A program made the translations under genes and the position numbers. From Acidobacteriota bacterium (GTDB taxonomy: Bacteria; Acidobacteriota; Vicinamibacteria; Vicinamibacterales; UBA2999): DNA of 64,000 bases. Position 1 is the stretch's first letter; the number at the start of each line of letters is the position of its first letter. The notes beneath the pieces were generated by a model that was given only the letters and a program-made list of their open reading frames with translations, ran no database searches and was not told the origin of the DNA. The DNA lies in the NCBI GenBank assembly GCA_021730945.1, contig JAKFYH010000016.1:1-64000 (forward strand), read 5' to 3'. Shown here in pieces: positions 1 to 64,000 of the stretch.

Positions 1-1
1 G

Positions 2-1912
2 GGTGGGGCTGGTCGGATTTATAGCCGCGAAGAGAAGCTCAAGGAACTCATCAACCTGATTCCCGGTCCCGACTTCCCGACCGGCGGCATCATCGTCGGC
101 AAGCGCGGCATTCACGAGGCCTACCTGACCGGCCGTGGCTCGATCCAGGTGCGCGCCAAGACCGAGATCGAGACCACCAAGAAGGGCGATCGCCAGCAGA
201 TCATCGTCCACGAGATTCCCTACCAGCTGAACAAGACCCGCCTGTTGGAGCGCATCGCGGAACTGGTGCGCGACAAGGCGCTCGAAGGCATCTCCGACCT
301 GCGCGACGAGTCCGATCGCGACGGAATGCGCATCGTGATCGAGCTCAAGCGTGGCGAGGTTGGCGAGGTGGTCCTCAACAACCTCTTCAAGCAGACGCAA
401 CTGCAACAGTCGTTCGGCATCATCACGCTGGCGATTGTGTCAGGCCGTCCCAAGGTGTTGAACCTGCTCGAGGTGATCGAGCACTTCATCGACTTCCGCC
501 GCGATGTCGTGCGCCGGCGGATCGAATTCGAGTTGCGCAAGGCCGAGGCGCGCGCGCACATTCTCGACGGGCTGAAGATCGCGCTCGATCACCTCGACGC
601 GGTCATCAAATTGATCCGCGGCTCGAAGAATCCGCCCGAAGCCAAGGCTGGGCTGATCGCGCAGTTCGGCCTGTCGGAGATCCAGTCGCAGGCGATTCTC
701 GACATGCAGCTGCAGCGCCTCACCGGCCTGGAGCGCGACAAGATTCTCGGCGAGCTGGCGGAACTGACCGCCCTGATCGCCAAACTCAAGAACATTCTCG
801 CCAACCAGCCACTACTGCTGCAGATCATCCTCGACGAGCTGCGAGCCGTGAAGGCGAAGTTCGCCGATCCGCGCCGCACGATGTTGATCGAGGACGAGAG
901 CGAGATCAGCATCATGGACCTGATCGCCGACGAAGACGTCGCGATTTCGGTCACCGACACCGGCTACATCAAGCGCACGCCGATCACCACCTATCGCACG
1001 CAGAACCGCGGCGGCAAGGGCCGCATCGGCATGCGGACCCGAGACGAAGACGTGGTCAACCACCTGTTCGTCGCCTCCACGCACTCGTTCCTGGTGGTGT
1101 TCTCGGACCGCGGCCGCGCCTATTGGCTGAAGGTCCACGAGATCCCGGACGTGGGCGCCGACGGCAAGGGCAAGTCGGTCGCCAACCTGGTGCAGATGGA
1201 GTCCGGCGAGAAGATCGCGGCCATGCTGGCGATCAAGGAGTTCGACGACCAGCACTTCATCGTCATGGGCACCCGCAAGGGCACCATCAAGAAGACGGAA
1301 CTCTCGGCCTTTTCGAACCCGCGCGCCGGCGGCATCATTGCCATGGGCATTGAAGAGGGCGACGCCGTCATCGACGTGCAAATGTCCGATGGCCAGAGCG
1401 AGATCTTCATCGGCACCAAAGCCGGCAAGGCCATTCGCTTCGGTGAGGGCGATGTGCGTGGCATGGGCCGAACGGCCTACGGTGTGCGTGGCATCCAACT
1501 GCGCGAGGGCGACGAAGTGGTGGCCATGCAGGTCGCCAAGCCGGGCGGGACGCTCCTGACCGTCACCGAGAAGGGTTACGCCAAGAACACCCTGCTCGAC
1601 GAATATCGCGTGACCGGTCGGGGCGGCCTGGGTGTGAAGAACGTCGAAGTGACCGACAAGAACGGTCCGGTCGTGGCCATCACCCAGGTGCACGACAACG
1701 AAGAGCTGCTGGTGATCACCGAGCAGGGCAAGATTCTTCGCACGGCCGCCAACGAGATTCGCACCATCGGTCGCGCCACGCAGGGCGTCAGGCTGATGGA
1801 GCTTGAAGGCGACGACAAGATTGTCTCGGTCGCACTGGTCGAGAAGGCGGAAGAGGTTCTGGAAGGTTCGGGAGAGGTTCCGAAAGGTTCGGATTCAGGA
1901 GACACTGAATGA
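2..1912 (+). CDS. gyrA: DNA gyrase subunit A, C-terminal part (5' end outside window)
   Basis: Frame is open from base 2; contains PGPDFPTGG and C-terminal beta-pinwheel repeats (RGGKGRIGM, GRGGLGVKN, GRATQGVRLM). The first ~20 nt translate poorly against GyrA and may be a contig edge. Confidence 0.95.
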   Translation, partial: GGAGRIYSREEKLKELINLIPGPDFPTGGIIVGKRGIHEAYLTGRGSIQVRAKTEIETTKKGDRQQIIVHEIPYQLNKTRLLERIAELVRDKALEGISDLRDESDRDGMRIVIELKRGEVGEVVLNNLFKQTQLQQSFGIITLAIVSGRPKVLNLLEVIEHFIDFRRDVVRRRIEFELRKAEARAHILDGLKIALDHLDAVIKLIRGSKNPPEAKAGLIAQFGLSEIQSQAILDMQLQRLTGLERDKILGELAELTALIAKLKNILANQPLLLQIILDELRAVKAKFADPRRTMLIEDESEISIMDLIADEDVAISVTDTGYIKRTPITTYRTQNRGGKGRIGMRTRDEDVVNHLFVASTHSFLVVFSDRGRAYWLKVHEIPDVGADGKGKSVANLVQMESGEKIAAMLAIKEFDDQHFIVMGTRKGTIKKTELSAFSNPRAGGIIAMGIEEGDAVIDVQMSDGQSEIFIGTKAGKAIRFGEGDVRGMGRTAYGVRGIQLREGDEVVAMQVAKPGGTLLTVTEKGYAKNTLLDEYRVTGRGGLGVKNVEVTDKNGPVVAITQVHDNEELLVITEQGKILRTAANEIRTIGRATQGVRLMELEGDDKIVSVALVEKAEEVLEGSGEVPKGSDSGDTE

Positions 1913-2607
1913 AAAAGCTAGCCGCACTGCTCTTGCTGGTTCCGGCGACGCTCGTCGTCGCGAGTTGCTCGAGGCCGCCCGAACAGCAGTTTCTGACCCA
2001 GTTCTTCCGTGCCTCGAAGGCCCGCGACAACACGACCGTGGGCCGGATGTCGGCGGTCGTGATCGATCCGCGCGTACAGGGCTCGGTGGAAGAGTTTTCG
2101 ATCACCAGCATTGGCGAGGAACGGCGCACACCGCTGACCTTCGCGCCGCTGCTCGAGGCCGAGGCCAAGGCCATTGAAACCGAGCAGGCGTTCCTGAAGA
2201 CCAAGATCGAATACCAGAACGCGAACATCAAGCTGATCGAAGAGGTCCTCAAGATCGAGCAGATGAACCCGACGGCCAAGCTGACGGCGGCCCAGGAGAA
2301 GGTTCGCGGCGAGTGGAATACCTGGCGCGAGGGCATCTCGGCCCACGCGAAGGCCACGGCGTCGGCGGCCGCCGCCATCAAGTCGGCCACCGGCCTCGCC
2401 GAGGCCTCGTTGACGCAGCCCGGACAGCCCGCGCTCGATCCCAAGACGTTCACCGGCGAGACGATCACCAAGGACGTCGTCGTGGCGGCCATGATGAAGA
2501 GCCCTGAAGGCTCGACGGCGGAGAAGACGCTGACGGTGACCATTGAGCGCGTCGCCGGCAACGGCCGCGAGGGCCGGCCGATTATTACGAAGATTGCCGG
2601 GCTGTAG
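1909..2607 (+). CDS. Hypothetical lipoprotein
   Basis: ORF overlaps the gyrA stop (ATGA); N-terminal signal and lipobox-like LVVASC. Confidence 0.7.
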   Translation: MKKLAALLLLVPATLVVASCSRPPEQQFLTQFFRASKARDNTTVGRMSAVVIDPRVQGSVEEFSITSIGEERRTPLTFAPLLEAEAKAIETEQAFLKTKIEYQNANIKLIEEVLKIEQMNPTAKLTAAQEKVRGEWNTWREGISAHAKATASAAAAIKSATGLAEASLTQPGQPALDPKTFTGETITKDVVVAAMMKSPEGSTAEKTLTVTIERVAGNGREGRPIITKIAGL

Positions 2608-2638
2608 TCTGAAGGGCTGTAGCCTTTAGGCTCCGCCT

Positions 2639-2660
2639 GGCGACGGCTAAAGCCATCGCC
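2639..2660. repeat. Imperfect palindrome GGCGACGGC-TAAA-GCCATCGCC (terminator-like or dispersed palindromic repeat)
   Basis: 9-nt arms with one mismatch, downstream of the lipoprotein gene. Confidence 0.5.
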
Positions 2661-2683
2661 CTCCGTGACGCGATCGCCCGGCT

Positions 2684-3036
2684 CTATCTTCTTGCCGGCA
2701 AGAGGCGCTTCAACTCCTCGAACCAGTTCACGACGAGGTGGAGTTGTCGTGGCGCCGTCGGCGTGTCGCTCTTCACCATCAGGAACCGCCCGTCGAGTGA
2801 CACGTCGTAGAAGCGTAGATCGCAGCGATGTGGGGATGGTTCAGTGACGCCAGCGTCTTGGCTTCGCGTTCGAACCGAGCCAGGCGATCGGGATCGGCCG
2901 CAAACGCGTCGGGCAGGATCTTGATGGCGACCTGGCGCCCCAGCGTGGTGTCGGTGGCGCGCCAGACCTGGCCCATTCCGCCTTCGCCCAACTTGTCGAC
3001 GATCGTGTAGGGCCCGATCTTTTCGCCGCTCACCAT
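2684..3036 (-). pseudogene. Ser/Thr protein kinase-TolB fusion remnant with internal deletion
   Basis: N-terminus MVSGEKIGPYTIVDKLGEGGMGQVWRA...LNHPHIAAIY joins out of frame to FYDVSLDGRFLMVKSDTPTAPRQLHLVVNWFEELKRLLPARR*, the typical C-terminus of these fusion proteins. Confidence 0.8.
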
Positions 3037-3145
3037 GTCGAGCCTCGTTGGGCTACGGCGAGACCTCGCCGAAGCTCGCCCGCATCGTGCGCGAGCGAAG
3101 GCGGGCCCCCTTCGCCGAGCGGAGCCGTGATGTCGTAGATGCCGA

Positions 3146-3187
3146 CCTTTCGACGTTGCTCAAGGTCGCCCTGAGCTGGTCGAAGGG
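3146..3187. repeat. Nested inverted repeat (TTCGAC...GTCGAA with inner GCTCA...TGAGC)
   Basis: Direct reading: cctTTCGACgttGCTCAaggtcgcccTGAGCtgGTCGAAggg. Confidence 0.7.
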
Positions 3188-3291
3188 CGAGACGGGAGCC
3201 GGGGGTGAGGGCCAAGCTGGTCCGTGAATTATACGGGCTGGCGCGTACCCGACACACATCATCCGCGCCGAATGGCGCCTATAATCGGCTC

Positions 3292-3687
3292 GTGACCCCA
3301 ATCGAGCCGCGCCTCGCCAACGTGCTGTCCGCCCACCCTGAGGTCGCGGCTGCGTACGTGTTTGGCTCGGTCGCAGCCGGGACCGCGCGGCCAGAGAGCG
3401 ACGTCGACATCGCTGTATTGTTCACGACGCCTCCCCCGCACACCCTGGACAGTGCCAGGTTTGCGTTGGCTGGCGAGCTCGAGGCTGCCCTCGGCGCGTC
3501 CGTGGATCTGGTGGTGTTGAACGACGCGCCGGTCGATCTCAGCATCCGGGTCCTGCGGCAGGGCCGCCTGGTCGTCGACCGCAATCCGTCGGCGCGCATC
3601 GGCTTTGAAGTGCGGACCCGCAACGAGGCGTTCGACCTGGAGCCGGTGCTGGCGCGCTATCGGTCGGCGCGGGTGCCGCGGCCATGA
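3292..3687 (+). CDS. mntA: MNT-domain nucleotidyltransferase antitoxin (MntA-like)
   Basis: GSVAAGTARPESDVDIAV nucleotidyltransferase motif; GTG start inferred at 3292; overlaps the next ORF by ATGA. Confidence 0.85.
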   Translation: MTPIEPRLANVLSAHPEVAAAYVFGSVAAGTARPESDVDIAVLFTTPPPHTLDSARFALAGELEAALGASVDLVVLNDAPVDLSIRVLRQGRLVVDRNPSARIGFEVRTRNEAFDLEPVLARYRSARVPRP

Positions 3688-4091
3688 CTGATGCGGCCCT
3701 GGCCGCCAAGAAGCTGGCCCAGATCGAGTCCTGCGCGTCCGATCTCCGACGCCTCGCACGGGTCGAGGCGATTGCCAGCGATCTCCGCGAGCAGCGCTTC
3801 GTCGAACACACCCTGCAGATCGCGATTCAAGCCGCACTCGACGTGGCCTCGCACATCGTGTCCGATCGCCGCCTCGGCGAACCGCGCACGAACCGTGAAC
3901 TGTTCGACCTGCTGGAACGCGACGGTTGGATCGACGCCCCGCTGGCGGCCACGCTGAGGAACATGGCGGGCTTCCGCAATGTGCTGGTGCACGGTTACGA
4001 CGATGTCGACCTGGCGGTGGTGCGAGATGTCCTGGAGCATCACCTGGGCGATCTCGACGCGTTCGTCGCCGCGGTTCGGCGCCGCCTGTAG
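3684..4091 (+). CDS. hepT: HEPN-domain toxin (HepT, DUF86)
   Basis: RNVLVHGY (R-x4-H) HEPN motif, DUF86-like length, adjacent to the MNT gene. Confidence 0.88.
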   Translation: MTDAALAAKKLAQIESCASDLRRLARVEAIASDLREQRFVEHTLQIAIQAALDVASHIVSDRRLGEPRTNRELFDLLERDGWIDAPLAATLRNMAGFRNVLVHGYDDVDLAVVRDVLEHHLGDLDAFVAAVRRRL

Positions 4092-4763
4092 CTACTTCTT
4101 CGCCTCAGGATTCCAATTCAGAATCAGCGTGATCGGCGCCGCCGCCTCGTCCAGCACCGTGTTGATCAGGAAGCGCCCGTCGGGGGCGACGTCGTATTGC
4201 CGGCCCTGCTGTGCGTCCACGCCACTGCCGAAGATCCGGGGATTGAATAGCATCACGGGCGCCCCCGGTTCCGGTGTGGCCCCGGTCAGGCTGATCGGCG
4301 TGGCCATCATCATGCCCGTTGGCGACAGGTAGTAGATCTCCTTGCCGTCGGGCCGCCACGTGGGCATGATGCCGCCTGCTGACGAGACCTGCCACTGGCC
4401 GGCGGCCTGATTCGCCGACGTGTCTCCCAGGGTCGCAACAAACGGTCGGACGTAGATCTCGTTTCGCCCGGTTTCGTTGGACTGGTAGGCCAGCCACCGG
4501 CCATCGGGTGAGAACACGCCAAAGCGTTCGATGAAGGGGGTCTGCAGGAACACCCGCGGGGTCCGGGCGCCGACCATGGGGACGACCCACAGGTCGCTCA
4601 TGGTCTTCGGGTCGGTGCTCTGGTACATCAGGAATCGACCGTCGCCAGAACAACTGGACGCCAGCTTGAACTGCTCGGAGGCGACGAGCTGCTCTCTGGT
4701 GCTACCGCCCCTGGCGAGGGTGCGCGGATGACGCGCCCAGCGAGTGGCATTGCGGCACACCAA
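4092..4763 (-). pseudogene. TolB-like beta-propeller C-terminal fragment of a kinase-TolB protein (5' truncated)
   Basis: SPDGRWLAYQSNETGRNEIYVRPF, WRPDGKEIYYLSP, YDVAPDGRFLINTV, ILNWNPEAKK; no kinase domain upstream. Confidence 0.7.
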
Positions 4764-4874
4764 TCGTCAATCGGCAATGTCCCGGTCGATTCCCCCAATC
4801 CCGCAATCGTCAATCACCCAGCAGTCGCGAAATCAGTCGATTGACAATCGACAATGCCACCAGACATCCGGGTC

Positions 4875-7187
4875 CTAGGCTCGCTCCAGTTTCGCGTACT
4901 TCGCGCGAAGCGTCTTCGTCCCGACCGAGGCAAACCGGACGACCAACTTCTGATCGTCCTCCAGGTCCTCGACGCTTACTACGGTGCCTGACCCGAACTG
5001 CGCGTGCTTCACACGCGCGCCGGGGCGCAGGCCTGGGGTCTGGTCTTCTTCCTCGTACTTGAAATTCTGCGTCGGGACCTTGGCGTCATCCTCTTGTTGC
5101 CGCCCCGCGCGGTACCCGGCCGCGGGCTGGCGAGGGCGGCCGTAGGGGTTGGCGCGATACTCGCCCCATTGACTGGCGCCGCCGCGCGAGTTCGACGAGT
5201 ACGACGAGGAGACTGCAGGCAGGTCCTGCTCCACCAGGTCGAGCGGGATCTCGTCGATGAAGCGTGACGCCTCGGTGTTCTGGTACTCGCCAAACACGCG
5301 CCGCCTGGCGGCGCTGGTGATCACCAACTGCTTTCGCGCGCGGGTGATGCCGACGTAGAGAAGGCGTCGCTCCTCTTCCATTTCGGCCTCGTCCTCGCGC
5401 GAGCGCGAGTGCGGAAACAGGCCTTCTTCGAGGCCGGCAAGGACAACGGTCGGAAACTCGAGGCCCTTGGCGGAGTGCAGCGTCATCATCATCACGCGCG
5501 GGTCGACCTTGCCCTGCTCCTTGTCGACGTCTGACAGCAGTGACAGCCGATCGACGAATCCACCCAGTGACGGCTCGTGCTCGCGCGATTCGTACTCGCG
5601 CGCGGCCGACACCAGTTCCATCAGGTTCTCGATGCGGCCTTCCGATTCCTCGCTGCGATCCTCTCGCAGGTCGCGCAGGTAGCCGGACTGATCGAGCACC
5701 TTGCCCAGCAGGATCGAGACCGGCTCGTTACGGGCGACCTCGGCCAGCGTGGTGATCATGTCCTTGAACGCCGCCAGCGACGCTCCCTGCCGCGCCGACA
5801 GGCGCCGGCCTTCAACCGCGACCACCAACTTCGTCCAGAGAGAATTCGTCGCCACCGTCGGCGCCAGGCCGGCGAAGAGCGGCGGAAGGTTGGCGTCGGC
5901 TTCCGAGACATCAACGCCTTCGAGCGCGTCCATCACGCCCTTGCCGATACCCCTGGCCGGAGTGTTAATGACCCGCCGCACCGCCACATCGTCGTGTGGA
6001 TTCAGGATCAGCTTCAGGTAGCTGAGCGCGTCCTTGATCTCACGGCGCTCGTAGAAGCCGACGCCACCAAGAACAACGTAGGGAATACCGGCCGCCCGCA
6101 GCGAGTCTTCCACCGCGCGCGACTGGGCGTTGGTGCGGTACAGCACCGCGGTCAGCGATCTCGCATCGTCCTGAATCGCCGCTCGCGCCACCTTGGTGAT
6201 GTACTCCGCTTCGTCCAGTTCGTCAGCGCCACGGAAATAACGGATCTTGGCGCCGCCCTTCTGGTCGGTCCAGAGCGCCTTCTCCTTGCGATTGCGGTTG
6301 TTGGCAATCACGGTGGAGGCGGCCTTGAGAATGACCTCGGTCGAGCGGTAGTTTTGCTCAAGCCTGACGATGACGGCCTCAGAGAAATCGGTCTCGAAGT
6401 CGAGAATGTTGCGAAGGTCTGCGCCGCGCCACTTGTAGATCGATTGGTCCGGGTCGCCGACCACCGCGAGGTTGCGGTGTCCGCCGGCCAGCTGCTTGAT
6501 CAGCAGGTATTGCGGCCGGTTGGTGTCCTGATACTCGTCGACCATGACGTATTTGAAACGCCGCGCATAGCGTTCGCGCACGGCCGGCGCCTTGTCGAAC
6601 AACTCGACGGTCTTCAGCAGCAGGTCGTCGAAGTCGAGGGCGCTCGCGTCCTTGAGCGCCTTCAGGTAACCCTCGAACAGTTTGCCAATCTCGCGGTCCT
6701 TCGGATTCCAGGTGCCGGCAAAGCTGTCGGGGCCCTCCATGCGGTTCTTGGCGGCGGAAATGCGGCCCAGCACCATCCGTGGCTGGTAGGTCGCATCGTC
6801 CATGTGATATTCGCGCAGCAGCAGCTTGATCACCGACTGCTGATCGGCCGAGTCGTAAATGGTGAAGTCCCGGCTGAGGCCAATGGCCGGGGCCTCGCGC
6901 CTGAGCAAGCGGGCGCACAGCGAGTGGAACGTGGAGACCCACATCGCGCGGCAGTCGGTATCGAGCAGCTTCTCGACCCGCTCCCGCATTTCCTGCGCGG
7001 CTTTGTTGGTGAAGGTGACGGCCATCACCTCGTCTGGGTGAGCCAGCCGTTCGGAGACGAGATAGGCAATGCGATGCGCGATCACACGCGTCTTGCCCGA
7101 GCCGGCGCCGGCGAGTATCAGCAGCGGCCCGTCGGTGTGTTGTACTGCTTCTTGCTGAGCAGGGTTAAGCGAGGAGAGAAGATCCAA
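4875..7187 (-). CDS. pcrA: UvrD/PcrA-type ATP-dependent DNA helicase
   Basis: SLNPAQQEAV, GAGSGKTRV, VDEYQDTNRPQ, GDPDQSIYKWRGA, QNYRST motifs. Confidence 0.95.
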   Translation of the reverse strand: MDLLSSLNPAQQEAVQHTDGPLLILAGAGSGKTRVIAHRIAYLVSERLAHPDEVMAVTFTNKAAQEMRERVEKLLDTDCRAMWVSTFHSLCARLLRREAPAIGLSRDFTIYDSADQQSVIKLLLREYHMDDATYQPRMVLGRISAAKNRMEGPDSFAGTWNPKDREIGKLFEGYLKALKDASALDFDDLLLKTVELFDKAPAVRERYARRFKYVMVDEYQDTNRPQYLLIKQLAGGHRNLAVVGDPDQSIYKWRGADLRNILDFETDFSEAVIVRLEQNYRSTEVILKAASTVIANNRNRKEKALWTDQKGGAKIRYFRGADELDEAEYITKVARAAIQDDARSLTAVLYRTNAQSRAVEDSLRAAGIPYVVLGGVGFYERREIKDALSYLKLILNPHDDVAVRRVINTPARGIGKGVMDALEGVDVSEADANLPPLFAGLAPTVATNSLWTKLVVAVEGRRLSARQGASLAAFKDMITTLAEVARNEPVSILLGKVLDQSGYLRDLREDRSEESEGRIENLMELVSAAREYESREHEPSLGGFVDRLSLLSDVDKEQGKVDPRVMMMTLHSAKGLEFPTVVLAGLEEGLFPHSRSREDEAEMEEERRLLYVGITRARKQLVITSAARRRVFGEYQNTEASRFIDEIPLDLVEQDLPAVSSSYSSNSRGGASQWGEYRANPYGRPRQPAAGYRAGRQQEDDAKVPTQNFKYEEEDQTPGLRPGARVKHAQFGSGTVVSVEDLEDDQKLVVRFASVGTKTLRAKYAKLERA

Positions 7188-7192
7188 CTCCC

Positions 7193-9034
7193 CTATTCTA
7201 CCGTGACACTCTTCGCCAGATTCCTCGGTTGGTCGACATCGCAGCCGCGACGGACCGCGATGTAGTACGACAGAAGTTGCAACGGCAGCGACAACACGAC
7301 TGGCATTAACAGCGCACTGGTGGCAGGAACTGTGATCAGCGCATCGGCATCACCGAGGATCTGGCGCAGCGTCGAATCGCCCTCGGTCGTGACGGCGATG
7401 ATGGAGCCGCCACGGGCTTTGACTTCCTGGATGTTGCCCTGCATCTTCTCGAACACATGATCGTGAGTGGCCAGCGCCACCACGGGCATCTTCTCGTCGA
7501 TCAGGGCGATCGGTCCGTGTTTCATCTCGCCGGCCGGGTAACCCTCGGCGTGAATGTAGGAAATCTCCTTCAGCTTGAGCGCGCCTTCGAGGGCAATCGG
7601 GTAGTTGATGCCGCGTCCCAGGTAGAGAAAGTCGGAGCGGTTGTGGAATCGCCCGGCGATCTCTTCAATCACCTTGGCCGACTTCAGTGTCTCTTCAAGG
7701 ACCTGGGGTAACTGCATCAGCGCTTCGATGTGCCGGCAGCGTTCCTCTTTGGTCAGCGTGCCGCGGACCTCGGCGAGCTTGAGCGCGAACAGGTAGAGCG
7801 CTACCAACTGCGTGGTGAACGCCTTGGTTGACGCCACGCCGATTTCGGGCCCGGCGTGTGTGTAGATGGTGCCATCGGCCTCGCGGGTGGCCATGCTGCC
7901 GACGACGTTGCAAATGGCGAGACTGCGGGCGCCCTTTCCCTTGGCTTCGCGCAGCGCTGCCAGGGTGTCGGCGGTCTCGCCCGACTGCGTAATGGCCACC
8001 GCCAGGGTTCGGTTGTTGATGATCGGGTTGCGGTAGCGGTATTCCGAGCCGTAGTCGACTTCCACCGCCAGTTGCGCCAGTTCCTCGATGATGAACTTGC
8101 CCACCAGCGCCGCATGCCACGAGGTGCCGCAAGCCAGCAGCGTGATCTTGTCAATCGCCTTCAGGTCGGCGTCGGCAATGGCCATTTCAGCCAGGTGCAC
8201 CTGGCCGGTCTCGAGCGATGCCCGGCCGAGCACGGTTTCGCGCACGGCGTGGGGCTGCTCAAAGATCTCCTTGAGCATGAAGTGCTTGTAGCCGGCCTTC
8301 TCGGCCGAAATCGGATCCCAGGTGACACGGGTCGGCTTGCGCTTCACCACGGCGCCGTCGAGCGTCTGGAACACCACGCCGGCCGGGGTCAGCACCGCCA
8401 TTTCGTGGTCCTCCATGAACACCACGTCGCGCGTATGGCTGAGGATCGCCGGCACATCCGACGCCACGAAATACTCACCGTCGCCAATCCCGACCACGAT
8501 CGGCGGACCGTTGCGGACGGCGACCAATTTCTTGGGGTCGTCCGCCGACAGCAGTACCAGGGCGAAGAGCCCGCGCACCCGCTTCATGGCCCGCAGCACC
8601 GCGTTCTCCAGGCCGTCGTCCTGCCATTCTTTCTGCACAAGGTGGGCCACCACCTCGGTGTCAGTCTCCGATTCGAACTTGTGTCCCTCGGCGACGAGCT
8701 CGCGCTTGATCTCCAGGTAGTTTTCGATGATGCCGTTGTGGACCACCACAATGCGGCCCGTGCCGTCGCGATGTGGGTGGGCGTTCTCTTCAGTGGGGCG
8801 TCCATGAGTGGCCCAGCGGGTGTGGCCGAGTCCGTAGTCGCCGGCCAGCGGCTGGCTCTGGATCGCGTTTTCGAGGTTGACGAGCTTCCCGGCGCTGCGG
8901 CGAGTCTCGATTGCTCCGTCGCGTACTACGGCGACGCCCGCCGAGTCGTAGCCGCGGTACTCAAGCCGCCGGAGGCCGTCAAGAATGACGGGGACGACAG
9001 GCTGGGGGCCGATGTAACCGATGATGCCGCACAT
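7193..9034 (-). CDS. glmS: Glutamine-fructose-6-phosphate aminotransferase (isomerizing)
   Basis: [10 protein letters not shown]-terminal glutaminase; SIS domains; C-terminal [13 protein letters not shown]. Confidence 0.97.
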
Positions 9035-9039
9035 AAGCA

Positions 9040-9071
9040 GTTGAAAGTTGAAAGTTGAAAGTTGAAAGTTG
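9040..9071. repeat. Tandem heptamer (GTTGAAA) x4.5
   Basis: Direct reading gttgaaagttgaaagttgaaagttgaaagttg; fills the glmU-glmS spacer. Confidence 0.95.
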
Positions 9072-9073
9072 GG

Positions 9074-10462
9074 CTAGGCCTTGTTGCGGCGCTTTTCGCG
9101 CCAGCCTTCCTTGTTTTCCTGCCGGGCGCGGCCTATGCCGAGCGCGCCGGCGGGAACGTCCTTCGTCACGGCGGAGCCCGCTGCAATGTACGCGCCATCG
9201 CCTAGGGTGACGGGAGCGACCAGCGTGCTGTTGCTGCCCACGAACACGCCGTCGCCGATCACGGTCTGATGCTTCGTCTCGCCGTCGTAGTTGCACGTGA
9301 TGGTTCCCGCCCCCACGTTGGTCGCCGTGCCGACGGTCGCATCGCCCAGATATGCCAGGTGATTCGCCTTGGCGCCCTTGCCGAGCGAGGTCTTCTTGAG
9401 CTCAACGAAATTGCCCACGTGGGCATCGTCGCCGACCTGCGATCCCGGCCGAATATGGGCGAACGGACCCAGGAACACGCCGTCTCCGACTGTGGAGTCT
9501 GTGACCACAGTGTGGTTGCGCACACACACCCGATCGCCGATGGTCGAGTTCACAATGCGAGCACCCGAGTGGATCTCGCACGCCGCTCCAATTCTGGTCG
9601 AACCCTCCAGGAACACACACGGATGGATCACGGTGTCAGCCCCCACCACGACATCGCTGTCGACGTAGGTGGTGGCGGGATCGATGAGCGTGACACCCGC
9701 GGCCATCAACTCTTCGTTTCTCTGCTGGCGGACCATGGCGCTGACCTCTGCAAGTTCAGTGCGGCTGTTGATGCCGCGAATCTCTTCGGCGCGCTCGACC
9801 GTCCAGGTGGCGACGGTGCGCTTCTGCTTCCGATAAATACCGACCAGGTCCGGAAGGTAGTACTCGCCCTGGTTGTTCGCGGTGCCGATGGAATCCAGCG
9901 CCGCGAACAGCGGCGCCAACTCGAAGGCGTAGATGCCTGAATTGATCTCGGTGATCTTGCGCTGCGCCGGCGAGGCGTCGCGTTCCTCCACAATCCGCGC
10001 AATGCGGCCGCTGGTGCGAACGATTCGGCCGTAGCCGAACGGGCGGGTCATCTCGGCGGTCACGACCGTTGCGGCGGCCTGCGACTGCAGGTGGGTGTCG
10101 ATCAGTGACCGCAGCGTGTTACTGGTCAGGAGCGGCACGTCACCCGACAGCAAGAGGACGACGCCGGACTTCCCTTCCAGGACCTGGCGCGCCTGCAACA
10201 GCGCATGGCCGGTGCCGAGTTGCTGTTCCTGCGTGACAAATTGCAGGGGCCGCTGCACGACCGAACGCGCCAGCGCGGTCTTGATCTGGTCGGCCTCGTG
10301 GCCGACCACCAGGGTGATGCTGGCCGGCGCCAGCGGGTCGGCCGTCAACAGAACCCGCTCGATCAGTGACAGCCCTGAGATCCGATGGAGGACCTTGGGC
10401 ACCTGTGACTTCATGCGCGTGCCCTTGCCGGCCGCGAGCACTACGACGTGAATATCATCCAC
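9074..10462 (-). CDS. glmU: Bifunctional UDP-GlcNAc pyrophosphorylase / GlcN-1-P acetyltransferase
   Basis: VVLAAGKGTRMKSQVPKVLHRI; left-handed beta-helix repeats in the C-terminal half. Confidence 0.96.
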   Translation of the reverse strand: MDDIHVVVLAAGKGTRMKSQVPKVLHRISGLSLIERVLLTADPLAPASITLVVGHEADQIKTALARSVVQRPLQFVTQEQQLGTGHALLQARQVLEGKSGVVLLLSGDVPLLTSNTLRSLIDTHLQSQAAATVVTAEMTRPFGYGRIVRTSGRIARIVEERDASPAQRKITEINSGIYAFELAPLFAALDSIGTANNQGEYYLPDLVGIYRKQKRTVATWTVERAEEIRGINSRTELAEVSAMVRQQRNEELMAAGVTLIDPATTYVDSDVVVGADTVIHPCVFLEGSTRIGAACEIHSGARIVNSTIGDRVCVRNHTVVTDSTVGDGVFLGPFAHIRPGSQVGDDAHVGNFVELKKTSLGKGAKANHLAYLGDATVGTATNVGAGTITCNYDGETKHQTVIGDGVFVGSNSTLVAPVTLGDGAYIAAGSAVTKDVPAGALGIGRARQENKEGWREKRRNKA

Positions 10463-11369
10463 GAGTGATTTTGACCCGTTCCAGGGCGTCGTAGACCAGC
10501 TTTGTGGTCAGCCCCAGCCGATCCGCCACCATTCGGGCTGTATCCCGTTTGGAGCCAGTCCGGTCAGTTTCTGTCAATTGACCAAATAAAGTCACAATCT
10601 CGTCATCGGTGGCCGGGATCGCCGGTGCCTCATCCAGTGTCCCAGGAGGAACGATGACCGTGAACTCCCCTTGTGGCGCCTCGAACCGGGTCAGAAGCTC
10701 GGCCGGAGTGCCGAAGACGAACTCCTCGTGAATCTTGGTGAGCTCCCGGCCAACAATAATTTGGCATTTGACCAATACACTCAACTCCTCCAGGGTCTTT
10801 CGCAGCCGATGTGGTGCCTCGAAGAGCACTACGGCGCGGTCACGACGGGCCTCGATGAGGCCTTTGAACCAAAGTTTTCTGGCTTTTGACTTAATTGGCG
10901 CAAACCCATGAAATGAAAAGCCTTCAGACTTGACCCCGGCGGCTGAAATCGCAGCAATGACGGCACTGGCACCCGGTATGGGCTCGACGCGAAACCCCGC
11001 CGCCCTGACGGCGGCAACCAGGGTGGCACCAGGGTCGGAAATCCCAGGTGTGCCCGCGTCAGTAACGAGCGCGATCGAGTCGCCAGCCCCCAAGCGTTGA
11101 ATCAGGCGGGCCACACGGGCACCCTCGTTGTGCTCGTGGACACTCAGAATCGGCGTGTCGATGTTGTAGTGCCGCAGCAGGTTGCCGGTGCGCCTGGTGT
11201 CTTCGGCGGCAACCAATTGGACCGACTTCAGGATCCGCAGGGCCCGGAGCGTGATGTCTTCGAGGTGGCCGATAGGCGTGGCGACCACATACAGGGTGGC
11301 CTTTGCCTCGCGGCGCGGCCCGGACGCCTCGTGCCGTTCGCTCAGGACGGGGCCCTTCATCAGCCGCAT
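10455..11369 (-). CDS. rsmI: 16S rRNA (cytidine(1402)-2'-O)-methyltransferase
   Basis: LYVVATPIGHLEDITLRAL, AEDTRRTGNLL, TDAGTPGISDPG. Confidence 0.94.
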   Translation of the reverse strand: MRLMKGPVLSERHEASGPRREAKATLYVVATPIGHLEDITLRALRILKSVQLVAAEDTRRTGNLLRHYNIDTPILSVHEHNEGARVARLIQRLGAGDSIALVTDAGTPGISDPGATLVAAVRAAGFRVEPIPGASAVIAAISAAGVKSEGFSFHGFAPIKSKARKLWFKGLIEARRDRAVVLFEAPHRLRKTLEELSVLVKCQIIVGRELTKIHEEFVFGTPAELLTRFEAPQGEFTVIVPPGTLDEAPAIPATDDEIVTLFGQLTETDRTGSKRDTARMVADRLGLTTKLVYDALERVKITRG

Positions 11370-11423
11370 TTTATTGTACCATTGCGAGATGGCCGCTTTC
11401 CCGTGATCGCGGCCCTGTCCTGC

Positions 11424-13082
11424 ATGCACGCGGCTGAACCACTACCCCACTTCGTCGACGACTATCTCGCTTATCTCTACGAGGTCCACCCCACCGGGGC
11501 GACCATGGACGGCATTCACGTCCATGACGACCTCGTCGAGGACTATCGTCGTTCGGCGATCGACAGCCACAGCAGTGCCTTATCCGGGTTCGGCCGGCGT
11601 CTAGACGGCATCCCGCTGGACCGTTTGCCCATCCGCGAGCAGGTGGACCATCAGATTGTCGCGGCCAACATCCGCGCCCGGCAGTTCGAACTGGAAGCGA
11701 CCCGATCGTGGGAGCGCAACCCGCACGTCTATGCCGACACCCTGGCCTCGAGTCTTGCGGCCCAGGCCATCTTCACTCACGCACCCGAAACCGACCGCGC
11801 CCGGCGGGTGCTGTCCAAGCTTCGACAAGTGCCGCGGCTGGTGCAGGCCGCCCGCGACAACATCAAGGAACCGCCCGCGATCTTCGTCAAGGTCGGCATC
11901 GACACGTGGCGCGGCGCCATGGCGTTTATCGACGCCGATCTGCCTCGCGCCTTTGCGAATGTTGACGACATGCACCTGTTGGGCGATCTGGCCGATGCCT
12001 GCCATGAAGCCGTCCAGACCATTGGCAGCTACGTCACCGACCTCGAGACCGACATCCGGCCCAAGGCCAAGGGATCATTCCGGCTCGGCCGCGATCGCTT
12101 CGAGCAGAAGCTGCGGCTGGAGGAGGGCATTACCCTGCCGGTCGATCGGCTTCTGGCCATCGCGACCCGCGAGCTGGCCGCCACCCAGGAGGAGTTCCGC
12201 CAACTGGCCGGACGCCAGAATGGCGGCGATCCGATCGAAGCCTGGCGCAAGGCCAAGCAGCGGCATCCTGAACCGGGCGCCTTGATCGCGACCGCGCGCG
12301 AACAACTCGACGAGCTGCATACGTTTCTCTCCCGCAACCCAGTTGTCGGCATCCCTGAGGGCCCCGGTGTGACGGTCGCCGCCACGCCCGACTTCTTTCG
12401 CTGGTCAGCGGCCAGCATGTGGACGCCCGGCCCGTACGAATCGCGGCCGTCGCGGGCGATGTACTACCTCACCGACGTCGACCAGAAATGGGACGCCGAG
12501 CGAAAGAGCGAACACCTGCGCGGCCTCAACACACCGACGCTCTGGACGATCTCAATCCACGAGGTGTATCCCGGCCACTTCCTGCACTACCAGCACCTGC
12601 GCCGCGTCGAGTCGAAGGTCCGGCGCTCGACGATGTTCGCGCCGGCGTCGTACATGGAGGGCTGGGCGCATTACTGCGAGCAGATGATGCTCGAAGCCGG
12701 TTTCGGACGCGGCGACGACACGCTCAAACTGGGCCAATTGGCCGAGGCGCTGGTGCGGCTCGCCCGCTTCATTGTCGGCATCCGCCTGCACACCGAGGAC
12801 TGGTCGGTCGAGCAAGGCGTGCGGTTCTTCCGCGACGAGGCTTTCCTCGAGGAATCCAACGCCCGCCGAGAAGCCGAACGCGGGACCTTCGATCCGACGT
12901 ATCTTGTGTATTCAGCCGGCAAGCTGATGCTGCTGAAGCTGCGCCGTGACTGGTACGACCAACAGGGCGGCAAGCCTTCGCTGCGGGCGTTCCACGATGC
13001 GCTACTGGCCCAGGGCTCGGCGCCCTTCTGGGCGCTTAGGCGCCTCATGCTGAATGGGTCGTCAGACGTGGTGCTGGAGTAA
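11424..13082 (+). CDS. DUF885 family protein
   Basis: Family-like architecture with a HEVYPGHFLHYQ metal-binding-like motif and YMEGWAHYCEQMM. Confidence 0.85.
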   Translation: MHAAEPLPHFVDDYLAYLYEVHPTGATMDGIHVHDDLVEDYRRSAIDSHSSALSGFGRRLDGIPLDRLPIREQVDHQIVAANIRARQFELEATRSWERNPHVYADTLASSLAAQAIFTHAPETDRARRVLSKLRQVPRLVQAARDNIKEPPAIFVKVGIDTWRGAMAFIDADLPRAFANVDDMHLLGDLADACHEAVQTIGSYVTDLETDIRPKAKGSFRLGRDRFEQKLRLEEGITLPVDRLLAIATRELAATQEEFRQLAGRQNGGDPIEAWRKAKQRHPEPGALIATAREQLDELHTFLSRNPVVGIPEGPGVTVAATPDFFRWSAASMWTPGPYESRPSRAMYYLTDVDQKWDAERKSEHLRGLNTPTLWTISIHEVYPGHFLHYQHLRRVESKVRRSTMFAPASYMEGWAHYCEQMMLEAGFGRGDDTLKLGQLAEALVRLARFIVGIRLHTEDWSVEQGVRFFRDEAFLEESNARREAERGTFDPTYLVYSAGKLMLLKLRRDWYDQQGGKPSLRAFHDALLAQGSAPFWALRRLMLNGSSDVVLE

Positions 13083-13093
13083 GTGAGTTAAAC

Positions 13094-13438
13094 ATGCCGC
13101 TGTACGAATACGAATGCAACGCGTGCGCGCACCGATTCGAAGTGATCCAGAAGTACTCGGATGCGCCGATTGACAGCTGCCCGAAGTGCGGGAGCGCCGT
13201 CAGCAAGCTGTTCTCATCGCCGGCGATCCAGTTCAAGGGCTCTGGCTTCTACCTGACTGACTATGGCCGCGGCGGCAAGAGCGACATCGGCACCGAGACC
13301 GCGAAAGCGGCGAAGGAATCAGCAGGTACCGCGGCAGGGGAGTCCAAGCCGGAAGGCAAGTCGGACACCAAAACAGAAACCAAGACCGAAGCCAAGACCG
13401 AAACGAAATCTGAGTCGAAGCCCAGTTCCACGACTTAA
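13094..13438 (+). CDS. FmdB family zinc ribbon protein with low-complexity K/T/E tail
   Basis: MPLYEYECNACAHRFEVIQK...CPKCGS. Confidence 0.9.
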   Translation: MPLYEYECNACAHRFEVIQKYSDAPIDSCPKCGSAVSKLFSSPAIQFKGSGFYLTDYGRGGKSDIGTETAKAAKESAGTAAGESKPEGKSDTKTETKTEAKTETKSESKPSSTT

Positions 13439-13453
13439 CTTCTCCTCATCTCC

Positions 13454-14341
13454 TCAACTCTTGTTATTGACGACGTCCCTCAGGTATTCCAGGAACGGCC
13501 CAGCCAGTTCGGGCCGCTTCATCGCGAAGTAGACCGTCGCCTTCAGGAATCCCAGTTTGTTGCCGGTGTCGTGGCGCACACCGTCCACTTCATAGGCATA
13601 GATCGGGCGCGACTGCAGCAACTGCCGCAGGCCGTTGGTCAACTGGATCTCGCCGGACTTGTCCTTGGCGGTGCCGTGGAGGGCGGGGAAGATGTCGGGC
13701 GTGAGGATGTAGCGACCGATGATCGCCAGGTCGGACGGTGCGTCTTCCCGCGCGGGCTTCTCGACCAGGTCGGTCACGCGGTACACACCCTTGCCCAGTT
13801 CCGGCACCGGCACGCCGGCAATCACGCCGTAGCTCGACACCTGATCCATCGGCACGCGCTCGACCGCCAGCACCGGGCCGCCCGCGCGCTCGAACACCGC
13901 GATCATCTGGGCCAGCGCCGGCGGCGTTGCATCAATCACATCGTCTGCCAGGATCACGGCAAACGGTTCGTCGCCGATGATGCCTTCGGTCATCAGCACG
14001 GCGTGGCCGAGTCCGAGCGGCTCGCCCTGGCGCACGTACGAGACATTGATCAAGTCCGAGATCTTCCGCACTTCCTCGGCGAGGTCGCGTTTGCCACGGC
14101 TTTCGAGAAACGACTCGAGTTCCTTGGACACGTCGAAGTGGTCTTCGATCGCATTCTTGCCGCGGCCGGTAACCAGAATGATGTTGGGGGCCCCCGATTG
14201 CACCGCTTCTTCGACCCCGTACTGGATCGTGGGCTTGTCCACCAGCGGCAGCATTTCCTTGGGCTGCGCCTTGGTCGCAGGAAGGAAGCGCGTCCCGAGG
14301 CCGGCGGCAGGGAAGACGACTTTACGGACAGTCGAACTCAT
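13454..14341 (-). CDS. galU: UTP-glucose-1-phosphate uridylyltransferase
   Basis: VRKVVFPAAGLGTRFLPATKAQPKEMLPLVDKPTIQY. Confidence 0.96.
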   Translation of the reverse strand: MSSTVRKVVFPAAGLGTRFLPATKAQPKEMLPLVDKPTIQYGVEEAVQSGAPNIILVTGRGKNAIEDHFDVSKELESFLESRGKRDLAEEVRKISDLINVSYVRQGEPLGLGHAVLMTEGIIGDEPFAVILADDVIDATPPALAQMIAVFERAGGPVLAVERVPMDQVSSYGVIAGVPVPELGKGVYRVTDLVEKPAREDAPSDLAIIGRYILTPDIFPALHGTAKDKSGEIQLTNGLRQLLQSRPIYAYEVDGVRHDTGNKLGFLKATVYFAMKRPELAGPFLEYLRDVVNNKS

Positions 14342-14362
14342 ATCCTTTAGAATAGTGCAGTT

Positions 14363-15652
<1,290 letters not shown>

Positions 15653-15663
15653 TTGCGACACAA

Positions 15664-15687
15664 GACTCAGGTCCGAGGACCTGAGTC
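15664..15687. repeat. Perfect 11-bp inverted repeat GACTCAGGTCC-GA-GGACCTGAGTC
   Basis: Direct reading between serS and tRNA-Ser; no T-tract. Confidence 0.85.
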
Positions 15688-15701
15688 CTGGGCGTTCTCA
15701 C

Positions 15702-15791
15702 GGAGAGATGGCCGAGTGGTTGATGGCGGCGGTCTTGAAAACCGCTGTACCTGAAAAGGTATCGGGGGTTCGAATCCCTCTCTCTCCGCCA
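15702..15791 (+). tRNA. tRNA-Ser(UGA), CCA encoded
   Basis: GGAGAGA/TCTCTCC acceptor stem; anticodon loop CTTGAAA; long variable arm; GGTTCGAATCC T-arm; encoded CCA. Confidence 0.96.
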
Positions 15792-15829
15792 ACCTCCGCT
15801 CGCCAGGTGCCTGGCGAGCCGCGGTTGGC
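15788..15829. terminator. Long hairpin overlapping the tRNA 3' end
   Basis: Outer arms GCCAACC/GGTTGGC and inner CTCGCCAGG-TG-CCTGGCGAG; no T-tract. Confidence 0.5.
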
Positions 15830-15836
15830 CAGCCAG

Positions 15837-15884
15837 ATCACCAAATCACCAGCTCACCACATAAATCACCAAATCCATCACCAC
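15837..15884. repeat. Octamer-like repeat ATCACCAA in the FKBP leader
   Basis: atcaccaa atcaccag ctcaccac ataa atcaccaa atccatcaccac. Confidence 0.8.
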
Positions 15885-15895
15885 AGGGGACATCA

Positions 15896-16258
15896 ATGGC
15901 TGACACCGGCATCAAGGAACTACAAATGGTCGACACCACGGTTGGCGCCGGCGCCGAGGCGCGTGCCGGCCGGGTCGTGAGCGTTCATTACACCGGTTGG
16001 CTGTTTGACCCCACGAAGCCCGATTCGCGCGGCCAGAAGTTCGACAGCTCCAAGGATCGCAACGACCCGTTCGAGTTTCCGCTAGGTGGCGGCCAGGTCA
16101 TTGCCGGGTGGGACAAGGGCTTCGCCGGCATGAAGGTGGGCGGCACCCGCGTCCTGACGATCCCGCCCGACATGGGCTACGGTGCCCGCGGCGCCGGCGG
16201 CGTGATTCCGCCCAATGCCACGCTGGTCTTCGAAGTGGAATTGCTTGGGGTGAAATGA
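15896..16258 (+). CDS. FKBP-type peptidyl-prolyl cis-trans isomerase
   Basis: [50 protein letters not shown]. Confidence 0.95.
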
Positions 16259-16311
16259 CGGTGTCAGACACCGTTCCAAATTCTGCGCACTTGGAACGGT
16301 GTCTGACACCG
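16259..16311. repeat. Perfect 21-bp inverted repeat, 11-nt loop
   Basis: CGGTGTCAGACACCGTTCCAA - attctgcgcac - TTGGAACGGTGTCTGACACCG. Confidence 0.97.
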
Positions 16312-17438
16312 TGAACTGTAAACACTTCGGCGTCTGCGGCGGTTGCAGCCTGCCCGGCGTCGAGTACGCCGAACAGCTGCTCCAGAAGCAGGCCCGTCTC
16401 GCCCGGCTCCTGGGACTGCCGGTGCCGCCGCTGGTGCCATCGCCCCGCGAGGAACGCTTTCGCACCAAGGTGGCTTTCGTGTTTGGCCCCGAGGGCCAGG
16501 GCCGCGGACTTGTCATGGGGCACTACGCCCGCGGCACCAAGCAGATTGTCCGCATCGATGAGTGCCCGGTCCACAGCGATCGCGGCAACCGGATTGCGTT
16601 TGCGCTGCGCGATCGCCTGGTGCGCGCCCGTATCTATGGCGCCGGTGCACAACGCAACGGGCTGGTCCGTCACTTGATCATCCGCACGACCGACGACGAC
16701 CGCCAGGCGGTCGCGATGCTGGTGGTGACGCGCAACGACAAGGCGCTACGCACACCCATTCGCGGGCTGCTGGAGTCGGCGGACCGCCCGGACGGATTCT
16801 TCATCAACATCAACGATCGCCCCGGTCCGTACATGATCGGCTCGGAAACCATCCGCATTGATGGCCACAGCCACGTCAAGCAGGACGGCATCGTCGAGAC
16901 CTCGTTCCTGGTGTCGCCGACCGCGTTCTTTCAGACCAATGTCGGCGCCGCGCGCGAGATCGTCAAGCGCGTGATCGAGGGCGTCGGCGCCTCGACGCAC
17001 GTCCTCGACCTCTACAGCGGCAGCGGGTTGTTCGCGCTGCCATTGGCCAAGGCGGGGGCCCGCGTCACGGCGGTTGAAGAGAATCGCCAGGCCATGAAGG
17101 ATGCCGAAGCCAACATCCGGCTGAACCGGATCCCGGGCGGCCTGATCCGGTTGATCACCGCCAGCGTCGAAGACGCGCTGCCCAGGGTGGCGCGCGATCG
17201 GTGGGACGCCGTCGTGCTCGACCCGCCCCGCCAGGGGTGCCCGCCGGAAATCCTCGACGCGGTCTTCAATCAGCTCGCGCCGCCGCGGGCGGTATATGTT
17301 TCCTGCAATCCCGAGGCGCTTGCTGCCGAATTGCCGGTTATCCTCAGTGCGGGATATCGTGTGACGAGCCTCCAGCCGGTGGACATGTTCCCTCACACCG
17401 ACCACATCGAAACCGTGGTGACCCTGTCGCGCCGATGA
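16311..17438 (+). CDS. 23S rRNA (uracil-C5) methyltransferase, RumA/TrmA family
   Basis: CKHFGVCGGCSLPGVEYAEQ Fe-S cysteines; VLDLYSGSGLFALPLAKAG; DPPRQGCPPEILDAV; YVSCNPEALAAEL. Start uncertain (GTG 16299 or 16311). Confidence 0.9.
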   Translation: MNCKHFGVCGGCSLPGVEYAEQLLQKQARLARLLGLPVPPLVPSPREERFRTKVAFVFGPEGQGRGLVMGHYARGTKQIVRIDECPVHSDRGNRIAFALRDRLVRARIYGAGAQRNGLVRHLIIRTTDDDRQAVAMLVVTRNDKALRTPIRGLLESADRPDGFFININDRPGPYMIGSETIRIDGHSHVKQDGIVETSFLVSPTAFFQTNVGAAREIVKRVIEGVGASTHVLDLYSGSGLFALPLAKAGARVTAVEENRQAMKDAEANIRLNRIPGGLIRLITASVEDALPRVARDRWDAVVLDPPRQGCPPEILDAVFNQLAPPRAVYVSCNPEALAAELPVILSAGYRVTSLQPVDMFPHTDHIETVVTLSRR

Positions 17439-19438
17439 ATCAGTTCACCAAGGGGGCGGTGATCGCCTCAACGCTGATGGCGGCCTTCGTCCAGCTCTAC
17501 CTGTCCACCAGGCTGCTTTACCCTCAGCTGTTCTTCATCGTATCGGCGGCCTTCGCCGTGGCCTTGATCGCCGGGGCGTGGCGGCCGGGGCCGGCGATTG
17601 CCGTGGTGATGGCGCTGTCGTACCTGGCGCCGGCGGCCTACGTCGTGTGGCCCGGCTTCGAGAACTACGGCTTCGAGATCGTCTGGGCCCTGCCTCTGTT
17701 GGGCTTGACCATCTCAGGGCGCGGCGCGTGGCAGTGGCACGTCCCCACCCGATGGCGATGGCCCCTGGTGACGTGGGCGCTCGTCATCGCGGCGTCGTGG
17801 CCGATCGTGTTCCTGCGCGAGCTTGATTTCTACGTCGGCATTCTGCCGCTCTCCGGCGTCGCCAACACCAGCATCGGCATCACTCCCTGGGACGCCGTGA
17901 CCGCGGTGACCTACTGGACGCTGGTTCACAACATTGGACTGCTGTGGTTCGACCGGCTGTTCGGTTGGTACGCCGATCGCGCCGAGGAATTTCGTGGCGC
18001 CGTCGTCGTGCCGCTGGCGATTGCCATCTCGGTGGCGTGCGCGATTGCCGCGTACCAGGCCTTTGTCGACCTCCGGTTCCTTAATCCGCATCTGTGGCCA
18101 CACATGGGCCGTGCTGCCGCCACGCTGGGCGACGCCAACACGTTTGGCATGATCGCGGCACTTTGGACGACGGCCGCGGTAGCGTTGGCACGATCATGGC
18201 CGGGGCCGTGGCAGTTTGGCGGCGCCATGGCCGGGGTGGGCATTGGACTAGTGGGTGTGCTGACCTCGGGATCACGCACGGCGCTCATTACCATCGCGAT
18301 CGGTCTGGCGGCGGTCGCCTTTGAAGGGCTGCAGGCCTGGCGTCGATCGGACGCTTCTTCGCGGCCGTCGACCAAGCGGCTCCTGGGGGTCGCCGCGAGC
18401 CTGATCCTGCTGGCGGCAGTGGCACTGGCGGTCGTGCGAGGCTCATCCATCACCAGCGTGGCCGAACGAGGCAGCTTCGGCTACATCCCGTTTATCGGCG
18501 AGGTCGGTATTCGCCAAACCGCCTACGATCTCCTCTGGGACCGCTTTGGCTACGGTGAGCCGGCGGTGGAGATGGTGAAGGAGCATCCGTGGTCAGGCAC
18601 CGGTGTGGGCACGTTCCATACGTTGGTCCACGACTTCGCGATGGCGACCAACGGCAAGAACCTGCCACCCGACAACGCTCAAAGCTGGTACCGCCACCAC
18701 GCCGCCGAACTCGGACTGCTGGGCAGCATCCCGTGGTTGTTGTGGCTGGCGGCGTTCGCCGCCACGCTGCTGTCGCGGACGATCGGCAAGGGCGATCGCC
18801 TCGCCATCGGCGCGTTGCGGGGAACCCTGCTCGGCTTCGGCGCCGTCTCCTTGATGGGCATGCCGGGTCAGTCGCTGCCGGTGGTGCTCACGTTCTGGAC
18901 GTTCGTCTTCTGGTTCTCGATGTTGAAGAGCGTGCCGGCGTCGCCGCCTTCGCCGTGGCCGACGCGGGCGTGGATGGTCACGCTGCTGCTGGTCGGCGTG
19001 CATGCCGCCACCACCCTCGCCGACGCCAGAGGCGACCTGCGCCCGCGCCATCGCGCCATGCGCTTTGGTTGGGACTACCACTACGGCATCAGCAACCTGG
19101 AACCGAGCGCCGATGGCAGTCCAGGGCGGCGGTGGACACAACTGACATCGCTGTCGGTAGTTCCGGTCAAAGGCAGCGTCCTGAAATTTGTCGGCTGGAT
19201 CGATCATCCCGATGCGGATGAACGACCGGTACACGTCCGCGTGTGGGCCGACTCGCGCATCGTCTACGACGACGACCTGAAGCGAAGCGCGGCGATCTTT
19301 CTCGACATCCCGGCCGGTGCCGGCCGGACACACCTGGTGCTCGAAACCGAAATCAGCCGGATGTGGCGGCCCAGGGAGTTTGGCCGCAACGATCCCCGCG
19401 AGCTGGGGCTGTCGCTGCGTGACTGGACCTGGGAGTAA
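17435..19438 (+). CDS. O-antigen ligase/polymerase-like membrane protein
   Basis: Multiple TM segments, long periplasmic loop (WSGTGVGTFHTLV...WYRHHAAELGLLG); ATGA overlap with the previous gene. Confidence 0.75.
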   Translation: MNQFTKGAVIASTLMAAFVQLYLSTRLLYPQLFFIVSAAFAVALIAGAWRPGPAIAVVMALSYLAPAAYVVWPGFENYGFEIVWALPLLGLTISGRGAWQWHVPTRWRWPLVTWALVIAASWPIVFLRELDFYVGILPLSGVANTSIGITPWDAVTAVTYWTLVHNIGLLWFDRLFGWYADRAEEFRGAVVVPLAIAISVACAIAAYQAFVDLRFLNPHLWPHMGRAAATLGDANTFGMIAALWTTAAVALARSWPGPWQFGGAMAGVGIGLVGVLTSGSRTALITIAIGLAAVAFEGLQAWRRSDASSRPSTKRLLGVAASLILLAAVALAVVRGSSITSVAERGSFGYIPFIGEVGIRQTAYDLLWDRFGYGEPAVEMVKEHPWSGTGVGTFHTLVHDFAMATNGKNLPPDNAQSWYRHHAAELGLLGSIPWLLWLAAFAATLLSRTIGKGDRLAIGALRGTLLGFGAVSLMGMPGQSLPVVLTFWTFVFWFSMLKSVPASPPSPWPTRAWMVTLLLVGVHAATTLADARGDLRPRHRAMRFGWDYHYGISNLEPSADGSPGRRWTQLTSLSVVPVKGSVLKFVGWIDHPDADERPVHVRVWADSRIVYDDDLKRSAAIFLDIPAGAGRTHLVLETEISRMWRPREFGRNDPRELGLSLRDWTWE

Positions 19439-19444
19439 GCGACT

Positions 19445-20209
19445 TCACTTCTTGCCGACTGTGCGCGCGAGGTAGGCACGAATCGCGTCGTAGGTGTGCG
19501 GCTGCATCCAGGCGTGGACGACGCGGGCGTTGAGATCGGACAGGCAGGCGGCCCGATCCAGGATCAGTGTGGCGAACGCCTCCTTGGTCAGCGCAAAGGC
19601 ACTCGCGGGAATCGCCGCCAGGCGGTTGGCCGTCGCCGTCGCCCGCTCGATCAGGGATTCGGGCGGGCACTGTTCATCGATCAACCCCAGCGTCATCGCC
19701 TCGGAGACCGGCACCGTCCGGCCGGTGAACACCAGGTCGCGGAACGACGCGTCGGTCAGGCGGGCGCCGACAATTTGCAGCGGCAGCGCCGGGAACGGCA
19801 CACCGACCGCCAACTCAGGCACGCCAATTCGACCGGTGCCCTCGGCCATGACTCGCCAATCGCACGCCGATGCCAGGATGCAGCCGCCGGCAATGGCGTG
19901 GCCGTTGACCGCGGCAATCATCGGCTTGGGAAAGCTCAGCGCACTGCGCAACACCGCATCAAGGACGGGCAGGAACCGCTGCCCGTATTCGGGGCCGTCC
20001 TTGATCAAGCGAAACAGGTCGACGCCAGCCGAGAACGAAGAGCCGCGGCCGGTGATCACCACGGCACGCACGGGGTCATCTTGCGCCGTCTTGAGCTCGG
20101 CCAGCAGCGCTTCGCACAACTCGAGGTCGAGGGCGCTGACCTTGCCGTGCGCCAGACACAGAATACGGACGCCGTCCCGATCCTGCCGTTCGATCATGTT
20201 TCGCAGCAT
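19445..20209 (-). CDS. Enoyl-CoA hydratase/isomerase family protein
   Basis: GRGSSFSAGVDL, PMIAAVNGHAIAGGCILASACDWRVM. Confidence 0.92.
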   Translation of the reverse strand: MLRNMIERQDRDGVRILCLAHGKVSALDLELCEALLAELKTAQDDPVRAVVITGRGSSFSAGVDLFRLIKDGPEYGQRFLPVLDAVLRSALSFPKPMIAAVNGHAIAGGCILASACDWRVMAEGTGRIGVPELAVGVPFPALPLQIVGARLTDASFRDLVFTGRTVPVSEAMTLGLIDEQCPPESLIERATATANRLAAIPASAFALTKEAFATLILDRAACLSDLNARVVHAWMQPHTYDAIRAYLARTVGKK

Positions 20210-20250
20210 ATTCTAGACACAGATAGGCCAGGGCCGCAGCCACAGAGGCT

Positions 20251-20441
20251 GCCGGGGCCGCAGATGACGCAGACGTGCGGAACCAGGGCCGCAGATGACG
20301 CAGATGACGCAGACGTGCGGAACCAGGGCCGCAGATGACGCAGATGACGCAGAGGCGCGGGAGCCAGGGCCGCAGATGACGCAGATGACGCAGAGGCGCC
20401 GGAACCGGGGCCGCAGAGGACACAGATGACGCAGATCACGG
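20251..20441. repeat. ~40-bp VNTR with nested 9-bp unit (CAGATGACG)
   Basis: Units aaccagggccgcagatgacgcagatgacgcagacgtgcgg at 20281, 20321 and 20361, degenerate at 20401; short unit at 20251. Confidence 0.95.
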
Positions 20442-21142
20442 AAGTTGAGGCTCGACCGGCGGCGACGGTTGTGCTGCTGCGTCCAGGAGATCCGTTCGAG
20501 ATCTTGTTGCTGCGTCGCAATGACAAGGTCGCGTTCATGGCGGGGTCGTATGTGTTTCCGGGCGGCCGGGTCGACCCGGCGGACTACCCGTCGCCTGGGA
20601 CTGCGTTGCCGCCACCGGCGTTTACTGATCTGAGCGAAGTAGACGAAGCCGCGTTCCGGCGAGCCGCCGTCCGGGAACTTCAGGAAGAAGCCAGCGTGAC
20701 GATTGGGCCCGGCGACCTTGCGCCGTTGGCACACTGGGTGACGCCCGAGATCGAGATCCGCCGCTACGACACCCGCTTCTTTCTCGCCCGCATGCCAGAG
20801 GGACAGGTGCCCCGCCACGACGCTGGCGAGATGACGGCGATGGCGTGGATGTCACCGCGGGCAGCCATTGCCCGCTTCGAGCAGCGAGAGTTGCTGTTAC
20901 CGCCACCGACCTGGACCACCATCCGCCAACTTGAGAAGCTGGCGTCGATCGATGAGGTGATGGCCTGGGCGCGCCGGCGAACCATCGTTCGCGTCATGCC
21001 CGGTTTCATCAAGACTGACACGGTCACCATGCTGACCTTGCCCGGCGACCCGCTGTTTCCAGCCATGGCCGGATGGGAAGTTCCGGAAGAAACCCGTTTC
21101 GTGCTGGAACCCGGCGCGCGATGGCAGCCGCTAAAGGCCTGA
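20426..21142 (+). CDS. NUDIX hydrolase
   Basis: GSYVFPGGRVDPAD...AAVRELQEEASV Nudix-like box. Confidence 0.9.
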   Translation: MTQITEVEARPAATVVLLRPGDPFEILLLRRNDKVAFMAGSYVFPGGRVDPADYPSPGTALPPPAFTDLSEVDEAAFRRAAVRELQEEASVTIGPGDLAPLAHWVTPEIEIRRYDTRFFLARMPEGQVPRHDAGEMTAMAWMSPRAAIARFEQRELLLPPPTWTTIRQLEKLASIDEVMAWARRRTIVRVMPGFIKTDTVTMLTLPGDPLFPAMAGWEVPEETRFVLEPGARWQPLKA

Positions 21143-21193
21143 CGCGGTGCGTCGATTTACGCTCACCCCGTTCGTCAAGGTAGCGGAGGACCC

Positions 21194-21670
21194 ATGCACC
21201 TGCTGATCTCGCTGGCCGTTGTCGCCGGCCTCGTCGCGCAAACCGGGAAGGATTCGCTGCTGTCGCAACTGGACGGGAAATGGACGGGCACCGGCACTGT
21301 CTTGAATCAACCCGCGAACATCGAGATGGAGTGGACCTGGGAACTGGGCGGTCAGTTCCTGAAGCTGTCGTTTACGAGCGCGATTGGGGCGCCACCAAAA
21401 GTGAATACCTTCCAGGGTCACGCCTACTATCGGGCGGTCGCCGAGGGCCGCTATCGCGGCATGTGGTTCGACAACACCGGCATGTTTCGCCCGCTTGATG
21501 CCCGCCGCGACGGCCGTGCGCTGGTGTCGGAGTGGGGCACGCCCGACACAGAACAGGGCGAGACCACCTACCGGCTGATGCCCGATGGCACGATGGAAGT
21601 GATCGACCGCGTGAAAGGCAAGGACGGCACCTGGCGAACGTTCGGTCAGTCGGGATTGATGAAGCGGTAG
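21194..21670 (+). CDS. Hypothetical exported protein (DUF1579-like)
   Basis: Signal peptide; GKWTGTGTVLNQ...MEWTWELGGQFLKLSF. Confidence 0.6.
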   Translation: MHLLISLAVVAGLVAQTGKDSLLSQLDGKWTGTGTVLNQPANIEMEWTWELGGQFLKLSFTSAIGAPPKVNTFQGHAYYRAVAEGRYRGMWFDNTGMFRPLDARRDGRALVSEWGTPDTEQGETTYRLMPDGTMEVIDRVKGKDGTWRTFGQSGLMKR

Positions 21671-22551
21671 AGCACGCGGACGATGCGATAGGCCTCGGGC
21701 ATCGATTCGCGAGTGAACTCGACCGTGTCGGGGGCCACTATCTGGATTTCACGGAACGCGGTCGCCACTTCCGGAATCGTGAAGTTGCGCAGCTGCATCC
21801 GCACCTTGTAGCTGGCCAGGCGTTCCCGCGCCGGTTTGCGGGCGGCGGCGACCGCCTCTTTCGCTGTTGACTGGATGTCGCGGCGCGCTTCGGCCAGCGG
21901 CCGGCTTTCGACGGCGCGCATGTTGATGGCGCGTTTCACCACCACGCCGCGAATGGCCGGCGTCCACTCCTTCTGCTGTTCCACCGCCACATCGTCGCCG
22001 GTGATCATCACCACCGGGACACCGAACCAGTGCGCCATCAAGGTATTGAGACCGCCTTCACCGGCCGATCGGCCGTTGACCACGACGTCCTTGACCACGC
22101 CAGAGCCAGTGTGGGCGAACAGGCCGCGCGGCGAGTCGGCTTTGGCGTGATAGCCGACGAAGATCACGGCATCGAAGGTGTCGTCGAGGCCCTCGACCAT
22201 GCCGTGGCGCTTGAAGCTGTGGCTGATCAGACGGGCGCGCGGATCGAGATCCTCCGGCAGCAGGTTGCGCTGGCTGCCATGCGAGTCGTTGACCACCACT
22301 TCGGTGGCGCCGCCCTCGAAGGCGCCGCGAATGGCCGCGTTGGCGTCCTCGGCCATCAGCTTGCGCGAACGGTTGTATTCGGCGCCGCCGGCGCTGGTCT
22401 GATCGTCGCCGACCACGCCGCTGATGCCTTCCATGTCGACCGAGATGTAGATCTTCCTGCCCTGGGCCGACGCCTCAGATGCCATCACGAAGCACGCCAA
22501 GGAGAAAATCACGAAGGACACGAGTCCAGCTTTTGAAAACCAATGAGGCAT
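21646..22551 (-). CDS. M55 family D-aminopeptidase (DppA-like), exported
   Basis: KIYISVDMEGISGVV, VVNDSHGSQRNLLPEDLD, FVGYHAKADSPRGLFAHTGSG. Confidence 0.92.
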   Translation of the reverse strand: MPHWFSKAGLVSFVIFSLACFVMASEASAQGRKIYISVDMEGISGVVGDDQTSAGGAEYNRSRKLMAEDANAAIRGAFEGGATEVVVNDSHGSQRNLLPEDLDPRARLISHSFKRHGMVEGLDDTFDAVIFVGYHAKADSPRGLFAHTGSGVVKDVVVNGRSAGEGGLNTLMAHWFGVPVVMITGDDVAVEQQKEWTPAIRGVVVKRAINMRAVESRPLAEARRDIQSTAKEAVAAARKPARERLASYKVRMQLRNFTIPEVATAFREIQIVAPDTVEFTRESMPEAYRIVRVLYRFINPD

Positions 22552-22589
22552 GTTTGTTTCCTTGAAAAGGGTCTTCGTGTTCGTCGTGG

Positions 22590-23243
22590 TCAGGAAACTT
22601 CTGGCAAGCCGAGCGCGGCGCGGACAAAGTCCTGCTCGGGCAGGCCGCCGAGGATCTCGATCGTCTCGTTGACGATGGTTTTCGGCACGCCGGTGACTCG
22701 GTACTTGCGGCTCAGGTCCATGAACTCGGTGGCTTCGACGGCATCCGCGGTGATCATGGGGTTGGCCGCTGCCATCTTGTGTGCGAGGACGACCGCCCTC
22801 GGACAGTGCGGTCAAGTGGGTGTCGAGAACACCTGGATATGCGTCGGCGTGGTGACCGCCTGGACCCACGCCATGGTCTCGGGTTCGAAGTCGATCTTGC
22901 CGGTGCCTGCGACCAGGATCGCCTCGACCAGGCCGACGAACTCATAGCCGGTCGGGGCGCCGTACATGCGCATGCGGGTGTCGACATCGTCACTGAGAAT
23001 GACGATGGCCGGTGCCTTGTCGACCTTGTACTTCGCCTTGTCGTCCAGATCGAGGACGAAGTTCTTCTCGACCACGGTGATCTTTTCGTTCAGTGACGCG
23101 ATCTCGTCGAGGATTTGCTTGGCCACGGGACCGCTCTCGGACCCGCCGAAGGTTTGCGTGAAGAGCAGCAACTGCACGGGTTGGGTGATGGTGGCGAGGT
23201 GCTGCCTGAGCGTTGCCTCGTCTTGCGGTGATAGAAGGCCCAT
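22590..23243 (-). CDS. Thioredoxin-fold (PDO/glutaredoxin-like) selenoprotein; in-frame TGA (22812..22814) read as Sec
   Basis: ORFs 22812..23243 and 22590..22775 are in one frame separated only by TGA; spanning peptide HIQVFSTPT-U-PHCPRAVVLAHKMAAANPMI; cis-Pro region VTGVPKTIVN. Confidence 0.85.
22780..22805 (-). promoter_or_regulatory. Candidate bacterial SECIS hairpin
   Basis: Minus strand TGT C CGAGGGC-GGTC-GTCCTCG C ACA: 7-bp upper stem (one G-U), C-C mismatch, 3-bp lower stem, GGUC loop starting 17 nt after the TGA. Confidence 0.75.
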
Positions 23244-23297
23244 GGGTGGATTATGACTCAGCGGCCGGCCGGCGGACGCGCACTGAAAACGCCGTCA

Positions 23298-23780
23298 CTA
23301 AAACTTGAAGAGATCGTCGAAGGCCTTCTTGGCGCCGGTTGGTTCCTTCGGGTTCTGGCTGGTGGCCGCCGTGGTTTCGCGCTCAAACGAGGTGCGGCCC
23401 GAGAACAGGGGACAGTCGTTGGCCGCGTCCTTGGGCGACACCCGGGCGGGAATCTTCTCGGCGCACTCGAGGCTGGCGCCGGGGTCGAAGTTCACGCACT
23501 GGATACACGATCGCAGATCGACCTGGCATTTCGGGCACTTGCTGCGCGACATGATCGCGGCGTCGACGATGGTGCCGCAGCGGGCGCAGCGGGCGACCTG
23601 TCGCGACGACATCATGCGAGGGTTGCGGGCGCCCTCCGACGAGATGCGCCGGGCGCCGGCCGGGGCGCCCGGTTCGCGCTCCGGCCGTGGTGACGAACGA
23701 TCGGGTCCGTCGCCGCGCGGGCCCGACGGGCGGTCACTTTCCTGATAGCCGCGCTGTTTGTACTTCCGGTCGTCAGACAC
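23298..23780 (-). CDS. Zinc-ribbon hypothetical protein
   Basis: CARCGTIVDAAIMSRSKCPKC and CIQCVNFDPGASLEC; GTG start inferred. Confidence 0.6.
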   Translation of the reverse strand: MSDDRKYKQRGYQESDRPSGPRGDGPDRSSPRPEREPGAPAGARRISSEGARNPRMMSSRQVARCARCGTIVDAAIMSRSKCPKCQVDLRSCIQCVNFDPGASLECAEKIPARVSPKDAANDCPLFSGRTSFERETTAATSQNPKEPTGAKKAFDDLFKF

Positions 23781-24195
23781 TACGGCCGCTCCCTCGCCGA
23801 GGCGATGTTCATAGAGCGCAGAATATACGCGCGCGGCGGATGGTGACGGGAAATTGTTGCTGGTCGGGAGGGGTGTTGCTTGTCGGGATCCGTCAGGAAT
23901 TGCCAAGACGCATGGCGTTGGGCGACCGACCCGCCTTCGCGCCTTGGCGCTACGGCGCGGTTTTACAGTGGGGGAAGCACCGGGTGACCCGCCACCATGC
24001 GCTGGCAGGATGCTAGTTATGCGCGCCTCGCATGTATTTGTCAAGGCGATTGGGCCCGGGTTGTTCGGTGGCCTGACGAAGCAAAAGGGTGGCTGAGCGG
24101 CCGGTCGTGTGGATCTACTAATGGTGGTTGGGCTGTCAACCAACCACTAGGCAGACTCCGACCTAATTTGTCGGCATTAAAGGAAGATTCTGGGC

Positions 24196-24225
24196 TTGTG
24201 GAAAAGCGGATCTTTTTTCTATACA
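24196..24225 (+). promoter_or_regulatory. Candidate sigma70-type promoter for the ACIII operon
   Basis: TTGTGG - 18 nt - TATACA in an AT-rich leader. Confidence 0.45.
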
Positions 24226-24342
24226 ATCAGCTTGCGAAATTTTTCACAAAGGTCGCCCCCGACGGTATTCGGGGTAAAGTGTGCGACTTCGGCACCGCAA
24301 TTTTCGCTGGTGCCCTAACACCCCGGGGGCTGCAAGGGACGC

Positions 24343-25002
24343 ATGTCGCAGGTATTCCCAAAGAGCGCTAACGCCTGGTCCAAGGCCAGCGTGCTCGCCA
24401 TCGTGTTCGTGCTGCTCAGCGTCGGCTGGGTAGTGCTCACGATTCAACGATCAGATTTCGTCACGTCGGCAAATCAGTTCGTCGAGCAACCTGTCCAATT
24501 CAGTCACCAGCATCACGCCGGCGGCATTGGCATCGATTGCCGCTATTGCCACACCTCGGTGGAAATCTCGCCGTCGGCGGGCATTCCGCCGACCAAGACC
24601 TGCATCAACTGTCACTCGCAGATCTGGTCGACCAGCCCGTACCTCGAACCGGTGCGAGCGAGCTTCCGCGACGACAAGCCGCTCAACTGGGTCCGCGTGC
24701 ATGACCTGCCGGACTTTGTCTATTTCAACCACAGCATCCACGTCACCAAGGGTGTCGGCTGCGAAACCTGCCATGGCCGCGTCGACAAGATGCCGCTGAT
24801 GATCCAGAAGGCGTCGCTGCAGATGGAATGGTGCCTCGACTGTCATCGCGACCCCTCGCGCTACGTGCGCCCGCGAGACCAGATTACGACCATGGGCTAC
24901 CAGCCCGCCGTGGCACAGGCTGAACTTGGTCCGCGCCTGGTCAAGGAATACAAGATTGCCGGCCTCGAACACATGACTAGTTGCTCGGTGTGCCACCGAT
25001 GA
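24343..25002 (+). CDS. actA: Alternative complex III pentaheme cytochrome c, ActA
   Basis: Five CxxCH motifs (CRYCH, CINCH, CETCH, CLDCH, CSVCH); first gene of the cluster. Confidence 0.92.
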   Translation: MSQVFPKSANAWSKASVLAIVFVLLSVGWVVLTIQRSDFVTSANQFVEQPVQFSHQHHAGGIGIDCRYCHTSVEISPSAGIPPTKTCINCHSQIWSTSPYLEPVRASFRDDKPLNWVRVHDLPDFVYFNHSIHVTKGVGCETCHGRVDKMPLMIQKASLQMEWCLDCHRDPSRYVRPRDQITTMGYQPAVAQAELGPRLVKEYKIAGLEHMTSCSVCHR

Positions 25003-25076
25003 CCAACACAGAGGGTGCCTTGCCAACCAGGGCCGCAGATAACGCAGATCACGCAGATCAAAAGGCTCACCGTTCG

Positions 25077-28213
<3,137 letters not shown>

Positions 28214-28214
<1 letters not shown>

Positions 28215-29602
28215 TGGCCAACCACTCGCATAACACGGCGCTGCTCGAAGAGACGCCGGTGATCCTGCCGGGTCACGACTTCGAGACCGTCACCGAGACC
28301 ATTGCCGAAATCCCGCTGTCCAAGCGCTTCCCGCTGGGCTGGATCGGCGTGCTGCTGATCGGCGTGGGCCTGGCCGGCATGCTGCACATGGCGCTCGGCT
28401 ACCTGCTGCTCAAGGGCATCGGCATCTGGGGCAACAACGTGCCGGTCGGCTGGGCGTTTGACATCATCAACTTCGTCTGGTGGATCGGCATCGGCCACGC
28501 CGGCACGCTGATCTCGGCCATCCTGCTGTTGTTCAAGCAACAGTGGCGCATGTCGATCAGCCGCTTCGCTGAAGCGATGACCATTTTCGCGGTGGCCTGC
28601 GCGGCGATCTTCCCGGTCTTCCACACCGGCCGTCCGTGGCTGGCGGCCTATTGGCTGTTCCCCTATCCCAACGCCATGGGCCTGTGGCCGCAGTTCAAGA
28701 GCCCGCTGATCTGGGACGTGTTCGCGGTCTCGACCTACGCCACCGTTTCGATCGTGTTCTGGTACATCGGCATGATTCCCGACATGGCGACGCTGCGCGA
28801 CCGCGCCGTGTCCAGGGTGAAGGCGACCATTTACGGCATGCTGTCGCTTGGCTGGCGCGGTTCGGCGCGTCACTGGCATCGCTATGAAGTGGCCTCGTTG
28901 ATTCTCGCCGGCCTTTCGACGCCGCTGGTGCTCTCGGTGCATACGGTGGTGAGCTTTGACTTCGCGGTGTCGGTGATTCCCGGCTGGCACGCCACCATCT
29001 TCCCGCCCTACTTCGTCGCCGGCGCCATTTACGCCGGGTTTGCCATGGTGTTGACGCTGGCGATTCCGGTGCGCCGTTTCTACGGCATGGAAAGCCTGAT
29101 CACCATGCGGCACATCGACAACATGGCGAAGATCACGCTGGCGACCGGCCTGATGGTCGGCTACGGCTACGGCGTGGAGGCGTTCTTCGCGTGGTACAGC
29201 GGCAGCCCGCATGAGCGCTTCATGATGTGGAACCGCATGTTCGGTCCCTACGCCTGGTCGTACTGGACGCTGATCGCGATCAACGTCGTGATGATTCAGT
29301 TGCTGTGGCTCAAGAGCGTGCGCCAGAACAACGGCCTGCTGTTCGTCATGTCGTTGTTCATCGGCATCGGCATGTGGCTCGAGCGCTTCGTCATCATCGT
29401 GACCTCGCTCAACCGCGACTTCATCCCCGCGTCGTGGGGCATGTATTACCCGACCCAGTGGGACTTCATGACGTTCTTCGGGACCATCGGGTTGTTCCTG
29501 ACACTGTTCCTGCTGTTCCTGCGCTTCGTGCCGATGATTTCGATCTTCGAGGTCAAGATGCTGCTGCCGCAGTCGAAGGTGAAACATGACCATGTCCACT
29601 AA
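28214..29602 (+). CDS. actC: Alternative complex III membrane subunit ActC (NrfD-like)
   Basis: Polytopic NrfD/PsrC-like protein following actB. Confidence 0.93.
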
Positions 29603-30140
29603 CGAGACGGCCCAGCGGCTCCATGGCGTGATGGCCGAATTCGACTCGGCCCAGGAGCTGGTGGACGCGGCCCGTCAGACCATGGCGCACGGCTTCACGA
29701 AGGTCGAAGCCTATTCGCCGGTGCCGATCGAAGAGTTGAACGACATCATCCACAAGAAGCGGACCAAGCTGTCGCAGATCGTTCTGGCCGGCGGCCTGGC
29801 CGGCATGGCGACCGGCTTCGGGCTGCAGTACTGGGCGTCGGTGATCGAATTCCCGATGAACATCGGCGGCCGGCCCCAGGCCAGCTGGACCACCTTCATC
29901 GTCCCGTCCTACGAGCTGACGATCCTGTTTGCCGCGCTGTCGGCGGCAATCGGCATGATCGTCCTCAATGGGCTGCCGCAGCCGTATCACGCAGTGTTCA
30001 ACGTCGATCGCTTCTCGATGGCCAGCTCCGACAAGTTTTTCCTCGTCGTCGAGTCGGCGGATCCGAAGTTCGACCAGCCGGTGACGGCCGAGTTCCTGCG
30101 CAGCACCGGCGCGAAGGGAGTCTACGACGTTGACGAGTAG
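29586..30140 (+). CDS. actD: Alternative complex III subunit ActD (DUF3341)
   Basis: Two TM helices, MAEFDSAQELVDAAR; position in cluster. Confidence 0.9.
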   Translation: MTMSTNETAQRLHGVMAEFDSAQELVDAARQTMAHGFTKVEAYSPVPIEELNDIIHKKRTKLSQIVLAGGLAGMATGFGLQYWASVIEFPMNIGGRPQASWTTFIVPSYELTILFAALSAAIGMIVLNGLPQPYHAVFNVDRFSMASSDKFFLVVESADPKFDQPVTAEFLRSTGAKGVYDVDE

Positions 30141-30771
30141 GTCATTTGCTCTCGTGTTCCTGGCCGCTGCGGCGCTGGTGGCCGCTGGCTGCCGCCAGGA
30201 CATGCACGACACGCCGCGCTACGAGGCGTACGAGGCCAGCGCCACGTTCGCTGACGGCCGCGCGTCGCGCGGTGCCCCCACGGGCACGGTCGCTCGCGGC
30301 TGGCTGCGGGAAGACGAGGCGCTTTATACCGGCAAGGTGGCCGGAGAGCTCGTCGACCAGTTCCCGTTTGCGATTGCCCACGCCGATCTCATGCGGGGCC
30401 AGCAGCGCTTCAATATCTACTGCACGCCGTGCCACGGCAAGCTCGGTGACGGTCACGGGATGGTCGTGCAACGCGGCCTCCGCCAGGCCGCCTCCTACCA
30501 CCAGGACCGCCTGCGCGAGGAAAAGGCCGGCTACTTCTTCGACGTCATCACCAATGGCTTTGGCGCCATGCAGGGTTACGCGGAACAAGTTCCAGTCCGT
30601 GACCGCTGGCTGATCGTGGCCTACGTGCGGGCGCTGCAATTGAGCCAGCACGCATCGGTCAACGACGTGCCCGCCGACAAGCGCGGCGAGCTTGACGCCT
30701 CGGCCGCCGAGACGCCTTCGGCATCAACGGAGAAGCCGGTAGCGGCCGCTCCTGCTGCGGAGAAGCACTAG
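30130..30771 (+). CDS. actE: Alternative complex III monoheme cytochrome c ActE
   Basis: FNIYCTPCHGKLGDGHGMVVQRG; lipobox-like AAGC. Confidence 0.92.
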   Translation: MTSRSFALVFLAAAALVAAGCRQDMHDTPRYEAYEASATFADGRASRGAPTGTVARGWLREDEALYTGKVAGELVDQFPFAIAHADLMRGQQRFNIYCTPCHGKLGDGHGMVVQRGLRQAASYHQDRLREEKAGYFFDVITNGFGAMQGYAEQVPVRDRWLIVAYVRALQLSQHASVNDVPADKRGELDASAAETPSASTEKPVAAAPAAEKH

Positions 30772-31964
30772 TGTCGACTGTGACTTCGGAAACCTTTGCC
30801 GCCGGCGGCTCGCCGTTGCCCGGCATGAAGCAGTTCGGCCTGATGGCGGGCGTGCTCGGCGTGGTGCTGATCGGCGCCGGCTTCATGACCTCGAGCCTCG
30901 ATCGCTTCTACCAGGCCTACCTGGTGGCCTACACCTTCTGGATGGGGGTCGCGCTCGGCAGCCTCGCGCTGTTGATGGTGCAGCACCTCACTGGCGGCGC
31001 CTGGGGTGTTGTGCTGCGGCGTCCGCTCGAAGCCGCGGTCCGCACCATTCCGTTCATGGCCGTGCTGTTCCTGCCAATCGTGTTCGGCATGCACTCGCTC
31101 TACGAGTGGACCCACGAGAGCGCGGCCAGCGATCCGGTGCTGGTGCTCAAGGCCGGTTACCTGAACACCCCGTTCTTCCTGGTGCGGCAGGCCATCTATT
31201 TCGTCCTGTGGTCGGGTATGGGCTACCTGTTGACGTCGTGGTCGCTTGAACACGACCGCACCGGGGATCCGGCGCTGGTCGACAAGATGGCGCGACTGTC
31301 GGGTGCCGGCCTGGTCATCTACTTCCTCTCCGTGACCTTTGCCATGGTCGACTGGACCATGTCGGTCAACCCGCACTGGTTCTCGACCATCTGGGGCATG
31401 CTCTACATCGGCGGCCAGGCGTTGTCGGCCTTCGCTTTCGGCATTACCGTGCTGGTGATGTTGTCGCAGACCGCTCCGCTCAACCGGGTCCTGTCGACGC
31501 ATCACTTCCACGATCTCGGCAAGTTCCTGTTTGCCTTCCTGATGATGTGGGCGTACCTGTCGTTCTCGCAGTTCCTGATCATCTGGTCGGCGAACCTCCC
31601 CGAGGAGATTCCCCACTACCTGGTGCGCTGGGACAACAGCTGGAAATACCTGAGCGCCTTCATCGTCGTCGGCCACTTCATCGTGCCGTACTCGTTGCTG
31701 CTGTCGCGCGACCTGAAGAAGAACTCCGCCAAGCTGCGTGTGGTGGCGATTTGGATCATCCTGGCCCGCATCGCCGACTACTACTGGCACGTGGCGCCTG
31801 AATTCCACAAGGACGGGTTCAGCTTCAGCGTGTTCGACGTGGCGCTGCCACTGGCGCTCGGCGGCATCTTTATTTCGATCTTCGTGTCACAGCTGGCCGG
31901 GCGCTCGCTGCTGCCGGTCAACGACGCTGGGCTGGAGAAGGCACTGACGCATCATGTCCACTAA
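30771..31964 (+). CDS. actF: Alternative complex III membrane subunit ActF (NrfD-like)
   Basis: Polytopic quinol:cytochrome c oxidoreductase-like protein in cluster. Confidence 0.92.
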   Translation: MSTVTSETFAAGGSPLPGMKQFGLMAGVLGVVLIGAGFMTSSLDRFYQAYLVAYTFWMGVALGSLALLMVQHLTGGAWGVVLRRPLEAAVRTIPFMAVLFLPIVFGMHSLYEWTHESAASDPVLVLKAGYLNTPFFLVRQAIYFVLWSGMGYLLTSWSLEHDRTGDPALVDKMARLSGAGLVIYFLSVTFAMVDWTMSVNPHWFSTIWGMLYIGGQALSAFAFGITVLVMLSQTAPLNRVLSTHHFHDLGKFLFAFLMMWAYLSFSQFLIIWSANLPEEIPHYLVRWDNSWKYLSAFIVVGHFIVPYSLLLSRDLKKNSAKLRVVAIWIILARIADYYWHVAPEFHKDGFSFSVFDVALPLALGGIFISIFVSQLAGRSLLPVNDAGLEKALTHHVH

Positions 31965-32436
31965 TCATCACGCGCCTGACGCGGACACCGAGTACGGCCC
32001 GAACCCCCCGGGCGCGAAGTACGAGCACACCGACATCGACACGACGGTTGGCTACAAGTTCGCCCTGTGGTTGCTGGTGGCGATGGTGCTCTCGATGGGG
32101 ATCGTCTACGGCACGTTCTGGTTCTTCGAGGGCCAGTCGCAGTCGGCCGACGCGCTGGCGCAGAAGTACCCGCTGGCAGTCGGCCAGGAGAAGACTCCGC
32201 CCGCTCCGAACCTGCAGACACAGCCGTTCAAGGATGTCTACCTGCTGCGTCTGGACGAGGCCGAGAAGCTGGGCAGCTACGGCTGGGTCGACCAGGACGG
32301 CGGCGTCGTGCGCCTGCCGATCGATCGGGCGATGGAACTGACGCTCGGCAAACTGCCGACGCGGGCCGGCGGTGGCGATGGCCTCAACGTGGTCACGCAG
32401 GACAGCTCTTCGGGCCGGACGCTGGTGCCGCGGTAG
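31954..32436 (+). CDS. Single-TM hypothetical protein between ActF and SCO1
   Basis: One TM helix plus LGSYGWVDQDGGVVRLPIDRAMELTLGKLPTR; overlaps the actF 3' end. Confidence 0.75.
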   Translation: MSTNHHAPDADTEYGPNPPGAKYEHTDIDTTVGYKFALWLLVAMVLSMGIVYGTFWFFEGQSQSADALAQKYPLAVGQEKTPPAPNLQTQPFKDVYLLRLDEAEKLGSYGWVDQDGGVVRLPIDRAMELTLGKLPTRAGGGDGLNVVTQDSSSGRTLVPR

Positions 32437-32485
32437 CCATTGCCGACTGGCGATTGACGGATTTAGTGACTGTTTCGTGAACGGC

Positions 32486-32519
32486 GATTTGGTGATTTGG
32501 TGAGACATCTGGTGATTGT
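32486..32519. repeat. Octamer repeat GATTTGGT overlapping the SCO1 start region
   Basis: gatttggt gatttggt ga...ctggtgattgt. Confidence 0.75.
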
Positions 32520-33357
32520 GCGATTGACCGCGGCGGTGATGAGCGTGATGGCGCTCATGACGGCCGGCGTGTCCGCGCAAGGCGAGGCGCCAGGGCTTCG
32601 TCCCGCATCGTCGATGCCGTCGGGCCAGGTGCCGGGCGTGCTCGGGAAGGTGGCGTTCGAACAGCGGCTCAACGAGCAGTTGCCGCTCGACACGGCGTTC
32701 ACCGACGAGAGCGGCAAGGCCGTGAAGCTCGGCGACTACTTCGGCCGCAAGCCGGTGGTGCTGGCGTTTGTCTACTACGAATGCCCGATGCTGTGCACGC
32801 AGGTGCTCAACGGCCTGGAAAGCGCGCTGCGCGTGATCGACGAAAGCATCGGCGAGGAATTCGACGTCGTCACCGTCAGTTTCGATCCGCGGGAGACCGC
32901 GGTGCTGGCCGCCGGCAAGAAGCAGGCCTACCTTGAGCGCTACAAGCGCCCGTCGGCCGCCCAGGGCTGGCATTTTCTGACCGGCAGCCAGGCGTCGATC
33001 GACACGCTGACCAAGGCGGCCGGGTTCAGCTACGCGTGGGACGAGCAGTCGCAGCAGTTCGCGCACGCCAGCGGCATCATTGTCGCCACGCCGGAAGGCC
33101 GGATGTCGCGCTACTTCCTCGGCATCGACTATTCGCCGCGCGACGTCAAGTTCGCGCTGATTGAATCATCGGCCGGGAAGATCGGTTCACTGGCCGATCA
33201 GCTGCTGCTCTATTGCTATCACTACGATCCGGCCGCGGGCAATTACGGATTCGTGGCGATGAAGGCCGTTCGCATTGGTGGCGCCGTCACGCTGGTGGCG
33301 CTGTTTGGATTCATGTTCGTGTCGTTTCGGCGCGACAATCGCGCGACCGGACACTAG
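32497..33357 (+). CDS. SCO1/SenC copper chaperone
   Basis: FVYYECPMLCTQVLNGLE (CxxxC); signal peptide. Start uncertain. Confidence 0.9.
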   Translation: MVRHLVIVRLTAAVMSVMALMTAGVSAQGEAPGLRPASSMPSGQVPGVLGKVAFEQRLNEQLPLDTAFTDESGKAVKLGDYFGRKPVVLAFVYYECPMLCTQVLNGLESALRVIDESIGEEFDVVTVSFDPRETAVLAAGKKQAYLERYKRPSAAQGWHFLTGSQASIDTLTKAAGFSYAWDEQSQQFAHASGIIVATPEGRMSRYFLGIDYSPRDVKFALIESSAGKIGSLADQLLLYCYHYDPAAGNYGFVAMKAVRIGGAVTLVALFGFMFVSFRRDNRATGH

Positions 33358-33360
33358 CTA

Positions 33361-34374
33361 ATGAAAATATTCGGCATTCCCGTATTCCCGGAACAGGCAT
33401 CGACGTTCGCCAAGGACGTCGATGCGCTGTATTTCTTCATCTTCGCGACCAGCGCGTTCTTCGCAGTGGTGGTGGCGATAGCGGTCATTTACTTCGGCAT
33501 CCGCTATCACAAGACCCACGACGGCGAGATTGGCGCCCGTATCGAGGGCAGTCTGCCGCTCGAGCTGCTGTGGAGCGTCATCCCGACCATCATCGCGATG
33601 GTGATGTTCGGCTGGGGCGCGACGGTGTTCTACCACCTGCGGCGCCCGCCCGCCGAGGCCATGCACGTCTACGCTGTCGGCAAGCAGTGGATGTGGAAGT
33701 TCCAGCATCTCGAAGGCCAGCGCGAGATCAACGAGCTGCACATTCCGGCCGGCCGGCCCATCAAGATCACGATTAGCTCCGAGGATGTGCTCCACAGCCT
33801 GTATTTCCCGGCGTTCCGCACCAAGATGGACGCCATTCCCGGCCGCTACACCGAACTCTGGTTCGAGGCGCAGACGCCTGGCGAATACCACATTTTCTGC
33901 GCGGAATACTGCGGCACCAACCACGCCGGCATGATCGGCACGGTGACCGTGCTGGAGCCGGCGCAGTACCAGGCGTGGCTCCAGGGCGGCGGCCTGGAAG
34001 GCACCCTGGCCGAGCGCGGCGCCAAGCTGTTCAACGACCTCGCCTGCTCGACCTGCCACCTCGATACCGGCCAGGGACGGGGGCCGTCACTCAAGGATAT
34101 TGTCGGCAAGACGGTCGACCTGCAGGATGGGTCGTCGGTCATGGTCGACGAGGCGTACCTGCGCGAGTCGATCCTGAACTCGCAGGCAAAGATCGTGAAG
34201 GGCTTCCAGCCGCTGATGCCGACCTTCCAGGGCCTGGTCAGCGAGGAAAACCTGGTCGCCCTGATCGAACACGTCAAGTCGATGTCGCCTAACGCGACCA
34301 CGGCCACCGTACCCGCAACGGGCGCGGCCGCCGCCACGCCGAATCCGGCCGCCGCCGCGGCCGAGAAGAAGTAA
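33361..34374 (+). CDS. coxB: Cytochrome c oxidase subunit II with fused cytochrome c domain (caa3 type)
   Basis: CuA motif AEYCGTNHAGM; heme motif CSTCH. Confidence 0.94.
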   Translation: MKIFGIPVFPEQASTFAKDVDALYFFIFATSAFFAVVVAIAVIYFGIRYHKTHDGEIGARIEGSLPLELLWSVIPTIIAMVMFGWGATVFYHLRRPPAEAMHVYAVGKQWMWKFQHLEGQREINELHIPAGRPIKITISSEDVLHSLYFPAFRTKMDAIPGRYTELWFEAQTPGEYHIFCAEYCGTNHAGMIGTVTVLEPAQYQAWLQGGGLEGTLAERGAKLFNDLACSTCHLDTGQGRGPSLKDIVGKTVDLQDGSSVMVDEAYLRESILNSQAKIVKGFQPLMPTFQGLVSEENLVALIEHVKSMSPNATTATVPATGAAAATPNPAAAAAEKK

Positions 34375-34377
34375 GCC

Positions 34378-36003
34378 ATGCTGGACAAGCTCAAGATTCC
34401 CGAGCGGCACTACCTGAACAACGGCCACGGCCTGGCGTCGTGGCTGCTGACCAAGGACCACAAGCGGATCGCGATCATGTATTTGATCTCGATCTCGGTG
34501 ATGTTCTTCCTCGGCGGCCTGTTCGCCGTGGGCATCCGCCTCGAACTGGCGACGCCGGCCGGCGACTTCGTCTCTGCCGACGCCTACAACAAGTTCTTCA
34601 CCGCGCACGGCGTGATCATGGTGTTCTTCTTCCTGATCCCGTCAATTCCGGCGGTGCTCGGCAACTTCCTGATCCCGCCGATGATTGGCGCCAAGGACCT
34701 GGCGTTCCCGCGCATCAACCTGCTGAGCCTCTACATCTACTGGATCGGCGGCATCTTCACCCTCTACGCGATGCTCTCCGGCGGTGTCGATACCGGCTGG
34801 ACTTTCTACACGCCGTATAGCGCGACCGGGTCGAACAGCAACGTCGTGCCAGTCGCCCTCGGCGTCTTCATCGCCGGCTTCTCATCGATCCTGACCGGCC
34901 TCAACTTCATTGTCACCATCCACCGCATGCGCGCACCCGGCATGACCTGGTTCCGCCTGCCGCTGTTTGTGTGGGCCCACTACGCCACCAGCCTGGTGCA
35001 GGTGCTGGGCACGCCGGTGATTGCGATCACCATCGTCATGCTGGGCGTCGAGCGCGGGCTCGGCTTCGGCATCTTCGATCCCGCCCGCGGCGGCGACCCG
35101 GTGCTGTTCCAGCACCTGTTCTGGTTCTACTCGCACCCGGCGGTCTACATCATGATCCTGCCGGCGCTCGGCGTGCAGAGCGAGCTGATCTCGACCTTCT
35201 CGCGCAAGACCATCTTCGGCTACAGCTTCGTGGCCTTCTCGTCGCTGGCCATCGCCGTGTTCGGGTTCATTGTCTGGGCCCACCACATGTTCGTCGCCGG
35301 CATCTCGACCTACGCGGCGATGGTGTTTTCGTTCCTCAGCTTCTCGGTCGCGATTCCCTCGGCGGTCAAGGTCTTCAACTGGACGGCCACGCTCTACAAG
35401 GGCGCCATCTCGTTCGAGACCCCGATGCTCTACGCCTACGGCTTCATGGGCCTGTTCGCGATCGGCGGCCTGACCGGCCTTTTCCTGGCCACGCTCGGCA
35501 TGGACATCCACCTGCACGACACCTATTTCGTGGTCGCGCACTTCCACTACATCATGGTGGGCGGCGCGATCATGGGATACATGGGCGGCCTGCACTTCTG
35601 GTGGCCCAAGATCACCGGCCGGATGTACTCCGAGTTCTTCTCGCGGATCGCCGCCATCCTGGTGTTTGTCGGCTTCAACCTGACCTTCCTGCCGCAGTTT
35701 GTGGTCGGCTACCTGGGCATGCCGCGCCGCTACCACTCGTATCCCGACGAGATGCAGGTTCTGAACGTGATGTCGTCGGCGGGCGCCAGCGTGCTGGGCC
35801 TCGGCTATTTCCTGCCGGTGCTCTACCTGCTGTGGTCCCTGAAAAATGGCGAAGTCGCCGGCGCCAACCCGTGGGGCGCATCCGGCCTCGAGTGGCAGAC
35901 CCAGTCGCCGCCGCTGACCGAGAACTTCATCGAAGCGCCGGTAGTTGACCACGAACCCTACGAGTACGAGCACGTCGTCGCCAAGGAGAAGCATCTTGTC
36001 TAA
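34378..36003 (+). CDS. coxA: Cytochrome c oxidase subunit I
   Basis: [42 protein letters not shown]. Confidence 0.97.
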
Positions 36004-36781
36004 CGCGGTCGCGCACGCGGACGAACACGCGCACGCCGCCCACCACCCGGCGCTGCAGCACCATTTCGACACGATGGCGCAGCAGAAAGAGGCTGCGGTC
36101 GTCGGCATGTGGGTGTTCCTGCTCACCGAAATCCTGTTCTTCGGTGGCCTGTTCGCGGCCTACATGGTCTACCGCATCTGGTACTTCGATGCGTTCGCCG
36201 AAGCCAGCCGCTCGCTCAGCCTGTTCTGGGGCGGCCTCAACACCGCCGTGCTGATCGGCAGTTCGCTGACGATGGCAATGGCCGTGCGATGCGCCCAGAC
36301 CAACAAGCGGACCGCCACCGTGAACTGGCTGGTGCTGACGATGGTGCTCGGCACCGTGTTCCTGGGCGTCAAGGTCATCGAGTACGCCGACAAGTTCGAG
36401 CATCACCACGTTCCGGGCTACAACTTCCAGTGGGCCGCCCACGAGGCGCCCGCCGCGGGTGAGCACGCACCAGCGGCGCTCGCAGCCAGCGAGGGCGCGG
36501 CGGCCGCGGAAGGCCATCGCGAACTGTCGCTGAACGCCGACCAGCTGCAACTGACGACGCAGATCTACTTCAGCCTGTACTTCACCATGACCGGGCTGCA
36601 CGCCCTGCACATGATCATCGGCATCGGCATCATGCTGGTGATTACCTGGATGGCGTACAAGGGACGGTTCGACGAGGAGTACTACACACCGGTCGAAATG
36701 GCCGGCCTGTATTGGCACTTCGTCGACATCGTGTGGATTTTCCTGTTCCCGCTGCTCTACCTCGTCGAGAGGCACGTCTAA
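35996..36781 (+). CDS. coxC: Cytochrome c oxidase subunit III
   Basis: TTG start with AAGGAG upstream; [32 protein letters not shown]. Confidence 0.93.
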
Positions 36782-37086
36782 TGTCTGGACACGTTTCACC
36801 GATCAGCCTCTACCTCACCATCTTCATGGCGTTGATGGTCCTGACGGGCGTGACCGTTTTCGCCGCGTTTGTTGACCTCGGCCAGTTCAACTTCCTGGTC
36901 GCGATGATCATCGCCGGCTTCAAGGCATCGCTGGTGATTTGGTACTTCATGCACGTGAAATACCAGAGCAAGCTGACCAAGCTCACGGTCGCCACCGGGC
37001 TGTTCTTCCTGGTGATTCTGCTGGGGTTGTTCCTGGTCGACTACGGTTCGAAGGCATTGACCGGGATGCCGCCGTTGTTGAACTAG
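36781..37086 (+). CDS. Cytochrome c oxidase subunit IV-like protein
   Basis: Small 3-TM protein, VIWYFMHVKYQSKLTKL; overlaps coxC. Confidence 0.88.
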   Translation: MSGHVSPISLYLTIFMALMVLTGVTVFAAFVDLGQFNFLVAMIIAGFKASLVIWYFMHVKYQSKLTKLTVATGLFFLVILLGLFLVDYGSKALTGMPPLLN

Positions 37087-37098
37087 TTCCATCACGAA

Positions 37099-37147
37099 GG
37101 TTCAACCACGGGGGTTCAACCACGGGGGTTCAACCACGAAGGTTCAG
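37099..37147. repeat. 14-bp tandem repeat (GGTTCAACCACGGG) x3.5
   Basis: Direct reading; last partial unit contains the stop codon of the minus-strand gene. Confidence 0.95.
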
Positions 37148-37623
37148 AGGCGCGCGAATACGTGATAGCGCGCCTCTTCGCTTGTACCGCCAGCGTCCTT
37201 CACGGCTTCCACCTGTAGCGCCGCGACACCGATCTCCGCGAAGGCACGAACGATCCAGCGGCGGTCGTAGCGTTCTTCGGGCACGTCCGTGATGGCGACT
37301 GCGTGCGTGGCTTTGGCGGCCATTCGCGCCAGCACTCCTCGCGCGTAGTCAAGGTCGGGAAACTGCCCGAAGGCGCGGCACACGACCACCTGCCAGGGTT
37401 GGGTGGGGTCGAGTTCGACGGTTGAACCGACGACGAACCTCCCAGCCGGCATTGCCAGCCGCGCGGTGGCGATTAGGGCGGCGTCGGCGTCCTGCCCGCC
37501 AACCAGATAGCCGTTGTCATGAAGTGGAACGAGGAAATCGCCCGCGCCGCAGGCGACTTCGTAGACCTCGGTGCCGGGCCCGATATCGAGCGCTTCGGCG
37601 ACATGTTCGGCCAGACCGAGCAC
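37144..37623 (-). CDS. SAM-dependent methyltransferase-like protein
   Basis: VYEVACGAGDFLVPLHDNGY; GTG start. Confidence 0.65.
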   Translation of the reverse strand: MLGLAEHVAEALDIGPGTEVYEVACGAGDFLVPLHDNGYLVGGQDADAALIATARLAMPAGRFVVGSTVELDPTQPWQVVVCRAFGQFPDLDYARGVLARMAAKATHAVAITDVPEERYDRRWIVRAFAEIGVAALQVEAVKDAGGTSEEARYHVFARL

Positions 37624-38070
37624 TTACTTCTTGTCGAGTGACGCGAGGTCGAACGTGGCGGTGTCGATCTGAACCGAGGCGACCTTGGTGCCGGCCGGTA
37701 CCCGGAAGGGGAACGCACAGGTGTATTCGGGCTTGGATCCCGCATCGATAATCGCGACCGACGTGTTGTAGACCTTGCCGGCGGCATCGGTCAGCACGGG
37801 CTTCTTCACGATCGTCTCTTTGAACGCCGGTGTCACCTTGAAGGCCAGGGTCACAACGGCGAACTCCTCGCCGCCACGAGCATTGCCGCGCTGGCTGTTG
37901 GAGCCAGGCGGGCAATCAAGCAGCGGCACGTTCTGGGCCCGTTCAACACTGACCGCGCTGACCTCGAGACCCTTGTAGTTGGTGGCCTGCCCCGACAGCA
38001 GGGCCAGGCCATCCACCTGTGCAAGGGCGACGCCGGCCAGCGCCAGGATAGTGGCGATGACAGCCTTCAT
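37624..38070 (-). CDS. Hypothetical exported protein
   Basis: Signal peptide MKAVIATILALAGVALA. Confidence 0.55.
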   Translation of the reverse strand: MKAVIATILALAGVALAQVDGLALLSGQATNYKGLEVSAVSVERAQNVPLLDCPPGSNSQRGNARGGEEFAVVTLAFKVTPAFKETIVKKPVLTDAAGKVYNTSVAIIDAGSKPEYTCAFPFRVPAGTKVASVQIDTATFDLASLDKK

Positions 38071-38889
38071 CTAGAGCGGTGCGTCCGGGTTGGCCAGGGT
38101 GCGCCACATGTGAGCGCTTGGGCTGTTGTCGTTGCCGAGACCTTCCTTCGGTGTCTTGAAGTGACGGCCGATGATGTCCTCGAACGGGTCGATCGAGACC
38201 TTGGCGTTGGGGTCGAAGGCGTAGAGATCGTTCACCGTGACCAGACGCGGCTCCATGTACCACTTGTGGTTGCGCAGCATCTTGTAGGTGGCTTCAATGT
38301 GCGGCGGCGGCGTGTAGTCCTGGCCGAAGATCCGGTAGTAGAGGTCCGGGTACTCATAGCCGGCGTCGGCATCGGCGTAGAAACGCAGCGTCTGGTGATA
38401 GCGAATGCCGAAGGCTGACTTCTCCGGGATGTAGGGTTCGAACAGCTGCGCGCCCCACCAGCCGTGGTCGGCCTTCATGAGCGCCTGCGCACAGTCGTGA
38501 AGCAGGCAAGCGAGGATAATCTCTTCCGACATGCCGGTCTTCAGGGCCCGGGTGGCGCTTTGCAGCACGTGATTGGCCGGCGCGAACCGCAAGCGGAAGA
38601 AATCCTGGAGTGTCGGATTCTTCGGCATGGGCGCGAGCTTCTTGACGTTGCCGCGAGTGTTGATGAAGACGTTGCCGGTGCCGCGCCGGTAGCTGCGGGT
38701 CTCGATCTGGGCCTCGAGTTCGGCGACCGTGGGGAACTTTTCCTGGCCGCCCTGGGCAGCCGCGGCCTGCTCGTCGAGCTGGTCTTCCATCCAGTGTTCG
38801 AGCGCGTCGGCCTTGGCCTCCGAGCTCATTAAGCCGACGGCGGCCGTGCCACCCAGGCTGGCGATAAAGGCTCTACGATCGATGTCCAT
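38071..38889 (-). CDS. Tat-like signal protein with HD-like motif
   Basis: MDIDRRAFIASLGGTAAVG; LACLLHDCAQALMKADHGWWGAQLF. Confidence 0.6.
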   Translation of the reverse strand: MDIDRRAFIASLGGTAAVGLMSSEAKADALEHWMEDQLDEQAAAAQGGQEKFPTVAELEAQIETRSYRRGTGNVFINTRGNVKKLAPMPKNPTLQDFFRLRFAPANHVLQSATRALKTGMSEEIILACLLHDCAQALMKADHGWWGAQLFEPYIPEKSAFGIRYHQTLRFYADADAGYEYPDLYYRIFGQDYTPPPHIEATYKMLRNHKWYMEPRLVTVNDLYAFDPNAKVSIDPFEDIIGRHFKTPKEGLGNDNSPSAHMWRTLANPDAPL

Positions 38890-38998
38890 ACTTCCTCCCC
38901 TAACGGGTCGACGATTCCAGCGGGCCACGCCACCCCGGGGCCACCACCGCAGTTTTCTGCTCCGCAGAGGGTAGCCCCTATGGGGGCATGGTTCAACC

Positions 38999-39817
38999 CT
39001 ATTTCGCCGCCAGCGGCGGCAGGTCGGCCAGCCAGGTCCGGGCGAACGCGCGGGCTGCGTCGGTGGCAGATTTGCCCGCCCGGAAACACATTTTCCACTC
39101 GGCGGGCTTGGCTTCGTACGCGGGGTTGGCAAACCGCTGCTTCTTGTCCTGCTCAAGAAGCCGTGCGGAAAAGTCGATGTCAGCGGTCGCGTCAAGCAAC
39201 GCGCGCAGGCGCATGGCCACCAGAGCTCGGGGGTCGGCGGGGTAGGCCGCCTCGAATGCGCTCACGGCGGCAGCGTGCGCGGCCACCTGCGGGGCGCGCT
39301 GGGCCTTCAACATGGCCTCGAGTTCGGTGCGCTGTGGACCCTTTTCCATCTCCGTGAACCGCGCGCGCATCGCCTCGAAGCCTTCTTCGAGCGTGGTCCT
39401 TTGCTCCGGGGTGATCGCGTCATCGACAAACTGTTTGCGAAGCGCCTCCACCTGTTGCTCGAAGCCGGCGCGCTGCTTGGCGAGCACCTGGTCGGCCGTC
39501 TGCTCTTCGGGCAGGGGATCGGGCCCGTTGGCCTCGCGGTGGTCGGCGTAACGGCGCTTGAACTCGTCGCTTTCGACAAAGGCGCGAGCCAGCGTGGCCG
39601 CCGCGTGGACCATCATCGCGCGTGCCTGCGGCGATGCCGACGTGAAAGCCTCTGCCTTGCCGGCCAGTGACACCGAACCGGCCATGAACGAGTCGAACAC
39701 GGCCTCCCGGGCGCGGCCGTCGGTGATGCCGAGTTGCGAGGTGATCGCCTGGCCCGCCAGCGGCGCGCTGGCCGCGATGGCGCTGAGAACGATGCCGGCA
39801 ACCGCGTGTCGATTCAT
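38999..39817 (-). CDS. Hypothetical exported helical protein
   Basis: Signal peptide; long K/E/R/A-rich helical region. Confidence 0.55.
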   Translation of the reverse strand: MNRHAVAGIVLSAIAASAPLAGQAITSQLGITDGRAREAVFDSFMAGSVSLAGKAEAFTSASPQARAMMVHAAATLARAFVESDEFKRRYADHREANGPDPLPEEQTADQVLAKQRAGFEQQVEALRKQFVDDAITPEQRTTLEEGFEAMRARFTEMEKGPQRTELEAMLKAQRAPQVAAHAAAVSAFEAAYPADPRALVAMRLRALLDATADIDFSARLLEQDKKQRFANPAYEAKPAEWKMCFRAGKSATDAARAFARTWLADLPPLAAK

Positions 39818-39854
39818 GGCGCTAAGGATACCCGGGGATGCTGGACCCGTCGAG

Positions 39855-41219
39855 CTATCGCTGCGGCACTGGCGCGGTGACGACGGTAAAGGTGAGGCTG
39901 GTGAACATCATCTCCTCGAAGGTCTGATCACCCCACCAGACGTCCTTGCCCGGGTCTGGGTTCGACTTGTTCGCCGGCGAATTGTCGTACCACGCCGAGG
40001 CGAAGATCTTGGTGCCGGCCGGCAGGCGCTTGGGTTCGCGGAACACGTACTCGTGCTGCCAGTCGAAGTCGTAGTTGGGCACCGACAGGATGGTCTCGCG
40101 GCGGCCATCAGGATAGAGGGCGTCGTAGAGCCAGCGGATGCCTCGGACATGGGTATGCGGCACCATGCTGTAGAGCATGACGTCGCTGTTGATGGTCATG
40201 CTGGCATCGACGCGGTGACTGGCGGCTCCGGGCGGGATGTGCAGGGCGCCGTTGATCAACGACGCCGTCCTCAGCACGACCCGCGGCGGCGCGCTGGCGA
40301 ATTTGAGGCCGAAGCGAGTGCGGTCCGTGGTCGCTTCTCCCATCGTCGTGTAGTGCATCTGGAAGATAAACGAGTAACCAGCCGGCAACAGCATCGCGGC
40401 GCCTTCCGGGAACCGCCGCACCGAATTTCCCGGCACGTATCCGCCAACCGACGGACCGAGCGGACCCGGCCGCAGCCGATCGTTCGGGCCGGCTGCCTTG
40501 CGTTGCTCGGGCGGCAGCGGTGGTCCGCCGGTCTGCCCGGCGGGAATGCGTGTGTCACTGTCGAACGAGAACACCGGGGTCGGCCGGGGTCCAGCCGATC
40601 GGGCTGCTGCGGCCGGCGCGGCCGTGGCCGGCGGCGCCATGGTGTAAACGATCACGTGGTGCAGGACCTTGGGATTACCCGGCCGCAGTTCCCACGCCTG
40701 AATCCATCGGTCCTCGGCGAAGTTCGCCGGCACTACGAGGTACTGGTAATCGATGGTCCCGGTGGCTGGAATCGGGTAGTCCTCCTGCATCGACAGCACG
40801 GCGTCGGGCTCGCCGATGTTCCAACCGTTGGGATAGTGCGGTGCGGCCGGCAGGTCGGCGGGGTTGCCCTCGGGCGCGCCGCCCTTCACCCAGCGATCGA
40901 TGATGGATTTCTGCGCGCCGGTGAGGCGCCGCTCGTTGACGAACGAGCTGTAGGCCGGGTCAGCGTGCCACGGCGGCATGGTCCCATCGTTGACTTTGGT
41001 CGCAATCGAACGGGCCCAGGGTCTCGCGTCCTTGAACGTCAAGAGCGACATCGGGGCAATCTCGCCCGGCCGGTGGCACGACGTGCAGTTCGCATAGAAA
41101 ATCGGCGCGACGTCCTTGTTGAAGGTGGGCACCGCGGCGGCCGTCTGGGCTGATGCCGGCGACCCAAACCCCGTGCCGAGCAGGAATATCGCCGCCGCCG
41201 CACCGTATCTGATCATCAT
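39855..41219 (-). CDS. Exported c-type cytochrome with copper monooxygenase-like C-terminal region
   Basis: FYANCTSCHRPGEIAPMSL heme motif; VLHHVIVYTM and YSMVPHTHVRGIRW His motifs. Confidence 0.75.
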   Translation of the reverse strand: MMIRYGAAAAIFLLGTGFGSPASAQTAAAVPTFNKDVAPIFYANCTSCHRPGEIAPMSLLTFKDARPWARSIATKVNDGTMPPWHADPAYSSFVNERRLTGAQKSIIDRWVKGGAPEGNPADLPAAPHYPNGWNIGEPDAVLSMQEDYPIPATGTIDYQYLVVPANFAEDRWIQAWELRPGNPKVLHHVIVYTMAPPATAAPAAAARSAGPRPTPVFSFDSDTRIPAGQTGGPPLPPEQRKAAGPNDRLRPGPLGPSVGGYVPGNSVRRFPEGAAMLLPAGYSFIFQMHYTTMGEATTDRTRFGLKFASAPPRVVLRTASLINGALHIPPGAASHRVDASMTINSDVMLYSMVPHTHVRGIRWLYDALYPDGRRETILSVPNYDFDWQHEYVFREPKRLPAGTKIFASAWYDNSPANKSNPDPGKDVWWGDQTFEEMMFTSLTFTVVTAPVPQR

Positions 41220-41337
41220 GTTGAGGATCCTCGCCGGGTTAGGAGAATACGAGCGGCCGACGGGAATAGCAACAGGAAGGACAGAACAAGGGGGCGCCCC
41301 CCGAAGGGAGCGCCCGGCGTGGTTCTCAACAACAACC

Positions 41338-43032
41338 CTAGCGGGCCGGTTTTGACTGCACGGTGACCCGGTGACCGCGAATCTGGGTTCGTTTCAGGGC
41401 AGTGATGACGCGTTGGGCCACGTCGTCCGGAATCTCGACCAGCGAGTAGTCGTCGTGAATTTTGATCGCGCCGATCACCCCGGACGGGATCTTGGCTTCG
41501 CCGGCAATTGCACCGACCAGGTCGGCCGGCCGGATACTTTCGTCCTTGCCAACGCTGATGCGCAGCAGGGTCATGGGGCCTTCATCGCGCGGCGCACGGG
41601 CCGGCCGCGCAGCAGCGCGGTCGAAGCCGCGGTCGTCGCGGGGCGGACCGTCATAGGAACGTGATGGCCGTTCATCGGCGAGCGGCACGTCGGCCACCAC
41701 CGTCTTGTCGGCACTGTCGTTGGCCATTGCCACGGCAGCAGCGGCGATGTCGATCAGCTCGAACTCCTGGGCCAGCGACTCGACCAGTTCCTTGGTGTCG
41801 TCGAGTCCGCCCGCGGCGATGCGCTCGCGAAGGGCGTCCTTGGCCGCCTCGAGCCGGCGCTTGCGCAGGTCAGCTTCAGTCGGCAGCTTGCCGATCTCGA
41901 CCTTTTGTTTGGTGAGGCGCTCGACGTACTGCAGGAAGCGCTGCTCGCGCGGCGCCGCCAGCGTGATGGCCACGCCTTCGCGGCCAATGCGTCCGGTGCG
42001 GCCGATGCGGTGCACGTAGACCTCAGGCGCCGTCGGCAGGTCGTAGTTGATCACGTGCGAGACGTGATCGATGTCCAGGCCGCGAGCCGCGACATCGGTG
42101 GCCACCAGGATATCGGCCTTCTCGCTGCGAAACAGCTGCATCACGCGGTCGCGTTGCTTCTGCATCATGCCGCCGTGCAGCGCTTGCGCCCCGTAGCCGT
42201 GCGCGTTCAGGGTGTCGGTGAGCTCATCAACTTCGAGACGCGTGCGGCAGAAGATGATCGCCGACTTCGGGCTCTCGAAATCCAGGATGCGGCTGAGTGC
42301 GCCGGTCTTCTGGCCGCGGCCGACGATGTAGGCGACCTGGCGGACCTGGGGCAGCTTGCCGGGCGCGCGCTTCTCCTGGGCAATCTGCACCTTCTTCGGC
42401 GTCTTGAGGTGCTTGCCGGCAATCGACAGAATCCGCGGCGCGAACGTGGCGGCAAACAGCGCCGTCTGGCGCTCCTTCGGCGTCTCGGCCACGATCAGGT
42501 CGATGTCTTCCGAAAAGCCCATGTCGAGCATTTCGTCGGCTTCGTCCAGCACGAGCATTTCCACCGCCGCGAGGTTCAACGTCTGCCGGCGCAGGTGATC
42601 CAGCACACGGCCGGGCGTGCCCACCACGACCTCGGCGCCGCGGCGCAACGCGCGAATCTGGTGATCCATCGGCGCGCCGCCGTAGACCGGGACCACGTTC
42701 AGGTTCGAGCCCTTGGCGTACTTGTGCAGCGCCTCGGCAACCTGCATGGCAAGTTCGCGCGTCGGCACCAGCACCAGCGCGCGGGCCTTGCCGCGATTGG
42801 TCTTGGTGTCTTCCGACAGCTTATTGAGCAGCGGCAGCGCGAACGCCGCGGTCTTGCCGGTGCCGGTGGCGGCCTGCCCCAGCATGTCGTGGCCGGCGAG
42901 CAATACCGGAATGGCCTCGCGCTGAATTGGTGTGGGTTCTTCGTAGCCCAGTGCCGATACGGCGGCCACCAGGGGCGCGGCGAGTCCGAGCGAAGCGAAA
43001 CCGGACGAGTCGCCGGCAGTTGGGGTCTTCAT
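41338..43032 (-). CDS. DEAD-box RNA helicase (DeaD/CsdA-like)
   Basis: EEPTPIQREAIP, ATGTGKTAAF, LDEADEMLDMGF, HRIGRTGRIGREG; C-terminal DbpA-like RNA-binding region. Confidence 0.95.
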   Translation of the reverse strand: MKTPTAGDSSGFASLGLAAPLVAAVSALGYEEPTPIQREAIPVLLAGHDMLGQAATGTGKTAAFALPLLNKLSEDTKTNRGKARALVLVPTRELAMQVAEALHKYAKGSNLNVVPVYGGAPMDHQIRALRRGAEVVVGTPGRVLDHLRRQTLNLAAVEMLVLDEADEMLDMGFSEDIDLIVAETPKERQTALFAATFAPRILSIAGKHLKTPKKVQIAQEKRAPGKLPQVRQVAYIVGRGQKTGALSRILDFESPKSAIIFCRTRLEVDELTDTLNAHGYGAQALHGGMMQKQRDRVMQLFRSEKADILVATDVAARGLDIDHVSHVINYDLPTAPEVYVHRIGRTGRIGREGVAITLAAPREQRFLQYVERLTKQKVEIGKLPTEADLRKRRLEAAKDALRERIAAGGLDDTKELVESLAQEFELIDIAAAAVAMANDSADKTVVADVPLADERPSRSYDGPPRDDRGFDRAAARPARAPRDEGPMTLLRISVGKDESIRPADLVGAIAGEAKIPSGVIGAIKIHDDYSLVEIPDDVAQRVITALKRTQIRGHRVTVQSKPAR

Positions 43033-43130
43033 GTGAGTTGGTCTCTGTACTTTCGTTGCGATCAAGGTGGAGGCAACCCATTGCCTGTCCGCCGAAGCGC
43101 CGGGCGCGAAGGCGGAGGGTTGCCTGTCGG

Positions 43131-43517
43131 TTATTTCTGTTTGCAGTTGGCCTGCAGCCAATCCGCGTAGGCTTGCTCGGTTATCTGCCCGGATGCGAGG
43201 CCGACCGTCTGTTGGACAGTGGCTTCCTCGGTCGCGGTGAGCTCGAGTCCGTTCATCTCGAGAAACGTTGCCGCCGTCATGAAACCGGTGCGCTTGTTCC
43301 CATCCAGGAACGGATGATTGAGCACGATGCCCGCCGCGTAGCTGGCCGCCATTACCGCCAGTGATTCGGAGCCATAGGCGAAGTGATTCTGCGGCTTGGC
43401 GATTGCCGACAGCAGCATCCCCTCATCCCTGACTCCCGACAGTCCGCCGTGCTGCGACAGCATCATCTCGTGAATGCCGAGGCAGTCTTCACGGTTCAGC
43501 CAAAGCGGCTCATTCAC
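43131..43517 (-). CDS. doc: Fic/Doc family toxin
   Basis: HPFLDGNKRTGFMTA Fic/Doc motif. Confidence 0.9.
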   Translation of the reverse strand: MNEPLWLNREDCLGIHEMMLSQHGGLSGVRDEGMLLSAIAKPQNHFAYGSESLAVMAASYAAGIVLNHPFLDGNKRTGFMTAATFLEMNGLELTATEEATVQQTVGLASGQITEQAYADWLQANCKQK

Positions 43518-43744
43518 TTGGCAAGTTCGCGCAGCGCATTGCGATAGCGGCGGCTGATCTTCTCGGCAATAGCCATCTTGTCGGCGAAAGATGGGTCGCC
43601 AGCGGTCAGCCGGAACGAGCCATCGGCCGCGTCCGTGAGAAACAGCACATCGCCTTCGTCAGCGTTGAGCCGAGCCAGCGCTTCCTTCGGAAGCACCACC
43701 CCCACCGAGTTGCCGATCTTGCGAAGCTTGAGCTCGACGACCAT
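43514..43744 (-). CDS. AbrB/MazE-type antitoxin
   Basis: LRKIGNSVGVVLPKEALARL; overlaps the doc start. Confidence 0.9.
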   Translation of the reverse strand: MVVELKLRKIGNSVGVVLPKEALARLNADEGDVLFLTDAADGSFRLTAGDPSFADKMAIAEKISRRYRNALRELAK

Positions 43745-43810
43745 CAGCCTATTGTATCAACAAATGTTATAACAAACGGATGATTCTGGGGGCCTGGCCC
43801 CATTCATCCA

Positions 43811-46222
43811 CTACTCGTTTCGGAGGGCTACCATGGGGTCGACAGCGGCCGCGCGTCTTGCTGGTAAGTAGCTGGCAACAAAGGCGATAACTGTCAGAAA
43901 CAGCGCGACACCGATGAAGCTGATCGGGTCGCTTGGCGTCACGTTGTAGAGCAGCGAGGCAATCACCCGGGTGATGCCGAACGCACCGATCACTCCCACC
44001 GCGACGCCTATGAGCGCAAGCGTGACGCCCTGCCAGACCACCAGGCGAAGCACGTCGGCTCGCTGCGCGCCAAGCGCCACGCGTACGCCGATCTCCTGCG
44101 TCCGCTGCGCCACGGAGAACGCCAGCACGCCGTAGACGCCGATCCCGGCCAGGAACAACGCCGCCGCGCCGAAGGCCCCGAACATGAAACCGAACAGGCG
44201 GAACTGCCAGAAGCTCGACTGCCGCAGGTCTTCCATGGTTCGCACCTCGAAGATGGCGAGTCCGGTGTCGGCCGCGCGAATGGCGTCGCGGGCGGCGGTG
44301 GCCAGGCCGGCCGGATCGGCTGTCGCCCGAATCACCACGCCCGTGTTGAGCGTCGGCGAGTACGGATACGGCACAAACGCTGCCGGCATGGGCGCGTCGT
44401 CCGTCATGTCGTACGGCTGCACGTCCGGGGCGACGCCAATCACCGTGAACCACTCATCGGCGTCACGATCCGTGAGCCGGAATCGTCCGCCCACCGGGTC
44501 GGTGCCGGGCCACAGTTTCCTGGCCATGGTGTCGTTGATGATGGCCACCGGCGTCCGGCTGGCGCCTTCCGCGTCCGTGAAGTCGCGGCCCGTGAGCATC
44601 GACAGGCCAATCGTCCGGCGGAAGTGCGGCGTCACGGCGATGAACAGAACGCTTGGTTCCTCGCCCTTCGCCACCGTCCGTCCGTCAACGATGGCTTTGC
44701 CTTCACCGCCGCCGCCGCCGAGGGGAACAAAGTTCGAGGCGTACGCGCCGGCCACACCCGGCAGGCTTTCGAGGCGGCGCACGACGTCCTCGGTTCGTTG
44801 CTGTCGCTGCTCGGGCTGCGCATAGGTCTCGCCCGCCATGAAGTACCGCATGGTGAGTAGCGGCGCGGTGTCGAAGCCAGGGCTGGCGGATTGCAGGTTC
44901 AGGAAACTGCGGACGAACAACGACGAGCCGATCAACAGCACGAGGGCGAGCGCCACTTCGGCGACGACCAGGCCATTGCGCACCCGCGCCCGCCGGCCGC
45001 TCTGTCCCGAGCCCCTGGCCCCGTCACGCAACGCCTCGGTCAGGTTCAACCGTCCCGCCTGCAACGCCGGTGCGAGGCCGAACACCAGGCCGGTGAGCGC
45101 TGAGACGAAAAGCGTGTATGCAATCACCCTGGGGCTGATCTCCCAATGGATGTAGTACGGAATGTCATCCGGCGAGATGGCGCCATCGAGCAGCCAGACG
45201 CCTGCGTAGGCGATCGCCAGGCCGAGCGGCGCGGCGGCCAGGCCGAGCAGGACGCACTCAGTCAGCAACTGCCGCACGAGCTGCCCGCGGCCGGCGCCAA
45301 GGGCCGCGCGCACCGAGAACTCGCGCTGCTTGCCGGACGCTCGCGCCAGCATCAGGTTGGCGACGTTGGCGCACGCGATCAGCAGCACCAGCGTCACCGC
45401 GCCCATCATGGTCAGCAACACCAGCCGCACGTCGGCGGGGATGAACTCGGCCGCCAGCGGCCGGGCCATCGCGCTCCAGCCTTCGTTGGTCGACGGAAAC
45501 TGCTCCGCCGTCGTGGCCGCCAATTGCGCCACGTCGGCCCGCGCGTGGCCCAGATCCAAGCCCGGCTTCAGCCGGCCAAACGTAAACAGGCTGCGATTGC
45601 TGCGCGGCTCTTTCTCGGCCACCGGCGCCAACGGTATCCAGACCTTCTGGTTCTCGGGGAAGCTGAATCCCGGTGGCATCACCCCGACCACGGTGTGAGG
45701 ATTGCCATTTAGCAACACGCGCCGCCCCACGATGTCCGCGTCGCCGTTATATCGTCGCCGCCAGACATCGTCGCTGATGATCACCACCGGCTCGGCGCCG
45801 GTGCGATCGTCCTCGGGATTGAAATGCCGGCCGAGCGCCGGCGGCACCCCGAGTGTCGAAAACAGGTCCCAGGTGACCGCAGCGCCGGCATACCGTTCGG
45901 GCTCGGCCCCGTCGGCGAGCGTGATGCTGCGGCCACTGCTGGCCACCAGCGCCGATAACGAGGTGGTCCCCCGCCGCCAGTCGCGCAAGGTCTGGTACGA
46001 CAGGCCTTCGTCCTGCAGGCCATCGCGCGAGAAGACCTCGTTGATGACGAGCAATCGCTCGGCGTCGGCGAAGGGCAGCGACTGAATCAGCACGCCGTCG
46101 ATCACGCTGAACAGCGTGGCGTTGATGCCAATGCCGAGCGCCAGGCAGAGCACGACGATGGCGGTGGTGCCGCGATCGAACCAGAGGCTGCGAATCGCGT
46201 ACTTGATGTCCTGGAACAGCAT
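43811..46222 (-). CDS. MacB/FtsX-type ABC transporter permease (ADOP-like)
   Basis: MLFQDIKYAIRSLWFDRGTTAIVVLCLALGIGINATLFSVIDGVL; C-terminal YLPARRAAAVDPMVALRNE. Confidence 0.93.
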   Translation of the reverse strand: MLFQDIKYAIRSLWFDRGTTAIVVLCLALGIGINATLFSVIDGVLIQSLPFADAERLLVINEVFSRDGLQDEGLSYQTLRDWRRGTTSLSALVASSGRSITLADGAEPERYAGAAVTWDLFSTLGVPPALGRHFNPEDDRTGAEPVVIISDDVWRRRYNGDADIVGRRVLLNGNPHTVVGVMPPGFSFPENQKVWIPLAPVAEKEPRSNRSLFTFGRLKPGLDLGHARADVAQLAATTAEQFPSTNEGWSAMARPLAAEFIPADVRLVLLTMMGAVTLVLLIACANVANLMLARASGKQREFSVRAALGAGRGQLVRQLLTECVLLGLAAAPLGLAIAYAGVWLLDGAISPDDIPYYIHWEISPRVIAYTLFVSALTGLVFGLAPALQAGRLNLTEALRDGARGSGQSGRRARVRNGLVVAEVALALVLLIGSSLFVRSFLNLQSASPGFDTAPLLTMRYFMAGETYAQPEQRQQRTEDVVRRLESLPGVAGAYASNFVPLGGGGGEGKAIVDGRTVAKGEEPSVLFIAVTPHFRRTIGLSMLTGRDFTDAEGASRTPVAIINDTMARKLWPGTDPVGGRFRLTDRDADEWFTVIGVAPDVQPYDMTDDAPMPAAFVPYPYSPTLNTGVVIRATADPAGLATAARDAIRAADTGLAIFEVRTMEDLRQSSFWQFRLFGFMFGAFGAAALFLAGIGVYGVLAFSVAQRTQEIGVRVALGAQRADVLRLVVWQGVTLALIGVAVGVIGAFGITRVIASLLYNVTPSDPISFIGVALFLTVIAFVASYLPARRAAAVDPMVALRNE

Positions 46223-46239
46223 GCCTTGGTAGATACGCG

Positions 46240-47631
46240 TCAGGGCTGGACGGCGTTCGCGTCTCGAGGTCCTTCCGACCGCCCGAACCCGGTGATTACG
46301 GCCAGGATCACGATCGCGACGAGCGCCCAGGAATACACATTGTGAACGCCGGCCTCGAGCGCCGAAATGCGGGGCATGCCCAGGGCGACGCCGGACGCTG
46401 TGGCGTTGGACGACAAGATGGTGGGCAGGAAGTAGGGCAGCAGGAACGGCCACGTGCAGACGGTCAGGTCGAGCAGATTGGCCCGCCGGTACGGCCCAAT
46501 CCCAGCACGAATGCCGGCGGCGCGCGCAAACGGCCCCACCGCCAGAATCGCCACCACGCTATGCGTGGTCAGCAGCACCGCTCCCGACACCGATGCCACC
46601 ATCCAGGTTTCGGTCGCCGCGGCGGTCATGACCCGGTCGCCGGTCGACACCAGGCGCGCCAGCGTGCCGCTGGCCTCGAACCCGGCGACCAGTCCCACCA
46701 GCAGGAACGTGAAGATCGACACCCCGATCCCGCGCTCGAGGCCATCAATGACGATGCTCTCGGCGCTGAAGCTGCCGGGTGCGACTCGCAGAATCTGGTC
46801 GGGTTGGAGCAAGCCCAGCGCCAGGCCCATTACTATGCCGGCGACCGCTCCCGCGATCAGCGATTCGACCAGGTGCCGCTTCAGCAGCAGCATCGTCACG
46901 ACGAGGGCAGGGACCACGATCATCGGCAGCCCGCCCGGGCGGCCAGTCGCGGCCACGAGTGCGTCCTCCGCCAACCCGGAGCTGCCGCCGAATGCCGCAT
47001 AGGCGGCGATCGCCACCAGCGCTGCCGGCGCGACGTACTTGAGCCGCGCGCGCACCGTTCCGGCAATGTCGGTGTTCTGGGTGCCGGCCGAGGCGATGGT
47101 GGTATCGGAGATCGGCGAAATGCTGTCGCCGAACGTTGCGCCACCGAGAATCGCGCCGATCAGCATGGCAGGATCGGCGCCGGTGGCTGCTCCGGCCGGA
47201 TAGAGCAGTGGCGCGGCGATGATGATGGTGCCAAAGCTCGTGCCGGTGGATGTTGCGATCAGGCCACAGATCACAAACGCGGCGGCCACGTAGGCGCCGC
47301 CGTCGACGCCCGCCACGCCGGCCATCCAGACCAGGCTTTCGACAAAACCACTGGCCGAGAGCACGGCGCTCAACACCCCCGCCAGCAGCCACGCCATGAC
47401 CATCAACATGACGATGGGCTGCGCCATGCCGGAGAGCAGTGCATCGCAATAGCGCCGGCGGTCGCCGGCCAGCGCGATCCCCACGGCGATGGCCGCCAGC
47501 AGGATCGGCCAGAAACCACGCTCGTCCGGCGCTCCCATCAAGGCGAGCCATCCGACTCCGGCCAGGAACACGGCGAAGGGCGCCACCGCGCCGGCCACGC
47601 CGCCGCGCATCACGAGAACCGCTTCCGCCAT
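46240..47631 (-). CDS. NhaC family Na+/H+ antiporter
   Basis: ATSTGTSFGTIIIAAPLLYP, GGATFGDSISPISDTTIASAGTQNTD. Confidence 0.92.
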   Translation of the reverse strand: MAEAVLVMRGGVAGAVAPFAVFLAGVGWLALMGAPDERGFWPILLAAIAVGIALAGDRRRYCDALLSGMAQPIVMLMVMAWLLAGVLSAVLSASGFVESLVWMAGVAGVDGGAYVAAAFVICGLIATSTGTSFGTIIIAAPLLYPAGAATGADPAMLIGAILGGATFGDSISPISDTTIASAGTQNTDIAGTVRARLKYVAPAALVAIAAYAAFGGSSGLAEDALVAATGRPGGLPMIVVPALVVTMLLLKRHLVESLIAGAVAGIVMGLALGLLQPDQILRVAPGSFSAESIVIDGLERGIGVSIFTFLLVGLVAGFEASGTLARLVSTGDRVMTAAATETWMVASVSGAVLLTTHSVVAILAVGPFARAAGIRAGIGPYRRANLLDLTVCTWPFLLPYFLPTILSSNATASGVALGMPRISALEAGVHNVYSWALVAIVILAVITGFGRSEGPRDANAVQP

Positions 47632-47650
47632 CGGCGCTATAGTACCTGCC

Positions 47651-47995
47651 ATGAGCGACCGTGACGACAGCTTCGAGCTGTATGACTTGCGCGTGGAAGT
47701 CATCGCGACCGATCGCCCCATGGTGTGCGGCCACGTGGCCGGCGACTACTTCGACGTGCGCGGCGAGAACCTCACGCTCCCGGCCGGCCAGGCGTTCTCC
47801 ATTTACGCCCTGTCGGCGCTGCTGCCCCTGCTGCCGGCGAAGCAGCGGGCCACCCACGCCAACGACTGGATGACGACCGACGCCGAAATCGCGTGTCCCG
47901 ACCCCAATTGCGGCGCGCGGTTTCGCATCACGCGTGTCGGCACGCGGAGGTTTCGCCACGGCGAGGTGACCGCGGTCCCGCTCCCTTCCGCATGA
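47651..47995 (+). CDS. TIGR04076-like hypothetical protein
   Basis: YDLRVEVIATDRPMVCGHVAGDYFDVRGENL; ACPDPNCGARFRI. Confidence 0.7.
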   Translation: MSDRDDSFELYDLRVEVIATDRPMVCGHVAGDYFDVRGENLTLPAGQAFSIYALSALLPLLPAKQRATHANDWMTTDAEIACPDPNCGARFRITRVGTRRFRHGEVTAVPLPSA

Positions 47996-49035
47996 GCATT
48001 TCGCGCATCGCGATCGCGCCGGGCTACACCGTTTCGAGGATTCTCAAGGGCGGGTGGCAGTTGGCCGGCGGCCACGGTTCGATCGATCGGGCCTCGGCCC
48101 TCGATGATATGGCCCGGTTCGTGGACGCGGGCATCACCTCGTTTGACTGCGCCGACATCTACACCGGTGTCGAGGCACTGATCGGCGAGTTCATCCGCGA
48201 GCGCCGGTCCGGTGCTGCGGTTCAGGTCCACACCAAGTACGTGCCCGACCTCGACACGCTGGCGACGGTCACGCGCGCGGATGTCGTGGCCGCGGTCGAT
48301 CGCTCGCTGTCGCGCCTGGGCGTCGGGCAGCTCGACCTGGTGCAGTTCCACTGGTGGAATTACGCCGTGCCACGCTACGTTGAAGTGGCTGGTTGGCTCG
48401 ACGACTGCCGTCGCGCCGGTAAGATCGCGCAGCTAGGCGTCACCAACTTCGATACCGTCCGGCTGCAGGAGCTGCTTGACGCCGGCATCCCCGTCGTCAC
48501 CAACCAGGTGCAGTACTCGGTGATCGATCGGCGGCCGGCGGCGTCGATGACCGCCTTGTGCGCCAAGGCCGGCGTGCAGTTACTGTGCTACGGCGCGGTG
48601 GCCGGAGGGTTCCTGTCGGATCGTTACCTCGGCGCCGCCGCGCCGGCGGCGCCCCTCGACACCCGCTCGCTGGTGAAGTACCGGCTGATCATCGACGAGT
48701 TTGGCGGATGGGACGCCTTTCAGCGCCTCCTCCAGACCCTCCATGCCGTGGCCGACCGTCACGCCGTCACGGCCGGCACCGTGGCGCTACGGTGGGTCAT
48801 GGACCAACCGGGAGTTGCCGGCGTGATCGTTGGCGCCAGGCATGCGAGACACCTGGCCGACTTGGGCCGCGTCGACGCGCTGAGACTGACGGATGGAGAC
48901 CGGACGCAAATTGCCGGGGCCCAGGGCGAGGCGCGGGGCCCGGCCGGCGAGGTCTACGCGCTTGAGCGATTGCCGGGTGGTGCCCACGGGTCGATCATGC
49001 GATATACCCTCAACGCCGGTCCGCGCATCCGCTAG
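47992..49035 (+). CDS. Aldo/keto reductase
   Basis: ITSFDCADIYTGVEALIGEFI, QFHWWNYAVPRYVEVAGWLDD; ATGA overlap. Confidence 0.9.
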   Translation: MSISRIAIAPGYTVSRILKGGWQLAGGHGSIDRASALDDMARFVDAGITSFDCADIYTGVEALIGEFIRERRSGAAVQVHTKYVPDLDTLATVTRADVVAAVDRSLSRLGVGQLDLVQFHWWNYAVPRYVEVAGWLDDCRRAGKIAQLGVTNFDTVRLQELLDAGIPVVTNQVQYSVIDRRPAASMTALCAKAGVQLLCYGAVAGGFLSDRYLGAAAPAAPLDTRSLVKYRLIIDEFGGWDAFQRLLQTLHAVADRHAVTAGTVALRWVMDQPGVAGVIVGARHARHLADLGRVDALRLTDGDRTQIAGAQGEARGPAGEVYALERLPGGAHGSIMRYTLNAGPRIR

Positions 49036-49057
49036 AGTGAATGGCCGGGATTTATCC

Positions 49058-50398
49058 ATGCACATAGTCATTGTCGGCGGCGGCGAGGTGGGTTCGGCGC
49101 TGGCCCGCGCCCTCGCGCCGGATCATGAAGTCTTTGTCATCGATCACGACGCCACCGTCGCTGATCGCTTCACCGCGCTTGATGTCGATTTCATCCAGGG
49201 CAGCGGCACCAGTGAAGACGTGCTGGCCCGCGCCGACGTCAAGAACGCCGACTTCTTCCTCGCCTGCACCGGTCTCGACGAGGTGAATATCGTTGCATGC
49301 GCTATTGCCAACCAGGTCTCCAGTCCCGAAACCATTTGCCTGGTGTCGCGGGCGGACTTCCTGGGTTCGGCCAGTGATGCCGGTCTGGCCCAGTTCGGCA
49401 TCAACCGCGTGTTATGGCCCGAGGCGCAGCTGGCGGTCGACATCGAGCAGGTGGTGACCGCGCCGGGTGCGATCGACGCGGAGGTGCTGGCCGGGGGAGT
49501 TGTGCGGCTGCTCGAGTACAAGCTCGAGGCTTCGTCGCCGCTGGTCGCGGCGCCGGTGGGCAGCCTGCACCTGCCGAAGGGTTCGCTGATTGTCGCGGTC
49601 AAGCGCGCCGGCAAGCTGTTTGTGCCCCGTGGCGCCACCCAGCTGGTGGCGGGCGACAAGATCATCCTGATGGGCACGCCCGAGGCGATGGCCGAGGTCG
49701 AGACGCTCGTGCGCCCCGGTGCCAACCGCGGGAGGCAGCGGGTGACGATCATTGGCGGCGGCGACGTCGGGCTGCAAGTGGCGACCCGGCTCGAGAAGGC
49801 CGGGAACGTGGACGTCCGCATCGTCGAGCGCGGCGAGGAACGCGGCGCCCTGCTGGCCGCGCGGCTGACGCGGACGCTCGTGCTCAACGGCGATGGCACC
49901 GACCTGGAGTTTCTCGAGTCCGAGGATGTCGGTCAAAGCGATGTGCTGGTGTGCGTGATCGACAACGACGAACGCAACCTGCTGGCGTCGTTGCTCGGCC
50001 GCCAGCTCGGCGTGCCGAAGATCGTGACCCGCGTCAGCCGGCCCGGCAATCTGCGACTGTTTGAACGGGTCGGCATCGACGTGGCGCTGTCGGCGCGCGG
50101 CGCGGCGGTGGCGTCGATCCTTCACCAGATCTCCGGCGGCACCTCCAGCCTGCTGGCGGTGCTGGAGCACGGCGAGGCGCGCGTGCTGGAACTGACCGTG
50201 TCACCGGATTTCGTGCCGCGCCAGCTCAAGGGCATTGGCACCCCCGAGGATGTAATCGTCGCGGCGATTCTTCGTGGCGACCACGCGATCGTTCCTCGCG
50301 GTGACGATCGGATTGATCCGGGCGATCGCATCCTGGTCTTTTGTACGCGCGCGGCGGCCGCCAGGGTACTGGCGTACTTCGGCGGCACCGGTGCCTGA
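49058..50398 (+). CDS. trkA: Trk system K+ transporter NAD-binding subunit TrkA
   Basis: MHIVIVGGGEVGSALARALA; two RCK_N/RCK_C repeats. Confidence 0.95.
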   Translation: MHIVIVGGGEVGSALARALAPDHEVFVIDHDATVADRFTALDVDFIQGSGTSEDVLARADVKNADFFLACTGLDEVNIVACAIANQVSSPETICLVSRADFLGSASDAGLAQFGINRVLWPEAQLAVDIEQVVTAPGAIDAEVLAGGVVRLLEYKLEASSPLVAAPVGSLHLPKGSLIVAVKRAGKLFVPRGATQLVAGDKIILMGTPEAMAEVETLVRPGANRGRQRVTIIGGGDVGLQVATRLEKAGNVDVRIVERGEERGALLAARLTRTLVLNGDGTDLEFLESEDVGQSDVLVCVIDNDERNLLASLLGRQLGVPKIVTRVSRPGNLRLFERVGIDVALSARGAAVASILHQISGGTSSLLAVLEHGEARVLELTVSPDFVPRQLKGIGTPEDVIVAAILRGDHAIVPRGDDRIDPGDRILVFCTRAAAARVLAYFGGTGA

Positions 50399-50404
50399 CC
50401 TGCG

Positions 50405-51889
50405 ATGAGACTGTCACTGGTCGTTCACGTCTGCGGGCTGATCACGCGCGTGTTCGGCCTGATGTTCCTGGCCCCGCTCGCGGTGGCGCTGTTCTACGGC
50501 GAGTATCGCGATGCGCTGGGATTCCTGGCCACCGCCGTCACGACCAGCGCCATCGGCTATGCCATGCGCATGGCCGGCGGCCGCGACGCCGAGGAAGCGA
50601 TCGAGCGGATGCGGCGGGTCGAAGGCCTCGCCATTGTCTCGCTGTCGTGGCTGCTGATCGCGGGATTTGCCGCCATCCCGTACGTCTGGGCCGGCCTCAG
50701 CCCGATCAACGCCATGTTCGAGGCGATGTCGGGCCTCACCACCACCGGTGCCACCGTGTTTCGCGACTTCTCGCACTACGGCCGGGCCGTCTTCTTCTGG
50801 CGCTCGATGACGCAGTGGCTGGGCGGCATGGGCGTGATCGCGCTGTTTGTGGCGGTGCTGCCGCGCCTGGCGATCGGCGGCCGCGAGATCTTCTTCGCCG
50901 AAGCATCCGGTCCGGACGACGAGAAGGTCAGTCCGCAGATTCGCCGCACCGCATCGCTACTGTGGCGGGTCTACGCGGGACTCACCCTGGCCGAGACCAT
51001 CGCCCTGCGCCTGGCCGGGTTCTCGTGGTACGACGCCGTCTGCCACGCCTTCACCACCCTCTCGGCGGCCGGCTTCTCACCCAACGCGCAGTCGATTGCC
51101 GGCTACCAGAACCCGGCGGCCGAGTGGGTGATTATCGTCTTCATGTTCCTCGCCGGCGCCAACTTCGCGCTGCAGTACCGCGCGCTGGCCCAGCGCGACT
51201 TCCGCATCTTCAGCCGCGACGAGGAACTGCGGGCCTACACCGGGGTGACGGTGCTGGCGACCCTCGCCCTGATGTACATCCTCGCCGGCAGCATGACCGC
51301 CAGTGACAACCTGCGAACCTCGTTGTTCCAGGTGCTGTCGATCCTCACCACCACCGGCTACGCCAGCGTCGACTTCGAGACCTGGAACCAGCAGGCCAAG
51401 GCGGTGCTGCTCGGCCTGATGTTCATCGGCGGCTGCGCCGGTTCGGCGGGCGGCGGTCCCAAGGTAGTGCGGCACTTGTTGCTGGCGAAGTTCACGATGC
51501 AGGAACTGCGGCGCATGCTGCATCCGCGCGCCATCCTGCCGGTGAAGCTCGGCGGCCGCGTCGTCCAGAACAGCGTGCTCCAGGGCGTGATCGTGTTCTT
51601 CCTGTTCTACCTGCTGACCTTCGCGGTCTGCTCGATCATCGTGATCCTGATGGGCGCCGACATCCTCACCGGCATTTCCGCCGCCGCCGCCACCCTCGGC
51701 AATGTCGGCCCTGGCTTCGGCCAGGTCGGGCCCATGGGCCACTTCGCCGACCTGCACCCGGTCAGCCGGGTCGTCCTGACGCTGGCGATGTGGATCGGGC
51801 GCCTTGAGGTGATTACGGTGCTGGTGATCCTGCGGCCCGAGGCGTGGCGCGAAGGCCGCTGGTTGTCCGGCACTCGCGCGTCGGCGTGA
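50405..51889 (+). CDS. trkH: Trk system K+ transporter TrkH
   Basis: MSGLTTTGATVF, TLSAAGFSPNAQSI, LTTTGYAS pore motifs. Confidence 0.95.
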   Translation: MRLSLVVHVCGLITRVFGLMFLAPLAVALFYGEYRDALGFLATAVTTSAIGYAMRMAGGRDAEEAIERMRRVEGLAIVSLSWLLIAGFAAIPYVWAGLSPINAMFEAMSGLTTTGATVFRDFSHYGRAVFFWRSMTQWLGGMGVIALFVAVLPRLAIGGREIFFAEASGPDDEKVSPQIRRTASLLWRVYAGLTLAETIALRLAGFSWYDAVCHAFTTLSAAGFSPNAQSIAGYQNPAAEWVIIVFMFLAGANFALQYRALAQRDFRIFSRDEELRAYTGVTVLATLALMYILAGSMTASDNLRTSLFQVLSILTTTGYASVDFETWNQQAKAVLLGLMFIGGCAGSAGGGPKVVRHLLLAKFTMQELRRMLHPRAILPVKLGGRVVQNSVLQGVIVFFLFYLLTFAVCSIIVILMGADILTGISAAAATLGNVGPGFGQVGPMGHFADLHPVSRVVLTLAMWIGRLEVITVLVILRPEAWREGRWLSGTRASA

Positions 51890-52025
51890 GGCACCCGCTG
51901 AAACTACTTACGCGCGTCGATGACGGCCCAACGGCCATGCGAGTGCCAATTGGTCGCAGCGTGTGTTCGACGGTGACGCCCAGCAAGGAGAGCCACTACT
52001 GGACGGGAGATAGAATGGCGTCCAC

Positions 52026-53129
52026 ATGAAGATCGTGCGAATTCTCGCCTACCGGGTCGAACTGCCGCTCCATGAGACCACCTACAAATGGTCCGGAGGC
52101 AAGTCGGTCACGGTGTTTGATTCCACCGTTGTGCGGGTCGAGACCGATGCCGGCATCATCGGCCACGGCGAGGTCTGTCCGCTGGGCCCCTTCTATCTGC
52201 CGGCCTATGCCGATGGCGTACGAGCGGGGATTCGAGAGCTTGGGCCGCACCTGATCGGCGCCGACCCGCGGCAGCTCTCGAAACTTAACGGCTTGATGGA
52301 TGCCGCGCTCAAGGGCCATGCCTACGTCAAGAGCGGCATCGACATCGCGTGCTGGGACATTCTGGGCCAGGCCGCGGGCCTGCCGGTGTGCGAGCTGCTC
52401 GGCGGTCGTTACGGCGACGACTTCCATCTGTACCGCGCCATCTCGCAAGAGTCGCCCGACGAGATGGCCGGCCGCGTGTCGGGCTATCGGGCCGAGGGTT
52501 ACCGGCGCTTCCAGCTAAAGGTCGGCGGCGACCCCGACGTCGACATCGCGCGCATTCACGCCGTCGCCGCTGTGCTGCAACCAGGCGATCGACTGATCGC
52601 CGACGCCAACACCGGCTGGACCCAGCACGAGGCCATGCGGGTGGTGAAGGGCGTGCGCGATGTGGATGTCTACATCGAGCAGCCGTGCCTGACCTACGAG
52701 GAATGCCTGAGCGTGCGCCGGCACTGCGATCATCCCTTCGTCCTCGACGAAAACGTCGATGGGCTCGACATGCTGCTGCGCGCGAAGGCCGATCTCGCGA
52801 TGGACGTCGTCAACCTGAAGATCAGCAAGTTCGGCGGCCTCACCAAGACGCGGCAGGCCCGCGACCTGTGCGCGAGCATGGGCATTGCCATGACCATCGA
52901 AGACAGCTGGGGCGGCGACATCGTCACCGCCGCGATCGCGCATCTCGCCCACAGCACACCGACCCCGTTGCTCTTCACGAGCACCGACTTCAACAGCTAC
53001 GTCACGGTGTCGATCGCCGAGGGCGCACCGCAACGCACCAACGGACGACTCGCGGCATCGACCAAGCCGGGCCTCGGAATTGAGCCACGGATGAACGTAC
53101 TGGGCGACCCGGTCGTGGTGGTGGAATGA
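52026..53129 (+). CDS. Mandelate racemase/muconate lactonizing enzyme family protein
   Basis: [45 protein letters not shown]. Confidence 0.9.
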
Positions 53130-54367
53130 AGTGTCTGAAGACCCTAATCTTTGTAATCAGCGCAATCTGCGGCTGTGAAGTCTCTTCATCTGCGGCCCAG
53201 GGCTGGCCGCAGTTCCGCGGCCCCGATGGCCAGGGCCACGCCTCCGGCATCGGCGTTCCCGCTGAATGGAGCGAGACGCAGAACGTCTCCTGGAAGACCG
53301 CGGTGCCCGGCCTGGGTTGGTCGTCGCCGGTGGTCGCCAACGGCAAGGTGTGGCTGACGACGGCGGTTGACGCCAGGAACATTTCGCTCAGGCTGCTGGG
53401 CTTTGATGCGGGCACAGGCAAGCAACTGGTCGACGTCGAGGTCTTCTCGGTCGCCGCCTCGCAGGTCGAAATCAATCCGAAGAACAGTTGGGCATCGCCG
53501 ACGCCGGTGGTGGAGGGCGATCGTATCTACGTGCACTTCGGCACCGACGGCACCGCGGCGGTGACGACCGATGGAAAGGTGTTGTGGAAGCAGCGCTTTG
53601 AGTACCAGTCGCAACACGGCGCCGGCGGCTCGCCGGTGGTGTACGGCGATCTGCTGATCTTCAGTTGCGATGGCAGCGATGCGGCGTTTGTCGTCGCTCT
53701 CGACAAGCATACGGGCAAGGTGAAGTGGAAGACCGACCGGCGGTTTCCCGCCGATCAGGCCTACACGACGCCCCTGGTCATCCGGGCAGGTGACCGCGAC
53801 CAGCTAATCAGCGTCGGCGCCTACCGCGCGGCGGCCTACGACCCGCTAAACGGAAAGGAGATCTGGCGCGTAAGTTACGCAGACGGGTTTTCGAACGTGC
53901 CGCGTCCCGTGTTCGCGCATGGGCTGGTCTACATCGCGACCGGGTTCCAGCAGCCGTCGTTGCTGGCGGTGCGCACGGATGGGACGGGCGACGTGACGAA
54001 GACGCACGTGGCGTGGAAACTGGGCCGGGGGGCGCCGTTGACGCCGTCGCCCTTGGCGGTGGGTGACGAGTTGTACGTGGTGACCGATGGTGGGATTGCG
54101 ACCTGTCTGGACGCGCGGACAGGCGCGACCGTCTGGCAACAGCGGTTGGGCGGCACCTATTCGGCGTCACCGGTTTTCGCGGGCGGGAGCATATACTTTC
54201 CCGCTGAGCAGGGCGTGACCACGGTGATCGCGCCCGGCAGGGTGTTTCGCCGGCTGGCGACCAATCGACTCGATGGCGCGCTGCTGGCGTCAATGGCCGT
54301 CGTGGACGGCTCGTTTTTTGTCAGGACTGATAGTTCCTTGTACCGGATCATGGAGACACTTCGATGA
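53126..54367 (+). CDS. PQQ-like beta-propeller repeat protein, exported
   Basis: [15 protein letters not shown], repeated [11 protein letters not shown] / [15 protein letters not shown] units. Confidence 0.9.
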
Positions 54368-55170
54368 CCATACGTCGCGCAATTTCCTCTCTCGCTGTGC
54401 TGGCGGTAACACTGATGGTGAGCACCCCGGCGTTCGCGCAGGCGACAGCCGGACAAAAGCCTTTCGAGCCCCAGGTCGGCCAGGCCGGCAAAGACGTCGT
54501 GTGGGTGCCGACGCCCCAGGGCGTGGTCGACCAGATGCTCGACATGGCCAAAGTGACGAAGAACGACTTCGTGATGGATCTCGGATCGGGCGACGGCCGC
54601 ACCGTGATCACGGCGGCCAAGCGCGGCGCCCGGGCGATGGGCATTGAGTACAACCCCGACATGGTGGAGCTGTCGAAGAAGAACGCCGAGGCGGCCGGTG
54701 TCTCCGCCCGCGCGACGTTCGTGAAGGCCGACTTGTTCGAGACCGATTTGTCGAAGGCCGATGTCATCACCATGTTCTTGTTGCCATCGATCAACATGAA
54801 GCTGCGGCCGCAGTTGCTCGACTTGAAGCCGGGCACCCGCATCGCCTCGAACACGTTCACGATGGAAGACTGGCAGGCCGATGAAACGGCGACGGTCACC
54901 GACGGCTGCTCGAGCAGCTGGTGCACGGCGCTGTTCTGGGTCGTCCCGGCCAAGGTTGAGGGCACCTGGACGACGCCCTCCGGCGATCTGAAACTGACTC
55001 AGACCTTCCAGATGATCTCGGGCACGCTCGGAGCGCAAGCCGTGCAGGGTCGCCTGCGCGGCGCGGAAATCTCGTTTACGGCGGGCACCACGAAGTACGC
55101 GGGTACGGTGAGCGGCAATACGATCAGGCTGACGTCGCCGTCGGCGATGACGGCGACCAAGAAGATGTAG
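54364..55170 (+). CDS. SAM-dependent methyltransferase with signal peptide
   Basis: [27 protein letters not shown] signal; FVMDLGSGDGRTVITAAKRGA motif I. Confidence 0.85.
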   Translation: MTIRRAISSLAVLAVTLMVSTPAFAQATAGQKPFEPQVGQAGKDVVWVPTPQGVVDQMLDMAKVTKNDFVMDLGSGDGRTVITAAKRGARAMGIEYNPDMVELSKKNAEAAGVSARATFVKADLFETDLSKADVITMFLLPSINMKLRPQLLDLKPGTRIASNTFTMEDWQADETATVTDGCSSSWCTALFWVVPAKVEGTWTTPSGDLKLTQTFQMISGTLGAQAVQGRLRGAEISFTAGTTKYAGTVSGNTIRLTSPSAMTATKKM

Positions 55171-55219
55171 TGCCTCAGAGGCCGGATACCCCTATATGAA
55201 GGGGTCCATAGGGATCGAG

Positions 55220-55259
55220 AACGGGCGGGCGGCCATCACGTGGCTGACCCGCCCGTTTT
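55220..55259. terminator. Rho-independent-like terminator
   Basis: AACGGGCGGG ... CCCGCCCGTT followed by TT; 10-bp GC-rich stem. Confidence 0.75.
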
Positions 55260-55417
55260 CGCGTTTTCCGGCCTAAATGTCTACAGATGTCACCAGAGGT
55301 CATCTCTCTTAGCCCCATCCATCCGGCTCGAAGATTGGGTGTATAGTCTGCGCAGATAAGGAGCTAGGTCGCCGAGCTAGCAAGTAGCTCTGGCCCTCGC
55401 ACTGCAGGAGTGTTGGA

Positions 55418-57904
55418 ATGAAAAGCGTCGGTTCCATCACCCTGGGCACAGCGTCGGTGTGCCTCGGGCTCGTAGTCGCACTCGCGGGTCAGCAACCTGC
55501 CCCAACGACGGCGCGCTCTGTACCTGCGCCTGCGGCCCAGCCTGCGGTCTCGCACGTCACGGCGAAGCCTGCTGCACCGCAAGCCACCGCGGCCTCTCAC
55601 GAAGAACAGAACGGGCTCGTCAAGCGGTACTGCGCCGGTTGCCACAGCGATCGCGGCAAGGCCGGCAACCTGTCGCTCGCCTCGTTCGACATGGCCAATG
55701 TGGGCCACGACTCGGACGTCGCTGAGCGAATGATCCGCAAGATGCGGGCGAGCATGATGCCGCCTCCCGGCATGCCACGGCCTGATGCGGCGAGCTACCA
55801 GAAGCTCATTACCTCGCTCGAGACCACGGTTGATACCTACGCCAAGGCCAATCCGAATCCCGGCGGCCGCACGTTCCAACGGCTGAACCGTCCCGAGTAC
55901 TCGCGTGCGGTCAAGGAGCTGCTCGATCTGGATGTTGACGCCGGCCGCTGGCTGCCGAACGACACCATGAGCGCAAACTTCGACAACATCGCCGACGAGC
56001 AGGCGCTGTCGCCGACGCTGCTGGAGTCGTACCTGAACGGCGCCGCCGACATCAGCCGCATGGCGGTGGGCGACAAGGACGCGCCGTCGATCGATTCCAC
56101 CTACACCAACCCCAGCTACATGTCGCAGCACCCATGGGATCACGTCGAAGGCGCGCCGTACGGCACGCGCGGCGGCATGGTGGTTGACCACGTGTTCCCG
56201 GCCGACGGGGAGTATGCGTTCGAGATGACCTTCAACGCCGGCGAGAACGCCCGCTTCGAGGACATCGACATCTCGATCGACGGCCAGCGCCTGGCGCTGG
56301 TCGAGTATGAGCTGATCAACATTGCCGGCGCCGACGGCCGCGGCCAGACGCCGCTGCGCACCGAACGGTTCCTGGTGCGGGCCGGCCAGCACAAAGTGGC
56401 GGCCGCGTTCGTTCGCAAGATTGACGGTCCCTACGAAGACCTGATCCGGCCGCATGACTGGTCCTATGCCGGCGGCGGATCCGGCGGCAGCGGCATCACC
56501 ACGCTCCCGCACATGCGCGACCTCGTGATCCGCGGGCCGATGAAGACCACCGGGATCTCGACCACCGCCAGCCGCCAGAAGATCTTCACCTGCCGGCCGA
56601 CCTCGACCGCCGACGAGGTGCCGTGCGCGCGGAAGATCGTGACGCACCTGGGCACGGCGGCGTATCGCCGGCCCGTGACGGCGGCCGAAGTGGATCGGCT
56701 GATGCCGTTCTACGAAAGCGCTGCGGCCAAGGGAGGATTTGAAATGGGCGTGCGCGGCGCGCTCGAAGCGATTCTCGCCAGTCCGCACTTCATTTTCCGG
56801 CTCGAACGCGCGCCCACCGATGCGCGCTCGGGCGGCACCTACCGTGTCGCCGACATCGACCTCGCCTCACGGCTGTCGTTTTTTATCTGGGGCCTGCCGC
56901 CCGACAAGGACCTGATCGAGGCGGCGGCCCGCCGTGAGCTGTCGACCGCCGCCGGCCTCGAGAAGCACACGCGCCGCATGCTCGCCGATCCGCGCGCCGA
57001 CGCGCTGGCCACCCGGTTCGCCGGACAGTGGCTGCGCCTGCAGGATGTGGAGAAGGTCCATCCCGATCCGAATTTCTATCCCAACTTCGACGAAAATCTC
57101 GCCGACGCCATGCGGACCGAAACCAAGCTGTTCTTCAACAGCCTGGTTCAGGAAGACCGCAGCGTGCTGGACCTGCTGACGGCCGACTATACCTACCTCA
57201 ACGAGCGGCTGGCCCGTCACTACGGCTACCGCGGGGTGGTTGGCAACCAGTTCCGCCGCTTCACCTATCCCGACGCTTCGCGCCGCGGCATCCTCGGCCA
57301 GGGCAGCATGCTCGTGCAGACCTCGCTGGCCAATCGCACCTCGCCGGTGCTGCGCGGCAAGTGGGTGATGGAAGTGCTGCTGGGCACGCCCCCGCCGCCG
57401 CCGCCCCCGAACGTGCCCGACCTTGAAGCCGCGGGCGCGGCCAAAGAAGGCCGGTTGCTGACCACCCGTGAGCGCATGGAAATTCACCGCGCGAACCCGA
57501 CCTGCAACTCGTGCCACCGCTTCATGGACCCGATCGGCCTGGCGCTCGACAACTTTGACGTGACCGCCAAATGGCGCGAACGCGAAAACGGCATGCCGCT
57601 CGACACCGCCGGCGACTTCTACGACGGCACCAAGGTCAGCTCGCTGGCCGAACTGACCGCGACGCTCACCAAGCGGCCGACGCCGCTGGTGCGCAACTTC
57701 ACCGAGAATCTGATGGCCTACGCGTTGGGCCGCCGTGTCGAGTACTTCGATCAACCGGCGGTGCGGGCGATTGCCCGGTCGGCCGAGGTGAACAATTTCA
57801 AGATTTCCAGCTTTGTCCTCGGCGTCGTGAAGAGCGACGCCTTCCGGATGAAGCGAGTGGAACCGGAAGCGACCACGACCGATACCAAGGTGGGCGGTCG
57901 CTGA
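55418..57904 (+). CDS. DUF1592/DUF1588/DUF1595-type protein with c-type heme motif
   Basis: YCAGCH; FQRLNRPEYSRAVKELLDLDVDAG; NPTCNSCHRFMDPIGLALDNFD. Confidence 0.92.
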   Translation: MKSVGSITLGTASVCLGLVVALAGQQPAPTTARSVPAPAAQPAVSHVTAKPAAPQATAASHEEQNGLVKRYCAGCHSDRGKAGNLSLASFDMANVGHDSDVAERMIRKMRASMMPPPGMPRPDAASYQKLITSLETTVDTYAKANPNPGGRTFQRLNRPEYSRAVKELLDLDVDAGRWLPNDTMSANFDNIADEQALSPTLLESYLNGAADISRMAVGDKDAPSIDSTYTNPSYMSQHPWDHVEGAPYGTRGGMVVDHVFPADGEYAFEMTFNAGENARFEDIDISIDGQRLALVEYELINIAGADGRGQTPLRTERFLVRAGQHKVAAAFVRKIDGPYEDLIRPHDWSYAGGGSGGSGITTLPHMRDLVIRGPMKTTGISTTASRQKIFTCRPTSTADEVPCARKIVTHLGTAAYRRPVTAAEVDRLMPFYESAAAKGGFEMGVRGALEAILASPHFIFRLERAPTDARSGGTYRVADIDLASRLSFFIWGLPPDKDLIEAAARRELSTAAGLEKHTRRMLADPRADALATRFAGQWLRLQDVEKVHPDPNFYPNFDENLADAMRTETKLFFNSLVQEDRSVLDLLTADYTYLNERLARHYGYRGVVGNQFRRFTYPDASRRGILGQGSMLVQTSLANRTSPVLRGKWVMEVLLGTPPPPPPPNVPDLEAAGAAKEGRLLTTRERMEIHRANPTCNSCHRFMDPIGLALDNFDVTAKWRERENGMPLDTAGDFYDGTKVSSLAELTATLTKRPTPLVRNFTENLMAYALGRRVEYFDQPAVRAIARSAEVNNFKISSFVLGVVKSDAFRMKRVEPEATTTDTKVGGR

Positions 57905-57910
57905 TTCGAC

Positions 57911-57950
57911 GATTTGGTGAGTTGGTGTTCTGGCGATTTGGTGATTCAGC
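57911..57950. repeat. GATTTGGTGA-type repeat upstream of the DUF1552 gene
   Basis: gatttggtgagttggtgttctggcgatttggtgattc. Confidence 0.75.
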
Positions 57951-57964
57951 CGTAGGGAGAAAAC

Positions 57965-59377
57965 ATGTCGTATCTCACTGGTAAGCACATGCCGCGCCGC
58001 ACGTTCATTCGGGGGGCCATGGGCGCCGCCGTCGCGCTGCCGTTCCTCGATGCCATGGTCGCCGCCAAGGGCATTGCCGCTGCGCCTACCGCGGCCGATC
58101 GCACCCGCTTGATCTGCATCGAAGAAGTTCACGGCCTTGCGGGCTGCAACAAATGGGGCGCCACCAAGCACCTGTTCGCGCCCGAGCAGGTCGGCGCCGA
58201 CTTCACGATGGTGGCCGACAGCGCGCTCAGTTCGCTTGAGCCGTACCGCGACTACCTGACGATTGTCAGCAACACCGACGTGCGGATGGCCGAAGCGTTC
58301 ACCGCCCCGGAAATCGGCGGCGACCACTTCCGCTCGAGCGCGGTGTTCCTGACCCAGGCACACCCCAAGCAGACCCAGGGCTCCGACATCTGGGCCGGCA
58401 CGTCGTTCGACCAGCTTTACGCGCAGCAGTTCGGCCAGGCCACGCCGCTGCCGTCGATGCAGTTCTGCATCGAGAATCTCGACCAGGCCGGCGGCTGCAC
58501 CTACAACTACTCGTGCGCCTACACCGACTCGATCAGCTGGGCCTCGCCCAACGAACCGCTGCCGATGATTCGCGATCCCCGGGTCGCCTTCGACATGCTG
58601 TTCGGCACCGGCGGCTCGCCCCAGGACCGCACCGCCCGCCGCCAGTCGCGCCGCAGCATTCTCGACTGGATCCAGGGTGAAGTGGCCAGCGTCCGCAAGG
58701 AACTGGGCACCGGCGACAAGAATCGCCTCGACCGCTACCTGAACAACGTGCGCGAAATCGAACGCCGCATCCAGGCGATTGAAGCCCGCAACACCAGCGG
58801 CGAGCACCGCGAACTGCCCGAGGCGCCGCCGGGCGTGCCGGACTCGTTCTCGGAGCACATGAAGCTGATGTTCGACCTGCAGGTGCTCGCGCTCGAGACC
58901 GACATGACGCGCATCATCTCGTTCAAGACCGGCCGCGACTCGCAGAACCGCGTGTTCCCCGAGAGTGGATCACTCCAGCCGTTCCACCCCGCGTCGCACC
59001 ACGGCGACCGCGAGGACCGGATTCTCGAATTCAACAAGATCTGCAAGTACCGCGTCAGCCAGGTGACCTACCTCCTCGACAAGCTCAAGGAGTCGATGGA
59101 CGGCGACAAGAACCTGCTCGAAAAGACGATGGTCGTGTGGGGTTCGCCGATGGCCGACCCCAACGTGCACAATCACCGCCGCTGCCCGCTGATCGTTCTT
59201 GGCCACGCCAACGGCGCGCTCAAGGGCAATCTCCACATCAAGGCCGCGGCCGACACGCCCATGGCCAACGCGTTCCTCACCATGGGCCACGCCCTTGGCA
59301 TGGACCTCAAGACGTTTGGCGATAGCACCGGTGAGCTGTCGCTCACGCAGGCGATGCCGACGACCGCAGCGGTCTGA
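57965..59377 (+). CDS. DUF1552 family protein
   Basis: MPRRTFIRGAMGAAVALPFLDAM; paired with the DUF1592 gene. Confidence 0.92.
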   Translation: MSYLTGKHMPRRTFIRGAMGAAVALPFLDAMVAAKGIAAAPTAADRTRLICIEEVHGLAGCNKWGATKHLFAPEQVGADFTMVADSALSSLEPYRDYLTIVSNTDVRMAEAFTAPEIGGDHFRSSAVFLTQAHPKQTQGSDIWAGTSFDQLYAQQFGQATPLPSMQFCIENLDQAGGCTYNYSCAYTDSISWASPNEPLPMIRDPRVAFDMLFGTGGSPQDRTARRQSRRSILDWIQGEVASVRKELGTGDKNRLDRYLNNVREIERRIQAIEARNTSGEHRELPEAPPGVPDSFSEHMKLMFDLQVLALETDMTRIISFKTGRDSQNRVFPESGSLQPFHPASHHGDREDRILEFNKICKYRVSQVTYLLDKLKESMDGDKNLLEKTMVVWGSPMADPNVHNHRRCPLIVLGHANGALKGNLHIKAAADTPMANAFLTMGHALGMDLKTFGDSTGELSLTQAMPTTAAV

Positions 59378-59396
59378 TCAGGGATCAGGGATCAGG
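59375..59396. repeat. Tandem heptamer (GATCAGG) x3 overlapping the DUF1552 stop
   Basis: Direct reading tgatcagggatcagggatcagg. Confidence 0.95.
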
Positions 59397-59411
59397 GAAA
59401 TCGTGCCAGGA

Positions 59412-59434
59412 GGGCGGCACTTGATGTGCCGCCC
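59412..59434. repeat. Perfect 9-bp hairpin GGGCGGCAC-TTGAT-GTGCCGCCC
   Basis: Direct reading, in the leader of the ankyrin gene. Confidence 0.9.
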
Positions 59435-59456
59435 ACGTTCGTTCAGGGAGATCCGA

Positions 59457-61298
59457 ATGAAGCGTTACGTTTCGCTCAATCTGTTTGTCATACTGGTGCT
59501 GACCGCCGCCCTCGGGGCGCAGCAGGTGGCCTCGCCGGTCGCCGATGCGGCCATGCGCGGCGACAAGGCTGCGGTGCGCGACCTGCTGAAGCAGGGTGCC
59601 GACGTCAACGGCGCGCAGGGTGACGGCATGAGCGCGTTGCACTGGGCCGCCGAACGCGGCGACACCGAGCTGGCCGACATGCTGATCTACGCCGGCGCCA
59701 ATATCGCCGCGGTCACGCGCATCGGGCAGTACACGCCCCTGCACCTGGCCGCCAAGTCGGGCAGTGCGCCGCTCACGACCGCGCTGCTCAAGGCCGGCGC
59801 CGACGTCAACGTCCGCTCGACCAACAGCGGCGTCACCGCGCTGCACCTCGCAGCCTCGTCAGGCAGCGCCGAGGTGATCAACGTCCTGGTGGATGCCAAA
59901 GCCGACATCAATGCCAAGGAATCAGAAGCCGGCCAAACGCCGCTGATTTTTGCGGCCGGGTTGAACCGCATTCCTGCCATCAAGGCGCTCCTGGCGCGCG
60001 GCGCCGACGCGGCGCTCACGACCAAGGTAATTGACATCCCCAAGTTCAACGCCCTCGACCGCGCAGCGGCGGATCGTCAGCGCAAGGTCATCGCGACGTT
60101 TGTCGGCAAGGATCAGGAAGGCAACGCCTCACCGAGCCAGGTGCAGTCCGCCATTCAGGCCGGCCGCGAAATCATGCGCTCGGGCAAGATTCCGCCGCCC
60201 GATCCGAACGAACCGCCCAACCCGCGCGCTAATTTCAACCCCGACGAGATCAACCCGCCGGTTGCCACCAAGGGTGGCATGACCGCCCTGCTGCACGCTG
60301 CGCGGCAGGGTTACGTCGAAGCCGCCGAGGCGCTGCTCGACGGCGGCGCCAACATCGACCAGCAGAACGCCGGCGACGGCACCACGCCGCTGCTGACCGC
60401 GATCATCAACGGCCAGTTCGACACCGCCATGATGCTGGTCAAACGCGGCGCCAACACCAACCTCTCGGCCAAGAACAACGGCGTGTCGCCGCTGTGGGCC
60501 GCCGCCAACACGCCGTGGCAGCCCCGGACCCGCTTTCCGCAGCCGCAGGAAATGGAACTGCAGAAGCACACCTACCTCGAGGTGATGCAGGCGCTGCTCG
60601 ACAAGGGCGCCGACGTCAATCATCGAATCGGTTCGCACCCGTGGTACCTCGTCTACACCGGCTGCGGCAACCGCAACTGCGGCCTCGCCGACACGTCGGG
60701 GTCGACCGCGTTCTGGCGCGCCGCCTACGGCGTCGACGTCATGGCCATGAAACTGCTGGTGGCCTACGGCGCCGACCCCAACATCCCGACCACCGCGCCG
60801 CGCCAGCAGATTCGCCGTGGCGGTGACGCTCCTGGCGCTCAGCCCCAGGGCGCGGGCGGCGCGATCATGCCGACCGCCGAGAAGGACATGGAGAAATACG
60901 ATGCGCCCGTGATCCCCTACGGTGGACCCGGTGCCTTCGCGATACACGCCGCGACCGGCGTCGAGTACGGCGAAGGTTTCGCCGGCAACGCGCACCGCCA
61001 TGCCCCCGAGTCGTGGATGAGCGCCGTCAAGTACCTCGTCGAGGAACTGGGCGCCGACGTTAATCTCCGCGACAACGACGGCTACACGCCGCTTCATCAC
61101 GCGGCGGCCCGTGGCGACAACGAGATGATCATGTACCTGGTCAGCAAGGGCGCCGACGTCAAAGCCGTAGCGCGCAGCGGCCAGACGACCGTCGACATGG
61201 CGAACGGGCCGGTGCAGCGCCTGTCGGCCATTCCGGAAACCATCGAGCTGCTGATGAAACTCGGCGCCAAGAACAACAACCGCTGCGTCACTTGCTGA
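59457..61298 (+). CDS. Ankyrin-repeat protein, exported
   Basis: Signal peptide and many ankyrin repeats (GADVN..., GMSALHWAAERGDTELADMLI). Confidence 0.95.
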   Translation: MKRYVSLNLFVILVLTAALGAQQVASPVADAAMRGDKAAVRDLLKQGADVNGAQGDGMSALHWAAERGDTELADMLIYAGANIAAVTRIGQYTPLHLAAKSGSAPLTTALLKAGADVNVRSTNSGVTALHLAASSGSAEVINVLVDAKADINAKESEAGQTPLIFAAGLNRIPAIKALLARGADAALTTKVIDIPKFNALDRAAADRQRKVIATFVGKDQEGNASPSQVQSAIQAGREIMRSGKIPPPDPNEPPNPRANFNPDEINPPVATKGGMTALLHAARQGYVEAAEALLDGGANIDQQNAGDGTTPLLTAIINGQFDTAMMLVKRGANTNLSAKNNGVSPLWAAANTPWQPRTRFPQPQEMELQKHTYLEVMQALLDKGADVNHRIGSHPWYLVYTGCGNRNCGLADTSGSTAFWRAAYGVDVMAMKLLVAYGADPNIPTTAPRQQIRRGGDAPGAQPQGAGGAIMPTAEKDMEKYDAPVIPYGGPGAFAIHAATGVEYGEGFAGNAHRHAPESWMSAVKYLVEELGADVNLRDNDGYTPLHHAAARGDNEMIMYLVSKGADVKAVARSGQTTVDMANGPVQRLSAIPETIELLMKLGAKNNNRCVTC

Positions 61299-61305
61299 AC
61301 CAGCC

Positions 61306-61333
61306 GGGAGTCGGACGTCGGGAGTCGGGAACC
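61306..61333. repeat. Heptamer array GGGAGTC/GGACGTC/GGGAGTC/GGGAACC
   Basis: Direct reading, exactly 4 x 7 bp. Confidence 0.85.
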
Positions 61334-61353
61334 GGAACACACAAGGAGCAGGC

Positions 61354-62520
61354 GTGGCCGAAATGAATCGTCGTGAAGTGATGAAGACCGGGCTCGCCGC
61401 GGCGGCTCTGGGCGCGGCCAGCCGTTTGGATTGGATCCTCCCGGCCCTGGCGCAAGGCGAGACGGTGGTTCCGTTCACCGAGTTTCCGCCGACGTTCAAT
61501 CCGGCTCCGGCCGTCGATCGCCGCCTGTTCGACACTCGCACGCTGAGCAGCGCCTTCACGCCGAAAGACCAGTTCTTTACCACGCAGCACTACGGCCATC
61601 CCGAGATCGATGCCGCCGCGTACCGGCTCAAAGTCGGCGGCCTGGTCACCACACCCAAGGTGTTCACCATCGACGAGCTTCGCAAGATGGGCAGCACCGA
61701 GTTAATCGCCGGCTTCGAGTGCTCGGGCAATCGCCGCCCGGTGCAGGGGCTGATCGGCAACGGCCGCTGGACCGGCGTGCCGCTCAAGACCGTGCTCGAC
61801 GCCGCCGGCCTCAAGGCCGACGCGCAGGAGATCGTGTTCTTCGGCGCCGATCGCGGCAAGGAGACCGTGGCATTCCGCGGCACCAACTTCGACGTCGAAC
61901 AGCAGTACGGCCGCAGCATGCCACGCGCCCGGGCGCTGGCCTCGGACCCGGCGCCGTTTCTGGCCTATGCGCTCAATGGCGAGCCCCTGACCAAGCACCA
62001 GGGCGCACCCCTCCGGCTGGTCGTGCCGGGTTGGTACGGCGCACCCAACGTCAAGTGGTTGTCTGAAATCGTCGTCCAGCAGGACCCATACCTGGGTAAG
62101 TTCCAGACCCATTGGTACCGCACGCTCAAGGGCGAGATGATCAACGGCGAGATGAAATGGGTCGAGACCGGCATCACCCACCTCCAGCTCAAGTCGTTTG
62201 TCGGCCGCGTCACCAAGACCGGCGACGACCACAAGTTGACCACCATCGTGCTGAACGACGGCACGCCGATCAAGTCAGTGGAAGTGAAAATCGACGACGG
62301 CCCGTGGCAGATGGCGACCGCCGATCCGTCCACCACCGCGAAGTACGGCTGGAAGCTCTACAACTACACCTGGAAGGGCGCGACCGCAGGCGAGCACACC
62401 GTGATCTCGCGCGTCACCGACGCAACCGGCAAGGTGCAGCCCACCGAAGCCGAGCTCGCGAACAAGAAGACGTTCCTCGAGGACAACTCGCAGCATCCCC
62501 GCAAGGTGATGATTAGCTAG
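61354..62520 (+). CDS. Sulfite oxidase family molybdopterin-dependent oxidoreductase
   Basis: Tat-like N-terminus; GFECSGNRRPV with Mo-ligand Cys; C-terminal dimerization-like domain. Confidence 0.9.
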   Translation: MAEMNRREVMKTGLAAAALGAASRLDWILPALAQGETVVPFTEFPPTFNPAPAVDRRLFDTRTLSSAFTPKDQFFTTQHYGHPEIDAAAYRLKVGGLVTTPKVFTIDELRKMGSTELIAGFECSGNRRPVQGLIGNGRWTGVPLKTVLDAAGLKADAQEIVFFGADRGKETVAFRGTNFDVEQQYGRSMPRARALASDPAPFLAYALNGEPLTKHQGAPLRLVVPGWYGAPNVKWLSEIVVQQDPYLGKFQTHWYRTLKGEMINGEMKWVETGITHLQLKSFVGRVTKTGDDHKLTTIVLNDGTPIKSVEVKIDDGPWQMATADPSTTAKYGWKLYNYTWKGATAGEHTVISRVTDATGKVQPTEAELANKKTFLEDNSQHPRKVMIS

Positions 62521-62529
62521 AGCCAGACG

Positions 62530-62551
62530 GGATCCGGGATCCGGGATCCGG
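62530..62551. repeat. Tandem heptamer (GGATCCG) x3
   Basis: Direct reading ggatccgggatccgggatccgg. Confidence 0.95.
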
Positions 62552-62612
62552 ACATCAAGGGATCGGCCGAAAGGCCGGTCCCTCTTTGTTTTTGGCGGCC
62601 TTGAGGCGTAGG

Positions 62613-63188
62613 ATGCCCCCTATGCTTGAGTTGCTCTCTCGGCCTTGGCCTTGGTACGTCGGGGGGGCCTGTGTTGGGCTCACCGTTCCGGTGCTGCTGT
62701 TGCTCGGCAACAAGTCCTTCGGCATCTCGTCGAGCCTTCGGCACATCTGCGCGGCCTGCTTCCCGGCGAACATTCCGTTCTTCAAGTACAACTGGCACCG
62801 CGAGTCGTGGAACCTCTTCTTTGTCGCCGGCATTTTTCTCGGCGGCTTCATGGCCACGCAGTTTCTGACCAACCCGGAACCCATTCAGATCGCGGCCTCG
62901 ACGCGCGCTGAACTGGCGGCGCTGGGCGTTCAGGACTTCAACGGCCTGATGCCGGCCGATGTCTTCGGCAGCGATCAACTGTTCACGGCAAAGGGCTTGA
63001 TCTTCTTCGTGATGGGCGGACTGCTCGTCGGCTTCGGCACGCGGTGGGCCGGCGGCTGCACCAGCGGCCACACCATCATGGGACTGTCGAACCTGCAGTG
63101 GCCGTCGCTCGTGGCGACGACGGCGTTCATGGTCGGCGGTTTTGCCGGCACCTGGCTGCTGCTGCCCCTTGTCTTTGGAGTGCTGTAG
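62613..63188 (+). CDS. YeeE/YedE (PF04143-like) sulfur-compound transporter, half 1
   Basis: [25 protein letters not shown] motif. Confidence 0.88.
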
Positions 63189-63695
63189 ATGACGACCATG
63201 GAACGCACGGCGGAAATGACCGGCGCGCCTGGCCGGCCGTTCGTATGCGAGGCGCCAAACGAGCAGGCGGAGCAAGAAGGCGTGTTCGACAACCTCAAGT
63301 ACCTCGCGGTCGGAACCCTGTTCGGCATCGTGTTCGTCAAGGGCGAAGTGATCTCGTGGTTCCGCATCCAGGAAATGTTCCGGCTGTCGGCGTTCCACAT
63401 GTACGGCGTCATTGGCACGGCCGTGGTGGTCGGCATGGTCTCGATCTTTCTGATCAAGAAGTTCGACCTCAAGACGCTGGCGGGCGAATCGGTCGTGATT
63501 CGTGACAAGACCTTCAACCAGGGTCAGATCTACGGCGGGCTGATCTTCGGTTTGGGCTGGGCGCTGACCGGGGCCTGTCCTGGTCCGCTGTTCGCGCAAA
63601 TCGGCGCCGGCTACTCTGCCGTCGGCGTCACGCTGGTCAGCGCCGTGACCGGCACCTGGTTGTACGGCCTTTTGCGGGAACGCCTGCCGCACTAG
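63189..63695 (+). CDS. YeeE/YedE (PF04143-like) sulfur-compound transporter, half 2
   Basis: GLIFGLGWALTGACPGPLFAQIGAG motif; abuts half 1. Confidence 0.88.
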   Translation: MTTMERTAEMTGAPGRPFVCEAPNEQAEQEGVFDNLKYLAVGTLFGIVFVKGEVISWFRIQEMFRLSAFHMYGVIGTAVVVGMVSIFLIKKFDLKTLAGESVVIRDKTFNQGQIYGGLIFGLGWALTGACPGPLFAQIGAGYSAVGVTLVSAVTGTWLYGLLRERLPH

Positions 63696-63716
63696 TCACG
63701 AGTCAGGTTGAGTGCG

Positions 63717-63911
63717 ATGAAGCGCGATACGATCTTCGGCGGCATCGGCATCGTCTGGGGCGGATGGGCGGTGATGAATTGGTATCAGGCTGGCCGGCCA
63801 GTCAATCTGCAATCACCGGAAGGTCTGGTCTACGTCACCGGCGCCGTGATGGGCTCTGTGATGGCGACTGTCGGGCTGTTCTACTTTCTACGCGGCTCTG
63901 GCGACGGATAG
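63717..63911 (+). CDS. Small two-TM hypothetical membrane protein
   Basis: ORF directly downstream; two hydrophobic segments. Confidence 0.6.
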   Translation: MKRDTIFGGIGIVWGGWAVMNWYQAGRPVNLQSPEGLVYVTGAVMGSVMATVGLFYFLRGSGDG

Positions 63912-63932
63912 GTGAGGTGGTGATCGGCCAGG

Positions 63933-64000
63933 CTACTCGGCGCGAAGCGCCGCGATCGGATCGACGAGAGTGGCGCGACGGGCGGGGAGCCAGCACGCCG
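63933..64000 (-). CDS. ABC transporter permease, C-terminal end only (gene continues beyond window)
   Basis: Minus strand reads WLPARRATLVDPIAALRAE*, the typical ADOP/MacB-like permease C-terminus. Confidence 0.85.
   Translation of the reverse strand, partial: ACWLPARRATLVDPIAALRAE

Follow-up and report, generated by a model that had tools for sequence, protein, structure and literature searches.

The window, that is, the whole 64-kb stretch of acidobacterial DNA analysed here, very probably carries a gene for a selenoprotein of the PDO (TIGR02187) family, in which UGA codon 144 is predicted to specify selenocysteine (Sec) and which would act by the single-site mechanism proposed below. The preliminary description had reported two minus-strand ORFs in the same frame parted only by a TGA, and both their sequence and their coordinates are as it gave them (Table 1): the frame begins with an ATG at 23243, ends with a TGA at 22592..22590 and has the TGA at 22814..22812 as its sole interruption. 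The read-through protein also corresponds to the one described, except at its end, which runs ...ALGLPEVS* instead of stopping at ALGL. A same-frame ORF pair split by TGA says little by itself in a GC-rich window of this size, where 36 TGA-split frame pairs at least as large were counted. This frame stands above chance because homology to TIGR02187 extends over both sides of the TGA, third-position GC is the same before it (0.85) and after it (0.85), the region 3' of it is under purifying selection (dN/dS 0.06-0.35) and the TGA is kept in 17 other genomes.

When read through, the protein gives one continuous match to NCBIfam TIGR02187 (PDO_seleno_TRX) over residues 7-209 (226.1 bits, E 2.9e-67; curated cut-off 185 bits), and Pfam Thioredoxin_3 matches over its C-terminal domain. 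The AF2 model, with 36 window or locus sequences as input (mean pLDDT 95.9, pTM 0.92), and its PDB matches (TM 0.89-0.93 to 1a8l, 2ayt and 5h29) have two tandem thioredoxin folds of the PDO/AhpF-NTD type, and in the model residue 144 immediately precedes helix 147-160, the site of the thioredoxin CxxC. The TGA does fall on the first Cys of a thioredoxin-type CxxC, as had been proposed, but the generic thioredoxin/glutaredoxin assignment has to be replaced by a two-domain PDO. The second Cys and the cis-Pro region, described earlier as intact, are so: column 144 is Cys or Sec, and C147 and V186-P187 are invariant in the alignment.

The N-terminal CxxC is missing in the bacterial family to which this protein belongs (f1), which has GGSESG instead, and is retained in the other Sec forms of the alignment outside f1 and f10. 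Owing to this loss, Sec144-Cys147 would remain as the sole redox pair at an active site, a situation shared with the AhpF N-terminal domain, and the protein, although a member of the TIGR02187 family, is no two-site PDO of the P. furiosus type. Family f10 (L039 and L043) has a second N-terminal CxxC loss, with ADPES/EDPES at this place, and comprises one Sec-form and one Cys-form member.

Table 1. Features of the PDO locus, in window coordinates
Feature	Position	Strand	Remarks
Sec-containing PDO gene, predicted	22590..23243	-	217 aa read through; stop codon counted in
In-frame TGA, putative Sec codon	22812..22814	-	codon/residue 144; motif T-P-T-U-P-H-C
Resolving Cys147 (TGT) of UxxC	22803..22805	-	invariant in alignment A3
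Putative bSECIS apical hairpin	22784..22801	-	-10.8 kcal/mol
14 codons after the TGA without nucleotide change	22770..22811	-	four congeneric genomes
Degenerate N-terminal active site	23130..23150	-	F-G-G-S-E-S-G (residues 32-38), not CxxC; alignment and PDB alignments
Zinc-ribbon protein gene, 104 aa	23298..23612	-	upstream of PDO; coding end ~57 nt before PDO start

The TGA column and the selenocysteine machinery

Matches to the PDO were found in 59 of 297 genomes of the phylum, and the 49 closest homologues of this draw were read at the TGA column. The column held TGA in 18 of them and Cys (TGT/TGC) in 31, and nothing else, TAA and TAG being absent throughout, which bears out the earlier proposal that Cys should align with the TGA. 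A TAG in the match of one genome (G253), considered as a possible different recoding, proved to be the terminal stop, and the column of this genome is Cys (TGC). Named genomes, for the most part MAGs carrying the label Acidobacteria and including one Luteitalea, supplied 21 loci, of which 18 had TGA and three TGT, without any other stop; because at least six of these records also belong to the draw, the two counts are not additive.

Since one step separates TGA from TGT or TGC, the active-site Cys codon could have been lost by nonsense mutation in a decaying pseudogene. Such an origin is very improbable in view of the recurrence of the TGA in 18 genomes of the draw and in 18/21 named-genome loci that share at least six records with it, of a column that is only ever TGA among the stop codons, and of the purifying selection on the coding region that follows. 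A one-base error of sequencing or assembly, conceivable in a draft genome of 67 contigs, is exceedingly improbable, as separately assembled relatives from different samples have the identical TGA and flanking bases.

When the active-site columns are left out, the tree requires seven Sec/Cys changes, at least four of which are forced by well-supported branches; to judge from these sequences, Sec and Cys have swapped repeatedly in the PDO family. A pairing of His (UPHC) with Sec and of Tyr (CPYC) with Cys agreed in three to four independent pairs, with none against, but it is not claimed here because p is no better than 0.125 and CPHC forms occur in named genomes (L086, L090).

All four components whose presence had been suggested as a check were found in the genome, namely SelA (E 1.3e-129), SelB (308 bits), SelD (352 bits) and a tRNA-Sec with anticodon TCA (61.9 bits). 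SelA was present in 18/18 genomes with the TGA form and in 11/31 with the Cys form (Fisher p = 3.2e-6, kinship ignored); of the Cys-form genomes of the same order, G261 is without a SelA match and G253 has a weak one (E 8.5e-5). An open frame by itself names no residue, and the UGA might be decoded otherwise than as Sec, either by UGA=Trp reassignment or by read-through with a near-cognate tRNA. We give this very little credence, considering that the PDO gene itself stops at TGA, that the UGA column aligns with a catalytic Cys and never with Trp, and that the genome has dedicated Sec machinery with a TCA-anticodon tRNA scoring as tRNA-Sec. Since the refutation tests that could be run left the Sec reading standing, we regard this reading as supported. 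The designation as a missed selenoprotein thus holds for its second word, through the Cys/TGA column and the Sec machinery, whereas "missed" is true only of gene callers that take every TGA as a stop, because the PDO family is already listed as a predicted selenoprotein.

Other candidate selenoproteins were observed in the same genome. The SelD gene (G000:C34, L017:1480-2528) is itself predicted to encode one, with an in-frame TGA (SCAG-TGA-ASK) followed by a strong hairpin. Several peroxiredoxin-fold genes are present, two of them with an in-frame TGA. In a peroxiredoxin-fold gene (G000:C13, L102, ~1501-1869) the in-frame TGA (...AFTGG-U-TAEC...) occupies the TxxU position of Sec peroxiredoxins, and the N-terminus of the product resembles a signal peptide. 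An AhpC-TSA-fold gene on the minus strand (G000:C1, L100, ~1501-1890) has an in-frame TGA in ...SADW-U-PYCK... and is a candidate UxxC thiol:disulfide oxidoreductase-like selenoprotein.

RNA signal downstream of the TGA

The sequence after the TGA, CCGCACTGTCCGAGGGCGGTCGTCCTCG, folds into CGAGGGC-GGUC-GUCCUCG, a hairpin with a GGUC loop that resembles a bacterial SECIS and is located 13-30 nt away, counted from the initial U of the UGA. The bSECIS of E. coli fdhF likewise has a GGUC loop, at a nearly equal distance from its UGA. When folding was compared with that of synonymous recodings, with the protein sequence kept fixed, the mean hairpin z was -1.86 in the 18 Sec forms, in contrast to -0.41 in the 31 Cys forms (Mann-Whitney p = 1.3e-6, an optimistic value given that the rows are related), and folding was better than the recodings at p < 0.1 in 15/18 Sec forms against 4/31 Cys forms. 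The hairpins of the deep Sec members L061 and L062 are weak.

Constraint at the RNA level was also found in four congeneric genomes, in which informative codons +1 to +14 are identical at the nucleotide level in 13/13 cases, against 52/129 elsewhere in the gene (p = 1.9e-5); no other window of the gene ranks higher, and the remainder frequently shows synonymous change in the same four genomes. Base-level invariance after the column was seen in none of six Cys-form comparisons from five families, and it did not reach significance in the Sec pairs of families f5 and f6. With G183 added to the genus the invariance weakens (p = 0.074); in this genome both partners of a stem pair differ, with CCC for CCG and CTG for CTC, which turns G-C into C-G. 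Covariation was present in the 4-nt-loop register and absent from the 5-nt-loop register. RNAalifold recovered no single consensus hairpin from 15 distinct Sec flanks, apparently because loop length varies across the Sec forms, and no Rfam family matched the gene region at E <= 1.

Proposed mechanism and relation to known systems

We infer the insertion of Sec and the direction, reductant and substrate of catalysis as follows. UGA codon 144 would be decoded by SelB with Sec-tRNA(Sec), guided by the hairpin that starts 13 nt and ends 30 nt past the first UGA base. In the resulting protein, with its first thioredoxin fold devoid of CxxC and its second carrying U144-P-H-C147, Sec144, most likely as the attacking selenolate, would hit a substrate disulfide or oxidised thiol, and Cys147 would resolve the Sec144 adduct. 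A cellular reductant would then reduce the selenenyl-sulfide again; this is probably the thioredoxin reductase of this genome, for which a match above cut-off was found. As the genome contains both this reductase and peroxiredoxin-fold genes, it is plausible that the protein serves to reduce peroxidases or oxidised proteins.

With the PDOs of Pyrococcus furiosus (1a8l) and Aquifex aeolicus (2ayt) the protein shares the tandem thioredoxin folds (TM 0.92-0.93, 0.93 for P. furiosus; ~30% identity), but the second site of those PDOs has Cys and the first contains cysteines too, whereas here UxxC occupies the second site and the first is lacking. The fold is also that of the AhpF N-terminal domain (Enterococcus faecalis 5h29, Salmonella 1zyn; TM 0.82-0.89), in which the redox pair of the second fold alone is in use; unlike it, the present PDO stands alone, without fusion to a flavin reductase, and Sec replaces Cys.

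A UxxC protein of TIGR02187 has been listed as a predicted selenoprotein since 2006 under the name "homolog of AhpF N-terminal domain (Grx-like domain protein)", with Carboxydothermus hydrogenoformans (ABB15282.1) and Symbiobacterium thermophilum as sources, according to the accessible portions of PMC1794560, PMC9312934 and PMC13188914. The family model and, as far as those portions go, the UxxC motif are common to these proteins and ours, which differs in coming from Acidobacteriota, in having lost the N-terminal CxxC and in being paired with an upstream zinc-ribbon gene; neither the loss nor the pairing is mentioned in the same portions of the three papers. Given the listing, the gene adds a member to a known family, one whose own lineage shows a single-site variation; it is no new family and otherwise confirms existing knowledge. 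Because gene calling with TGA as an obligatory stop splits the PDO gene in two, a predicted redox enzyme is missing from many acidobacterial genome annotations. The phylum also provides a naturally occurring set of Sec/Cys exchanges in one protein (at least four, most simply seven), with and without Sec machinery, which should be useful to test why selenium is retained. In the accessible part of the literature we found no description of such repeated interchange in the PDO family.

The upstream zinc-ribbon gene and its surroundings

The PDO gene is immediately preceded by a co-oriented zinc-ribbon gene in 11/49 phylum loci and 20/21 named-genome loci, an arrangement conserved throughout the lineage, and the two genes likely belong to one transcription unit. 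The zinc-ribbon product of the window is cysteine-rich; it has no Pfam match, and its NCBIfam zinc-ribbon matches are all sub-threshold. It is possible, although we consider it rather unlikely, that the Sec-PDO of this acidobacterial lineage is a single-site reductase, with the N-terminal CxxC lost and Sec-Cys kept, that works with the small zinc-ribbon partner encoded upstream as a selenium-based thiol/zinc redox pair, an arrangement for which no description was found in the accessible part of the literature.

On the opposite strand, the PDO locus is adjoined by a region (window 24343-32436, plus strand) with a domain match to multihaem cytochrome c, and the ORFs after the cytochrome resemble, by eye, an alternative complex III-type respiratory gene cluster.
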